Positions 1-64,000 of a stretch of 64,000 bases of DNA are shown one piece after another; positions within the stretch are counted from its first letter, which is position 1; each line of letters opens with the position of its first letter. Under the pieces are notes generated by a model. It ran no database searches. It was given only the letters and a program-made list of their open reading frames with translations, and was not told where the DNA came from. The position numbers and the translations under genes are program-made. The stretch covers positions 220,513-284,512 of the forward strand of contig JABYQR010000014.1 in assembly GCA_022592445.1 (NCBI GenBank), given 5' to 3'. The stretch comes from Cytidiella melzeri (taxonomy: Eukaryota > Basidiomycota > Agaricomycetes > Polyporales > Irpicaceae).

Positions 1-1823
1 GTGATTTAGAGTAGAAGGCTACTGGATGCCACAGCTTGTCAGCTGGGTCCAGTTGTGATAGTACCGCTCCTGTAGCAAAGTCGCTAGCGTCTGTTTCCAG
101 ACGGAAAGGGTTTTCGTCATCTGGTATCCTCAGAATGGGTGCTGACGTAAAAGCCTGTTTCAGACTTTGGAAGGCCTGTTCCTGAGTATCTTTCCAGATC
201 CAGGGTTGGTCCTTCTTTGTAAGAATAGTGAGCGGTTTCGCATGTTTAGCAAAGTCCTTAATGAAACGCCATAGAAGTTGGCGAAGCCTAAGAAGGCTTG
301 GACTTGCTTAACCTTTTCAGGTCGCGGCCACTCAGTAACTCCGGTGAGTTTGGCTGGATCCATCTTGATGTGTCCGTGAGAAATGATCATGCCTAGATAT
401 TCAATGCGATCTTTTTCAAAAAAGCATTTTTCTGGTTTGGCAAATAGATCGTTCTCGCCTAGCGCTTGAGCACTTCCTGTGTGATGCGACGGTTTTCCTT
501 CTTGTCTTCAGTGAAGATAAGGATGTCGTCGAGATACACCATGACATGTCCTTCCAAGATCAAATCACTCAGAATTTCATTCATCATGGCTTGGAATGTT
601 GCAGGTGCGTTGCTAAAACCAAAGTACATCACCTTGGCTTCGAAAAGACCACAGTGTGTGATGAACACCGTCTTCCACTCGTCACCCTTTCAGATGCAAC
701 ATTATTGTATCCCCATCTAAGATCAATCTTGGAGAAGACCTTAGCCTTGCTTAACAAATTGATTAAGTCATTGATGCAAGGTAAGGGGTACCGGTTTTTC
801 ACGGTGATGTCATTCAGTTTTCAGTAGTCTTGCACGAGGCGCAACGAGCCATATTTCTTCTTGACAAAGAACACAGGTGCTGCAATCGGACTCTTTGATT
901 TGCGGATGTAACCTTTGCGGAGTTTCTCTTTGATCCATTGATCTAGAGAATTCTTTTCCATTGGAGACAGCGGGTATGGTTTAGCCGCTTTCGGAAGGGA
1001 GGCACCTTCCTCAAATTGATCGCGTGATCGTACGGTTTGCGTAACGGCATGTGCTCTGATTTTTCTCTGAAAAGACGTCACCAAATTCCCATAGGTATCT
1101 TGGTACTAATGGCTTCCAATTGACAGATTCTTGTTTGTCAAAGCCGTCTTCAAAGCCCTCATCTGCCTTTCCAGAAAGTTCAGCAATCATTTCTGCTATT
1201 TCTTGGTCTTCTGGACTGTCTAAGTCGATCCAGTGGATGTGAGGGTTGTCCGGGTCGACATTTCCTATTCCGTCCAGGTTGTCTGACACCGAACGTCCCT
1301 TAGGTAACTCAAGTTCATCGATCTCTTCTTGAGTTACAGTGATGTTTTTACGAGCTCTTGGGGCACAGAGTTCAGGACATCTGGTAAATCTCCACTCGCC
1401 ATTTGCCCAATCTATCTCCGGATTGTGGCGGCGTAAGAAGGTCATCCCGATAATCATTTGTTTACTACCGAGATCAGTGACGAGCATGTGTTGTCTTGCT
1501 CTGTGCAAACCTATTTCTAGGTATGCACGTACTGAGTGAGTGATTTGACCATCTTTATTGGGAGTACCGTCGACGTTGATGACGTTAAACGGTGATGCCA
1601 GTTGATTTGTTACCAGATTGTTACTTTCAACCACTGACTTACTGATGAACGTGGTTGTGGCTCCTGAATCTACCAGAGCTTCGACCTGCACTTTCTTTCC
1701 ATATACCCAAATTGTAACCGGTAGAAAAAATGAATTCTTTGAACACGCTACATTTTTGACAGTATCTACGGTACAAAGATCGAGGGTATCAGGGCCTAAG
1801 CGTTCATGTTCGCAGGGAGTCAC
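1..1823 (-). pseudogene. A1 pol: protease, reverse transcriptase, start of RNase H (broken, partial)
   Basis: The protein reads protease with the active-site motif DSGA (near 1665), then RT with VYLDDILIF (near 535), then the connection region and the beginning of RNase H. This is the Ty3/gypsy order. In the cell it would mature the polyprotein and copy the RNA into DNA in virus-like particles. It is disabled: single-base deletions relative to A2 lie near 268, 460, 700 and 1014. Two in-frame TGA codons, one in the position where family C has Arg in VQDYRKLN and one just before KGDE, are shared with A2. Integrase lies outside the window. Confidence 0.85.
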
Positions 1824-3281
1824 ATGACGCTTCGGAAAAAATCCTTGCCCTTGGTCGGCTTTTTCCCTTTACCCTTGTCGGGGACGGGTGAGGAGTTGAA
1901 GGTTCATCATCTTCGGTTGGAACCTCCTCAATATGAGCCGCCAATTCAAGGCGCGCGGTATTTACGTTTTTTGTTTTAGACGACGAAGCCTTAGGGGCTT
2001 CGGCCTCGCTGTCCGTCCAGAGTCCTCGGCATCTGCTGCCCGAATCTTCTTCGGTGCCGAAGACTTGCCATCCTTCTTCACTTCCTTCTTCTTATCGTCG
2101 GGCTTCTTCTTAAGGCCGTTGAGGTTGCACTCATCCGTGTTATGTGCTTTGACTTATGGATGTGGCAGAACATTTCCGACTTTTCAGTCGAGTTCACCTC
2201 TTTGCCCTTGCCCTTGTTCCGCTTCTCATTCTTCTTCTTCTTTTTGTCCGCTGAGTCCACCTCCATAGGAGTGGACGTATCCTTTTCCTTCGCAAAGATC
2301 TGGCCCTGCGCTTTCTCCGGATAGACCTTCTTGTGGATGTCGAGCAAGAGGTCGAGGAACTGAGGCCAAGTTGTCGGAATTTGATTTTCATCTTTTCCGA
2401 TCATAACGAGCCTCATATCCTTCTCGATGACGTGCTTGAGCTTGTGAATAAGCAAGTCGTCCTCGTATCCAGAAAGCCTGCCAAGCGTACGGAAGCGTTC
2501 CGCGTACTTGATGAAGTTCTTGTGTGCCAGATCTGTATTGTTGAACAAGGCATTGAGCTCCTTTCGAGCACCTTCCTTGTCGTCCCGTTGCCCGTATTGT
2601 ACCTTGAGCTCGTTTTCGAACTCTTCCCACGTTCCGATTGTTTGACCCTTCGTGAGCTTCTTGATCCACGGCTCCATGTATTGAGCCGCCGCGCCTGAGA
2701 GCCGGTTCATCGCGACGGCAATACGTTGCCTGTCAGTAGCAACGTTCTCGTGGACAAGCCACAGAGAGATCTTGTTCAACCACTCGTTGAACTTGACCTT
2801 GCCGTCAGTGCCGTTGAATTCCGGAGGTTCGCCAATCTTGGGCTGGCGCGAAGATCCTCCTTGTCCTTGAGACAAGGGAAGCTGATTAATCTGGTTGACC
2901 ACATTTGTGATCGTCGTTTTGACCATATCCAGGTCAGTGTCCATGCGCTGGACTTGGGTGTCAGCAGCGCACTGCGAATATAGGTCTTGAGCGACCTTAT
3001 CCACATATTCCTGGAGGTTATCCTCCAGGAGCGACAGCTGGTTGTTCCAGATAAGAACCATCTGATTCATCATGTTATGGACTATGGCAGCAGTTGCTCC
3101 TCCTTCAACCGTACGAGTAAAAGCCCTTTGGGCCGTGTTCAGGTTGTGGAAAATATGCTGCTCAAAGTTTTCCACCGAAGGGTTGTAAACAATTGGGTGA
3201 TCTTGCCAAAAGTCACGGAGTGGGTGAGGTTAGAGGCAGCAGCGGGGCAGCGTTGGATCCGGCGTTAGATTGAGAGGCCAT
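1824..3281 (-). pseudogene. A1 gag (broken)
   Basis: Gag precursor of family A. The probable ATG is at 3281-3279, matching the start seen in A3 at 10180. The main open block is 3175-2078, with a helical capsid-like region and a lysine-rich C-terminal part holding a degenerate zinc-knuckle-like segment (FCHIHKSK). Gag would form the retrotransposon particle and bind its RNA. Protease follows in the same reading frame, so family A appears to use one gag-pol frame, unlike family C. A1 lacks one base near 3249 and another near 2148, both compared with A2/A3, so the frame is broken twice. Confidence 0.8.
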
Positions 3282-3451
3282 TGCTTCTAATTTCTTAGTT
3301 AGCAAAGGATAAGCGAAATACTATTTCTAGTATAAGAAGAAGAGAAAACACCACTTTTCACACATTGAACTCTTGTCAGAGTTGTTTTCACACATTAAAT
3401 CCTTTTCAGGAAGTTGTCACCAAATAAAATGAGGCTTGTCAGCCCATACTT

Positions 3452-4230
3452 TTATTCCATTTCTGCGTATACAAAGGCGTTCATTTCGAACAGCCCTTCT
3501 AGTAGTTCTAAGATATAACCCCATCTCCGGTGTATGTCCACAAAACTAATTCTACCCAAACTTTTCAAGTCCTTTTTCAACATTCTCCATTCCCTATTTG
3601 ACATCTTGTCCGTATGGTTCTCCTTGAACCACTGTTCTACCATGTAGACCCGACCGATCAGCAGCTGAACATTTTCGCGACGAGTGTTGAGCCGTGCATC
3701 GGAAGATTGGCCACCACTTGCGAAAGAGGCGTTAGCTTGTTGAGCACAGGCTCAAGCCTTTGACAGGCTGCTGTGATCATGGGTTCGTACTCCTGTTGAC
3801 GAAGCATAAGCTTCGTCTTACGGAAGTGGAGATTGGAGGGAAGAGGAGAGGGAGTGGGAATGTAAGCGCGTTGGTTGCGCTCTTCGATACGCTGAAGGAG
3901 AGTAAGCTTTTCAGCTTTCTCCTTCTCTTGCTTCTTGATACGACCAAGAAGACTTAGTTGAGACATGAGGTGGGAGACCTTTCTCATGCGGTCTTGGTCC
4001 TCCTCATGTTCAATGGTGGTGCGAGCCTGCTCTTCGAGGTCAATCCTCTTGATGAGAGGCTTGTTGTCAGGCTACTTGAGCCGGCGAGGCTTGCCAGCAT
4101 CCTTGAACTTGTCGAGTGTCTCCTTGGAGACGGTGAGACGTTCCTGAAGTCCGGTGACTTCATTACGGACAGGGATGGAGTAGGGGGCCTTGCGGCCAGA
4201 CCTAGCAGCGATGAAGCGGGAAATGGGCAT
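3452..4230 (-). pseudogene. A1 ORF0, accessory gene upstream of gag (broken)
   Basis: A reading frame of about 260 codons lies between the leader and gag, starting at the ATG at 4230 (MPISRFIAARSG) or at an in-frame ATG at 4275. No known function is recognised. It is lysine- and glutamate-rich with probable coiled-coil (QEKEKAEKLTLLQRIEER), a proline-rich linker, then LHFRKTKL and a C-terminal block REWRMLKKDLKSLGRISF. These blocks align in the same order with the pre-gag ORFs of families C and D. A TAC-to-TAG change follows RRLK (compare KYPD in A3), and one base is missing near 3730. The homologous A3 copy at 9338-10009 carries different lesions. Confidence 0.7.
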
Positions 4231-4275
4231 GGTGACTGTGTGTGACAAAGTTAACCCGTCTACGTGCCTAGGCAC

Positions 4276-4596
4276 TCATGGGTTTCTAGTCCTGTTGTCT
4301 AGCTCTTATAACGAGCTGCCTGACACCAGACTCCACTATCGCCTGTGGGGAGGCACACTTTCATCATGTTGGCATAATGCCAACCCCTGCTCTGATCAGC
4401 TCTAGGAGCGTCGGGCGAGAGGGTGATTCAAGTTGTGCACATCAAGGCAAAGCCTAGACATGACTACCACTTAAAGCCTATGGTCCGGCTACCTCTATTT
4501 CTAGAGGATTTGTAGAGGGGCCCACGCACAGGCACAAGACCTAGAAGAAAGGGGAAAGAAACCTCCAGCACGTCCAGAGACGTGAGGGAGTAGGGG
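4276..4596 (-). other. A1 untranslated leader between primer site and ORF0
   Basis: About 320 bases of transcribed leader between the primer binding site and ORF0. I see no gene, repeat or stable structure beyond short AG- and CT-rich runs. Unlike families C and D, this leader contains several AUG triplets. Confidence 0.5.
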
Positions 4597-4608
4597 CAGT
4601 CTTATCCA
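4597..4608 (-). promoter_or_regulatory. A1 self-priming primer binding site
   Basis: The element-sense sequence TGGATAAGACTG begins 2 nt after the 5' LTR. It is the exact reverse complement of CAGTCTTATCCA at 4747-4736 in the LTR, which lies about 27 bp after a TATA box and is therefore the likely 5' end of the transcript. This is the arrangement known from Tf1/sushi elements, where the mRNA 5' end primes its own reverse transcription. Confidence 0.85.
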
Positions 4609-4735
4609 AATGTAACAGTTAAGGTTACTACTCACCAGGTAAGTTGATAAACTGAGGGGAGTTGATGGAGATAGAGAGTAAGAGGTGTGGTGAGCGAAGT
4701 ACTGTGAGGTACTGAGTAGTCCTAGTTCAACAGAG

Positions 4736-4781
4736 TGGATAAGACTGAGGGGATATGCCCTCAGGAGTGCCTCTATATATA
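4736..4781 (-). promoter_or_regulatory. Family A LTR core promoter: TATA box and predicted start
   Basis: TATATATA at 4781-4774 is followed about 27 bp downstream by CAGTCTTATCCA at 4747-4736, the 12-mer that pairs with the primer site. The same spacing is seen at 9202-9213 in the A3 LTR. The start site is inferred from spacing and complementarity only. Confidence 0.75.
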
Positions 4782-4986
4782 CATGAAGGGGAGGACCCCA
4801 GGTACTACCCTTAGACCCCTAATACCTACATGAGTAAGCGAAGTAATCTACCTTACTAAGCATGCCCTATGCCCTAGTGGTGCCACTTCAATAATCAACC
4901 AATAGCAATTGTCCCCATGACCTGACCCCATGACCCAGCTCCAAGGCTAGACTTGTTCTAGCTTGTTCTAAGACAAGGCTAGACTT

Positions 4987-5082
4987 TTCCAGAAGGTTCT
5001 ATGGACTATGACATCATCTAATGGAATGTTCTATATTATGACATCATAGTTCCAGCAAGTTCCACAATGTTCCAGAGAGTTC
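4987..5082 (-). promoter_or_regulatory. Heat-shock-element-like array in family A U3
   Basis: 4987-4999 reads TTCCAGAAGGTTC, a perfect three-unit alternating TTC/GAA element. At 5050-5082 four TTC units lie exactly 10 bp apart, which matches step-type heat shock elements. The perfect element is also in the A3 LTR at 8950-8962, and the 10-bp TTC ladder recurs in family C LTRs. HSF binding is inferred. Confidence 0.5.
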
Positions 5083-5336
5083 TATCATGTGATACACAGA
5101 TAAGGAAAGGAGCGCATCAGCGCATCAGAGACAGGAGGCGCATAAGCGCATCAATTGATAGGCACTGAGAATAAGCGCCGGAATAGGCGCCTGATAAGCG
5201 CCAGATAAGCGCTGGATAAGCGCCTAAATAGACACCGGATAAGCGCTGGATAAGCGCTTGACAAGCGCTTAAATATTCCCAATAATACCGTTGCCTGGTA
5301 AGGCAAGTCTTGTAGAAACATTGAAAATCTGTGACA

Positions 5337-7215
5337 GATAATAGCCAAAAACTCTTTATCGTATATCTCATAGTTACATTCATGGAGGTTGATTGATTTA
5401 GAGTAGAAGGCTACTGGGTGCCACAGCTTGTCAACTGGATCCAGTTGTGATAGTACCGCTCCTGTAGCAAAGTTGCTAGCATCTGTTTCCAGACAGAAAG
5501 GGTTTTTGTCATCTGGTATCCTCAGAATGGGTGCTGACATAAAAGCCTGTTTCAGACTTTGGAAGGCCTGTTCCTGAGCATCTTTCCAGATCCAGGATTG
5601 GTCCTTCTTTGTAAGAATAGTGAGCGGTTTCGCATGTTTAGCAAAGTCCTTAATGAAACGCCAATAGAAGTTGGCGAAGCCTAAGAAGGCTTGGACTTGC
5701 TTAACCTTTTCAGGTCGCGGCCACTCAGTAACTCCGGTGAGTTTGGCTGGATCCATCTTGATGTGTCCGTGAGAAATGATCATGCCTAGATATTCAATGC
5801 GATCTTTTTCAAAAAAGCATTTTTCTGGTTTGGCAAATAGATCGTTCTCGCCTAGGCGCTTGAGCACTTCCTGTGTGATGCGACGGTTTTCCTTCTTGTC
5901 TTCAGTGAAGATAAGGATGTCGTCGAGATACACCATGACATGTCCTTCCAAGATCAAATCACTCAGAATTTCATTCATCATGGCTTGGAATGTTGCAGGT
6001 GCGTTGCTAAAACCAAAGTACATCACCTTGGCTTCGAAAAGACCACAGTGTGTGATGAACACCGTCTTCCACTCGTCACCCTTTCAGATGCAAACATTAT
6101 TGTATCCCCATCTAAGATCAATCTTGGAGAAGACCTTAGCCTTGCTTAACAAATTGATTAAGTCATTGATGCAAGGTAAGGGGTACCGGTTTTTCACGGT
6201 GATGTCATTCAGTTTTCAGTAGTCTTGCACGAGGCGCAACGAGCCATATTTCTTCTTGACAAAGAACACAGGTGCTGCAATCGGACTCTTTGATTTGCGG
6301 ATGTAACCTTTGCGGAGTTTCTCTTTGATCCATTGATCTAGAGAATTCTTTTCCATTGGAGACAGCGGGTATGGTTTAGCCGCTTTCGGAAGGGAGGCAC
6401 CTTCCTCAAATTTGATCGCGTGATCGTACGGTTTGCGTAACGGCATGTGCTCTGATTTTTCTCTGAAAAGACGTCACCAAATTCCCATAGGTATCTTGGT
6501 ACTAATGGCTTCCAATTGACAGATTCTTGTTTGTCAAAGCCGTCTTCAAAGCCCTCATCTGCCTTTCCAGAAAGTTCAGCAATCATTTCTGCTATTTCTT
6601 GGTCTTCTGGACTGTCTAAGTCGATCCAGTGGATGTGAGGGTTGTCCGGGTTGACACTTCCTATTCCGTCCAGGTTGTCTGACACCAAACGCCCCTTAGG
6701 TAACTCAAGTTCATTGATCTCTTCTTGAGTTACAGTGATGTTTTTACGAGCTCTTGGGGCACAGAGTTCAAGACATCTGGTAAATCTCCACTCGCCATTT
6801 GCCCAATCTATCTCCGGATTGTGGCAGCGTAAGAAGGTCACCCCAATAATCATTTGTTTACTACCGAGATCAGTAACAAGCATGTGTTGTCTTGCTCTGT
6901 GCAAACCTATTTCTAGGTATGCACGTACTGAATGAGTGATTTGACCATCTTTATTGGGAGAAAGTCAATGTTGATGATGTTAAACGGTGATGCCAGTTGA
7001 TTTGTGACCAGATTGTTACTTTCAACCACTGACTTACTGATGAACATGGTTGTGGCTCCAGAATCTACCAGAGCTTCGACCTGCACTTTCTTTCCACATA
7101 CCCAAATTGTAACCGGTTAGAAAAAATGAATTCCTTGAACGCGCTACATTTTTGACAGTATTTACGGTACAAAGATCAAGGGTATCAGGGCCTAAGCATT
7201 CATGTTTGCAGGGAG
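5337..7215 (-). pseudogene. A2 pol: protease, RT, RNase H (broken by the A1 insertion)
   Basis: Second family A pol, close to A1 in sequence and in the same orientation. Protease, RT (VYLDDILIF near 5925) and RNase H (LETDASNFATGAVLSQ, then NYEIYDKEFLAII) are recognisable. RNase H stops abruptly at 5337 against the A1 LTR, and the frame then reads nonsense from the LTR. The two TGA codons of A1 RT are also present here, so they predate the split of the two copies. A frameshift near 7118 separates gag from protease. The remaining RNase H and integrase should lie left of A1, outside the window. Confidence 0.82.
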
Positions 7216-8634
7216 TCTCATGATCCTTCAAAAAAAAATCCTTGCCCTTGGTCGGCTTTTTCTCTTTACCCTTGTCAGGAGACAGGTGAGGAGTCAAAGG
7301 TTTATCATCTTCAGTTGGAACCTCCTCAATATGTGACGCCAATTCTAGGCGCGCGGTATTTATGTTCTTTGTTTTAGACAACAAAGCCTTAGGGGCTTTG
7401 GCCTCGCTGTCCGTTCCTGAGTTCTCGGCATCTGCTGCCCAAATCTTCTTCGGCGCCGAAGACTTGCCATCCTTCTTCCCTTCCTTCTTCTTCTTGTCGG
7501 GCTTCTTCTTGAGGCCGTTGAGGTTGCACTCATCCGTGTTATGTGCTTTTGACTTATGGATGTGGCAGAACATTTCCGACTTTTCAGTTGAGTTCACCTC
7601 CTTGCCCTTGCTCTTGTTCCGCTTGTCGTTCTTCTTCTTCTTCTTGTCTGCTGCATCCACCTCCATAGGAGTGGACGTATCCTTCTCCTTCGCAAAGATC
7701 TGGCCCTGCGCTTTCTCTGGATAGACCTTCTTGTGGATGTCGAGCAAGAGGTTGAGGAACTCAGGCCAAGTTGTCGGAATTTGATTTTCATCTTTCCTGA
7801 TCATAATGAGCCTCATATCCTTCTTGATGACGTGCTTGAGCTTATGCATAAGCAAGTTGTCCTCGTATCCAGAAAGCCTGCCAAGCGTACAGAAGTGTTC
7901 CGCATACTTGATGAAGTTCTTGTAGGCCAAATCTGTATTGTTGGACAAGGCGTTGAGCTCCTTTCGAGCACCCTCCTTGTCATCCCGTTGACCGTACTGT
8001 ACCTTGAGCTCATTTTCGAACTCTTCCCACGTTCCAATTGTTTGACCCTTTGTCAGCTTCTTGATCCACGGCTCCATGTATTGAGCCCCCGCACCTGAGA
8101 GCCGGTTCATTGCAACGGCAATACATTGCCTATCTGTAGCAACGTTCTCGTGGACAAGTCACAGAGAGATCTTGTTCAACCACTCGTTGAACTTGACCTT
8201 GCCGTCCGTGCCATTGAACTCCGGAGGTTTGCCAATCTTGGGCTGGTGTGAGGATCCTCCTTGTCCTTGAGACAAGGGAAGCTGGTTGATCTTGTTGACC
8301 AGATTTGTGATTGTCGTCTTGACCATGTCAAGGTCAGTGTCCATTTGCTGAACTTGTGTGTCTGCAGCACATTGTGAGTAAAGGTCTTGAGCGACCTTAT
8401 CGACGTATTGCTGGAGGTTATCCTCCAACAACGACAGCTGATTGTTCCATATGAGAACGATCTGGTTCATCATGTTGTGAACGATGGTTGTAGTTGCTTC
8501 TCCCTCAACTGTGCGGGTGAAAGCTTTTTGGGCTATGTTGAGATTGTGGAATATGTGCTGCTCGAAGTTCTCCACTGAAGGGTTGTAGACAATCAGTGTA
8601 ATTTTCCTGAAAGGAACCGAGTGGGTGAGGTTGA
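7216..8634 (-). pseudogene. A2 gag (broken, 5' end lost)
   Basis: Family A Gag with blocks VENFEQHIFHNLN and KFNEWLNKISL, a basic C-terminal region and the FCHIHKSKAHNTDEC knuckle-like segment. A TGG-to-TGA change near 8159 splits the frame (compare LWLVHEN in A1). The gag start, leader, ORF0 and LTR of A2 are missing because the plus-strand A3 LTR begins at 8635, inside what should be the first codons of gag. Confidence 0.8.
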
Positions 8635-9337
8635 TGTCGCAGATTTTCAATGTTTCTACAAGACTTGCCTTACCAGGCAATGGTATTATTGGGAATATTT
8701 AAGTGCTTATCCGGCGTCTATTTAGGCGCTTATCCAGCACTTATCCAGCGCTTATCAGGTGCTTATTCCGGCGCTTATTCTCAGTGCCTATCAATTGATG
8801 CGCTGATGTGCCTCCTACCTTTGATGCACTGATGCGCTCCTTTTCTTATCTGTGTATCACATGATAGAACTCTCTGGAACATTGTGGAACATGCTGGAAC
8901 TATGATGTCATAGTATAGAACATTCCATTAGATGATGTCATAGTTCTTAGAACCTTCTGGAAAAGTCTAGCCTTGTCTTAGAACAAGCTAGAACAAGTCT
9001 AGCCTTGGGACTGGGTCATGGGGTCAGGTCATGGGGACAATTGCTATTGGTTGATTATTGAAGTGGCACCACTAGGGCATAGGGCATGCTTAGTAAGGTA
9101 GATTACTTTGCTTACTCATGTAGGTATTAGGGGTCTTAGGGTAGTGCCTGGGGTCCTCCCCTTCATGTATATATAGAGGCACTCCTGAGGGCATATCCCC
9201 TCAGTCTTATCCACTCTGTTGAACCAGGACTACTCAGTACCCACCAGTACTTTGCTCACCACCACTCTAACTCTCTATCTCACCACATCCCCCTCAAGTT
9301 AACCAACTTATCTGGTGAGTGTAGCATTACTGTCACA
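8635..9337 (+). repeat. Family A LTR (5' LTR of A3), plus orientation
   Basis: Reverse-oriented copy of the LTR at 4611-5336. It starts TGTCGCAG and keeps the HSE-like element (8950-8962), the TATA box (about 9168-9175) and CAGTCTTATCCA (9202-9213). Its 3' end merges at 'CTGTCACA' directly into ORF0 codons, so the primer site and leader of A3 have been deleted. Confidence 0.82.
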
Positions 9338-10009
9338 GAGACTCTTGACAAGTTCAAAGATGCTGGCAAGCCTCGCCGGCTCAAATACCCCGACAACAAG
9401 CCCCTCATCAAGAGGATCAACCTCAAGGAGCAAGCTCGTACAACTATTGAGCACAAAGAGAACCAAGCTCGCATGAGCAAGGTCTCTAGTCTCATGTCCC
9501 AGTTTAGCCTTCTCAATCATATTGAGAAGCAAGAGAAGAAGGAAGCTGAAAAGCTTTCTCTTCTCCAGCGTATTGAGGAGCACAACAAACACGCCTACGT
9601 TCCCACTCCCACTCCTCTCCCCGCTCATCTCCACTTCTGTAAAACAAAGCTTATGCTTCATCAACAGGAGTTTGAACCAATGGTCACAGCAGCTTGCCGA
9701 TGGCTTGAGCCTGTGCTCAAGAAGTTGGATGCATCTTTTGCGAGTGGTGGGCAATCTTCTAGCCATCATCTCAACACTCGTTGAGAAAAGGCACAGCTGC
9801 TGATTGGTCATGTCTTCATGATTGAACAATGTTTCAAGGAGAATCACATGGACAAGATGACAAATAGGGAATGGAGAACGTTAAAAAAGGACCTAAAGAG
9901 TTTAGGCAGGATCAGTCTTGTAGACATACATCAAAGATGGGGTTATATCCTAGAGCTACTAGAAGGACTGTTCGATATGAACACCTTTGTATATGCGGAA
10001 ATGAAATAA
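9338..10009 (+). pseudogene. A3 ORF0, accessory gene upstream of gag (5' truncated)
   Basis: Plus-strand copy of the family A pre-gag ORF, beginning in the middle of the protein (ETLDKFKDAGKPRRLKYPD) right after the LTR. It runs through the coiled-coil-like segment, the PTPTPLP linker, LHFCKTKL and the C-terminal block REWRTLKKDLKSLGRIS, and ends at TAA at about 10007. It has one in-frame TGA after LNTR, where A1 has Arg. The lesions differ from those of A1, so comparing the two shows the ancestral frame was open throughout. Function is unknown. Confidence 0.7.
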
Positions 10010-10179
10010 AATGTATGGGCTGACAAGCCTCATTTTACTTGGTGACAACTTTCTGAAAAGGATTTAATGTGTGAAAACAACTCTGACAAGAGTTCAATGT
10101 GTGAAAAGTGGTGTTTCTTTGCTTCTTATACTAGAAATAGTGTTTCACTTATCCTTTGCTAACTAAAAAATTAGAAGCA

Positions 10180-10247
10180 ATGACCACTCAATCTAACGCC
10201 AAATCCAGTGCTGCCCCCGCTGCTACCAACCTCACTCACTCTGTTCC
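10180..10247 (+). pseudogene. A3 gag, first codons before the element D insertion
   Basis: ATG at 10180 (MTTQSNAKSSAAPAATN) begins family A Gag, 171 bases after the end of ORF0. The frame is cut at 10247 by the D LTR and continues at 27194 after D, reading SVP then FGKIT. This copy fixes the family A gag start, which is frameshifted in A1 and lost in A2. Confidence 0.8.
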
Positions 10248-11003
10248 TGTCACGGAGACGGAGCTCGACGTAGCAACTAGGGACACGGAGTGGAAGACGA
10301 CGACGAGGTGGTGGCAGGCGTATAGCACAATGCTCTCACCAACTATAAACCTTATACAGGTATCTAGCCCAGTAAAGACCAAGTTAGCATTTGTACTACC
10401 AGCTATATAGTACAAGAGGGGGTTGCTTACCTAGCCCAGTAAAGACCAAGAGGTCGAGATGGGGGGCTAGGAGCGTACATGTAGCAGTATATATAGACTT
10501 CAGGGACCTGCGCACAGACCATGTTGAGGGCAGGCTTTGCAAGAAGCCGTGTGAACAAAGAACAAAAGAACTACCTAAAGGAGAACAATAGCTATTGTCT
10601 AGACCTTGCCAAGAACTCTACTTGTGAGAGAATCTATCTAAAAGGAGACCAACTATTGTATTCCATTCCCACACCTGTGAGAACATCCTTCCATAAAGAG
10701 AACAATAGGGAAAGAACAAAAGGAGTCCATGTGAACGGTATCTATGATGTCAAACCCTAGCTATGGGCTGAGCCTGGTGTCTGTAGCCATGTGGTCTTAC
10801 TTAAGCTAAGTCACATGCCAGTGTGACGTAGTAGCAAGTAATGTGACCGTGTGGAGCGTCTAAGCCACGTGATACGGGCGCTTAATAGACGTGAAAAGGA
10901 GTTTGTGCAGAGAAGGTTGCAACTGAGCTACAGCCCGGAGTTTTACAGATAAAAACAAGAGGTAAATTGCAAAAATTAAGGGCTAGTCAGGCCATCCATG
11001 ACA
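10248..11003 (-). repeat. Family D 3' LTR, 756 bp
   Basis: Begins TGTCACGG and ends CATGACA on the plus strand, and matches 26438-27193 over its full length with scattered substitutions. It contains a TATATATA box near 10491-10498 and the start-site motif near 10456-10465 (GAGGTCGAGAT on the plus strand). Confidence 0.92.
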
Positions 11004-11016
11004 TTACCCCCCTCCT
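11004..11016 (-). promoter_or_regulatory. Family D polypurine tract
   Basis: Element-sense AGGAGGGGGGTAA lies directly before the 3' LTR. The identical 13-mer precedes the 3' LTRs of C, E and F. It primes plus-strand DNA synthesis in LTR elements. Confidence 0.85.
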
Positions 11017-11189
11017 AAAATTGAGCGTCCTTGCGAAGCATCACTGTGCTGTGGTGATAGAGGTCTTCTACCTGTCTACAGGGGTTCAGCAGAATTGCTC
11101 CGATTGTCTAGTCAGAAGAATGCTATGGAGTTTCTCCCCTTCTGGTGTTGTTGGCTCGACGTTACCCGTCAGTGTGATGTTCTTGAGAT

Positions 11190-13882
11190 ATCCAGACCGA
11201 TGTGTTTGCCTTCATCCCAGCTAAGATCGTATGTAGATGGATAGATCGTGCGAAGGAAAGCAGGGTCGGTCTGGGCATTGAATTCCTGAAAGTGCGAACG
11301 GAGATCCACAAAGAGTGAAGCTTTGATGACCCGGGGCGCTCCGGGGTTTGCTTTGTAGAAGTTGTCAATTGCTTCTTGACTATTCTCGAGGTTTTCTATT
11401 GGCTCCCAGCTATTGTGTCCGTCTGATTACCCTTCCCATTTGACTAGGAATTGCAGTTTCTTCCATCATCCGTGTAGCCTGCTGTCTAGCACCTTTTTGA
11501 CGATGTACTGTTCTTCTCCTTCTATGACAATAGGATCAGGAGGTGGAGGTACGTCTTTGCCGTTGTCGTGCCAGGGACTTAGATGGTTGATATGGAAGAC
11601 AGGGTGGATTCGGAGATAGCTGGGTAGATCGAGTTTGTAGTCAAGATCACCGATGCGTTCAATGACTTTGTACAGGCCGAGTTGTTGACGACCGAGTTTA
11701 GGGGTAGCCTGGTAGATCTGAACGTTTTTAGCATTCAGCCAGACCATGTTGCCCACCTGGAAGACGCGTGGAGACCGCTTCTCAGATTCGTAGAGTTGCT
11801 TCATCTTTTCTTTGCTTAGACGAAGGGCTGCTTCGGTCTCTTTGCGTACTCGAGCCATGTTGTCAAGGCGTTCATCGAGCGACGGGATATTGCTTTGCTT
11901 GCGGACTGGTATGGTGAAGTCGGGGCAATATTCGTAGATGACCTCAAACGGTGTTTGTGAGTTACCCGCATGTACTCGCGAGTTGAGTGCAAACTCAGCT
12001 GCCGGCAGATGATCGACCCAGTCGCCTTGTCGTTGCAGACAGAATAGACGCAGGTACTGTTTGATATCCTGGTTTTTGCGTTCGACTTTGCCATTTCCTT
12101 GCGGATGATAGGCAGTCATAAAACCAGTCTCTATGCCTAAGCGGTGATAGAGCGCACGCATGAAGCACGCTGCAAACTGGGGTCCTCAGTCAGAGAACAC
12201 CTTCTTGGGAATGCCGTGAAGTCGGAATACTTCTTTGTAATGTAGATCGGCAATCCCCTCAGCGTTAACCTTAGTGGTGGTAGGGATGATGTGCGTTTGA
12301 TCGGAGTAATGGTTGACGTAGACCGCGATCGAATCAAATCCCTTAGAAGGTGGTAGCTGAGTGATGAGATCTACTCCGATGTGATCCCAAGGTCCGGCCG
12401 GAGTTTCCTGAGGCTGTAGTACTGCTTTAGGGTGCGGAGCTGACTTATAGTGTTGACAGCAATCACAGCCTAGTATGTAAGTCTCTACAAAGGCATTCAT
12501 CTTTGGCCACCAATAGTGTTGTGAGACTAGCTCTATGGTGCCGTGTTTGCCCGGATGACCAGCCGCGGGTGTGTCATGGCAAGATTTGACAATTTCGTAA
12601 CGGAGCTCTTTGTTATTAGGGATATAGAGTTTTCCCTTGTAATAGATGAGTCCGTCACTCTCTTCCCATTCGAGTAAACCGCCGACAAGTTTGCAAGGAC
12701 CCTTCTTTCGAAGGATAGCGAGAGCTTGTGCGACTTCTGCTTCTTGCTCCGTGCATTCTCAGATCTTTGATTCGAGTGGAGAAGCAGTAGCAAGTGCACT
12801 GGTAGCGAGGATCTGGAAGTGTTCCGGTTTTAGTACCATCTGGTCCTTGTTGTCTTCTTTGTCCGTGACAGCGTGGGAGTGAAGACGAGAGAGGGGATCA
12901 GCGTGGTACTGCCAGGCTTGTGTACCAACACAAAGTCAAAATCAGCCAAGAGTAGTGACCAACGTGCTTGACGTCGAGTGAGGTGTTGTGCAGTTTTCCA
13001 GTACTGCAGGTTCGCGTGATCTGTCCAGATCTCAAACGGTTCCTTGAACCCCTCAAGGTAGTGGCGCCAATCTTTGAGAGCCTCGGTGATGGCTAACATC
13101 TCCCGATCAAAGATTTCGTAGTTACGCTCAGCTTCAGTCATAGATGCGGATTGGTAGGCGATAGGGTGGTAGAATCCATCTTTCTTCGATTTCTGGGAGA
13201 TGATTCCACCGGTTGCATAGCCTGAAGCATCGACTTCTAGACGTGTAGGGAGTTCAGGGTCCCAGACTGCCAAGATAGGCTTAGTGGTAAAGGCCTTCTT
13301 TAGCAGCGTGAAGGCAGTCTCTTGTGCTGGACCCCAGACAAATGGTACGTCCTTCTTAGTAAGGTCGTGTAGGGGCCGTGCGTGCTTTGAGAAGTCTTGG
13401 ATGAAGCGTCGGTAGAAGTTGGCAAACCCTATGAACCCTCTAACTTCTTTGAGATTCTTGGGTGTGGGCCATGTAGAAACTGCTTGGACTTTGACAGGGT
13501 CTATAGCTACTTCGCCGGCGCGAATGATCAATCCGAGGTACTCGATCTCAGATTTCTCAAACTTGCACTTTTCCGGACGAAGATACAGATTGTGTTGCTG
13601 AAGTCGCTCGAGGACTTCATGTACAACCTTGCGGTGCTCTGTCAGGTTGTTGCTCCAGATCAAGATATCATCTAGATAGACAGCCACCTTGCCCTCGGCT
13701 ACGAGGTCAGTGAAGATGTTGTCCATCAGAGCTTGGAAGGTAGCAGATGAGTTCGTGAGACTGAAGAACATGACTTTGGGTTTGAAAAGTCCTCGGTTGG
13801 TAACAAAAGCCGCTTTGTACTCGTCTCCTTCCTTGATGCAAATATTATGATATCCCCAACGAACATTGAACGTAGTGAAGAT
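11190..13882 (-). pseudogene. D pol C-terminal part: RT, RNase H, integrase, chromodomain (broken)
   Basis: Continues D RT after the C insertion (FNVRWGYHNICIKEGDEYKA), with [10 protein letters not shown] near 13670, RNase H (RLEVDASGYATGGI) and an integrase zinc region (LGCDCCQHYKSAP). The integrase core follows, with VDLITQLPP, a catalytic block ending FSD and KVERKNQ. The last block is a chromodomain (LVKWEG, SWEPIENL). Lesions include a frameshift after VHKPGSTT near 12900, TGA in place of Arg after FSD near 12188, TGA after DSRLHG near 11466, and a TAA in the chromodomain. Most stops fit C-to-T changes at CGA. Confidence 0.85.
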
Positions 13883-14397
13883 TGTCAAGAACACAACCAA
13901 ACTCTATGAAGAGGGAGGAAGTGACGACGGGGGAAAAGGAACAACAAGCGGACTCGCGTGGACGATGACGACAAGGAAGATGATGATGACGATGGAGAGA
14001 CAACGACGAGGGAGCAGCTAACGATGAGCTAAAGACCAGGATATATTAGCAAAGTGATGAGACTTGTACAAGGTGAACGTCACCTAAAGACCAGGAGGTA
14101 GAATCTGAGGTCTTTAGGGAGCTACAGGGTGGGTTTATATACATCTCAGACAAGGACCCCTGGTACCGGGTCTGTACTCCTAACACTGCTGTGGGAACGT
14201 ATGGTGTGCTATGGTGCGATGTTCTACAATGTTCCACAATGTTCCAGCACCTTCTATGATCATGTGACCGGTCTGTCACATGCACTTGATCACATGCAGT
14301 AGCCATGTACCATCGATAAGATAAGATAAGGAAATTGAAAAGATAGGATAACGAAAATAAAAGGAAAAGAAAGGAAAAAGTGTGCATGGTCGTGACA
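13883..14397 (-). repeat. Family C 3' LTR, 515 bp
   Basis: Plus strand begins TGTCAAGA and ends CGTGACA. It differs from the 5' LTR at about nine positions, eight of them packed into the first 75 bases. It includes a TTC ladder (14222-14254) and a TATA box near 14134-14141. Confidence 0.93.
14222..14254 (-). promoter_or_regulatory. 10-bp TTC ladder in family C U3
   Basis: TTC triplets at 14222, 14232, 14242 and 14252 share the spacing and flanking bases of the family A block at 5050-5082, including the common core GTTCCACAATGTTCCAG. This resembles a step-type heat shock element. Copies lie at the same place in the C 5' LTR and in the F LTR. Confidence 0.5.
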
Positions 14398-14410
14398 TTA
14401 CCCCCCTCCT
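14398..14410 (-). promoter_or_regulatory. Family C polypurine tract
   Basis: Element-sense AGGAGGGGGGTAA abuts the 3' LTR. It overlaps the last codons of pol. Confidence 0.85.
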
Positions 14411-17400
14411 AAAGGCCTTTTCTCCGGAAGGCAGGAGTTGAGTCTTTTCCGTCTTCCCACAAGGATACGCGTCGTAGAGTTTCGGAAGGTAGTTTCTCAA
14501 AATTCTCGTTGATTGGTCGAAAATTCATCGCCAAGAATAGAGATGCAGCGATTGGTCGTGGAGCTCCTGGGTGCCGTCTGTGGAAGTCTTTAACCGCTTC
14601 ATCAGCATGAGTAACGTTGGTTGCGGGTTCCCAGGAGTTTTCTGAATCTGGGTATCCTTTCCACTTGACGCGATACTGGAATTCCTTCTTTCGACCAAAG
14701 ATCCTTGAATCAAGAATCTGTTCTACCTCGTACTCCTCTTCTTCGTCTACCACAATTGGTTCAGGTTCAGGAAATTCCCGATTAGGGACCAAACTTGCCG
14801 TCTTGGCTGGTCGCAACCTATCCACATGGAACACCGGGTGGCGCTTGTCCCGGATGGTAAGCTTAACCCGGTAGTTCAAATCCCCAATCTTTTCTAAGAT
14901 CTCATAGGGACCATCTCGTTTTGGTGCTAGCTTTGCCACCGGCTGTTCCTTTGGATGCTTCTCGCGTTCCACATAAACCTTGTCACCAACTTTAAGCTGC
15001 GGGGCCTTTGTAACTCCGTGATCGTAGAATCGTTTCATGCGTTCCGCCGTGAGCTGTAGTGCAGCTTTGGCGTCTTCTTGGGCTTCTCGGAGCGCTCGAA
15101 GGCGTTCGTCTGCTGCGGGAACGTTTGATACTGGATTCAAAGGCACCTGGAATTCCGGTAGATACCCATAGATCAGTTCAAAGGGAGCCTTCCCGGTGGA
15201 CGAGTGTACGCGGCTATTAAGCGCAAACTCCGCAATTGGCAACCAGTCTACCCAGTCATCCTGTCTGAAGGAGCAGAACACTCTGAGATACTGTTCTATT
15301 TCTTGATTCATACGTTCGGTTTTACCATCTGTCTGAGGATGGTACGCAGTGGACATAGACGACTTTACTCCGAGTGCATCGTAGATAGCACGGAGAAACT
15401 TGGACGCAAATACCGATCCGCGGTCTGAGATCATCTGGCGAGGTACCCCATGGAGTCGAAACACGTTTGCGATATAGTCCTGCACGTGTTCGGGAGTTTT
15501 CATGCTTTCTCGTGATGGATAGCAATGCACCTGCGCTGTTGTCCGATCAACTACGACTGTGATAGAATCGTATCCTTTACATGGCGGTAATTTGACAATG
15601 AAGTCCGTGGTAACGCTTTCCCATGGGGCATTGGGCGGATCTAGTGGATTGAGTGGACCACGTGGTGGGGCGGGGTATGTCTTGGTTCTTTGACAGGTGT
15701 CACACGTGTCTACATAGTCATTGACAAAGCGTGTCATGCTGGGCCACCAGTAGTTCCGAGATAGTAACTCCAGTGTTTTGTACCTGCCCGGATGTCCGGC
15801 AGCAGGTAAGTCATGGTGTCTCTGAACTAGTTCCTTTCGGATCTCGTCATCTTTAGGGACGTAAACTTTTCCCCGGAACAACAACAGTCCATTCTCCACG
15901 TTCCACTCTTCGAGTCCGCGGCTAAGAAGACGAGGTCCGAGTTTCTTGACTTTGGCAAGTGCTTCTGCCACCTCGGTCTCTCGAAGAGAACATTCACGGA
16001 TACGTTTCAACAAGTCTCTGTCTGGTTGTACACTAGCTTGTCCACGTTGAGAAGCAGCAGCTCGGAACACCTCAGGTGCTAAGACTACTCGTGACAGATT
16101 GTCTTCTTCATCTTTGACCTCGTGTTGACCCAATCGTGACATGGAATCCGACTTTCCCATAGATTTCCCGGGTTTTGGGATGATCTCAAAGTTGAAACGT
16201 GAGAGAAATAACGACCAACGTGCTTGACGGCGTGTCAAGTTACGAGCTGTCTTCCAGTACTCGAGGTTCTTGTGGTCAGAGAAGATAGGGAATTTCTCTG
16301 GTAGCCCTTCCAAGTAATGACGCCAGTCTTTAAGGGCTCGTACAATTGCCATGAGTTCTCGGTCGTAGATCTCATAGTTTCGTTCAGTCTCAGTCATGCC
16401 TTCAGACCGATAGGCTACTGGATGCCACGTGCCGTCTTCGGCTTGTTGTTCCAATACCCCTCCCATTGCATACCCGGATGCATCCGTTTCCAAACGTGTG
16501 GGTCTATCAAAACTCCACATTGCCAACACCGGCGCTTCCACAAATCGTCGGCGGAGTTCATCAAACGCCGACTGTTCTTCAGGGCCCCATTTCCAAGTAA
16601 CCTTGCCCGTGAGACGGTCTAAGGGCTTACATATCTTTCCGAAGTCTTTGATGAATCTCCGGTAGAAGTTTGCAAACCCACGGAATCGGCGAATATCGGA
16701 GACATTCTGCGGTACAGGCCACTCAGCCACTGCCTTTACTTTGACAGGGTCCATGCGTAACTGATTGTGACCAATGATAACACCAAGATATTCTGTCTCT
16801 GAACGCTCAAATTCGCATTTCTCCGGTTTAAGAAACAGATCATGTTGTCTGAGCCGTCTCAGAACTTCATGTACCACCTCGCGGTGCTCGGAGATCTCCT
16901 TGGAATAGATGAGGATATCATCTAGGTAGACGGTGACCTTGCCCTCAGCAATAAGATCAGCAAAGATGTCGTTCATCATGTTCTGGAATGTGGCCGGGGA
17001 ATTGGTAAGACCAAAGAACATGACCGTGGGTTCAAACAGTCCTCGGTTGGTGACAAATGCAGCCTTGTGTTCATCGCCTTCCTTGATGCGGACATTATTG
17101 TATCCCCATCTGACGTCCAGCTTAGTGAAGAACTTAGCCCCTCTTAGTCTATCCATGAGTTCAGAAATTAATGGTAATGGATATCTGTTCTTGATGGTGA
17201 CCTCGTTCAACTTTCGATAGTCCTGAACCGGGCGTAACTTCCCATCCTTTTTCTTGACAAAGAAGAAGGGTGACGCCATTGGGGACTTCGACGGTCGAAT
17301 GTACCCTTTCTCTAGATTCTCTTGGATAAACTTATCAAGCTCTTCTTGCTCAGGGTGTGATAGCGGGTAAACCTTTGCGTGGAATCCTTTTGCTTCCGGA

Positions 17401-18362
17401 ATCAACTCAATTGCATGGTCGTACGACTTGTGTTCTGGAAGTCGTTGAGATTCCGTTTCAGAGAAAATGTGAGCATGTCGTCGATATTGCTCAGGCACCA
17501 TCTCCTCAAAGGTTTTCACCGGTTTCACCCGGTTCTCAACCTCCGCTAGTTCACTAGAATACGTATACCCTGCCAGAGTGAACAAACGTTCGCCTTCTTG
17601 TACCATGGGTGTCGGACGTGTGCGTACAATGCGTCGGGGAGTTCCTTTTCCACCGAGCTGAGTAGTGGCCTGTGCCTGTAACTTCGGCGATTCGGCCCCA
17701 TCCAAACTTCCTGAACCTTCCGTGGTCTCTTCGAGGTCTTCTTCGGTTTCCTCCGTATCCACCGGCAAGTACGGAAGTTGTTCCACAACTTTCCGTAATC
17801 CCGGGGTCCTCTTCTTCCGTTTAGGTTCAGCTGTTCTCTTAGCTGCAACCTCCTTTGCTTCCTCAACCCTTTCTCTGGGTTTACATGCATCAGGACATCC
17901 ATCCATCCTGATGATACCTTCGTACCAATCAATGGTGGGGTTGTGATACCGCAACCAATCAATTCCTATGATCACGTCTTCTGGCCCAATATCAGTGACC
18001 GTGAAAATGGTCCTTTCCTCGTGGTCTCCTATCCTCATATTGAGAATGGCAACCTCATCAATAGCCCCGTCTCGATTTGGGGTCCCGTCTATGTTGTACA
18101 CCGGAATGGGTTGTTTCAACTTCCGGGTCCTAATACGATGCTCTCGAACAAACCGTTTATGAATGAATAGTGTCGAGGCTCCACTATCAATCATAGCTGC
18201 GACTTCTTTAGATCTCCGCACTCCTGAGACTGTGATAGGTACGTGAAAATGTTCGGATTCAGAACCAGTCTCTAGTACATCAGATGTGAGTATGGAAAAT
18301 CTATTAGTACATGGTAAACGTGGGGCGCGTGCTTGCGCAGCTCGAATCACGGCCCGAATCAA
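14409..18362 (-). CDS. Element C Pol polyprotein (Tf2-like), intact, 1317 codons
   Basis: Uninterrupted Ty3/gypsy Pol. Residue landmarks: protease DSGA at 59-62; RT at about 330-540 with VYLDD at 478-482; RNase H at about 622-745 with TDAS and SDHKNLEYW; integrase zinc region HH...H...CDTC at about 849-890; integrase core with D920 (TTDFI), D980 (ISDRG) and E1016 (KTERMNQ); chromodomain at about 1205-1262 (YEVEQILDSR ... VKWKGYPDSENSWEP). It would process the polyprotein, copy the RNA and insert the DNA, with the chromodomain probably reading histone marks. There is no ATG at its start. The frame opens at TTG, 1 nt back from the gag stop, so it is most likely made as Gag-Pol by -1 frameshifting. 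Confidence 0.93.
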   Translation of the reverse strand: MIRAVIRAAQARAPRLPCTNRFSILTSDVLETGSESEHFHVPITVSGVRRSKEVAAMIDSGASTLFIHKRFVREHRIRTRKLKQPIPVYNIDGTPNRDGAIDEVAILNMRIGDHEERTIFTVTDIGPEDVIIGIDWLRYHNPTIDWYEGIIRMDGCPDACKPRERVEEAKEVAAKRTAEPKRKKRTPGLRKVVEQLPYLPVDTEETEEDLEETTEGSGSLDGAESPKLQAQATTQLGGKGTPRRIVRTRPTPMVQEGERLFTLAGYTYSSELAEVENRVKPVKTFEEMVPEQYRRHAHIFSETESQRLPEHKSYDHAIELIPEAKGFHAKVYPLSHPEQEELDKFIQENLEKGYIRPSKSPMASPFFFVKKKDGKLRPVQDYRKLNEVTIKNRYPLPLISELMDRLRGAKFFTKLDVRWGYNNVRIKEGDEHKAAFVTNRGLFEPTVMFFGLTNSPATFQNMMNDIFADLIAEGKVTVYLDDILIYSKEISEHREVVHEVLRRLRQHDLFLKPEKCEFERSETEYLGVIIGHNQLRMDPVKVKAVAEWPVPQNVSDIRRFRGFANFYRRFIKDFGKICKPLDRLTGKVTWKWGPEEQSAFDELRRRFVEAPVLAMWSFDRPTRLETDASGYAMGGVLEQQAEDGTWHPVAYRSEGMTETERNYEIYDRELMAIVRALKDWRHYLEGLPEKFPIFSDHKNLEYWKTARNLTRRQARWSLFLSRFNFEIIPKPGKSMGKSDSMSRLGQHEVKDEEDNLSRVVLAPEVFRAAASQRGQASVQPDRDLLKRIRECSLRETEVAEALAKVKKLGPRLLSRGLEEWNVENGLLLFRGKVYVPKDDEIRKELVQRHHDLPAAGHPGRYKTLELLSRNYWWPSMTRFVNDYVDTCDTCQRTKTYPAPPRGPLNPLDPPNAPWESVTTDFIVKLPPCKGYDSITVVVDRTTAQVHCYPSRESMKTPEHVQDYIANVFRLHGVPRQMISDRGSVFASKFLRAIYDALGVKSSMSTAYHPQTDGKTERMNQEIEQYLRVFCSFRQDDWVDWLPIAEFALNSRVHSSTGKAPFELIYGYLPEFQVPLNPVSNVPAADERLRALREAQEDAKAALQLTAERMKRFYDHGVTKAPQLKVGDKVYVEREKHPKEQPVAKLAPKRDGPYEILEKIGDLNYRVKLTIRDKRHPVFHVDRLRPAKTASLVPNREFPEPEPIVVDEEEEYEVEQILDSRIFGRKKEFQYRVKWKGYPDSENSWEPATNVTHADEAVKDFHRRHPGAPRPIAASLFLAMNFRPINENFEKLPSETLRRVSLWEDGKDSTPAFRRKGL

Positions 18363-18368
18363 AAACCC
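18359..18368 (-). promoter_or_regulatory. Probable -1 ribosomal frameshift site, gag to pol of C
   Basis: In gag frame the sequence reads G GGT TTT TGA: a heptamer GGGTTTT of the X XXY YYZ type, followed at once by the gag stop (18361-18359). Slipping back one base enters the open pol frame at TTG ATT CGG. No ATG opens pol. Slippage itself is inferred. Confidence 0.7.
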
Positions 18369-19419
18369 TCCTCAAGTCTCTTCTTGAGGTCGGCGTTCTC
18401 CGCCCTCAACTTCTCCAGTTCTCCTAGCACGGCTTTGAGTGTTACTTCCGACACTCCCGACGAGCTCGACGCTTCTTCCCTCTCAGGCTTCTTTTCTTCG
18501 GCCCGAGAAGAAGATACCTCTCCAGTGGTAGCAGCCACACGAGTCCCTCGAGGTGGTGGGCGTGGGACTGCCGGTTTGGTGCACGTGCGTGCGATGTGAC
18601 TGGGGTCGGTGGTAATCTCTTGACAGTTGTAACACCGCCGACCTTGTTGCATTTTGGAGGCATCGACCTCCATAGGAACCGGACCGTTGGAAGGACGGGG
18701 AACCGGAGTAAACCTGGGCTGAGACTGGGTGGGTCTCGACGTAGTTGACGGGGGAACAGACGGAGTTTTCTTTTCCGTGTTTCCCTGATGCGGGCATATG
18801 CGGCTGCCATTTTCAGGGACCTATCAATCCAGCCTTGGTAATTGGCTGGAGGTGCTTCGGCCGTTGCCAGCCGCCCGTAGATGTATTCAGGGAGACCTTT
18901 TATGAACCGGATCTCCTTGTCTTTGTCGCTCAACCCGTTGATGCGACCCACGTATGACTGGAAGTCAGTGACGTATGTACCGACATCCCGCGCGTTCTTT
19001 TCCTTCTTTTCAGCTCCACAGAGCTTCTCCAGTTCACGAATGGCAGTATCCTCGGGCGTTGCGTCGCCGAAGTACTTTTTGAGTTCGGTTTTGAACTTAG
19101 CCCACGTGTCAAGATTGGCCGGCAAATCACCGTTGTGGTCAGCCATGTGATCTGTAACTGGTATTGCCCATTGGGCAGCTTTCTCCGACAGACGGTAGAT
19201 GGCCGTCAGGACCTTGGTTTTCTCGTCCGTGATACTGGCAGTCACCCAGTAAGCCTCACACTGGGACAGAAAACGTTCCAGGTCACGACCATGTTCGCCC
19301 TTGTATCTATCAGGCTTAGAATCATTGTTGTTGACCGTAACCTGCGGTCTGGGCATTGCTTGCGCGACTGCAGCTACAATGGCTGCAACCAGGGCGGGAT
19401 CAACCGCGGGTGTTGTCAT
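18359..19419 (-). pseudogene. Element C gag (one frameshift)
   Basis: Gag begins at ATG 19419 (MTTPAVDPALVAAIVAAVAQAM), the first AUG after the transcript start. It has a retrotransposon-Gag core (DRYKGEHGRDLERFLSQCEAYW, then DLPANLDTWAKFKTELKKYF) and a zinc knuckle CYNCQEITTDPSHIARTC. A short C-terminal coiled coil (KAVLGELEKLRAENADLKKRLEE) ends at the GGGTTTT TGA recoding site. One base is missing in an A-rich run near 18770, so the N-terminal part (19419-18772) and the knuckle part (18673-18359) lie in different frames. This is probably the single event that silenced an otherwise intact element. Confidence 0.85.
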
Positions 19420-19770
19420 TGTGGTGGGAGTGGGGGAAACAGTTTCAGGGGTAGTGATGGGATCAGGAATAATGGGGGTAACGTCTGGTGGAGCCGGTGG
19501 GTTTTCCGGTACAACTAAACTGGTATTGACCTCGACTTCTTCAGGAACTCCGACAATCAACGGTATTTGACTGTTATCGCAAGCTACGTATCCACGGTAT
19601 CGTTGTCCTTCTCTGAAATGACGGGATACTACAAACTTTTGATTTCGGTTCGGACACGGCTGTTGTTCGCAGATTTCAATATATGCGTGGTCCTCTTCGT
19701 TATCGTGATAATCCTGAAGATCGTCGGGATCGAAAACGTGGAAATGATTATCGCACTCAATGATTGCTAT
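19420..19770 (-). other. AUG-less open frame linking ORF0 to gag in C, cysteine-rich
   Basis: Directly after the ORF0 stop pair TAG TAG (19776-19771) the same frame stays open for 117 codons into the gag ATG and contains no methionine. It reads IIECDNHFHVFD, then YIEICEQQPCPNRN. Element D has a matching stretch (NCIHFFD, then FYECDEQPCPNQ), so the protein sequence is conserved between families. It could be a Gag N-terminal zinc-binding extension made by readthrough, frameshifting or non-AUG initiation. None of these is shown by the sequence alone. Confidence 0.55.
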
Positions 19771-19773
19771 CTA

Positions 19774-20598
19774 CTACAAAGGAAGTTTTTCAAAATATCC
19801 TCCGTCTGCTACAAATGCAACTCGACTCGTGACCTCTGTCAACCTCTTGCGTAATTGCGTGAAGTTGATCTGCCCTACTGACTGCAAACCCCAGTTTAGT
19901 GCTTTGAGCTGGGCAGGCGTGCGCGTGGAGAGTACTTCCTCCGTATGCTCTGTGAGGTACAGAAGCTTGTCGTTGAGTAGCAGGACTGACTTGACCTGTG
20001 AATCGTTGCGGTCACGGGTAAGCTCGATCAGGATCTTGAGGCGTCTGGTGGTGGCCTCGATCTTCGGCTTGAGAATGCCGACTTGATCCTTGATAGAGAA
20101 CTTATGGAAATCGAGTGTCACCGGTTTCTGTGCGTCCGGTCGAGGTGGTGCGGGTGCCCGAGAGATGCGATCCTTGAGAGACGGTTTCTCAATACGGTCG
20201 GCGAGAGTTTGCGCACGTTCAGTGCGTGTGCGTTCCTTGATAGACTCGTTGTCACGAGCAAACTTTTCGTGGTCGAAGTGGGGGAGTCTAGTACCGAGAG
20301 GATGGTAGTGAGGACGGCGTGAGACGTACGAGACGATGGTTTCAAGGTCCTTCTCTGTGTAGAGATGGGGACGACCTTGTTTGCGCAGTTCTTGTCGAGC
20401 CTCAAAGAAAGACTCGGGTACGTTACGACGGATGCGTACGTCTTTCGGCACTACAACCACGACGTGAGGATGAAGATCAAGGGTCCGGGCCAATACAACG
20501 TACTGGTAAACCGGGGGGACTAAACTTTTAAAAACTTTGGGGAAAGGAAAATGTGCGGTTGCGCGACGTCCAGGCGAGCGTACGGAGATTCTACCTAA
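19774..20598 (-). CDS. Element C ORF0, accessory protein upstream of gag, no AUG
   Basis: A frame of about 275 codons, open from the LTR border to TAG TAG, with no methionine codon at all. Function is unknown. Visible blocks: VPKDVRIRRNVPESFFEA, GRPHLYTEKDLETIVSYVSRRP, an alanine/proline linker, LDFHKFSIKDQVGILKPKIEA, RRLKILIEL, and the C-terminal ALNWGLQSVGQINFTQL ending in GGYFEKLPL. The same blocks in the same order occur in the D ORF0, and more weakly in the A ORF0, so the frame is under protein-level constraint. The start cannot be fixed: translation would need a non-AUG codon. No membrane segment or catalytic motif is visible. Confidence 0.65.
   Translation of the reverse strand, partial: LGRISVRSPGRRATAHFPFPKVFKSLVPPVYQYVVLARTLDLHPHVVVVVPKDVRIRRNVPESFFEARQELRKQGRPHLYTEKDLETIVSYVSRRPHYHPLGTRLPHFDHEKFARDNESIKERTRTERAQTLADRIEKPSLKDRISRAPAPPRPDAQKPVTLDFHKFSIKDQVGILKPKIEATTRRLKILIELTRDRNDSQVKSVLLLNDKLLYLTEHTEEVLSTRTPAQLKALNWGLQSVGQINFTQLRKRLTEVTSRVAFVADGGYFEKLPL
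20586..20596 (-). promoter_or_regulatory. Element C self-priming primer binding site
   Basis: Element-sense AGGTAGAATCT begins 2 nt inside the 5' LTR border. It is the exact complement of AGATTCTACCT at 20822-20812 in the LTR, the likely transcript 5' end, about 27 bp after the TATA box at 20850-20857. Confidence 0.85.
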
Positions 20599-21113
20599 TG
20601 TCAAGAACACAACCAAACTCTATGAAGAGCGAGGAAGTGACGACAGGGATGGAGGAACGACGAGCGGACTCGCGTGGACGATGACGACAAGGAAGATGAT
20701 GATGATGATGGAGAGACAACGACGAGGGAGCAGCTAACGATGAGCTAAAGACCAGGATATATTAGCAAAGTGATGAGACTTGTACAAGGTGAACGTCACC
20801 TAAAGACCAGGAGGTAGAATCTGAGGTCTTTAGGGAGCTACAGGGTGGGTTTATATACATCTCAGACAAGGACCCCTGGTACCGGGTCTGTACTCCTAAC
20901 ACTGCTGTGGGAACGTATGGTGTGCTATGGTGCGATGTTCTACAATGTTCCACAATGTTCCAGCACCTTCTATGATCATGTGACCGGTCTGTCACATGCA
21001 CTTGATCACATGCAGTAGCCATGTACCATCGATAAGATAAGATAAGGAAATTGAAAAGATAGGATAACGAAAATAAAAGGAAAAGAAAGGAAAAAGTGTG
21101 CATGGTCGTGACA
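20599..21113 (-). repeat. Family C 5' LTR, 515 bp
   Basis: Same length and termini as the 3' LTR. It contains the TATA box (20850-20857), the start motif (20812-20823) and the TTC ladder near 20938-20970. From the start motif to the LTR border there is no AUG in element sense. Confidence 0.93.
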
Positions 21114-22180
21114 AAGATCTTTGCACCCTTGAGCTTGTTTATAATGTTGGTAGCAAGCGGTAGTGGGTAACAATTCTTTACAGTGATGTCGTTGAGTTTA
21201 CAATAGTCCTGAATAAGACGGAGTTTGTTATCCTTCTTTTTGATGAAGAAGACTGGAGAAGCCATTGGAGACTTAGAAGGCGTAATGTAACCTTTTGATA
21301 GGTTCTCCTGAATGAACTTGTCAAGCTCGGCTTGTTTGTTCAGGGGCATAGGGTAAACTTTCGATTTGATAGTCTCAGGAGCGTCTGGTTTGAGATCAAT
21401 CGAATGGTCCCAGGGCTGATGCTGGGGTAGCAATTAGACTCTTCCTCAGAGAAGACTTTAGCGTGTTTGTGGTACTCTGATGGAACAATGTCTTCGAAGG
21501 AGTGCTGAGCTTTAGCTTTGTTTGCTTTGGCAGCAAGCTTGGTAGAGTAGGTGAAGCCGGCCATACACCAGACTTCGTCAGTGGTGTCTTGGATAATCCC
21601 GGCTTTGACCCACTGTCTACGTTCTTTGCAATTACCATCAACCTTCTGGAAAGGTTTGTCAGGAGATTCTTCCAAGCCGCTCGGAATTGTTATTTCTCCT
21701 TTGTCCCAGTTGACGGTAGGGTTTACGCGTTTGAGCCATGGTAGCCCAAGAATGACGTCTTCTGGACCCAAGTCCGTGACGAGAAACTCCGCTTTTTCCG
21801 TGTGATCTCCAACTGTGAATGTAAGGTGAACGAAATGTGTTAATCCGCCAGCTTTATTCTTAGTTCCGTCAATGTTATGCAATGAGATAACCCTTTCAAG
21901 CGGGTGCTGAATAATCTTATGCTTCTTGACGAACTGGTGGCTGATGAATAAAGCCGTAGCTCCTGAATCGATCATAGCAGGAACGCAAATGCTTCTATTC
22001 AGACCTTTAACTAGTACATGTACACGGAAATGAGATGATAACCGATCTAGCGACGATATAGTACATGAGGAGATAGTAGACGACGGGCATGGAGTAGACA
22101 TTGTACATGAGGAAGACGAGGCAGAAGACGAGGAGGACGACGAAGGAGGCATGGACAGGGTATCTGGGGAACTTGCAGCT
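21114..22180 (-). pseudogene. D pol N-terminal part: protease and RT start (split by C)
   Basis: Continues from the D gag end in the -1 frame (KRTRDTAAAASS), then a serine-rich stretch and protease (PAMIDSGATALFI), an acidic linker, and RT up to NKLKGAKIF, where element C begins. A frameshift after EEESN near 21435 breaks the frame. Together with 11190-13882 it makes one Pol. Confidence 0.82.
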
Positions 22181-23450
22181 GCGGCTGTGTCACGAGTCCG
22201 CTTAAAAAAACTGCATTGATTTTGGCTGCCATCTCATCCATTTGCTTCTTTTGGATGTCAAGCATGTCCTTGAGTGCCGCAATCTTAGCATCCTTGTCAT
22301 TGGATGCGTCTTGCTTCGCCGGGGTAGTAGTCGACGAGGTCGACGAGGTAGCAGCAACTTTTTGTCCCTTAGGGACGCCTTGAAGTTGCTTCAGGCAAAC
22401 CGCCCCCCAATGACCGGTGCCACCGCAGTGGTTGCAGACCGGGTCATCGGGGTGCTTTGAGTCCCTTTTCTTGTGGTTCTCAGACCCACAAACCAAGCAG
22501 CGCTTGCTCATCTCCTTCTTCCATTTCTGGAAGATCTCCTGTTTGCCCAGACCCGCAAAGAGCGAGTCAAACGAGGCAGAGAAACGGAAGGCATCAATCT
22601 CCATAGCGTTGGGATCGTGGAACGCCTGCTGATGGGACTTGCCGTGCCCTGACGAGGTGTCCACCATGACCTTGCCCGTGCTGTTTCGCAAGTTGGCGAG
22701 CTGAGCATCGACCGCTTTGCATTGGTCTTTGAGTGCGTCATAGGTGGCGGCGCGGGTCTGGAAGTACGAGACGCGTTGCAAGTACTCAGTGCTCAAGCTC
22801 AACTTGAGACGATTGAAGAGGTTCTGCTGGCTCCAGCCAGTGCGAGGGGCCCAAGTCTCAAACTCGGAGATGTGGGCGGCAAAGGTCTTGTTGCCTTGCT
22901 TCATGTTGGCTATTTTTGTCTTAGCCTCCATGACAGCATCTATTGGCTCAAATTTGGCTTTGAAAGCCTTGATAAACGTATCCCAGCTGTTGCCAAAAGC
23001 TGTTTTACTACTGGCCAGCTCCTCAATATGAGGGTGAGCCCAGTCGGCAGCATCGTCCTGCATGAACAACAGGGCACTGGTGATAAGTTTGTGAGGATTG
23101 AAGATCCTCGCGCCATTATTGTCCACCCAGACCTGGCCTTGCACGTCTTGCTGGAAGAACGCTTTTCCTTGATTTTGCGCCCATACTATGAACGCCTGGC
23201 GGAAGAGCCGGGCTTCTGACGATGTTTTCCCCTTGAAGGAGACTGGTTTCTCGACGATGCTTCTTTCCCGAGAAGTGTGGGTAGCAGCGGCAACCGCTGG
23301 CGTCTGTGTAGCTGCAAGTGCAGCCACCTGATTGGTAAGGTCAACCATCCTTTGTGTCAGGACCCCCAACATATTTAAGACGTCTTGCTGGCTCAGGTTG
23401 GCAACTGGGGCAGCTGGAGCAGCAGGGGCAGCGGGCTGGTTGTGGTCCAT
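22181..23450 (-). pseudogene. D gag
   Basis: Starts at ATG 23450 (MDHNQPAAPAAPAAPV). It holds a heptad-like segment, a Gag core (ARLFRQAFIVWAQNQGKAFFQQ, WDTFIKAFKAKFEP) and paired zinc knuckles (CLVCGSENHKKRDSKH and CNHCGGTGHWGAVC). It is open from 23450 to the pol overlap. The usual gag stop appears lost: a D-family fragment near 37232 reads GCT TTT TGA here, while D reads GTT TTT TTA. T TTT TTA itself is a classical -1 slippery heptamer, and pol is in the -1 frame. Confidence 0.8.
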
Positions 23451-23692
23451 GTCTTCTTTGGTGATGAGACAACGATTTTCTTTGGTCGGAGTCTGGTGGT
23501 GCTCAAAGTATTTGCTGTTGACCGCTTCTGTTGGGTCTGCCTGAGTGTACTGATTTGGACACGGTTGTTCGTCACACTCGTAGAATATGCCTTTGTAGAA
23601 GTGATTGTCTGTGACTGCGCTCGAATCAAAGAAGTGTATGCAATTGTAGCAGGGGAGGTTAGACGACGTGATGGGCAAAAACCGTGGACTAT
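23451..23692 (-). other. AUG-less open frame before D gag, cysteine-rich
   Basis: In the gag frame the sequence is open from a TGA near 23700 to the gag ATG without any methionine. It reads CYNCIHFFDSSAV and YECDEQPCPNQYTQ, matching the equivalent stretch of C. It lies in the -1 frame relative to the D ORF0. Its conservation suggests it is translated as an N-terminal Gag extension. Confidence 0.5.
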
Positions 23693-24455
23693 CTAGATCA
23701 ACTCAAAGTAGCTATCACTATTGACTACATTAAGTTGTGCTAAAACTCTATCGTAGTTTTTACAAAGCTGCTTGAAGGAAACTTTCCCGATTGCTTTACA
23801 ACCTCAGTCCAAGAGCTGCCACTCGCGATCTGCTGTGACAGGAGCAAGATTGTCGACTCGGTTGAGGAAACGATTGACCTTGTTGACGAGGTGGAGCAGG
23901 GCGCGACGGTGGTCGGGGTTGGCGCAGCTCAGGAGTTCTTCAAGCTCTGTGAGAGCTTGTAGACGAGTACGGACAGCGGTGAGCTTAGGCCTAAAGATGC
24001 CAACGAGATCAACCGGTGACAACTTCTTGAAGTCAATCAACACCGGTTTAGGTGCAGCGGGGGCGGGAGTCGGTGCAGTGAGCTTTGCTAGTCGCTCTGC
24101 AAGGGTGAGCTTGTGGGTTTGTTGCTCAGCTAAGGTGTGGTCACGCTCCTCAGCAGCTCGTTCTCCGTATGCTCGTGCAGAGGCACGGAGTTGGCGATTT
24201 TCCTCGTATGAGGGGACGGTGAGGGTGATGCCTTTAACAGGCGGCTTCTTGGACACGTACTTCGCGACGGTGACCAGGTCCTTGTCAGACCAACGATGAG
24301 GTTGACCACTCTTGCGCTTTTCAGCGAGAGCGTCGAGGAAAGATGGTGGAAGAGACCTCTTGAGCTGAGGCTCAGTGGCAGGGAGGTTTTTAGAAAAACG
24401 GGGGCGTGTGTCCTTAGGCACTAGACAACGCGCAGGGGGTAGAAACGGACGACAT
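23693..24455 (-). pseudogene. Element D ORF0, accessory gene upstream of gag, no AUG
   Basis: Homologue of the C ORF0 with no methionine codon. Blocks: CLVPKDTRPRF, GQPHRWSDKDLVTVAKYVSKKP, LIDFKKLSPVDLVGIFRPKLTA, RTRLQALTELEELL and, at the C-terminus, CKAIGKVSFKQL ending in SYFELI before TAG (23695-23693). A TGA at 23806-23804 stands where C has Trp (ALNWG). The 5' part is cut at 24455 by X1. Upstream codons on the other side of X1 (26321-26437) again resemble C (TLGRDRC, KKFIPV), with a TGA between them. Function is unknown. Confidence 0.65.
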
Positions 24456-24563
24456 TGATACGCCCGGAAATCGGCTAGGCACGGAGACCCGGCAGCAGCC
24501 CGCCATTTGCGCGGCCCGCGTCATCCTGAGCGGCAAATCCCTCCACTTTCCCAGTGTCACGGG

Positions 24564-24625
24564 CACGAGGAGTTCACCGAGGTCACGAGGAGTTCACCGA
24601 GGTCACGAGGAGTTCGCCGAGGATC
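24564..24625 (+). repeat. Three 20-bp tandem repeats in X1
   Basis: CACGAGGAGTTCACCGAGGT repeats three times, the last with substitutions. X2 has a shorter, diverged version near 40095-40145. Confidence 0.8.
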
Positions 24626-25052
24626 CGAGGACTTGTCAAGGAGCAGCAACACGCCAGAAACATCCGAGGCCAAGGAATCGCACCGAACCCTGACACACAG
24701 ACACGCCCCTTTTGCATCGGAGCATGGGCCGGCCAGCCACCAAGTGTTTTGGACGTGGGCCGGACCAACGGTAGAAGAAACTTGACGCACAAACCCTGTT
24801 TCAGGAAGACTCCTATCACGCCACGCTGTGTAACTCCTGGATGGCGCCTCATCACCTGCTTGCGACGGTTGGCGCCTTTTCAGCGCAAGGGCGCGCGCCG
24901 CTACTCTGCGTCGACCAACGCTGTGTCCCGCCGGGCGTCAACTCGCTGGACATTTTGCTTCCACAGACGGAAGTATTCTGCCACCCTGTTTCCTCGCTCT
25001 TGCGTTTGGGTTTAGGACATAGAAGGAAAGGTTTAGGAGAGGGTCTTTAGGG

Positions 25053-25061
25053 TATATAAAA
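25053..25061 (+). promoter_or_regulatory. TATA box of X1
   Basis: TATATAAAA lies about 155 bp before the X1 ORF start. The same box is conserved in X2 (39664-39672, minus strand). Confidence 0.6.
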
Positions 25062-25207
25062 AGGTGTTGCTTGTACTGCGTAGAAAATCAATCCCCACCC
25101 CAGTTTCCAGAGTTCACTTTACGCTTTGCGCTCACATCGAGGGAGTCTCTTCGCGCCCATAGCTGTAGCTTCTTTTGCGTTGACTCACTGCGACTTCTTT
25201 CACGTTT

Positions 25208-25735
25208 ATGTCCGCTGCGTCTACCAACAACAACCCGCCTCGAGTCTGCCGTTACTGTCCCACTGTTCCCCACCTACCCGACGGTCGCTGCCCTTACCGC
25301 CCGCGCCCGCGCGAGGTTCTACGCCGTTACCCCATCATCCCCGCGCCCACGCTGCCGCCAGAACCCTCAGTAGCGCCTACGGTCTCCCCTGTGAGATCAA
25401 CCCCTAAATCACCCTTGCCAGCGTCGTCCGTCGCCTCCGTCGCGGACTCGCTTGATAACTGCTCTTACTGCGACACTCAGAGCAATCACCCAATTCCCCT
25501 ACGTTCAGGACCTTTCGTCCCGCTTGACTGTGATCGCCCGCGCGCGCCGCACCCGGATTGTTGGCTGTCCCCAGACTTTGAAGGCAAGGACCACGAGTGC
25601 GAACTAGTGCAGTTCAATCTTACCAGCTCTACCAACGTCGTTGTTGGCCACGCATTCGCCTGCAATACGCATCGCCGCTTGGGAGGTGTTGTTCTACACT
25701 ACCGCCCCCGCGCGCAGTCTGTCGAGTCCAATTGA
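25208..25735 (+). CDS. X1 cysteine-rich protein of unknown function, 175 aa
   Basis: ATG at 25208 (MSAASTNNNPPRVCRYC). No family recognised. It is proline- and arginine-rich in the first third. Cysteine/histidine pairs follow: CRYC, CPY, NCSYC, PLDCD, PHPDCW, HECEL and ACNTH, which could bind zinc. No signal peptide or membrane segment is obvious. The homologue in X2 (38984-39511) has the same 175 codons with no insertion, deletion or stop, although about 24 residues differ. All these cysteines are kept. That preservation in two diverged copies suggests a protein-coding function, or recent mobility of both. Confidence 0.6.
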   Translation: MSAASTNNNPPRVCRYCPTVPHLPDGRCPYRPRPREVLRRYPIIPAPTLPPEPSVAPTVSPVRSTPKSPLPASSVASVADSLDNCSYCDTQSNHPIPLRSGPFVPLDCDRPRAPHPDCWLSPDFEGKDHECELVQFNLTSSTNVVVGHAFACNTHRRLGGVVLHYRPRAQSVESN

Positions 25736-25809
25736 CTGCGATCTCACATAGCCTTCCGCTGCGACTCGCGCTCCATTAGTTTATCTTTCTCTTACGTATC
25801 CTTTCGGCT

Positions 25810-25920
25810 TTGTTATACTGCGTTTGCTTTTTACTGCGTTATTTTACTGCGTTACTGCGTTGCATTTCACCTTCACTGCGTCGAGCTTACTGCGTTCACT
25901 TTCACTGCGCCCGTGTTTTA
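25810..25920 (+). repeat. ACTGCGTT-motif cluster in X1
   Basis: At least six copies of ACTGCGT(T) at irregular spacing. X2 has a decayed equivalent at about 38805-38905. Role unknown. Confidence 0.6.
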
Positions 25921-26320
25921 CAGCGACTACTTCATCTTCACCAGTGACCGCGTTTTGTGTTTGAGATTCATATTGCGCCTGCGTTTATCTTCTGCGTTTC
26001 TCCGCGCGCCGTTTTCCTACAAGTCGCGACATCTCCCGCGCGTTCTCTTTGAGCCGCGCTATAACTCTTTCGCTTTCACCGCGCCGACTTGCCCTTTTAC
26101 CCACGATACGCGTGGTAGTTGCCCGTCTAACTCCCTTCATATAAACTTTATCACAAAAACCTTGTCGCTCTTTTAGCACAGGTAAAACTAGGAGTCTAAG
26201 ACCACCTCGCACACTTTAACACTTCCGCGCTTCCACACCTTTACACTTCTATTGCTACTTCGTGGTTGGTTGTGTTGTCTTTAAGGTTGTTCTTAGTTTG
26301 AAGCGTGACTCAGTGTCTCA

Positions 26321-26437
26321 GCGTAAGCGTAGCTCAACAGTATGAAGAGACCGGAGACGTACTCGTCAAACAGGAATAAACTTTTTTAAACGATGGGAAT
26401 GGGGGAACCCAGGGTTTACACAACGATCTCGACCTAA
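26321..26437 (-). other. Element D leader between primer site and X1
   Basis: No AUG in element sense. The sequence GTTTAAAAAAGTTTATTCC resembles the C leader at the same distance from the LTR. It encodes the presumed N-terminal extension of ORF0. Confidence 0.5.
26426..26435 (-). promoter_or_regulatory. Element D self-priming primer binding site
   Basis: Element-sense AGGTCGAGAT lies 2 nt after the LTR and is the exact complement of ATCTCGACCT at 26650-26641, about 28 bp after the TATA sequence at 26679-26684. Confidence 0.8.
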
Positions 26438-27193
26438 TGTCACGGAGACAGAGCTCAACGTAGCAACTAGGGACACGGAGTGGAAGACGACGACGAGGTG
26501 GTGGCAGGCGTATAGCACAATGCTCTCACCAACTATAAACCTTATACAGGTATCTAGCCCAGTAAAGACCAAGTTAGATTGATACTACCCGCTATGTAGT
26601 ACAAGAGGGGGTTTGCTTACCTAGCCCAGTAAAGACCAAGAGGTCGAGATGAGGGCTAGGAGTGTACATGCAGCTGCTTATATAGACTTCAGGGACCTGC
26701 ACACAGACCATGTTAAGGGCAGGCTTTGCAAGAAGCCATGTGAACGAAGAACAAAAGAACTACCTAAAGGAGAACAATAGCTATTGTCTAGACCTTGCCA
26801 AGAACTCTACTCGTGAGAGAATCTATCTAAAAGGAGACCAACTATTGTATTCCATTCCCACACCTGTGAGAACATCCTTCCATAAAGAGAACAATAGGGA
26901 AAGAACAATAAGGAGCCCATGTGGACAGTATCTATGACGTCAAACCCTAGCTATGGGCTGAGCCATGTGCTTGTAGCCATGTGGTCTTACTTAAGCTAAG
27001 TCACATGCCAGTGTGACGTAGTAGCAAGTAATGTGACTGTGTGGAGCATCTAAGCCACGTGATACGGGCGCTTAATAGACGTGCAAAGGAGTTTATGCAG
27101 AGAAGGTTGCAACTGACCTGCAGCCCGGAGTTTTACAGGTAAAAACAAGAGGTAAATTGCGAAAATTAAGGGCTAGTCAGGCCATCCATGACA
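26438..27193 (-). repeat. Family D 5' LTR, 756 bp
   Basis: Plus strand begins TGTCACGG and ends CATGACA, with the same length as the 3' LTR. From the start motif to the LTR border there is no AUG in element sense. Confidence 0.92.
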
Positions 27194-27713
27194 GTACCTT
27201 TTGGGAAAATCACTCCCATTGTCTATAATCCTTTGGTTGAGAACTTTGAGCAGCACATCTTTCACAACCTCAACATAGCCCAAAGGGCCTTTACTCGCAC
27301 AGTTGAGGGAGAAGCAACTACCACCATTGTTCACAATATGATAAATCAGATGGTTCTCATATGGAACAATCAGCTGTCGTTGTTGGAGGATAACCTTCAG
27401 CAATATGTCGATAAGGTTGCTCAAGACCTTTACTCACAATGTGCTGCAGACACACAAGTTCAGCGAATGGACACTGACCTTGACATGGTCAAGACGACAA
27501 TCACAAATCTGGTCAACAAGATCAACCAGCTTCCCTTGTCTCAAGGACAAGGAGGATCCTTGCGCCAGCCTAAGATTGGCAAACCCCCGGAGTTCAACGG
27601 CACCAATGGCAAGGTCAAGTTCAACGAGTGGTTGAACAAGATCTCTCTGTGGCTTGTCCACAAGAACGCTGCTACAGACAGGCAACAAATTGCCATTGCA
27701 ATGAACCGGTTCT
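27194..27713 (+). pseudogene. A3 gag, continuation after element D
   Basis: Family A Gag resumes with VPFGKITPIVYNPLVENFEQHIF and continues to IAIAMNRF, where the E LTR starts at 27714. The frame is open throughout this piece. Joined with 10180-10247 it shows D went into Gag codons near residue 23. Confidence 0.85.
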
Positions 27714-28447
27714 TGTCGCGGAGCAACTGCTGCTAGACTAACAAACCCTAAACAAGGGTGGAGTAGAGGTGGGTGGCAGTGTAAAGGGATCTCCAATTAC
27801 GACAACGAAGTCAAAGTCGATGATAAGCAGGCAAGCAGGCACAGAGGCCAGATACTAGCAGTGCAAATGACAAAGTTAATATGGTATGATACTAAGTTAC
27901 ATGCAGTAACTCACCTAGCAGTGCAAATGACAAAGAGGTCAAGATGCAGAGCTAGGGAGGGTAAGGTCTACTATATATACTGTGGCTGGATGGTCTGTGC
28001 GCAAGTTCCCACACTAGGGACTGGAGTAACTGTGGGACTGGAGTAACAATAGAACAATAAGGGACCAGGGTAACTGTCATGGACCTGAGTAACTGTCAAG
28101 GACCAGGGTACGTAGAACAATAGAGCTAGAACAATAGAGCAATAGAACAATAGAACAATAGAATAGGAACAATAGAACAATAAGAACTGGGGGAATCCCT
28201 GGGGGATCCCTAACAATGGAAGGAGAACAATAGAACAATAGCCTAGGTTGATCTGGAACCGCTCCAGATGGAGTCTAGGGTTTGGGTCTGGACTATTGAT
28301 AAATAAGGCAGGATGTCATGTGACCCGGGTTAGGGTTAGGTCCGGTAACACTCCTAGCCGGAAAATAAGCACTCTGGATAGGCGCTCAAGGCTGTAAACT
28401 TGTGACAATGTTGGAAAAATCCGGTCTCTGTTGGACTATCCATGTCA
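27714..28447 (-). repeat. Family E 3' LTR, 734 bp
   Basis: Begins TGTCGCGG and ends CCATGTCA on the plus strand. It matches the solo LTR at 38339-40940 in inverse orientation. It carries a run of (A)CAATAGA-type repeats (about 28045-28240), a TATATATA box near 27972-27980 and a start-like motif (AGGTCAAGATG, near 27927). Confidence 0.88.
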
Positions 28448-28460
28448 TTACCCCCCTCCT
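28448..28460 (-). promoter_or_regulatory. Family E polypurine tract
   Basis: Same AGGAGGGGGGTAA 13-mer as in C, D and F, abutting the 3' LTR. Confidence 0.8.
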
Positions 28461-30217
28461 CAAATTCATCGCCTCGATGAACTAAGACCAGGGACTCTAC
28501 CATCTGCCCACTCGAGGTCAGATGCAATAGCTTCTGTGATGTTCTCCAACGGTTTCCAAGGAATGGAGTCGAAGAGTGCTTTGGGCAATTTCTGAGGTGC
28601 GTTGGTATGTCTGGAATGGAACTCTGCAATGCTCTCTTTTGCATTGGTCAGATTTTCTGCAGGTTCCCACGTTACGTTGCCTTCTCCATAGCCTTTCCAT
28701 TTGACTAAGTACTGCATTTGTTTCCACTAGATCTGACTGTCTAGGATCTTCTCAACTTTGTAGACTTGTTGATCATCTACTATGATTGGTGCTGGTGGTT
28801 CCGGTATGAGGCTGTTTACTTTGTTCCTTCGGTACGGAGATAGCCGTTCAACATTGATGTTGTCATGAATACGATATCCGGATTTGAGTTTGATCCAATA
28901 CATATGTTCACCAGTTTTCTGAAGAACTGTGAAGGGACCAAGCTGTCTAGGCCCTAGCTTGTCAGACTGCTTATGTACTTTGATGTTCTTGGAAGACAAC
29001 CACACGAGGTCCCCTTCCTTGAAGACTGGAGTAGTTCTGCGGGTGTATGCAGAAGCTTCGGCCATCTTTTCCTTAGATAGATGTGAAGTAGCTTCGGCTT
29101 CTGCCCAAACCTGTCTGAGCTTTTCTAGACGTGCGTCCAGGTTTGGCATGCGACTTTGACGACCCATGGGAATGGTAAAGTCCGGTAGATACCCGTACAT
29201 GACTTCAAACGGAGAGTGCTGAGTAGATGAGTTGACCCGGGAGTTGATGGCGAATGCAGCCACTGGGATGTATTCTGCCCAATCATCTTGTCGTTGGTCA
29301 ACAAAGAGTTGTAGAATCTTTTCTACCTCTTAATTGGTTCTTTCTGTTTGACCATTGGCCTGAGGATGGTAGGCGGTAGTCATAGCGCCAGTGATGCCTA
29401 GCCGTTTGTACAACGCTTGCATGACACAAGCTGCAAACTGGGGTCCTCTGTTGGATATAAACTGTTGGGGAATGCCGTGGAGCCTGAACACCTCTTTGAT
29501 GTGAAGGTCGGCTATTCCGTCTGCTGTAACAGTAGACTGAGTTGGGATTACATGTGTTTGTTTGCTGTACAAGTCTGTGTGCACGGCAATCATGTCAAAA
29601 CCGTTACTGCGTGGGAGTGGTCCGACTAAGTTTACACCGACCACCTGCCAATGTCCGTCTGGTACTTCGATGGGCTGTATTGGGGCAACCAGGTGCTGTG
29701 CTGGTTCGATTCGCTGACATTTGTCACATCCAAGGACATATTGTTCTGCAAATGATGCCATGCGAGGCCACCAATAGTGTCGTGTAACTAGTTCTAGGGT
29801 CGCGTGTTTGCCGGGATGTCCCGCTGGTAACGCATTGTGGCATTGTCGTACAATCTCTCTGCGGACTTCTCAGTCTTTTGGAATGTACAGCTTCCCTTTG
29901 TAGTACACTAGTCTATTGTATTCCTCCCACTCAAGTCCGCCGTCAGTCAACTTCCGGGGTCCATCCTTCCTAAGTTTGGCTAGTCCCTAGACTACCTCTG
30001 CTTCTTGAATACTGATGTCTTTCATTCGTGACTCTAATGGATCTGACTCCGGAATACTCGAGGCGGCTATTGTCTGGAAGTATTCGGGTTTCAGCACAAC
30101 TTGTTCCTTGTTGTCTGATGCATCCAAAACTTCCAAGGTTCTGACCCGGGATAGTGAGTCACCTTGAGTAAGGGTCTTTCCAGGTTTGTGGGTTAAAACA
30201 AAGTCAAACTGGTTCAG
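28461..30217 (-). pseudogene. E pol C-terminal part: RNase H end, integrase, chromodomain (broken)
   Basis: Recognisable as gypsy Pol: end of RNase H/tether (QFDFVLTHKPGKTLTQGDSLSRV), integrase zinc pair (LGCDKCQRI), core (VGVNLVGPLPRSNGFD, FRLHGIPQQFISNRG, NGQTERTN), C-terminal integrase and chromodomain (YKVEKILDSQI, then YLVKWKGYGEGNVTWEPAENL). A TAG lies between DSQI and WKQMQYL. The first catalytic Asp of the DDE core is replaced by Asn (VGVNLVG against VGVDLIT in D), and ISNRG stands for the usual ISDRG. Element F interrupts it at 30217. The 5' half of E is not in the window. Confidence 0.82.
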
Positions 30218-30715
30218 TGTCAAGAACACAACCAAACTCTATGAAGAGGGAGGAAGTGACGACGGGGGAAAAGGAACAACAAGCGAACTCGCGTGGACAA
30301 TGACAACAGGGGTGATGATGATGAGGAAAGAGAGAGAGACAACAACGAGGGAGCAGCTGACAATGAGCTAAAGACCAGGATATATTAGCACAGTGATGAG
30401 ACTAGTACAAGGTGAACGTCACCTAAAGACCAGGAGGTAGAATCTGAGGTCTTTAGGGAGCTACAGGGTGGCTTTATATACATCTCAGACAAGGACCCCT
30501 GGTACCGGGTCTGTACTCCTAACACTGCTGTGGGAACGTATGGTGTGCTATGGTGCAATGTTCTACAATGTTCCACAATGTTCCAGCACCTTCTATGATC
30601 ATGTGACCAGTCTGTCACATGTACTTAATCACATGAAGGAGCCATGTGCCATTGATAAGACAAGATAAGGAAAATGAAAGGAAAAGAAAAGAAAAAAGTG
30701 TGCATGTTTGTGACA
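30218..30715 (-). repeat. Family C-type LTR (3' LTR of F), 498 bp
   Basis: Very similar to the C LTRs (TGTCAAGA ... TGTGACA) but with small deletions. Its first 75 bases resemble the C 3' LTR, not the C 5' LTR. Confidence 0.88.
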
Positions 30716-30728
30716 TTACCCCCCTCCT
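30716..30728 (-). promoter_or_regulatory. Element F polypurine tract
   Basis: AGGAGGGGGGTAA in element sense, directly before the F 3' LTR. Confidence 0.8.
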
Positions 30729-32789
30729 AGAGGCCTTTTCTCTGGAAGGCAGGAGTTGAGTCTTTTCTGTCTTCCCACAAGGATACTTGTCGTAGAGTTT
30801 CTGAAGGTAGTTTCTCAAAATTCTCGTTGATTGGTCGGAAGTCATTGCCAAGAATAGAGATGCAGTGATTGGTCGTGGAGCTCCTGGGTATCGTCTGTGG
30901 AAATCTTTAACAGCTTCATCAGCATGAGTAACGTTGGTTGCGGGTTCCCAGGAGTTTTCTGATTCTGGGTATCCTTTCCACTTGACACGATACTGGAACT
31001 CCTTCTTTCGCCCAAAGATCCTTGAATCAAGAATCTGTTCTACCTCATACTCCTCTTCTTTGTCTACCACAATCAGCTTAGGTTCAGGAAATTCCCAGTT
31101 AGGGACCAAACTTGCGGTCTTGTCTGGCCGTAACCTATCCACATGGAATACCGGGTGTTGCTTATCTCGAATAGTGAGTTTGACCCGATAAGTCAGGTCC
31201 TCAATCTTTTCCAAGACTTCATAAGGACCATCTCGCTTTGGTACTAGTTTTGCCACCGGCTGTTCCTTTGGATGTTTTTCACGTTCCACGTAAACTTTAT
31301 TGCCAACTTTAAACTGCGGGGCCCTTGTAACTCCGTGATTGTAGAATCGTTTCATGTGTTCTGGGGTGAGCTGCAGTGCAGCTTTAGCGTCTTCTTGTGC
31401 TTCTTGTAAAGTTCAAAGACGTTTGTCAGCAGCAGGAACATTTGATACTGGGTTCAGAGGTACTTGGAACTCTGGTAAATACCCATAGATCAGTTCAAAG
31501 GGAGCCTTTCCAGTGGACGAGTGTACTCGGCTATTGAGCGCAAACTCTGCAATTGGCAACCAGTCTACCCAGTCATCCTGTCGGAAGGAAAAGAATCCTC
31601 GGAGATACTGTTCTATCTCTTGGTTTGTACATTCTGTTTTACCGTCTGTCTGAGGGTGATACGCGGTGGACATGGATGACTTTACTCCGAGTGCATTGTA
31701 GATAGCACGAAGGAACTTGGACGCAAACACTGATCCGCTGTCTGAGATCATCTGACAAGGTACACCATGGAGTCGAAACACGTTTGCAATATAGTCCTGC
31801 ACGTGTTCGGGAGTTTTCATGCTTTCCCGTGATGGGTAACAATGCACCTGCGCGGTTGTTCGATCAACTGCAACCGTGATGGAATCGTATCCTTTACATG
31901 GCAGCAGCTTGACAATAAAGTCTGTGGTGACGCTCTCCCACGGAGCATTGGGTGGTTCTAGCGGATTGAGCGGACCACGTGGTGGAGCAGGGTACGTCTT
32001 TGTTCTTTGACAGGTGTCACATGTGTCTACGTAATCATTGACAAACCGTGTCATGCTGGGCCACCAGTAGTTCTGGGATAGTAACTCCAGTGTTTTGTAC
32101 CTGCCCGGATGTCCGGCAGCAGGTAAGTCATGGTGTCTCTGAACTAGTTCCTTTCGGATCTCGTCATCTTTAGGGACGTAAACTTTTCCCCGGATCAACA
32201 ACAGTCCATTCTCCACGTTCCATTCTTCGAGTCCACGGCTGAGAAGACAAGGTCCGAGTTTCTTGGCTTTGGCAAGTGCTTCTGCCATCTCGGTCTCTCG
32301 AAGAGAACATTCACGGATACGTTTCAACAGGTCTCTGTCTGGCTGTACACTAGCTTGCCCACGTTGAGAAGCAGCAGCTCAGAAAACCTCAGGCGCTAAG
32401 ACTACTCGTGACAGATTGTCTTCTTTGTCTTTGACCTTGTGTTGACCCAATCGTGACATGGAATCCGACTTTCCCATAGATTTCCCAGGCTTTGGGATAA
32501 TCTCAAAGTTGAAACGTGAGAGAAATAACGACCAACGTGCTTGACAATGTGTCAAGTTACAAGCTGTCTTCCAGTACTCAAGATTCTTATGATCAGAGAA
32601 AATAGGGAATTTCTCTGGTAGCCCTTCCAGGTAGTGACGCCAGTCCTCAAGGGCTTGTACAATTGCCATGAGTTCTCAATTGTAAATCTCATAGTTTCGT
32701 TTGGTCTCAGTCATACCTTCGGACCGATAGGCTACTGGATGCCACATGCCGTCTTTGGCTTGTTGTTCCAATACTCCTCCCATTGCATA
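30729..32789 (-). pseudogene. F pol C-terminal part (family C): RNase H, integrase, chromodomain
   Basis: Close relative of the C Pol from RNase H (end of VLEQQ, GMTETKRNYEIYN) through the tether, zinc region, integrase core (TDFIVKLLPC, ISDSGSVFAS, KTECTNQ) and chromodomain (YEVEQILDSRIFG, VKWKGYPESENSWEP). The catalytic block reads SDSGS in place of SDRGS. Nonsense and frame changes lie near 31355-31413, 32379 and 32669. Sequence switches abruptly to H1 gag after 32789, so the 5' half was lost by a non-homologous junction. Confidence 0.85.
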
Positions 32790-34360
32790 TTTGTTTTGAG
32801 CCGGAGTGCTTCTATCATTAATTCTCCGAGGTTCTTCGGCTGATGGTGGAGATTGTGGAGGACGCTAAGAAGGTTCCACTTGAGTCCGCGCTTGTACCAA
32901 GCCATTGCTGCTGTTTCATCTTGGTTCTCGCTGTGCCAGCCCAGCAATACAGAAAAATCACTGTTGTATTCTTGTATTGTTCTCAAACCCTGATTTGCCC
33001 TTTCAAGCTTGGCTAATGCTCATTCTCTGAGTCCTTTGTCTTGGAAGAACATTAATACTTCTTCACAGAATTCTCTCCAGTGTGGGAAGTCTTCCATCAG
33101 GTATTGTTTCTTCTTCAGCGTAGCCCATGGTCCATCCATCCCTCCGTTCATGTAGCTGAGTATGCAAACAATCTTGTGTATGGTTAGAGCAAATCGCTTG
33201 GGCTGCATCCTGATGTACATCAACATGTTGGTCCACCATTCAACAAACTTCTTGGCCCTGCCGTCAAAGTCTTGAGGACCACGGAATTTGAGCTTTTCCC
33301 ACTCACTTTCAGGTGGTGCTTGGTTATTGAATGGGGCATCGGAGTATCTCTCAAAGGAGTACTTGGGGTCAAAAGGGTACGATTGTCTCCTCTTCTCATG
33401 ACCTTCCCTGTTATAGGGTCGGAAGAGAGGTCGATGTGGGTCTGGGGCTGAGGAGTTGTTGTCATCAGGGGTAGTAAATGGTGAAAATGGCCTTTGCTCT
33501 CTTTCAGTCTTTAGTGCTTGGGTACCTGCTGTTGCCCAGTACACTAGGGGCAAACGCTGATTTCACACACCTTAAAATTTGCATGATTACCCACTTAATT
33601 GTCAACTATCAGCAGATAATCCATAAGCAATTTTGGGCTCAAAATTGTTTCTTAATGTTTGAGAATACAAAATAATGCTATACAAATTCTGTGCCTTTTC
33701 AGGGGCAGGAATTTCTGTTTTTTAAATGGTAGTTAAATCAAAAAGAAAAATGAAAGGAAGTTTACCTTTCAAGGCTCAGAAAATCATGTGGAAAAGATGC
33801 CTTCCACGGATTTGGAAAAGGGCATGAAAAAATCCAGAAAAGGAAAGGGCGGGTAGAATTTCCGGCGATGTGCTACTGAAAAGTTCTGGAAAGTTGTTTG
33901 CTACGTTATGTTTGCCATCACCCGACACACGTGGGAAATCTATTTGTATTTACAATCTTAAGTCGGTCGGAAATCTGCCCAAAAAATCAATATTCACACA
34001 GATTTTCGGAGCGTGGAAAGGCTGCCAGTAGATAGGCTTCAAAATTTGTAGAAAAATCACAAAAATGTCTTTGATTGTATATTAATCTAACCCATCAAAC
34101 ATAACCAGATATTCACGGGATTTTTAACATCTCAAATAACTCTCACAATAATTTCACGCCATGTGAAATTGGCCTTTGCCCGCAGTGGTACCTTTGGATT
34201 GTATTCTTCTTCAGGGGTACTCATTGTTGGATTTGATGCTACTGTGAGTTTTTCTAACAGTGGTGGTGGTGTGTTAGTAGTAGATGGTACCTCTGCTCGT
34301 CTCTTGCCACGTCTTCTGGCTTCTTGCAAGTGTTGCTCAGCTTGGGCTACGTCCACCAAT
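32790..34360 (-). pseudogene. H1 gag (interrupted by a MITE)
   Basis: Gag of family H in two pieces, 34360-34191 and 33538-32790. Blocks include EQRPFSPFTTPDDN, FDGRAKKFVEWWTNMLMYIRMQ, HWREFCEEVLMFFQDKGLRE and AMAWYKRGLKWNLLSVLHNL. One TGA follows DKGLRE. The same blocks occur in H2 at 41940-42760. The Gag core resembles retrotransposon-Gag proteins with an FVEWW/FDKWW motif. The end of gag is missing at the F junction. Confidence 0.78.
33542..34187 (+). mobile_element. CACTA-like MITE, 646 bp
   Basis: A sharply AT-richer insert in H1 gag. The left end is CACTAGGGGCAAACGCTGAT and the right end, reverse-complemented, is CACTGCGGGCAAAGGCCAAT; both continue TTCACA. The imperfect terminal inverted repeats thus span about 26 bp. 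The 3-bp flank GTA is duplicated (33539-33541 and 34188-34190). Comparison with H2 shows the uninterrupted site CAGTAC, which confirms the duplication. CACTA ends plus a 3-bp duplication are diagnostic of the CACTA superfamily. No ORF of note is inside, so it is non-autonomous. Confidence 0.85.
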
Positions 34361-34684
34361 TCAAATCTAGGTGTGGCGGTCTTACTGTTTGGTTTGCTTA
34401 TTTGTGATTGGGAAAAACATCAACTATGCAATGTTCCCACTCGCTGTCGTGGTCAAAATAGACGTCTTGTTTCTTCTTGTAGAAAACATGTGGCTTTCTG
34501 TAGCAGGGAAGGGATGTGTCAGCTCCCACTGTCATATGCTTCTGATGTGTGATGTGTCTAGTTTCTGCTTCGCATCCAGGGTAAAGTTAGCAAGGATGAG
34601 AAGGGATTGCAGCAAGACTGCAGTCATTGCCAATTGAGTTGATCTTCTTGGTGCACGGGGTAGACCCAGAAGAGTCTGTCCAAA
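34361..34684 (-). other. H1 leader between LTR and gag
   Basis: About 320 bp of leader. The first bases after the LTR, element-sense TTTGGACAGACTC, are the primer site also seen in H2. No ORF0-like frame is visible here, in contrast to families A, C and D. Confidence 0.5.
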
Positions 34685-35396
34685 TGTTAAGACCAACTAT
34701 TGTCAAGAGACAAGTTGCCAAGTCAGAGCTCCTTGGTGTAACTACACACAAGGTCAAATGATGGTCTAGGCCGTGCGGTTGCTGTCCAGCACAATGGCAG
34801 ACAGATGATGAATCAATAGAAGGAATATTGATACGAAGTGGATAGACTGAGGTTCTAGCCCCATGTCTAGCAGCTATTTATACATGTTGACCTAACTACT
34901 TTTGGACCAGTCAAAAGTAGTGGTAGCAAATCGAAGGAATAGAAAGGAAGAACAATACACAGAGAACAATAGCTGCCTTAGAAAGCCAATGGGGGAAAAG
35001 ACTGTCAAGGTGCGGAAGCAAGGACCAATAGAAAGGTGAACCATGAGGCAAAGATCAATAGCGAAGGGGTTGAACCCGAAACAGGGGATGGACGGGGTTG
35101 GGCCCAAAACAGGGAATAGAAAGGGTTAGACCCAATGGAATGGTAACGGAGGTATGGAAAGGCTAAGGGTTGAACCAAGGCACTGGTGACCAACCGGAGT
35201 TAGGTCTGAGGCTTGAATGGACACAAGGAGACAGCTGATGACATAATAGTTGGTGTTGAACGGAGGCGATGTGGGTCAGGGAATAAGGGAGGAAGGACGA
35301 GTTGGATACTTGAGGAAAATGTAAAGAAGATAACTAGTTATCAGGGTAGTCAAAGAAGTGAAGAAAAATATTAGGGTGTGAAGACCATTCGTAACA
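34685..35396 (-). repeat. Family H LTR (5' LTR of H1), 712 bp
   Basis: Plus strand begins TGTTAAGACC and ends TTCGTAACA. Copies: 38227-41515 (interrupted) and 46169-46881. It contains the TATAAATA box and GTCTATCC start motif in element sense. Confidence 0.88.
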
Positions 35397-37184
35397 TCCT
35401 GCACCTGCCAAATGTGCACACAAGACAGAGAACAATTCAACTGTGTACACCTATCAAAATGCTGCGCAACCGCCCAACGCCTACTGAACCACCTCCACAC
35501 CAAGTGGCACCCAGAGAACACCGCTCCAGATGATGGCCTCACATTGATGCACCACCAAAAGGAAAAACAAATTGAAAAGTCAGACTTGATGGAAATGCCT
35601 TACCTTCAATCCGAGTGTGACCACCGGCAACAATGTGTCTGATGGGTGCAGGATCTTCTCAAACCCTGCCCGTCCTCATGCAAACCAGCACACCAACCAC
35701 CAGCACCCACACTCAGGCAAGGAGACATTGTTACTGTCTACCCAGATGGATCCTGTGTCCATAATGACACAGCCAATGCTCGCGCAGGAGCCGGGGTGTG
35801 GTACGGAACGGGTGACCCTGCAACCTGGCAAAAAGGGTGCCAGGAGCCACACAAACACACCAAGCAGGCAAGGTCCTAGCAATATAACAGGCAGCTGCCC
35901 ACTTGCACCCTGCAAAACCACTTCACATAATCAGCGACTGGTGCTACGCAATAGTCAAATTGACCATGCACCTCAACAAATGGCGGGATCAAGGTTGGAT
36001 AGGCATTGACAACGTACAGCTCTTCAAGAGTGCCAGTCACCACCTACAACAATGATCCACACAAACTACCTTCAAATGGATAAAAGGACATTTCGGATCC
36101 CTTGGGAACAACGCCGCAGATGACTTGGCCAGCCAGGGTACCCAGATGGAACCAGACCCAGACATTGACTTGACCGTGCCACAAAACTGGAATATTACAG
36201 GTGTCAAAGCCGGGGCCCTGTCACAGGCAATGGCGTACGCTGGTATTTGCCTTGCAAATCCTACCGCACCGCAAACGGCAACAGAAATTGCCCTAGACCG
36301 CACATACCATTGTGTACACAACCACCTTAGTGGGTGATACCCCACAAATGGCAGCATCTGGAAAGGGCTAAGGCATACTGACACAAGCTGAAAAATCTAA
36401 TGTTCTGTGGAGGGTTATGCACAGCTCACTACAAGTGGGTAAGTTCTGGGTACACATACCAGGATTTGAAACGCACAGCCTAAGCGCCCTCTGCAATGAA
36501 ATTGACTCCGTTGATCACATCCTCGTCAAATGCACAGCCCTGGAATGTACACGAATCTGGGCCCTATGCGAAAATCTTTGGCACCAAAAAGCCACAACAG
36601 TCCCGTGGCCAGGCAAACACATTGGCAACATCCTAGGCGCACCACTGCAAATGGAATGCAGCAACAAGGCCTCTCAAGACTCTATTGTATACCAATGACA
36701 GAATCAGTTCACCTGATCTGGAGACTCCGGTGTGAGAGGCAAATCAATCGCAGTGAACAAGAAGACCAAACACACTCCCTAAGAGAGATTGATAGGAAGT
36801 GGCTATCTGTGTTGAATACGATAATTATCCTTGACAAGAAACTCACACAAAATAGGTATGGTAAAAAGAAACTAGCGAAACGGACGGTTCTGCGCACCTG
36901 GAACCGAGTCTTGCAAAACAAAGATCTCCTCCCACCAAACTGGCTCAACTCTTGGGTTTTTAGTGGGTATGGGTTCCCCATCATAATCCACCCTATACCG
37001 GGTAGCTGGGGATGACCAAGTCCCACACTCTGTGCGTAAAAGCATTTTTCTCCCTTTTAAATTGTTGGGGTGAGAGTCCCCTGCTACAGTGGGCAGAACG
37101 TGGAGTCAAACTTGTTGACTGCCTGCCGCCAGCGGAGTCACTTGTGACGAAGCACACTCTTCCAAACAAAAAGAGACAGGGACA
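35397..37184 (+). pseudogene. LINE (Tad-like) 3' half: RNase H and C-terminal region, 5' truncated
   Basis: Non-LTR retrotransposon ORF2 fragment. An RNase H domain is recognisable across several frames: DGSCVHNDTANARAGAGVWYG near 35750, then a block around 35900-36140 ending GHFGSLGNNAADDLASQG. A zinc-finger-like CNEIDSVDHILVKC follows near 36490, then the typical C-terminal stretch VHLIWRLRCERQIN ... KRTVLRTWNRVL. Reading frame changes and stops show it is dead. RT and endonuclease are absent; it begins where the H1 LTR ends, so H1 may have inserted into it. The 3' limit is set by the start of D-type gag sequence near 37185. Confidence 0.8.
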
Positions 37185-38226
37185 GGGTATCAGAAGGACT
37201 TGCAGCTGCGGCTGTGTTGCGAGTTCGTTTCAAAAAGCCGCAGTGATTTTGGCTGTCAGATCATCCATTTGCTTTTTCTGGAGAGCCAACAAGTCTCAAA
37301 GGGCGGCAATCTTAGCACCTTTGTCGTCAGACACATCTTGCTTTGCTGGGGAAGTAGTTGACAATGTCAACAAGGTGGCAGCAAGTTTTTGTCCCTTAGG
37401 GACGCCTTGGAGCCTTTTTCAGGCAAACGGACTTCCAGGGACTGATACCACTGCAGTGGTTGCAGACCAGGTCATCTGCGTGCTTCAAGTCCCTCTTCTT
37501 GTGACTCTCAGAGCCACAAACTGAGCAGCGCTTGCTCATCTCTTTCTTCCGTTTCTGGAAGATCTCCTGCTTGCCTAGACCCGCAAAGAGTGCATCAAAA
37601 GAGGCAGAGAAGTGGAAGGTGTCAATTTCCATGGCATTGGGATTGCGGAATGCCTGCTGGTAGGACTTGCCATGTCCCAACAAGCTATTGACCATGACCT
37701 TGCTTGTGCTATTGCGTAGGTCAGCAAGCTGGGTGTTGACTGCCTTGCACTGGTCCTTGAGTGCATTGTAAGTGATAGTGCGGGTCTGGAAGTAGGAGAT
37801 GTGGTGTAGGTATTCTGTACTCAAGCTTGACTTGAGATGATCAAAAAGGTCCTGCCAGCTTCAGCCAGTGTGGGGGGCTCAGGTCTCAAACTCCGAGATG
37901 TGGGCAGCAAATGTCTTGTTACCACTTCATGCCACCAACCATGGTCTTGGCCTTCATGACTGTGTAAACAAGTCAAATTATGCATTGAAGGCCTTGATGA
38001 AAGTATTCCAGCTGTTTTTAAATGCTGGTTTACTGCTGGGTAGCTCCTCAATGTGAGGGTGAGCCCAATCAGCAGTGTTGTCCTGCATGAACGACAAGGT
38101 GCTGGTGATAAGTTTGTGAGGATCAAAGATTCTCACGCCATTGTTGTCCGGCCAGACTGGGCCTTGGGTGTCCTGCTGGAAGAAAGCTTTGCCCTGGTTT
38201 TGGGACCAGACCATGAAGGCGTGGCT
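37185..38226 (-). pseudogene. Family D gag fragment
   Basis: Diverged copy of D gag, from AFIVWSQNQGKAFFQQD through ALLFMQD-like and FDALFAGLGKQEIFQ blocks to the zinc knuckles CSVCGSESHKKRDLKH and CNHCSG, ending near the gag-pol overlap. Here the gag stop TGA is kept after GCT TTT, which informs the D recoding site. It has several frameshifts. It is cut on the left by the LINE and on the right by the H2 LTR. Confidence 0.8.
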
Positions 38227-38397
38227 GTTACAAACGGTCTTCACACCCTATTATTTTCTTCAATTCTTTGATTATCCTGATAACTAGTCATCTTCTTTAC
38301 ATTTGTCTTGACAATTCAACTTGTCCTTCCTCCCTCATTGACATGGATAGTCCAACGGATTTTTCCAACATTGTCACAAGTTTACAGCCTTAGGCGC

Positions 38398-40246
38398 TGT
38401 GACACTGAGTCACGCTTCTAACTAAGAACAACCTTAAAGACAACACAACCAACCACGAAGTGGCAATAGAAGTGTAAAGGTGTGGAAGCGCGGAAGTGTT
38501 AAAGTGTGCGAGGTGGTCTTAGAGTCCTAGTTTTACCTGTGCTAGAAAGAGCGACAAGGTTTGTGATAAAGTTTGCGTGAAAAGAGCTAGACGGGCAGTT
38601 ACCACCCGTATTGCGGGTAAAAAGGGCAAGGCGGCGCGGTGAAAGCGAAAGAGTTTTAGCGCGGCTCAAAGAGAACGCGTGGGAGATGTTGCGACTTGTA
38701 GGAAAATGGCGCGCGGAGAGACGCAGATGATAAACGCAGGCGCAATATGAATCTCAAACACAAAACGCGGTCGCTGGTGAAGATGAAGTAGTCGCTGTAA
38801 AACGCGGGCGCAGTGAAAGTGAACGCAGTAAGCTTGACGCAGTGAAGATGAAACGCAACACAGTAACACAGTAAAATAACGCAGTTTAAAAAGTAAACGC
38901 AATATAACGAAGCCAAAAGGAACCGTAGAGGAAGATAAACTAATGGAGCGCGGGTCGCAGCGCAAGGCTATGTGAGATCACAGTCAATTTGACTCTACAG
39001 ACTGCGCGTGGGGGCGGTAGTGTAGAACAACACCTCCCGAACAGCGGTGCGTATTGCAAGTGAATGTGTGGCTAACGACGACATTGGTAGAGCTGGTAAG
39101 ATTGAACTGCACTAGTTTGCACTCGTGGTCCTCGCCTTCAAAGTCTGGAGACAGCCAACAATCTGGGTGCGGCGCGTGCGGGCAATCACAGTCAAGCGGG
39201 ACGAAAGGTCCTGATTGTAGGGGAATTGGGTGATTGCTCTGAGTGTCGCAGTAAGAGCAGTTATCAAGCAAGTCCGCGACGGAGGCAACGGACAACGCTG
39301 GTGAGGGTGATTTAGGAGTAGATCTCTCAGGGGAGACCGTAGGCGCTGCTGAGGGTTCTGGCGGCGGCGTGGGCGTGGGGATGATGGGGTAACGGCGTAA
39401 AACCTCGCGCGGGCGCGGGTGGTAAGGGCAGCAACCGTTGGGTAGGTGGGCAACGGTGGAACAGTAACGGCAGACTCGAGGTGGGTTGTCGTTGGTAGAC
39501 GCAGCAGACATAAACGTGGAAGAAGTCGCAGTGAGACAACGCAGAAGAAGCTACAGCTATGGGCGCGAAGAGACTCCCTTGATGCGAGCACAAAGCGTAA
39601 AGTGAACTCTGGAAACTGGGGTGGGGATTGATTGATTATTTCTACGCAGTACAAGCAACACCTTTTTATATACCCTAAAGACCCTCTCCTAAACCTTTCC
39701 TTCTATGTCCTAAACCCAAATGCAAGAGCGAGGAAACAGGGTGGCAGAATACTTCCGTCTGCGGAGGCAAAATGTCCAGCAAGTCGACGCCCGGCAGGAC
39801 ACAGCGTTGGCCGACGCGGAGTAGCGGCGCGCGCCCTTGCGCTGAAAAGGCGCCACCCGTCGCGAGCAGGTGATGAGGCGCTGTCCAGGAGTTACACAGT
39901 GTGGCGTGATAGAAGTCTTCCTGAAACGGGGTTCGCGCGTCAAGTTTCTTCTACCGTTGGTCCAACCCGCGTCCGAAACACTTGGTGGCTGGCCGGCCCA
40001 TGCTCCAATGCAAAAGGGGTGTGTCTGTGTGTCAGAGTTTGGTGCGATTCCTCGGCCTCGGATGTTTCCGGTGCGTTGCTCCTTGCCAAGTCCTCAGATC
40101 CTCGGCGGACTCCTCGTGACCTCGGTGAACTCCTTGTGCCCGTGACGCTGGGAAAGTGGAGGGACTTGCCGCTCAGGATGACGCGGGCCGCGCAAATGGC
40201 AGGCTGCTGCCGGGTCTCCGTGCCTAGCCAATTTCCGGGCGTATCA
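38398..40246 (-). mobile_element. X2: second copy of the 1.85-kb X unit
   Basis: Inverted relative to X1, starting TGTGACACTG and ending GCGTATCA on the plus strand. Flanks GGCGC (38393-38397) and GTGCC (40247-40251) could be a decayed duplication; the uninterrupted E LTR reads GCGCCTATCC here. Overall colinear with X1. Confidence 0.75.
38984..39511 (-). CDS. X2 cysteine-rich protein of unknown function, 175 aa
   Basis: Homologue of the X1 ORF product with identical length and start (MSAASTNDNPPRVCRYC). All cysteine motifs are kept (CRYC, CPY, NCSYC, DCD, DCW, HECK, TCNTH), with about 24 substitutions, several of them Arg to His, Cys or Gln as expected from C-to-T decay. No stop or frameshift. 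It is preceded by the conserved TATA box at 39672-39664. Function is unknown; a zinc-binding role is a guess from the cysteines. Confidence 0.6.
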   Translation of the reverse strand: MSAASTNDNPPRVCRYCSTVAHLPNGCCPYHPRPREVLRRYPIIPTPTPPPEPSAAPTVSPERSTPKSPSPALSVASVADLLDNCSYCDTQSNHPIPLQSGPFVPLDCDCPHAPHPDCWLSPDFEGEDHECKLVQFNLTSSTNVVVSHTFTCNTHRCSGGVVLHYRPHAQSVESN

Positions 40247-40384
40247 GTGCCTATCCAGAGCGCTTATTTTCCAGCTAGGAGTGTTACCGGACCTAATCCT
40301 AACCCGGGTCACGTGACATCCTGCCTTATTTATCAATAGTCCAGACCCAAACCCTAGACTCCATCTGGAGCAGTTCCAGATCAA

Positions 40385-40625
40385 CCTAGGCTATTGTTCT
40401 ATTGTTCTCCTTCTATTGTTAGGGATTCCCCAGGAATTCCCCCAGTTCTTATTGTCCTATTGTCTTCCATCTATTGTCTTCTATCTATTGTTAGGGATTC
40501 CCCCAGTTTCTATTGTTTTATTGTTCCTATTCTATTGTTCTATTGTCCTATTGTTCTAGCTCTATTGTTCTACGTATCCTGGTCCTTGACAATTACCCTG
40601 GTCCCTTATTGTTGTATTGTTACTC
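40385..40625 (+). repeat. CTATTGTT low-complexity run in the E LTR
   Basis: Irregular repeats of CTATTGTT/CCTATTGTC. The same run occurs, reverse-complemented, in the E 3' LTR at about 28045-28240. Confidence 0.75.
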
Positions 40626-41515
40626 CAGCCCCACATTTACTCCAGTCCCTAGTGTGGGAACTTGCGCACAGACCACCCATCCACAGTATATATAGTAGCC
40701 CTTACCCTCCCTAGCTCTGCATCTTGACCTCTCTGTCATTTGCACTGCTAGGTGAGTTACTGCATGTAACTTAGTATCATACCCTATTAACTCTGTCATT
40801 TGCACTGCTAGTATCTGGCCTCTGTGCCTGCTTGCCTGCTTATCATCGACTTTGACCTTGGAGATCCCTTTCCTCTTCCACCATCATCTATTCCACCCTT
40901 GTTTAGGGTTTATCAGCATAGCAGCAGTTGCTCCGCAACACTCATTCCCTGATCTACATTGCCTCCGTTCAACACAGACTACTATGTCATTCGTTGTCTC
41001 CTGGTGTCCAATAAAACCTCGGACCTAACTCCAATTGGTTACCGTTGCCTTGGCTCAATCCTCAGCCTTTCCATACCTCTGTTACCACTCCATCAGCTTC
41101 AACCCCGTCTATCCCCTGTTCCGGGTTCAACCCCTTCTCTATTGATCTTTGCCTCATGTTTCACCTTTCTATTGGTCCTTGCTTCCGCACCTTGACAGTC
41201 TTTTCCCCCATTGGCTTTCTAAGGCAGCTATTGTTCTCTGTGTATTGTTCTTCCTTTCTATTCCTTCGATTTGCTACCACTACTTTTGACTGGTCCAAAA
41301 GTAGTTAGGTCAACATGTATAAATAGCCGCTAGACATGGGGCTAGAACCTCAGTCTATCCACTTCGTATCAATATTCCTTCTATTGATTCATCATCTGTC
41401 TGCCATTGTGCTGGACAGCAACCGCACGGCCTAGACCATCATTTGACCTTGTGTGTAGTTACACCAAGGAGTTCTGACTTGGCAACTTGTCTCTTGACAA
41501 TAGTTGGTCTTAACA

Positions 41516-41819
41516 TTTGGACAGACTCTTCTGGGTCTACCCCGTGTACCAAGAAGATCAACTCAATTGGCAACGACTGCAGTCTTGCTGCAATCCCTTC
41601 TCATCCTCGCTAGCCTTACCCTGGATGGGAAGCAGCAACTAGACACATCAGACATCAGAAGCATATGACAGTAGGAGCCAAAACATCCCTCCCCTGCTAT
41701 GGAAAGCCACACTTTTTCTACAAGAAGTAATGAGACGTCTATCTTGACCACAACAACAAGTGGGAACATTGCACAGCTGATATATGTCCCAATCGTGAAC
41801 TAGCAAACCAAACAGTAAC
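41516..41819 (+). other. H2 leader
   Basis: About 300 bp between the LTR and gag, colinear with the H1 leader. No ORF0 is visible and the gag start could not be fixed. Confidence 0.45.
41518..41528 (+). promoter_or_regulatory. H2 primer binding site, self-priming type (imperfect)
   Basis: TGGACAGACTC begins 2 nt after the LTR and pairs at 9 of 11 positions with CAGTCTATCCA at 41351-41361, which lies about 26 bp after TATAAATA (41318-41325). Confidence 0.6.
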
Positions 41820-43512
41820 ACCGCCGCACCCAGACTTTGAATTTGTAGACATTGCCCAAGTTGAGCAACACTTGTAAGAAGCCAGAAGACGCAACAGGAG
41901 ACAAGCAGAAGTACCATCTGCTAGTAACACACCACCACTATTGTTAGAAGAACTTACAGTAGCATCAAAGCCAACAATGAGTACTCCCGAAGAAGCAATA
42001 CAAAGTACTGTGCAACCAACAACAGATACTGTTACCCAAGCACCAAGGACTGGAAGAGAACAAAGGCCATTTACACCGTTCACTACTCCTGATGATGACA
42101 ACTCCTCGGCACCAGATCCACATTGACCCCTCTTTTGACCATATGACAGGGAAGGTCATGAAAAGAGGAGGCAATCAGATCCTTTCAACCCCGAGTACCC
42201 CTTGACAGATACTCCGACACCCGAACCAATGACCGAGCACCACCTGAAAGCGAGTGCGAGAAGCTCAAACTCTGTGATCTCCAAGACTTTGACAGCAGGG
42301 CCAAGAAGTTTGACAAATGGTGGACCAACATGTTGATGTACATCAGGATGCAGCCCAAGCGATTTGCTCTAGCCATACACAAGATTGTTTGCATACTCAG
42401 CTACATGAATGGAGGGACAGCTGGACCATGGGCTATGTTGAAGAAGAAACAATACCTGATGGAAGTTTCCCACACTGGAGAGAGTTCTGCAAAGAAGTGT
42501 TGATGTTCTTCCAGGACAAAGGACTCAGAGAACAAGCATTGGCCAAGCTTGAAAGAGCAGATCAGGGTTCGACAACAGTGATTTTTCCATATTGCTGGGC
42601 CAATACGGCGAGAACCGAGACAAAACAGCAGTAATGGCTTGGTACAAGCGCGGACTCAAGTGAAGCCTCCTTAACGCCCTCCATAATCTACACCATCAAC
42701 CAGAGAACCTCAGAGAAATGATGATAGAAGCGCTCCGGCTAGAAACAAACCGACAACTCCTGACGCTCAATCTGGCTGCTCATAATGGCCGTGGCAGGAG
42801 CAAGGGGGGCAATCAATCTACTCAAACTCCCTACTCCAACAACAACCAAGCCACTGCAAGAGTCATGAGTGCAGCAGACTGTGAGTGTCATTTCAAAGAC
42901 AACCTATGCTTCAGGTGCCACCAACCAGGTCACAAAGCTAACAACCTCTCTTTCCATCCTGACTACAGGCCCAACCCACGTGCACAACCTCGAGCGCAGA
43001 ATTTGCCGCCTGCACTCCACACCGCAACAGTGGTTGAAGGGGAAGAACCTAACAACAACACAGTGAAAGCAAGAAGGGAGGAGACTGGTCAAGAGGATGC
43101 CAGAGGAATTATCCGCTGCATGCATATTGGCGTGGAAAGTAATACAGGAAAAGCGAGCACAACTTGCCAAGGCATTTGTAATTGATACGGAAGGGAATGG
43201 ACCCAGCAAGGTTTGGGGACTGCCAGATCGCAGGCCTAGGAGAAGGATCTCCATGACCAGCGAGGAGGCAGAAAGCATGAGGGAGTGGAGAACACAAGTA
43301 ACTACCCAAGTAGAGCAGGGGGACATAATAGACTGGGCTTACAACTCCTACTGGATGGGATGGGCAGCAAAGAAGTGAGAGGTGTTAGGAGCAGCCCAGG
43401 AAGAGGTACAGAGGTGGTTGGACCTCGAGTGGGCAGGACCACCCACCTTCATGATTCAGGAATGGCGGGATGGAATGCCCAAACTGGGTCAAATATGGAA
43501 GTGGTCCATTGA
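41820..43512 (+). pseudogene. H2 gag (broken)
   Basis: Family H Gag in several frames: EARRRNRRQAEVP, GREQRPFTPFTTPDDDN, FDKWWTNMLMYIRMQ, HWREFCKEVLMFFQDKGLREQ, then a zinc knuckle CFRCHQPGHKANN near 42910. Frame changes near 42126, 42634 and 42700 break it. The C-terminal part carries acidic and glutamine-rich sequence before protease. Confidence 0.75.
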
Positions 43513-44457
43513 ATGATAGCAGAATTACCAGTGGAGGTTGTTCCTAGACGAGTTAGAAGAAAGGGAGGGTTTTTAGTTTATCCTGCACCCTCAACGTGTG
43601 TCAGGATCAAGAAAAATTGTGTATCTACTAGTGATCTCTCAATGTCATTTGCTGGCAAAGTCAAACACAATCACGAAATCGTTGAAGTTCAAGTATTGGT
43701 TGATAGTGGTGCTACACATTGCTTCATCCACAAAAAAGTCCTCAAGCGCAACAGATGGGTGGCAAACCCTTTACCTAAACCGTTTGGAGTTCAAAATGTT
43801 GATGTTATCATCAACGCGGCAGGACATATCACTCATGGCATATATCTGCCATTGGTAGTTGGACAAAGAATCCACTATGAACTGTTTTACGTAACCAACC
43901 TCGGTCGAGACAATGTCATCATAGGAATGACTTGGTTCAAGAAGCACAATCCCTCTATCCACTGGAAGACTAAATGTATACAATTCAAAGACAGCAACAA
44001 GATTCATTGCCAAGATCCCTGCACAATAAAGATCATTCAAGCAATCAAGTGGATGCAGTTGCTGGCAAAACAGTTCACAACAACCAACAAACCTGCATCA
44101 ATTCCATTGACAAAGAAATGTTCATCCGTAATAGAAGAAGTTGAGGAATTCCCAACCTACATCAGAGAAAAGCTCCCTTCAGATGTTGCCCACATCATGG
44201 AAACAATGACTCAACCCCCAGAAGAAATTTTATGGGGCCACAATCACCCTGCAACACATAAGGAAACACCTGCAGATACTGCACCCACTGCAGACTATAT
44301 TACACATTCAAAAATCTCAGTCACTCCAGAAGGGGTAGCTGAACAAGAAGAGTCACTCTCTAGGGCCAAGGACTATTTATGGCACAAAAAGACCATTGAC
44401 CAAGCAATAGAAGGGGGCAAAGATCTCATCTACATCCGGGTCAAACACAATGTGTCT
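43513..44457 (+). pseudogene. H2 protease region of pol
   Basis: Open block of 315 codons with the retroviral-type aspartic protease motif VDSGATHCFIHKK near residue 66 and the second protease block NVIIGMTWFKKHNPSIHW. A long linker follows and the block ends in TAA at 44458. Pol continues in the same frame (QVAEAQHKEK), so the TAA is a nonsense change. Confidence 0.78.
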
Positions 44458-44460
44458 TAA

Positions 44461-45963
44461 CAAGTGGCCGAAGCGCAGCACAAGGAGAAACCCAAACAAA
44501 CTATTGAAGACATTGTACCGGCTGAACTTTTGGGATTTTAATTTGTGTTTGAGAAGCATGCATCAGAACGACTACCAGAACAAAAGAAATTGGATCACGC
44601 GATAGACCTTGTACCAGGAGCAGAAACGAAGAACTGTAAACTTTACCCGCTGTCACAACCGGAACAGGTTGAACTCAACAACTTCATCACGGAACATCTG
44701 CAGAAAGGATACATACGACCCTCGAAATCCCCAATGGCTTCTCCATTCTTCTTTGTCCAGAAAAAGAATGGCTCGATGCGACCAATACAAGACTACCAAA
44801 TTCTGAACACCATGACCAAGAAGAACACGTACCCACTACCTTGAATTCCAGAACTCATTGACAAACTCAAAGGTGCAAAGATCTTCACCAAACTGGATGT
44901 ACAATGGGGATACAACAATGTACGCATCAAAGAGGGCAACAGATGGAAAGCGGCATTCAAGACCAATGTTGGCCTGTTCGAGCCAACAGTCATGTTCTTT
45001 GGACTTACCAATTCACCAGCAATGTTCCAATCCATGAAAAACAAGATCTTTGCAGATCTTATTGACACCGGGAACGTAATAGTTTATATGGACAACATCC
45101 TCATCTTTACCAAAGACCGAGTAACGCATGACATCCTCATCAAACAGGTTTTATAACGGCTGGAAGACAACAATTTGTTCCTGAAACCGGAGAAATGCAT
45201 GTTCCGACAATCACGGATTGAATACCTTGGGCTCATTGTGTCTTACAACAACCTGGAGATGGACCTGGGTAAAGTTTCTGCAGTGGCAGATTGGCCAATA
45301 CCTTGTAAAGTCAAAGAAGTACAGTCATTCCTTGGGTTTGCCAACTTCTATTGACGGTTTATCCCCAACTTTTCCGACATAACGCAACCATTGTACCACC
45401 TGACCAAGAAAACAACTGTATGGGACTGGACGCCGGCCTGCCAAACTGCCTTTGACAAATTGAAGAGAGTCTTCTGTAGTGCACCACTACTCACTATGCC
45501 TGATACAAGCAAACCATTCCGAGTGGAAACCGACGCGTCCAGTTATGCGACAGGAGCGGTGTTATCCCAGCAAGATGAAACAGAACATTGGCACCCCTGC
45601 GCGTATCTCTCTCAGTCGATGACAGTAACTGAACGAAACCAGGACATCTATGACAAGAAAATTCTTGCCATCATGCGTGCATTGGAAGAGTGGCACTACT
45701 ATCTAGAAGGAGCAACTTATGATTTCAACATCTACACCGACCATCAGAACCTCGCATATTTCAAAGAAGCACACAAATTGAACCAAAGACAGGCACAATG
45801 GGCATTTTATCTTTCAAGATATCAATTCTGGTTGTTTCACCGACCCGGGACTACAATGACAGTACCCGATGCCCTTTCCAGATGTGTTGATCATGATATA
45901 GGGGGGGTGATAATTCCAAGCAAATCCTACTACCAGAGCATCTTGTCCATCTACGGGCAATAG
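44461..45963 (+). pseudogene. H2 reverse transcriptase and RNase H (broken, catalytic Asp lost)
   Basis: RT blocks [39 protein letters not shown] and [15 protein letters not shown] are clear. The active site reads VYMDNILIF near 45085, where families A, C and D have YLDD, so the second catalytic Asp is replaced by Asn. RNase H follows (RVETDASSYATGAVLSQ, YTDHQNLAYFKEA). In-frame stops lie at about 44542, 44842, 45154 and 45352, several of them TGA for Trp or Arg. Confidence 0.82.
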
Positions 45964-46168
45964 TTCAGGATCAACCTGCAACAACTACCAATACTCCACT
46001 CCTTGACCGCATCAGACAGGCTGCCAAACTAGACAACCGCATCAATCAAGAGTTAGAGCAATATCTCCAAGCCTTCTGTAATTACCGCCAAACTGATTGG
46101 GCTAGACTTCTTACTACTGCCGAGTTTGCACATAACATCCAATATCACTTGGGAATCCAACATTCCCC
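45964..46168 (+). pseudogene. H2 integrase fragment with the catalytic core deleted
   Basis: Reads TPLLDRIRQAAKLDN and then directly INQELEQYLQAFCNYRQTDWARLL and AEFAHNIQYHLG. Compared with C Pol, about 230 residues carrying the zinc region and the DDE core are missing between these blocks. The piece ends at the H solo LTR. Confidence 0.75.
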
Positions 46169-46881
46169 TGTTACGAACGGTCTTCACACCCTATTATTTT
46201 CCTTTACTTCTTCAATTACCTTGATAACCAGTTATCTTCTTTTACAATTGCCTTGACGATCCAACTCGCCTTTCCTCCATCATTCCCTGATCCACATCGC
46301 CTCCGTTCAACACGGACTATTATGTTATCAGTTGCCTTCTGATGTCCATTCAAACCTCGGACCTAACTCCGATTGGTTACCATTGCTTTGGTTCAACCCT
46401 TGGCCTTTCCATACCTCCGTTACCACTCCATCGGGTCCAACCTCGTCTATCCCCTGTTTCGGATCCAACTCCGTCTATCCCCTGTTTCGGGTTCAACCCC
46501 TTCTCTATTGATTCCTGCCTCATGTTTTACCTTTCTATTGTTCCTTGTTTCCGCACCTTGACGGTTCTTTCTCTCATTGGCTTTCCAGAGTAGTGGCTGT
46601 TCTCTGTGCATTGTTCTTCCTTTCTGTTTCTCCGATTTGCTACCACTACCTCGGACTGGTCCAAAAGTAGTTAGGTCAACATGTATAAATAGCCGTTAGA
46701 CATGGGGCTAGAACCTCAGTCTATCCACTTTGTATCAATATTCCTTCTATCGAACCATCATCTGTCTGCCACTGTGCTTGACAGCGACCGCGCGGCCTAG
46801 ACCATCATCAGACCTTGAGTGTAGCTACACCAAGGGGTTCTGACCTGACAACTTGTCCCTTGACGATAGTCGGTCTTAACA
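46169..46881 (+). repeat. Family H solo LTR, 713 bp, inside H2 integrase
   Basis: TGTTACGAAC to GTCTTAACA, flanked by a perfect 5-bp duplication TCCCC (46164-46168 and 46882-46886). Integrase codons continue on both sides (GIQHSP, then FKALLGYKP). Confidence 0.9.
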
Positions 46882-47238
46882 TCCCCATTCAAAGCACTAC
46901 TAGGGTACAAACCCAGAGTATTGGATGTCATCAATCCGCATTCCAACATTCTCTCTATCACCAAGCACATCCATCAAATGGTTCATATCCGGGATGAGCT
47001 ACATGCCAGCAGCCGCACGGCAGCAGAAGCAGTACGCATGTTACGCAACAAACAAGGGTTCCAGCCATACACAGTGGGTCAGAAAGTCTGGTTGGAAGGA
47101 AAGAACATCACTACACAAGGTCTTCAGCTAAACCAGCACCCAAACACTATGGACCATTTGAAATAACCAAAGTACTGGGACCAATCACCTACAAACTCCA
47201 ACTACCATTGGACTGGAAGATCCACCCTGTGTTCCACG
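46882..47238 (+). pseudogene. H2 integrase C-terminal part before the MULE
   Basis: Gypsy integrase C-terminal region: FKALLGYKPRVLDVINPHS, HIRDELHASSRTAAEAVRML, VGQKVWLEGKNI, ending with the HPVFH motif at the MULE target site. The chromodomain continues at 50379. Confidence 0.75.
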
Positions 47239-50200
47239 GATTTTCTACCCACACTGTTCAATCACACCATCACGTGACTTTTCCCACGCCACAATGGTCC
47301 TTATCAAAACGGAGTGTCCTTGTTTTGCGTGCTGTTCAACGTGTTAGCCACTGCAAATGTACCATAAATAGAAATGTAAATAGACTTTTTGAGAGATATA
47401 CATGGGAACATCATTGAATACCATGAGATTCTTTGCGAGCCTCCTTCAGCTGACAGTCAAACCTTGTTCGCTTATGCACCCGGTTGTCCAATGGCAAACT
47501 CCCAATTCTCCTGTGCTTTTGCGCCGAGTCGTCGGTCTGAATAAGTTGCGCGGCAGGTTTCTGGATGCAATTAGCAATCACAACGGACATGTGTTCCTGT
47601 AAAACCTTCTCGCTAACTCCAAGCTGTACGAGCTCCTTGATGTATTTTGCTGACTGATCTTGTGCTAGGATGAGCTGTCGCCATGCAATTGAGCACTGAG
47701 TCTCGAGGTAGGTGTCTTCTTCTTGTAAATCTGCCAATATACTGCTGTTCAAGTGTTGATCTTCCTGCGCTAGTGCAAAGGGGAATTCATTGCTTGTTTC
47801 AGGGTTGACGGCACGTAGAATGTCATCGGTATCGAGTGCATGTTCCAATAGAATTTCCCAGCTGTTGTCTGATGGAATGTCTGATGGAACACGGTGTCGC
47901 TCGTTCATTTTGGTATCGGGGAATTCGTCCGCGCTGACAACTGGCCCGCCATTATTGTCATGTACCTCTAATACACTTGCATACCCTCCAGTGTTGTCCT
48001 CAAATTCACAGACTGTGGTTTCTTCTTCAGCATCTCCCTCCTCATCTTCCTCAAGAATCTGAAGGTCTGGCTTTGGAAGGACATTGCGCTGTGCCTTGAC
48101 AACCGGTTCCTGATGTGGCTGTGCCTCTGATGGACCAGCGTCTTGTCCGACAGCTGTTGACACTTGTTTGGCTGGGCATGGGCCAGGGGTGAAAGTCATT
48201 GCCGAGTGATAACTGTTCACGCTGTCCGGTTCCTTGCGCTCTTTAAGTACAAATGGAACTACCTCTTTAACCAGCGTAAGAACATACACATCAATTCGAG
48301 GGAGCCGGCCACATTTCAAGTATGACTGAAAATATTTGTGCTTTAGCCGTCCATTGAAGGATTTGAGGTGGTTTGTTGTGCAAATCACGGTATTGGCTGG
48401 AATATGCAAGCGTGCTGAGGCTTTATCCGCTGATGCAGCTGACCACGAGCGCCAAAATGCGCGTTCCTTGAGGTAATCCTGCAAATATGTCAAGAACGAC
48501 AGTGCACCTTGTGCCTGCTTTTGTGATAGGTCCATATCAGAACCACTGAGATGCTGGTAATAGATGACCTCTGTATTTTAGGCTGCAATGGCTTTGCAAT
48601 AATCTGTGATGTCTCTGAGCAGCCGTCAAAGAAGCTTTCCCAGCCGCTTGCGTACTTGTTTCTGAGGATTGCCTTTGGGGATGACACGGAGATGCTTGTT
48701 CAGTGCGTTCCGCCATGCTTGAGACATGTGAAAAAGGCACAGCATTAGGAACATGGATGGCCATTGGCTGCAAAGTGCACGGTGTTCTCGAAGATCGTTA
48801 CCGGTCATCCCTACAGCGAATTCAAACTCTTCACCGAGATCATTCTTGCCCATCGCTGCCCTGAATTGGAAAATGAACTCTTCTAGAATTGTACTGTCAT
48901 AGCTAGCGTGAACAGCCATGTGCTTTTCCTTTGCTGTAAAGAGGAAGAATGCAATTGGAATGCCACAATTGGAGTTGTCGACCACCATAAGAATAAACAA
49001 AAGGACACGTGCTGAACAGACTCCAAATGTTCCATCTATGACAACAATGTTCTTGTGGCCATATTTCCATGCCATGATTTGTTGCTCAGGTGTTGACAGT
49101 GCTAACTCAAATTGTGCAGTTTTGCCTTGTATGTGCGGCTGATAATGAATGAGCGAGTCGGTGAGTTGCTGTGTTGGCAGCTGTGGACTCAGTGGCCAGA
49201 ACCATTTGTCTAGATTGTCTTCTGCAAGTGAACCCTGTGGTATTGAATTCTCTGCTCAAAGTGTACGGTACAGTGATGTCGTTTCTCGTGGACTAAAGCG
49301 GTAGGAATAGTTCTCATCTCCTACAGAACTCCCCCACTGCCTCTTCGCGTATGCGCAGCACTCCATTTGTACCTGGGTGAGGGGGACATGACGACGGAGA
49401 AGGTCAAGCGCAAACTGTTGCAGTGCAGGATGTAGTGGGACGCGGGGAATGATGGTTGTTTGGGTGGTAGCCCGGCAGCTCAGAGAGTGGCTGAAAACTC
49501 CAACAAGCTTGTCAATGGCTAAAAGATCCAATGCTGCAATTGCGTCAGCTGCAAGTATGGCTGCGAATCAACTCGTACTCACCGGTAGACTTGCTACTAT
49601 GCTGGTGTGTAGTTGTCAGCTTAGCCCATGCCATACAGCCAACATTCTCCCACGTGATCCATCTCTTCTTCGCCAGTTCCTTCTTGCCTGCCACTGTATG
49701 ATCAATTGCACAGCCACAGATGTAGTAGCGCGAGATGCGGACAAACTTCTCCAAGTTGTTCTTGAGCCGTGAGTTGACATTGTTGATGTCGGTGTTGACA
49801 ACCGAGAACTTTGACACCGCGTCCCAAAGGCTGAAACCTGGGATATGGATTCCGAGACTATTGACGAGCTCATACGCCTGATCTGAAATGCCATCAACAC
49901 CTCGTTGCTGACACCCAAGATATAGCTACTCACCTTCCTCTGTGGTATTGTACGCAAACCATTGTCCATCCGGTCTGACTTGCTCCAGATGATGTTCCAT
50001 TGCTGCACAAACGTCAGCGTCCATGCAGAAATACCTTGGTACATCGACTATTTGCTTTTGGAATTTGTTCATGGGGCACACGTTGATCCAAGGTGGTGGT
50101 GGTGGTGGTTGCAGCGACGGTGTAGACATTGGGAAATGAATGATGGGACAATCTGTAGAATGTGTATGTTGTGGGTAGTGAAAACAGGATATTGAATGTA

Positions 50201-50367
50201 GTCAGCCTCAAAGTCGAACACATTCACGTTTGCCACTTGTAATTCAAGCTCTGCTTTATTATTGATGACTTTCTCTCAGTATATCCATTCTCCAATCACT
50301 TTATACGAAGCTCAGACACGATTGAAATTCAATCGGCACTTGGATCAAACAGTGCCAGTCTTAATTC
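47239..50367 (-). mobile_element. MULE (Mutator-like) DNA transposon, 3.1 kb
   Basis: Flanked by an 11-bp target duplication TGTGTTCCACG (47228-47238 and 50368-50378), which splits the H2 HPVFH codons. Ends GATTTTCTAC and (reverse complement) GAATTAAGAC form a weak terminal inverted repeat with the core CACTGTT near position 14-20 on each side. A long duplication and the transposase domain identify the Mutator superfamily. Confidence 0.88.
47411..50129 (-). pseudogene. MULE transposase, two introns, three nonsense codons
   Basis: Starts MSTPSLQPPPPPP at 50129. Two short introns restore one frame: 49933-49883 (51 bp, GTGAGT...CAG) and 49582-49534 (49 bp, GTGAGT...CAG with CTGAC before the acceptor), both phase 1. 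The MULE domain reads IVVIDGTFGVCSARVLLFILMV, then GNDLREHRALCSQWP and CLFHMSQAW, then TTNHLKSFNGRLK. A long acidic C-terminal extension follows (ILEEDEEGDAEEE). In-frame stops at 49258-49256 (TGA), 48628-48626 (TGA) and 48580-48578 (TAA) inactivate it; there is no frameshift. It would cut and paste its own element. Confidence 0.82.
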
Positions 50368-50378
50368 TGTGTTCCACG

Positions 50379-50605
50379 CCAGACTTCTTACCCTGTTCAT
50401 AGAAACTCCGGAGTACAGACTGGCATACACCGAACCACCTCCAGAAATCATCAATGATGAAAAAGAGTATGAAGTTGAAGCAATACTCCCTAGTTGCCAT
50501 AACAGGCAAGGGAAACTCGAATACTTGGTAAAGTGGACTGGGCATGGAAATTTGGAGAATTCCTGGACTTTAACAAAGTGGAATATGTGTGCGAGGGGTA
50601 GAGGC
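50379..50605 (+). pseudogene. H2 chromodomain, end of pol (truncated by copia M)
   Basis: Continues the integrase after the MULE: RLLTLFIETPEYRLAYTEPPPEI, then a chromodomain YEVEAILPSCHNRQGKLEYLVKWTGHG and NSWT. The copia M LTR begins at 50606, so the H2 tail and 3' LTR are absent here. Confidence 0.8.
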
Positions 50606-51089
50606 TGTTAAGCTTTGAAGATGAGTCTTATTATTCTTGCTGCTTCAGCAGCTCTGCTTATATACATGTCTGTATCTACTTATGTAAGCAACTACTATAC
50701 ATGTCTACTTCAGCTATTCTACTGTATTACTAAGTGCATGACTCATTGTATGACTAGGCTCAGCACTTGTACCAGAGGCGTACATAATGAGTAAATGACT
50801 TATGCTAGTACTTGTCCTCAGATGTATGCTTTAGGCATTCTCTGGAGTTGCACTACGTGCTTTCCATGTCATTTCCTATGCTACTAGAACACGGGCGTAC
50901 ATATATGTATAGTACTACTACAACCCATATCTGTACGTCTCAGCTAATGTAATGGTTACTACTTGAGTTTCCATATACGGCTGCATAATTCCCATATCAA
51001 GACTGTGGGAACTCTGCTACCTAAAGCGTCCTTGTAATAAGGCGTGGGAAACTACATATCATATCATATTATATTATATAGTTTCAACA
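50606..51089 (-). repeat. Copia M 3' LTR, 484 bp
   Basis: Element sense TGTTGAAACTATATAATA to CTTAACA. It is preceded by the typical copia purine tract GTTAAGTGGGAG (51102-51090). Confidence 0.82.
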
Positions 51090-52039
51090 CTCCCACTTAA
51101 CTGTTACATTAGTGAGTGTTTAGATCAATTAGATCTAATCTCCCACTGAAGTATGATTGCTTCTGAAATGCCAATGACTTTGTCATGATATTAGCAATCT
51201 GTTCTTCAGTTGGAATTGCGTATAGTTTGGCATTCTTATTTTTGACAAACTCTCTAACAAAATGATATTGAATGTCAATATGCTTTGAGCGTGACTCTAT
51301 CTTTGGATTCTTGTGAAGTAAATAGCACCATGATTATCACAGCATAGAATGGTAGGCTCTTGCTGTTTTGAATCCAATTCTTTGAGCACGGTGCGCAACT
51401 AATAACATTGCTTGGAAGTTTTGCACAAGGCCATGTATTCTGATTCCATTGATGATAGAGCAACGGTTTTCTGCTTTTTAGAAGTCCAGGAAATTGCTCC
51501 TTCAGCCAAAAGAAATACATATCCTGTTGTTGAATGTCTGTTGTCTTTATTCTCAGCCCAGTCTGCATCCGAATAACCAATAATACCAGCATTACTTGAT
51601 CCATTATACTTGATTGCATAGGACTGCATTCCAAGCAAATATCTCAGTATATATTTAGCTGATTTATAATGGTGGTCAGTTGGATTTGACATGTACTGTG
51701 AAAGACGTATGACTGCATATGAAATGTCTGGTCTAGTACCAATCATAACATATATAAGCGTGCCAATCAATGCTTGATACTGTCTCAGTAAACCAGAATC
51801 TGCTTTGTAGTCAGAATCTGCCTTCTGTAGTACAGCACCTGAAGGTAATGGTGTCCGAGCAGGATTAGCATTTGCCATAATAAATTGTTTTAAAGCCTCT
51901 TGAATATACGACTCTTGGTCAAGTAGAATTGTTTTCGCTTTACAATCTCTCTGCACACGCATGCCTAGAATAAGCTTAGCTTCTCCTAAGTCACGCATCT
52001 CATAGCAATCCATAAGATTTTTCTTAAGTGCAGACATAG
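51090..52039 (-). pseudogene. Copia M RT end and RNase H (broken)
   Basis: Ty1/copia Pol C-terminus: CYEMRDLGEAKLILGMRV, a GTLIYVMIGTRPDISYAV block, RNase H (GYSDADWAENKDNRHSTTGYVF, SSMESEYMAL) and, in another frame, SKHIDIQYHFVRE ... IPTEEQIANIMTKSL. One frameshift near 51400 and another near 51320. RT is cut at 52039 by an unrelated LTR-like repeat. Confidence 0.85.
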
Positions 52040-52323
52040 TGTAAGGGGTGTCTTCTTGAATGCACACAAGGTAAGTATGACCGATATGTATTCGGAACCT
52101 ACGTGTGTACAAGATAAAAAGATGTCCTCTAAATCTACCAGATCTCAGTCCTAAATACTGAGATCTGCTACTGCGTAGTACTACTATATGTGGTATGCTA
52201 TTTTCTCACAAAGGGCACTGGCCCACTATCTAATCAGTACGAGTAAAAGGCCAGATCTACTGATCTGGCCACAGGATGCTTGCGCATCAGGTAGTGCTTG
52301 CGCACATGTATCAAGCCCTACCA
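52040..52323 (-). repeat. LTR-like repeat (left end of K), 284 bp
   Basis: Plus strand TGTAAGGGG to CCCTACCA; nearly the same as 62631-62908. In element sense a purine tract CTAGGAGGAGGC precedes it, so it acts as the 3' LTR of K. It sits inside copia M RT. Confidence 0.75.
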
Positions 52324-52429
52324 GCCTCCTCCTAGACAAGACATTGGGTATGCAATGGAAGTCGAAGAATCAGCAGTTGGTGATGTATGTAGTGTGGCCT
52401 TGCAGCCGAGTGTATGCGATGATGGGTCC

Positions 52430-55021
52430 CTACATGGTAGGGCCCAATGGTTCTGACTTCTCCGAGCCGTGGTCAGAGGGTGACGGTGACCTCGAAGGTG
52501 GCAGGGGGGACAAAGGTGAATCCCGCGGGAACACGGCCAACAGCCACTGGTTGATCTCAGCAACCTGTGTCAAGGTGATGATCTCGATGTCGAGGGACAG
52601 TAGTTCACCTGTCACCCCACGTAGCCATCGACGGACATTGTCCTCCGTGGGTTCTTTGGTCATGGCAGTTGTCTTGAACAACTGCAATGCCGTGGGCTCA
52701 ATCTCCTCCTTGCCAACCGTGACGAGAGCTCGAATGAACTCAATGCACACCGTGGTCGACGAGGATGGTGGTCCCAGGCGGGCAACTCTGATCATCCCCC
52801 TGAGACGGTCCGAGTTTCCTACTCGGCGAGTGACTGGGTCCCTTTCAATTCCAGGAATCTTGACGTTTGGATTCACGTTGAGATAACAAATCCAAGTCTC
52901 AATGACCTGGGGTGCTAGACTTGCGCCCAGGTCACTCGTGGGCACCATTGGGGGTGCAGGCCTTGTGTTCGCCTGCCAGCGAGGGGGACGGTTTGCAGGT
53001 TGCCCTGCGCGAGTAGTGTGTTGTGCGGGTTGCCCCGCGTGTGGTGGTAGGCGCATCATGTTGGATGGCCCGGAGGGAGGTGGTCGGCTCTCAATGCTGG
53101 CGAGCCATTCCTCGTGCGTGCGCGTGGACAGTCCCGGTGCAAAGGGGTTGTGTCGAGGGGGCGAGGACGTGGACAAGGCAGCGGGTTGACCTGCATGCGA
53201 CGTCTTTGCCTTCTTCTTCTTCTTCTTCTCCTTCTCAGCCTGCTGCTGAGTCCTGTCTGGCAGTGGGTACCAGGTAGGCCTCGGTGGGGACTCCCTCACG
53301 GCTTCCTGTTCGGCAGCTGTTTGTCAATTGCGGGAAACCTGGTTGCAGTGATGGACGTAGAGCTTCCAGAACTCGTACACCTCAGAGTTGCACTGATTGT
53401 GCGCAACGTCACGGAGGTGCCTAACCTTGCCGATGGTCCTGGGGAACAGCCAGTGCCCCGGGTTCTGTCCATTTGACACGTACAGCTGCAGAGCTCTGCG
53501 GCTGTCGTCGAGCTGCCTCAGCAGACTGGGCCTCACGCGTGTGAGGCGCGTGCGGTCAGGTCCCACAGCACCCCGACGTACGGTCCCTAGACCAGTGGTG
53601 AAGCCGTGCCGCTCAGACTCGGTCTGGCTGCCTAGTGGCCAGTGGGCTGGGTAGCCCGGGAACCCGTAAGGGTAGAGCTTTAGCTCGTGCTTCGTCCAGT
53701 TCACCCCTGTGATTGGATTGATCATGTCTTTGCTTGGGGGCACGTCTGGCAGGCGGTCCTCACAATCCACTGGGATACCGTATATAATGCAATATCCTCG
53801 GTTCACCACGTCGGGGCTGATGATTATTGGCATGCCCTGTGGGTCCCTCAGTGGGATGAGCCTGTTGTACACGCTCGTGTTGCTGATGTGGACGTGGGCG
53901 TTGGGGTCCCTGGCTCCCGGGGCGCGGTACCAATCAATAGTTGGGGGCTGTTGCTGTGAGGCTGGCTCCAGTCGTTGTGCGAGTGCAGTCCCTTGCGGGG
54001 TGGGTGTGATACGCTCTGTGAGCGATACTGGTGGAGGCGTTGCCTCGCAAGGTTCAGTCTCGTCGACTGTCATGCGCTCCTCTAAGGGTGCGCGCGGGGG
54101 AGTTGCCTCTGGGTGTAAAGTCCTGGACGGACCTGCCTGTCTCTCCTCCTCATCAATCTGGCGGTCGTACACCTCTGCCTCCTTCCTCGCCTTTGCACAA
54201 GCCCTTTTTTCCCCACGCTTCGTGGTTGGCTTGTCGTTGTATTCGCTCCGATCCTCCTCCCACTTGTTCCACCCTTCTCCGTAGTGGTCGCGAGCAATCT
54301 CGAAGTGGTGAATCTGCTTCTTGAGATCCTCTGTTGGGACCGTTGCAAAACGGTTTGACACCGCTTCCCTAGATTGTGCGCGTCCACGCTGCGCAAGCTC
54401 CCTCCAAAGATCCTCACTCTTAAACTCCTGGTACTTGAGTTCGGATTCCAAACGGCCCAGAGCGTCTTCGGTCCTGCTGAGGCGTTCCTTGCAACGTCGC
54501 AGCTCCTCTAGATAGTAGTTGCGGTTGTGCCATAAGCGGTCTACGTCGTTGCGTAGCTGATGTTTCTCCTGACGGAGGCAATCGAGCTCGCGCGAGTCGG
54601 CTCGTGGTGCTGTGACGGTGTCCCGTCGATTTTGCCATGTAGGCAGAGATTGTAATCGCTGTTCCGCCACAAGGGCCTTGTTGAATGAGGCGGACTGGGC
54701 ATGGCTGGCCCTGTGCGTCATCCAGTCAGAGTAAATGGGGCAGCCAATAGGGTGTACGACTCCTACACCGGGGATGTGGGCCCAAGGTGTGTCGTCATTG
54801 CCAGACGGCGGTGAGGAGCTCCTCCTACGCTTCCGTGAGGAGCGGGAGGACTCTCCTCTGGACTGCTGTGAGTCCCATGAGCCGCTTGCGCAGCGATCCT
54901 CGCGTGAGCGACGAGGGGGTGTTGCACGGTCTGTGCGATTTTGTGGGCGGCGAGGCGAGCGGTCTTGCGACTGCCCTCGTCCTTGCCCGTCCCGAGAGCC
55001 TTGGCTTCTGCTTGTTGACAT
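52430..55021 (-). pseudogene. K post-integrase ORF, about 860 codons, one TGA
   Basis: Not recognised. ATG at 55021 (MSTSRSQGSRDGQGRG) starts an Arg/Ser-rich, RS-like N-terminus (about residues 1-75). A coiled-coil-like region follows (LRQEKHQLRNDVDRLW, KERLSRTEDALGRLESEL), then an acidic/proline linker, then a globular-looking part (PIIISPDVVNRGYCIIYGIP, WPLGSQTESERHGF, CNSEVYEFWKLYVHHCNQ). After one TGA (53326-53324) the frame continues through KKKKKKAKT and a helical end to 52430. No transmembrane segment or signal peptide is evident, so it is not a typical env gene. It lies 262 bp after integrase in the same direction. Confidence 0.6.
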
Positions 55022-55283
55022 CTTGTTTGTGGTGATTTTTATAGAGCTTGTTGTTTATGGAAAGTGTGAAGTGGTGGAGGGCGTGAGCCTGAGTGAGTTG
55101 GTTGGGAGGTGGTGGTCGTTGGAAAGGGAGGCTGCCCCTTGCGGCGTGCAGCAAACGGCAATCAGGGGCGCCTGCGCGTATCCCAATGTGGGATTTGCGC
55201 CCTGAGCGCCCAAATTTTTGCAAAGTGAATAAAATTGACGGAACCTCAGAGATCCGGGATGTTTCGGTGGTGTCCCGTCAATC
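55022..55283 (-). other. Spacer between K integrase and the extra ORF
   Basis: 262 bp with no supported gene. It may hold the start signals for the downstream ORF; nothing specific is visible. Confidence 0.4.
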
Positions 55284-56552
55284 TTATCTTATCCGGGGTA
55301 ATTCTTGCACCGAATTCACTCCTTGGGTGTCGAGGTAATTGTCGAGTGCTGAGCACTCGTCTACGTTGGCGAGTGGCTCCCAAGTCTCGTCTCCTAGGTT
55401 CCATTTGACATGGAACTTCAAGGACATGCCAGTCCATTTGTGGTTGTCAATCTCTTCGACCAGCCACTCCCCTTCTTCGGAGTTCCCCATGTTGTAGAAC
55501 ACCCGTGTTTCCCAGTGAGGGAATACTACATCGTCGTTCCTCTCGTGGCATCTGAGTTGACTGATGTGAAACGTGGGATGGATCCGTCGCTGGACTAGGT
55601 CCTCCGGCAGTTTCAGAGTGTAGTTAGAAGTGGCTGGGTGGGCCACTTCGATCTTGTAAGGGCCAATAAATTTTGGTAACAACTTTTTAGCCCGGCCTTT
55701 CGGCAAGTTTAGATTCTCGGTAGAGAGATATACGTATTCCCCTTCTTTCAGGGGTTTGGGTTTCCCCTCGGAGAGACTTTCGTCTTGACACCTGTTATTG
55801 GCATGATAGGTCTGGTGGACCCGGCTATCAATTATCACGTCGTGCGCAAGCATGAGGTTATCGAGTGCCTTTTGGGCAAACGACTGAACACCGGGCAGAT
55901 TACTGTCCGGTATAGCCCTGCTCATGCGGGGTATGTGTCCCCCAGTAAGTTCAAACGGTGCGAACCCGGTAGAACTACTGGCGGCTGCATTCAGGGCGAA
56001 CTTAGTCATGGGAAGTTGGTCTACCCAGTCGCTCTGGTCAGGTTTAATCAGGGCGCGAAGCACCTGGGTAATGGAGTGGTTAGCCCGCTCAGTAGCTCCA
56101 TCCGTCTGAGGATGGAAGGCTGTCGACATTAGTAGTTGAGTCCCTAACAGCCTCTGTACCTCCTTCCAGAAGGCTGAGGTAAATTTCGAATCCCTGTTGC
56201 TAACGATGGACTCGGCGACACCATGTAGTCGGACTATGTCCTTCACATAGAGCCATGCAAGTTTGCTAGCCTTAATCTTTGTAGTGACTGGAATCAAGTG
56301 TACATTAGAAGTGAATCTGCAAAGTACTACCCAAAGGTAGTCCAGCCCTTGACACTTAGGGAACGGCCCCAAGAAGTCCATCACTATGGACTGCCAAGGG
56401 TATGCCGGTATGGGCAACGAGTGAAGTAGCCCTGCCGGTAGCGTGTTACTGGTCTTCGTTGTTTGGCAGAGTCCGCAGCTGAGGCAGAACTTAATCACGT
56501 CCTTCCCTAGCATAGGCCACCAGTACAGTTTCCTGATGTACTCTGCCATCTT
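55284..56552 (-). pseudogene. K integrase with chromodomain-like C-terminus
   Basis: Integrase zinc region (LGHYGH, then CLSCGLCQ), core blocks VMDFLGPFPKCQGLDYLW, HGVAESIVSNRDSKFTS and TDGATERANHSI, then the C-terminal HPTFHISQL and a chromodomain-like EWLVEEIDNHKWTGM ... FHVKWNLGDETWEPLANV. A TGA at about 56553 stands where Trp is expected before KMAEYI, so the zinc region spans a nonsense change. Otherwise open for 421 codons. Confidence 0.83.
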
Positions 56553-58555
56553 TCAATGGCCATAGTGCCCCAGTGTAAGGTGGGCATTGTCGATGATGAT
56601 GTCGACAAGCATTCTCCGCTCAACTTTGATCCTGGGGATACAAAGTACTTTGTTGCCAAAGCGGTTCTTGGTAAAGAGGAATCCATTGCGCTCTGTGAAC
56701 GCACGGTATTCCGTTGGTGCCTTTTCAACCTTTGAGAGTGTGGGGTTGGACTTGTATCCTGAACGGATAATGCCCTCAAAATTATCGAGCAATTTCATCC
56801 TTTTGGATAGTGGTGCAATGTCCTTTCTGGGCTCTATGGCAGCTGGGTCTTTGTGATGCTCTGCAAGTTTGTCGGCCTCCGCATTGCGTTCTTCAAGTTC
56901 CTCGCAAGAACAATACTTAGTCGAGGGTTTCCCCACTTGTGCAGATTGGAGTTCTGCTCTCCTTTCCTTGGGTAGTTCATGACCCTCTGGGTCAAAGCGG
57001 ATGTCGGCGTTGACATAGTCGTTGAACGGGTGGGTTTCCCCAGGGTTGTCGTTTGCGTAATAGCGAGATAGGCAGTCGGCCACCTTATTTAGTTCACCTT
57101 TCACCTAGATTATCTTGTAATTGAAACGTTCGAGGTACTCCATCCAGCGAGTCTGCCGTTGAGAAAAGTTAGGCTGTGTCTTGAAGAATTCTAACGCCTT
57201 GTGGTCTGTGACTATGCTGATGGGGTGACCCATGAGTTTGTCCTCCCATTTCAGTAGGGCTTCGAGTATGGCTATGGTTTCCATCTCAAATACGCGGTAA
57301 GCGTGTTGTGCCGCGATGAATTTCTTTGACATAAATCCGGCTGGCCTGCACAAATGCCATTCGGGACCTTGCCCATATACGGCTCCAACGCCATAGATGG
57401 ATGCATCACATATGACCCATATGGGCTCCTTGAGTCTGGGGTCTATTGGTCTGAGTATAGGCACCCTGCACGCGAGCTCCTTGATGGACTGAAAGCACTT
57501 CTCGTGCAGGGCCTTCCAATGGAAGACGTGGCCGTTCCGCAAAATTTCGGCGAGGGGTCCAGTATATGAAGATACGTCAGGCATGAACTGTGCTAGGTAT
57601 TGCACCAGTCCGAGGAACCTCTGGATGTCACCGTAGTCCCTGGGTGTGCGCCACTCGCGCACCTTGGCCATTTTATCAGCACTTGCGTGCAGGCCTCGAT
57701 TGTCTACGATATGACCCAGACAGTCCATCCTTTCGGAGTAAAGGTTGCATTTGGACACCTTGAGATATAATTTGGCGGACCTGAGGCGTTCAAATATAAG
57801 TTTGAGGTGTCCCTGGTGCTTGACAATACTGTCTGAGAAGACAAATATGTCGTCGAGGTATACATGGACGAAGCGTCCTATGTAGTCTCGGAAGATGTGC
57901 GTCATGAGACGCTGGAAGGTGGATGGTGCGTTGCAATCTCCTTGTATTGTGCCATACACTGTAGCAAATGCGGTCTTGTGGACGTCCTCTGGGACTATAC
58001 GCACTTGTTTGTACGCGTTGGAGAGGTCGGTCTTTGACCTGTACTTAGCCCTTGCTACGTCCATGCGGATTTGTTCCTGGTCAGGGAACAGGGACACATT
58101 GTGTACGGTATTGTCGTTTCGTTGACGGCAATCAAATACGGTTCTTAATGAACCATCCTTCTTGGGAAGGCAGAGCATTGGCGCGGCTTGGGGGACGTTT
58201 TGGAATGTCCACCATCCTGCTCGTTCGTATCTTTTGATTTTTCTAGCAGCTTGGGCTTGAGTGCATCTGGGCACCTTGGGTGGTGGTACCGGTATTTATG
58301 ACTTTTGTCAATGATGGGAATTGTGTGGTTTATTTCACGTATATGAGGTAGTTTCTCTGGTACCCCAGACATGATGTCCGCGTAGTCTGAAGCCCAGTGG
58401 GCTCTCAAGTGGGGTAGGTCCTTTTTGGACAATTCAGGAGGGCCTTTCAGCCTGTGTAAGGTGATATTATGGAAACGTTCACGAGTTGAGCTCGCTGCTT
58501 GCACCGCTATAGAGTCCAGCTCTGATGTGGTTGGTGGGGGGCTTGCGCCCTTCAA
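56553..58555 (-). pseudogene. K reverse transcriptase and RNase H (broken)
   Basis: RT blocks MLCLPKKDGSLRTVFDCRQRN, KTDLSNAYKQVRI and CNAPSTFQRLMTHIF, with active site VYLDDIFVFSD near 57855. RNase H follows (WVICDASIYGVGAVYGQGPEW, VTDHKALEFF). The connecting part carries CSCEELEERNAEADKLA and a zinc-linker region. A frameshift near 58200 separates the N-terminal block, and TAG at about 57105 interrupts NYKII and VKGELNKV. Confidence 0.83.
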
Positions 58556-58558
58556 TAG

Positions 58559-59275
58559 TCAATCCGTTTTTGAAGGTTTGGGTGTGAGCTTTTGCTCCCG
58601 CGTGGACTTACGCGTTATTGTCTCGTCCGTCCCTTCCCCTTCAAGAGTAGGCACGGGGTCTGTGCCGAATCGTATTGTATTTTGCGTGAAGTCCATCACC
58701 ACGTTGTGCTCTCGCATGAACGGCATGCCAAGTACCATGTTGTAGTGGTCGATATTAACCATGTCAAAGTAGAGCTCAAAGGTGGAACTTCCCACCTTTA
58801 ACTTCTCCTGTACTTCGAAGTTGATCTTTGAACGGCTGCCTACGCAGCCCAACTGGAGCCCAACAGGTTTTTCTAGTGGGAAGGCCGTGATTTTAGCCAC
58901 ACAGGCGTATGACGGGCTTATCGCATTTATCGAGGACCCTGTGTCCAGCAAGATGTTGGCCGTGAGGCCGTGTATTGTGCCATGTATGGTTACACAGCGC
59001 GAATTCAACTTCGGGCGAGGTCTAGCTTTGCTCATAGTTCTCATTGCTGCACGTTGTCCGTGCTCGTCCGCAAGGCAAAAAAGGGTTTCCCCCATGGTAG
59101 GTATCACTCGCATTCCAAATGCCGTTTCCGGGTCGGGATAGTTATCCCCTTCGTCGTACCAGTCGTCGTAGTACCCCCCGTTAGCAGTGTCTTCCTGGAG
59201 GGTATATTGGACAATGTCGTCGGCGTATTCCGAGACCATCAACACCCTGTCACCAAAGGGTTCATCTACTGACAT
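58559..59275 (-). pseudogene. K protease region
   Basis: 238 codons with the aspartic protease motif LLDTGSSINAISP near residue 110 and a second block NMVLGMPFMREHNVVMDF. An acidic, tyrosine-rich N-terminal part precedes it. It ends at TGA 58561-58559, just before the RT block, and would be part of the K polyprotein. Confidence 0.78.
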
Positions 59276-59290
59276 TGGTATCAGGTCAGG

Positions 59291-61402
59291 TTATTGTTCT
59301 TCATCAATTCGTTGACGAGTATTACTCGTCAGGTCATGAAGATTGCTGGCGGCCTGTACGGCCATTTCACCCGGGGAGGGTTGAACTCTTTCGAGCATAC
59401 CGTCCCATTGTTCGCGGCGGGTACGCTCTCTAGCTAGTACCAACGCTATTGAGGTTTCTCTCTGAAGTTCTGTCACAGGCGACACCGGGTTTATTGCCCG
59501 GCTGATAATGGCCATGTCTGTCCGCATAGCGTGGTTTTCTTCGAGTAGTTGCCTGTATATCCTGAGTAGTCGTTCTATTTGCGCGTGGTCTTCTCGCAAC
59601 GTGGGCCGTGGCCGGCCTGGAAGTATCCTTTGCCAGAGGTAGTCTATTGACTCTCGGTCTTCATTCGTCACTAGATTGTCTGATGACCGCACCACTGTAA
59701 GCCCAGTGATGAGGTGCTCTATTGTTGATTGTAACGAATGTAAGTTGAGACTAGCTGCACTGCTGGCTGTCAGGGAGGCTTGCGCCTGTGCCGCTGTCGC
59801 AGCTGGTATGGGAAGTGGTTGAGAAAGGTCACTTTGTCCTGGTTCAAGACTCTGCTCTTTGTCCGGTTCGTCTTGCTGAGAATACAATCTCATGCCTGCG
59901 AATCGTCCGTCGTCCGAGTCAGAGCTGTAGTCGTCATTGAGGACGTCGTGTTCTTCTTCAGCTGCCTCCTCGTTGGAGTCATATTGTTCTCCATTGGGGT
60001 TGTCCCCCAGTTTGTCTGTGTTCGAGTCTGATTGGTCCTGCGACTCAATTTTGTCCTTCTGCTCCTCTGTTTCTTCCCCTACGGTGTCCATAGCGCGAAA
60101 TCCGGGTTTGTCGTGATTGCTCGCATAGTGATCATATTTGTTGCATCTGTAGCACTGAACCTTGGACAGATCCATGGGAAGTTTCTTTTCCCCTCCATGG
60201 CTCGGTTGTGCTGCAGCGCCTGTGGTTCGGGTTGGTCCCGTGCTAGCAGATGTTCCAACTCCTGCGCCCTGGATGCGGCATCAAGTGGGTCGGTTACCCA
60301 ACCGATTCGTGTGCTCTGCACAACGCAGTGGGGGTCCTTGCGGACGTCTGGGTGGATGTCTCTGACCAAATGAGGCGGGCTGCCCTTTCTCTTTGGTCCA
60401 ATGGTCATTGGGGTTTCCCCCGCTTGACCTCGAGGGGTGCTCACCTGGTTTCTGTTGGGTGTGAGCACTCCTCTGCCTCTGGAACAGACGGGCAGTCTTG
60501 TCTGCGTTTTCAATGGATAGGGCCTCTGCTAGGAGATCCTCTATGACCGTCCCTTTGGCAGTCATCTTGCTATTTCGCATTATGGCGGTGGAGATATCTT
60601 TTGGTAGTTCCCTAAGGAACTTGCGTCAGAACTCGTAGTCACTAGGATGTTCCACCATCTGTTTGGCGTACTTGAGCATGTCTGAGTACAGCCCTGAAAC
60701 GCCGTTTCCGGCTCGGTACTGTACTTGCTCGTACCTTTCGGTCGCAAGTTGTATAGTTGCTTGATGTACGACGCGTGTGTGAAGTTCCATAATCACTTCT
60801 GTGAACGTCCAGTCGTCTTGATTACTGAACGGGTCCATAATCTCTGAGTTGTACCAGGTGAGAGTGTTCCCCTTGAGGGACTCTCCTAGTACCATAACTC
60901 TCGTGTAGTCGTTGGATAGACCTACAAGCCTGGTGATCCAGAAGTATCTCACCAGGTTCTTTAGCCATTGATGGAAGATCTTGACGTTGTCCTCCCCGCC
61001 ATACGCAGCTGGGGCTGTTGCCTTGAACTGCTTGCTTAACTGAGGCAGGTCTTCCGGCTCAACCTCCATTATTTGTTTGAGTTGTCGGAGGATATACTCC
61101 GTGCTGTTGTTATTCAGCTTTGCTGTCGCGGTAGGTGCCGCTCTGTACGCGGATACAGAGTGTGCCGTTACCGGCTGTGGTCTGTGTTGCGCTGCTGGGG
61201 CAGACACAGAGTATTGAGGGTTGACCCCTCTAGTAGGTATGCCGGGAGGGAGGGTCCTCGCCCTTCCCCTTCGTAACGTGGGGTCTGGGGGAGGACTCCT
61301 TGGGATCCCTGCGCGCGGGTGCGAGTCGAAGCTTTTGCTACTACCGTCATCTCCATCTCTTGGGAAATTGGATGTACCGATTTGCTGCTGACTTCTTGTC
61401 AA
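59291..61402 (-). pseudogene. K gag (broken)
   Basis: Gag in three pieces: 61402-60626 with the Gag core (NVKIFHQWLKNLVRYFWITRL, MVLGESLKGNTLTWYN), 60625-60280 (RKFLRELPKDISTAIMRNSKM, basic tail) after a TGA at the CGA-type position, and 60175-59291 with zinc knuckle CYRCNKYDHYASNH and an acidic stretch. A frameshift near 60280 lies between them. No ATG opens the first piece; it begins at TTG, so it may be read from the upstream ORF. Confidence 0.75.
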
Positions 61403-61507
61403 GCACGTGTAACGTTGGATGGTATATTTGTGGGGCGACCTTTCCCTTGGTGTTGGGCTGTCTGCCGCGGTCGTGTTTCCGCTCGCTGCTAGACCAGCCT
61501 CTCTAAG

Positions 61508-62492
61508 TCAAGTGGCTTGATCTTTTCCTGCACAAGCAGGCATTGCCCTATCTTCAGTCATTGTTTGACGAGCGTGTTCATTGGGATCGGTGTACCATGC
61601 CTCTTTGTTGCTTGTGGCAATTACTTTGGCACCTATCATCTCTGGGTTTTTGTCTATCTTTGTGATAGGGTCCTTCGAGGGTACCTCTACTGGTGTTGGT
61701 TGCCCAACGTGTTCTTTGGCCGCCTTGCGGCGGCTTACTTCGTCGTCGAGCGCGTCCATATCGAATGCTTCGAAGACGTTGTGTAGACCGCGTATGAGCT
61801 CGTGGTTCCAGTCTTCAACCCGCTGGAACCTTTCCTCCTGAGCTCTTCGCTTGTGTCTCAACTCTCTGTATGTGTTCCTGCTTTTCTTCAGATCTTTGTA
61901 AGTTTGCAGCATCGCGTTAGCGAGTTCTGGGTCTAACAGGCCTTCAGCCCTTCGTTCTTCTTGAACTGATTCAATTTGGCTTTTCGCCAATACTTGTGGG
62001 TCACCTTTTGGTGTTACAAGGTCCCTACGTCTGTCTACGGTGCTACTGAAGGGGCTCTTCAGTGGGGGGCAAGTTGCTCTGTCCCCACTGAGAGGTTCTT
62101 GCACTTGCGCGTGTGGGGCCTTCAGCTGTTGCTGTGCCTCCATTGCGTCCGTGAGGACTCCAGTGACTGCTGAGGGTTTCCCCTCGTATGCAGCCACCTT
62201 TGTGGTGGTGGTCTTGTTCAAAGAAGATTGAGTGGCGCTTTCTCGCTTCGTGTCAAGAGTACAACCAAGACTTCGGTGATGTCCGACCCACCGACTTGGG
62301 CTCGTCAGGGTTGCCCTTTCGGGCCTGCGATGGATCTTCTTCGGCCTCGTGCTCACTCTTGAGCATGATGGCCACGTTTTTGGCGTTGGCCTCGCTGGTC
62401 GCGTGACTGACGGCGGATATGGATTGGCGTGGGCCGTTCGCCGCGAATTGGAGGTTTTCGCGCAATTTTGGGTTCTTCTTCGCGTCCGACAT
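61508..62492 (-). pseudogene. K first ORF (gag N-terminal or accessory), frameshifted
   Basis: ATG at 62492 (MSDAKKNPKLRENLQFAANG) starts a frame that shifts near 62265 and continues in a second frame (LDTKRESATQSS) to TGA at 61510-61508. It has a charged helical segment (QTYKDLKKSRNTYRELRHKRRAQEERFQRVEDW). No clear match to ORF0 of A, C and D. It could be the N-terminal part of Gag or a separate accessory gene. Confidence 0.55.
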
Positions 62493-62630
62493 CCGGGGTC
62501 TTCAGGGTATGTCCGGTGTCGGGATCTGGTTTTTTTGGGCGCGTAGATAACTTTGGTGTTGTAGGGAGTTGTGGAGTAGAGTGTGATTGGAGTAGAATGT
62601 ATGTAGGTAGAATTCGGGTACTTAAAAAAG

Positions 62631-62908
62631 TGTAAGGGTGTCTTCTTGGATGCACACAAGGTAAGTATGACCGATATGTATTCGGAACCTACGTGTGTAC
62701 AAGATAAAAAGATGCCTCTAAATCTACCAGATCTCAGTCCTAAATACTGAGATCTGCTACTGCGTAGTACTACTATATGGTATGCTATTTTCTCACGATG
62801 GGCGCTGGCCCACTATCTAATCAGTACGAGTAAAAGGCCAGATCACTGATCTGGCCACAGATGCTTGCGCATCAGGTAGTGCTTGCGCACATGTATCAAT
62901 CCCTAACA
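62631..62908 (-). repeat. LTR-like repeat shared by K and copia L, 278 bp
   Basis: Element sense TGTTAGGG to CACCCTTACA. On the right it directly follows copia L (SLRGC stop, GAGGGGG tract), as a copia 3' LTR would. On the left the K leader begins. Very similar to 52040-52323. Confidence 0.8.
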
Positions 62909-63162
62909 CCCCCTCAGTGAACTGAAACGGTGCAAGTCTGAGTGCTTTTGTATATGGCGTACATGGACTTCAGCAGGCAGAGGTTTTGTGAAAATATTGG
63001 CGGGGTTGTCGGTACCTGGAATGGGTACGAGTTTGACAAGTCCGGAATTGACACATTCTTGAACAGAGTGTGCACAAACACGGGTGTATTTTGAGAAGTG
63101 CTTCACATTGAGAGAAATAGAGGCATCAACTGCACTCTTGTTGTTGCAGTGCAGCTTGACAA
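62909..63162 (-). pseudogene. Copia L RNase H C-terminal part
   Basis: KLHCNNKSAVDASISLNVKH and FSKYTRVCAHSVQECVNSGL, then IPGTDNPANIFTKPLP, the classical Ty1/copia RNase H end, with stop codon and GAGGGGG purine tract overlapping the LTR start. It continues at 63876 beyond a solo LTR. Confidence 0.87.
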
Positions 63163-63875
63163 TGTAACAGTAAGGTTACCACTCACCAGATAAGTTGTTA
63201 AACTTGAGGGGATAGAGCAAGATAGAGTGTGAGAGGTGTGGTGAGCAAAGTACTGGAGAGTACTGAGTAGTCCTTTATCAACAGAGTGGATAAGACTGAG
63301 GGGATATGCCCTCAGGAGTGCCTCTATATATACATGAAGGGGAGGACCCCAGGTACTGCCCTAAGACTCCTAATACCTACATGAGTAAGCAAAGTAATCT
63401 ACCTTACTAAGCATGCCCTATGCCCTAGTGGTGCCACTTCAATAATCAACCAATAGCAATTGTCCCCATGACCTGACCCCATGACCCAGTCCAAGGCTAG
63501 ACTTGTTCTAGCTTGTTCTAAGACAAGGCTAGACTTTTCCAGAAGGTTTTATGAACTATGACATCATCTAATGTAATGTTCTATACTATGACATCATAAT
63601 TCCAGCATGTTCCACAAGGTTCCAGAGAGTTCTATTATGTGATACACAGATAAGGAAAGGAGCACATCAGCGCATCAGAGACAGGAGGCGCATCAGCGCA
63701 TCAATTGATAAGCACTGAGAATAAGCGCCGGACTAAGCGCCTGATAAGTGTTGGATAAGCGCTTAAATAGACACCGGATAAGCGCTGGATAAGCGCCTGA
63801 TAAGTGCTTGAATATTCCCAATAATACCGTTGCCTGGTAAGGCAAGTCTTGTAGAAACATTGAAAATCTGTGACA
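63163..63875 (-). repeat. Family A solo LTR, 713 bp
   Basis: TGTAACAG to CTGTGACA with a perfect duplication GACAA on both sides (63158-63162 and 63876-63880), inside copia L RNase H. The HSE-like motif is decayed here. Confidence 0.93.
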
Positions 63876-64000
63876 GACAAGGCCTTCAAGCAGATGGTAA
63901 ATTTGATCAGCAAGGACGTCAAGCCACTTGAGCTGATTGCAGGCCTCATGTGCGGTGTATTACTCTAAATCAAAGGTAGAGGTAGCCACGGAGTTTTGTT
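63876..64000 (-). pseudogene. Copia L RNase H, continuing off the right edge
   Basis: Element sense reads QNSVATSTFDLE, a TAA, then YTAHEACNQLKWLDVLADQIYHLLEGLV, the copia RNase H block that precedes KLHCNNKSAVD at 63162. The extra TAA codon lies where families usually read AEYTA. The rest of the element lies beyond base 64000. Confidence 0.8.

Follow-up and report, generated by a model that had tools for sequence, protein, structure and literature searches.

Element C and its transcript start

The window analyzed here, a 64,000-nt stretch of a Cytidiella melzeri contig, carries on its minus strand (21113 to 13883) a Ty3/Gypsy LTR retrotransposon of the chromovirus class, element C, which appears to have inserted into an element of a second family, D, with the same accessory frame, ORF0 (Table 1). 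Its LTRs have TG..CA ends and are identical at 506 of 515 positions (98%), and the short target-site duplication ATCTT flanks the element at 21114-21118 and 13878-13882. Pfam matches in pol follow the order PR-RT-RH-INT and include a C-terminal chromodomain (PF00385, E 7.4e-16). The last codons of gag (18359-18373, minus strand) read GAG GAG GGT TTT TGA, and pol is -1 relative to them. This gives a G GGU UUU heptamer that fits the slippery consensus, and -1 frameshifting is probably how pol of element C is produced. Near 18800 (minus strand) the window copy seems to have a broken gag frame, with 325 aa from the ATG vs. 353 aa in 24 of 48 copies (a survey whose pattern missed the start in six of the 48); this copy is thus not intact, though its leader is.

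Table 1. Features of element C, with positions given in the window
Feature	Position	Strand	Remarks
5' LTR (TGTCA..TGACA)	20599..21113	-	515 bp
Probable TATA box TATATAAA	20850..20857	-	read from sequence
RNA 5' end / self-primer AGATTCTACCT	20812..20822	-	11-mer in 48/48 C copies
Exon 1 of leader	20504..20822	-	last base A (20504) would become the A of the ORF0 AUG; A in 48/48; pN/pS 0.79 in the ORF0 frame
PBS AGGTAGAATCT	20586..20596	-	complementary to RNA 5' end; 46/48 C copies
53-nt intron GTACGT..CTCAC..TTGTAG (predicted)	20451..20503	-	splice signals in C copies; homologous D intron absent in six copies
ORF0 coding exon (TG of AUG to TAG)	19774..20450	-	225 aa including the M predicted to arise by splicing; pN/pS 0.10; intact in 42/48
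Tandem stop TAG TAG after ORF0	19771..19776	-	adjacent stop pair in 48/48 copies
AUG-less N-terminal gag extension, gag frame, with CEQQPCPN	19420..19770	-	pN/pS 0.24 (19770-19540), 0.56 (19539-19420)
gag ATG, the AUG met first on unspliced RNA	19417..19419	-	present in 48/48 C copies
pol open frame (PR-RT-RH-INT-chromodomain)	14409..18371	-	Pfam matches; -1 relative to gag end
3' LTR	13883..14397	-	515 bp

To compare copies, the 49.7-Mb assembly (731 contigs) was searched, with at least 41 matches at the DNA level (40 candidates scored) and at least 142 in a protein search with ORF0. After removal of 20 exact duplicates and two loci of short span (L017 and L042), 70 loci yielded 48 distinct family-C copies, drawn from more than 100 C-type places in the genome. 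The number of C-type LTR/leader ends can be gauged from the PBS 11-mer, which occurs 466 times genome-wide vs. three for its reversed control.

The earlier note on this DNA had predicted a transcript start at 20823, and self-priming provides independent support for it. Specifically, over all 11 nt in the window copy, AGATTCTACCT (20822-20812) and AGGTAGAATCT (20596-20586) are exact reverse complements, the latter lying 2 nt internal to the end of the 5' LTR. The two 11-mers occur together in 46 of the 48 copies, and the pair fixes the start of the element C transcript without promoter guesses. Complementarity between RNA 5' end and PBS, found here, characterizes the self-priming elements of the Tf1/sushi type. 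Family D self-primes too, with ATCTCGACCT at the RNA start and AGGTCGAGAT after the LTR in four copies (L071-L074).

A leader without AUG

The leader (20823-19420, minus strand) is 1404 nt long and, as had been claimed, contains no ATG, the sole trinucleotide that it lacks. Dinucleotide shuffles (n = 1000) gave on average 11.5 ATGs and never fewer than four (maximum 20). A previously stated expectation of about 20 was somewhat high (17.7 from mononucleotide composition, 11.5 from dinucleotides), though the strong deficit itself is real. The surrounding ATG-free run (19420-20860, 1441 nt) is the longest for this trinucleotide on either strand of the window, followed by one of 1134 nt on the plus strand. 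As other trinucleotides are absent over similar lengths elsewhere in the window (TAA for 1656 nt, CGC for 1586, CGA for 1447), a single copy is insufficient on its own, and the stronger evidence comes from across copies.

Among the 48 family-C leaders, 30 contain no ATG despite differing by up to 14% from the window copy, while the remainder hold one (seven copies), two (four), three (three), four (two), five (one) or six (one). Of the 43 ATGs in these 18 copies, 22 lie at sites where ACG is the majority state, and ATG number rises with the number of private mutations (Spearman 0.75, p = 1e-9; median private changes two in ATG-free copies vs. nine in the others). ORF0 is likewise intact in 29 of the 30 ATG-free copies vs. 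13 of the 18 others. The correlation and the ACG-to-ATG sites together suggest that active elements keep their leaders free of AUG, which would return by decay after insertion. These copy counts uphold the proposal of AUG avoidance and support selection as what would keep the leader AUG-free.

ORF0 is a selected protein

The leader also holds ORF0, whose frame runs for 281 codons from stop to stop. Its pN/pS (Nei-Gojobori counts, uncorrected) is 0.10 across the C copies vs. 1.61 and 3.48 in the other two frames, close to the 0.07 obtained for the start of gag, and its protein is 31% identical to that of element D over 240 aligned positions, so that the protein-level conservation claimed for ORF0 holds on both counts. 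The length given for it, about 275 codons without methionine, stands for the open frame only: ~225 codons are coding, and the first ~56, where constraint is weak (see below), are leader and putative intron, open by chance in the window copy. It could be argued that ORF0 is never translated and that what is conserved is an RNA function such as packaging or structure; nucleotide conservation is indeed high around the donor. Selection confined to one frame refutes this, however, protein homologs at 43–57% identity also tell against it, and we give it practically no chance.

Methionine is avoided throughout. Among the 42 copies with an intact ORF0, 37 have no Met after the start and five have one, and every copy ends in adjacent stops (TAGTAG in 43, TAGTAA in three, TAATAG in two). 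The nine homologs at 43–57% identity (P0001-P0008 and P0029) all lack internal Met. Seven show M-P at the predicted ORF0 start, with P0002 and P0007 beginning further in, and eight end near a GYF motif as the ORF0 of C does, with P0008 stopping short. For metagenomic homologs the initial M may be a GTG taken as start by a bacterial gene caller, just as the aligner read the GTG of the window as a start; it would then mark the place rather than an AUG. Named relatives come from Irpex, Cytidiella, Trametopsis, and Postia, which would point to a polypore as host. In two Irpex rosettiformis gene models, P0022 and P0023, the sequence is Met-free from the equivalent of the ORF0 start (positions 47 and 6, aligned by eye) to the gag region (384 and 328). 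Together with the Met-free homologs, this indicates that the AUG purge is older than the copies in this genome.

In these same two gene models a single protein spans ORF0, the gag extension (see below), and Gag, either as a real fusion in that species or as a gene-model artefact. A further alternative is that ORF0 and gag form one polyprotein—through stop readthrough, frameshifting or a second intron—with ORF0 as the N-terminus of a long Gag. The fused models would fit this, the two frames are shared in the window copy, and GTAGGG at 19878, a conserved donor of phase 0, might be joined to an AG at 19757. Yet the adjacent stop pair is kept in 48/48 copies and an extra A shifts the frame in six of the 48, in D the frames are related differently and the corresponding position holds no donor, and constraint extends right up to the ORF0 stop, with homologs ending near the shared GYF motif. 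We therefore regard a polyprotein as very unlikely.

As to what the protein does, sequence and fold searches gave no convincing match, and no family name for this strongly conserved protein was found in the libraries searched. An AF2 model (mean pLDDT 72.6) places a helical bundle at the C-terminus.

A 53-nt intron predicted to build the ORF0 start codon

Immediately upstream of the constrained part of ORF0 lies a candidate intron that resembles a spliceosomal one in its GT..AG ends, donor consensus, branch-like motif and small size, and such short introns are usual in fungi. Its length of 53 nt, its acceptor AG and a CTNAY-type branch-like motif are found in 48/48 C copies, and its donor is GTACGT in 46 and GTACAT in two. 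Every copy has A directly before the intron and TG directly after it, and removal would yield the junction TTTACCA/TGCCGAAAG, i.e., UUUACC-AUG-CCG-AAA-GAC, in which ACC-A/UG-CCG supplies a start codon for ORF0. The leader has only two GTRNGT sites, the second of which (20329) is a GT donor in just 20 of the 48 copies; of its 420 GT..AG pairs spaced 40–120 nt apart, six would build an ATG. Constraint in the ORF0 frame changes at the acceptor, where pN/pS falls from 0.79 (exon 1) and 0.65 (intron) to 0.10. The earlier note had named an intron removing this region as a finding that would tell against its view; the predicted intron takes out 53 nt and not ORF0.

All 48 C copies examined retain the intron. 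The C junction pattern occurs at six genome sites (control: one), none of them in family C, so that no intronless C copy was found. From this retention it follows that the reverse-transcribed template is unspliced. It also bears on an alternative in which splicing is nearly complete and Gag comes from the spliced message, with ribosomes either reinitiating after ORF0 or scanning leakily past its AUG. Strong splice sites would favor such an arrangement, as would the AUG-free state of the stretch between the ORF0 stop and gag. But unspliced RNA must be abundant enough to serve as template in 48 copies, and avoidance of Met is hard to explain if a good AUG always drives ORF0, which makes near-complete splicing unlikely.

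Precise intron loss in family D

Evidence that such an intron is really excised comes from family D, where an intron of the same A/TG design occupies the homologous place. In an alignment of four further D copies (L071-L074), L071 is without a segment that has exact GT..AG ends and is present in the other three. Thus GACGA followed by the segment (GTACGT...TTGTCTAG) and TGCCTAAG in those copies corresponds to GACGATGCCTAAG in L071, where the junction GACGA/TGCC opens ORF0 with ATG CCT AAG (M-P-K). The D junction was found at 16 sites genome-wide (control: five), six of which are D elements lacking exactly the intron (L071, L076-L079, and L081), with other flanks at the remaining ten. The precise absence in six copies points to reverse-transcribed spliced RNA, and hence to real excision of the homologous intron; splicing in C itself we infer from the conserved signals.

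The losses did not happen once. L071 is 99.2% identical to the intron-bearing L072, and the intron-bearing L073 shares 97.6% identity with L077 and 98.8% with L078. The intronless copies fall into four sequence groups (L071/L081, L077/L078, L076, and L079); exon 2 of the first two groups is 97.8–99.1% identical to that of their own intron-bearing neighbor, while the two neighbors are only 82% alike. At least two losses are therefore independent, and sequence grouping suggests that there were probably four. The intronless copies are few and scattered in a small D sample (ten copies including that of the window, five of them short pieces), which fits elements unable to express gag in cis. Between RNA start and gag ATG, D leaders contain no ATG in L073 and L074, one in L072, and only the junction ATG in L071. 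The D copy of the window (23696-24421, minus strand) is truncated shortly before ORF0; other sequence, including an ATG at 24455, stands in place of its donor side, and a codon that is TGG in L071-L074 is TGA in its ORF0.

These losses bear on the earlier proposal that ORF0 must start at a non-AUG codon, which is probably wrong: its AUG most likely arises by removal of the 53-nt intron, and the intronless D copies attest splicing at the homologous place. In the proposed scheme, ORF0 would start on the unspliced RNA (e.g., at GUG 20451-20449 or at a UUG in the intron) and most ribosomes would scan on to gag. The leader is AUG-free as that scheme expects, an in-frame GTG before PK is conserved in both C and D, and there is precedent in rice tungro bacilliform virus (RTBV). 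However, this GTG is exactly the acceptor G plus TG, the six precise losses prove splicing in D that creates an AUG at the same place, and there is little protein constraint upstream of the acceptor. Taken together, we judge a non-AUG start of ORF0 quite unlikely.

An AUG-less extension of gag

Between the ORF0 stop and the gag ATG, 117 codons lie in the gag frame without an AUG. The first two thirds are under clear constraint (pN/pS 0.24 vs. 1.00 and 1.03 in the other frames), and the rest less so (0.56 vs. 0.81 and 0.88). In 26 of the 30 ATG-free C copies the frame stays open as far as the ORF0 stop, with whole-codon differences in a proline-rich linker. Its QPCP(N/E) motif recurs in element D and in P0012, P0022, P0023, P0024, and P0026; the D copies L071-L074 have lost that part, and different parts of the extension are lost among copies.

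The simplest reading of 19770-19420 is an extended Gag, with AUU at 19761 (A at -3, G at +4) as a candidate start read from its context. Non-AUG initiation, while probably wrong for ORF0, may apply to the gag extension. Murine leukemia virus offers a model in Glyco-Gag, an N-terminal Gag extension from a non-AUG codon (PMC5778647), with the difference that the start codon of the C extension is only a candidate.

A predicted intron switch in one leader

Selection on ORF0 at the protein level, and the position of gag behind an AUG-free leader, support the view that one leader serves two protein programmes, as had been proposed. We consider it very likely, from the sequence comparisons above, that the intron acts as a switch that adds one AUG: where retained, the RNA would serve as genome and Gag-Pol message, and where excised, as message for ORF0. 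Specifically, the spliceosomal intron of the leader would sometimes be retained, and scanning ribosomes would then meet no AUG for 1.4 kb before that of gag at 19419. Excision would join the final A of exon 1 to the UG of exon 2, creating the ORF0 AUG with A at -3 (ACC AUG), and the spliced RNA would yield the 225-residue protein and should be closed to gag. ORF0 would have been cleared of internal Met and out-of-frame AUG because ribosomes scan across it on the unspliced RNA; passage without translation is the best explanation for the avoidance of Met. We infer this division of labor between two RNAs, and likewise any regulatory role of ORF0. The switch does not explain translation of the gag extension. 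A broader reading would combine the intron as AUG switch, an ORF0 that feeds back on unspliced RNA in the manner of Rev or CERV, and an extended Gag from a non-AUG codon, in an old design common to C, D, and their relatives in other polypore fungi; as a whole, we think this doubtful and offer it tentatively.

Several components have counterparts. In RTBV, a coding stretch of 900 nt is cleared of AUG for leaky scanning and one protein comes from spliced RNA (PMC5902531). Element C shares with RTBV and the badnaviruses an AUG-free coding region between cap and a distal gag/pol-type ORF, but ORF I of RTBV is initiated at an AUU of the unspliced RNA, whereas the ORF0 AUG of C would exist only on spliced RNA. 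In Cer1 of C. elegans, the accessory protein CERV is made from spliced RNA and exports unspliced RNA (PMC10309623). As with CERV and Rev of complex retroviruses, ORF0 would be an accessory protein of spliced RNA, with unspliced RNA as genome and Gag message; CERV, unlike ORF0, is described as large and without known relatives, and a splicing-built AUG does not figure in that description (PMC10309623). That ORF0 might act in RNA export is guesswork from analogy, for which CERV is the nearest hint. BARE of barley likewise maintains spliced and unspliced RNA pools with different roles (PMC3735527), though splicing there favors Gag, while in element C it would favor the extra protein and close gag. 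SpIREs of human L1, in which a few genomic copies show precise loss of a 5' intron and are called likely dead ends (PMC5860796), resemble the intronless D copies as a mark of reverse-transcribed spliced RNA; L1 splicing, however, falls within the 5' UTR and lowers promoter activity, whereas here it creates a start codon.

AUG clearing for leaky scanning and spliced accessory genes are thus known. Searches of the open-licence literature found neither their combination with a tiny intron that supplies the AUG nor any retroelement with an accessory AUG built by splicing. ORF0 itself may have been sighted earlier, as an "additional open reading frame" is named in the Gypsy figure of PMC2864245; PMC3248453 contains none of the terms "additional ORF," "third ORF," "intron," and "ORF0."

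In retroelements one transcript must double as genome and as mRNA for several proteins. For element C that choice appears to be reduced to a single AUG added by a 53-nt intron, with the upstream coding region purged to keep the way to gag free on unspliced RNA. The case shows that a bacterial gene caller can mistake an acceptor G plus TG for a GTG start, and it exposes a strongly conserved accessory protein in high-copy fungal elements. The leader design also provides a natural means of reporting intron retention in fungi.
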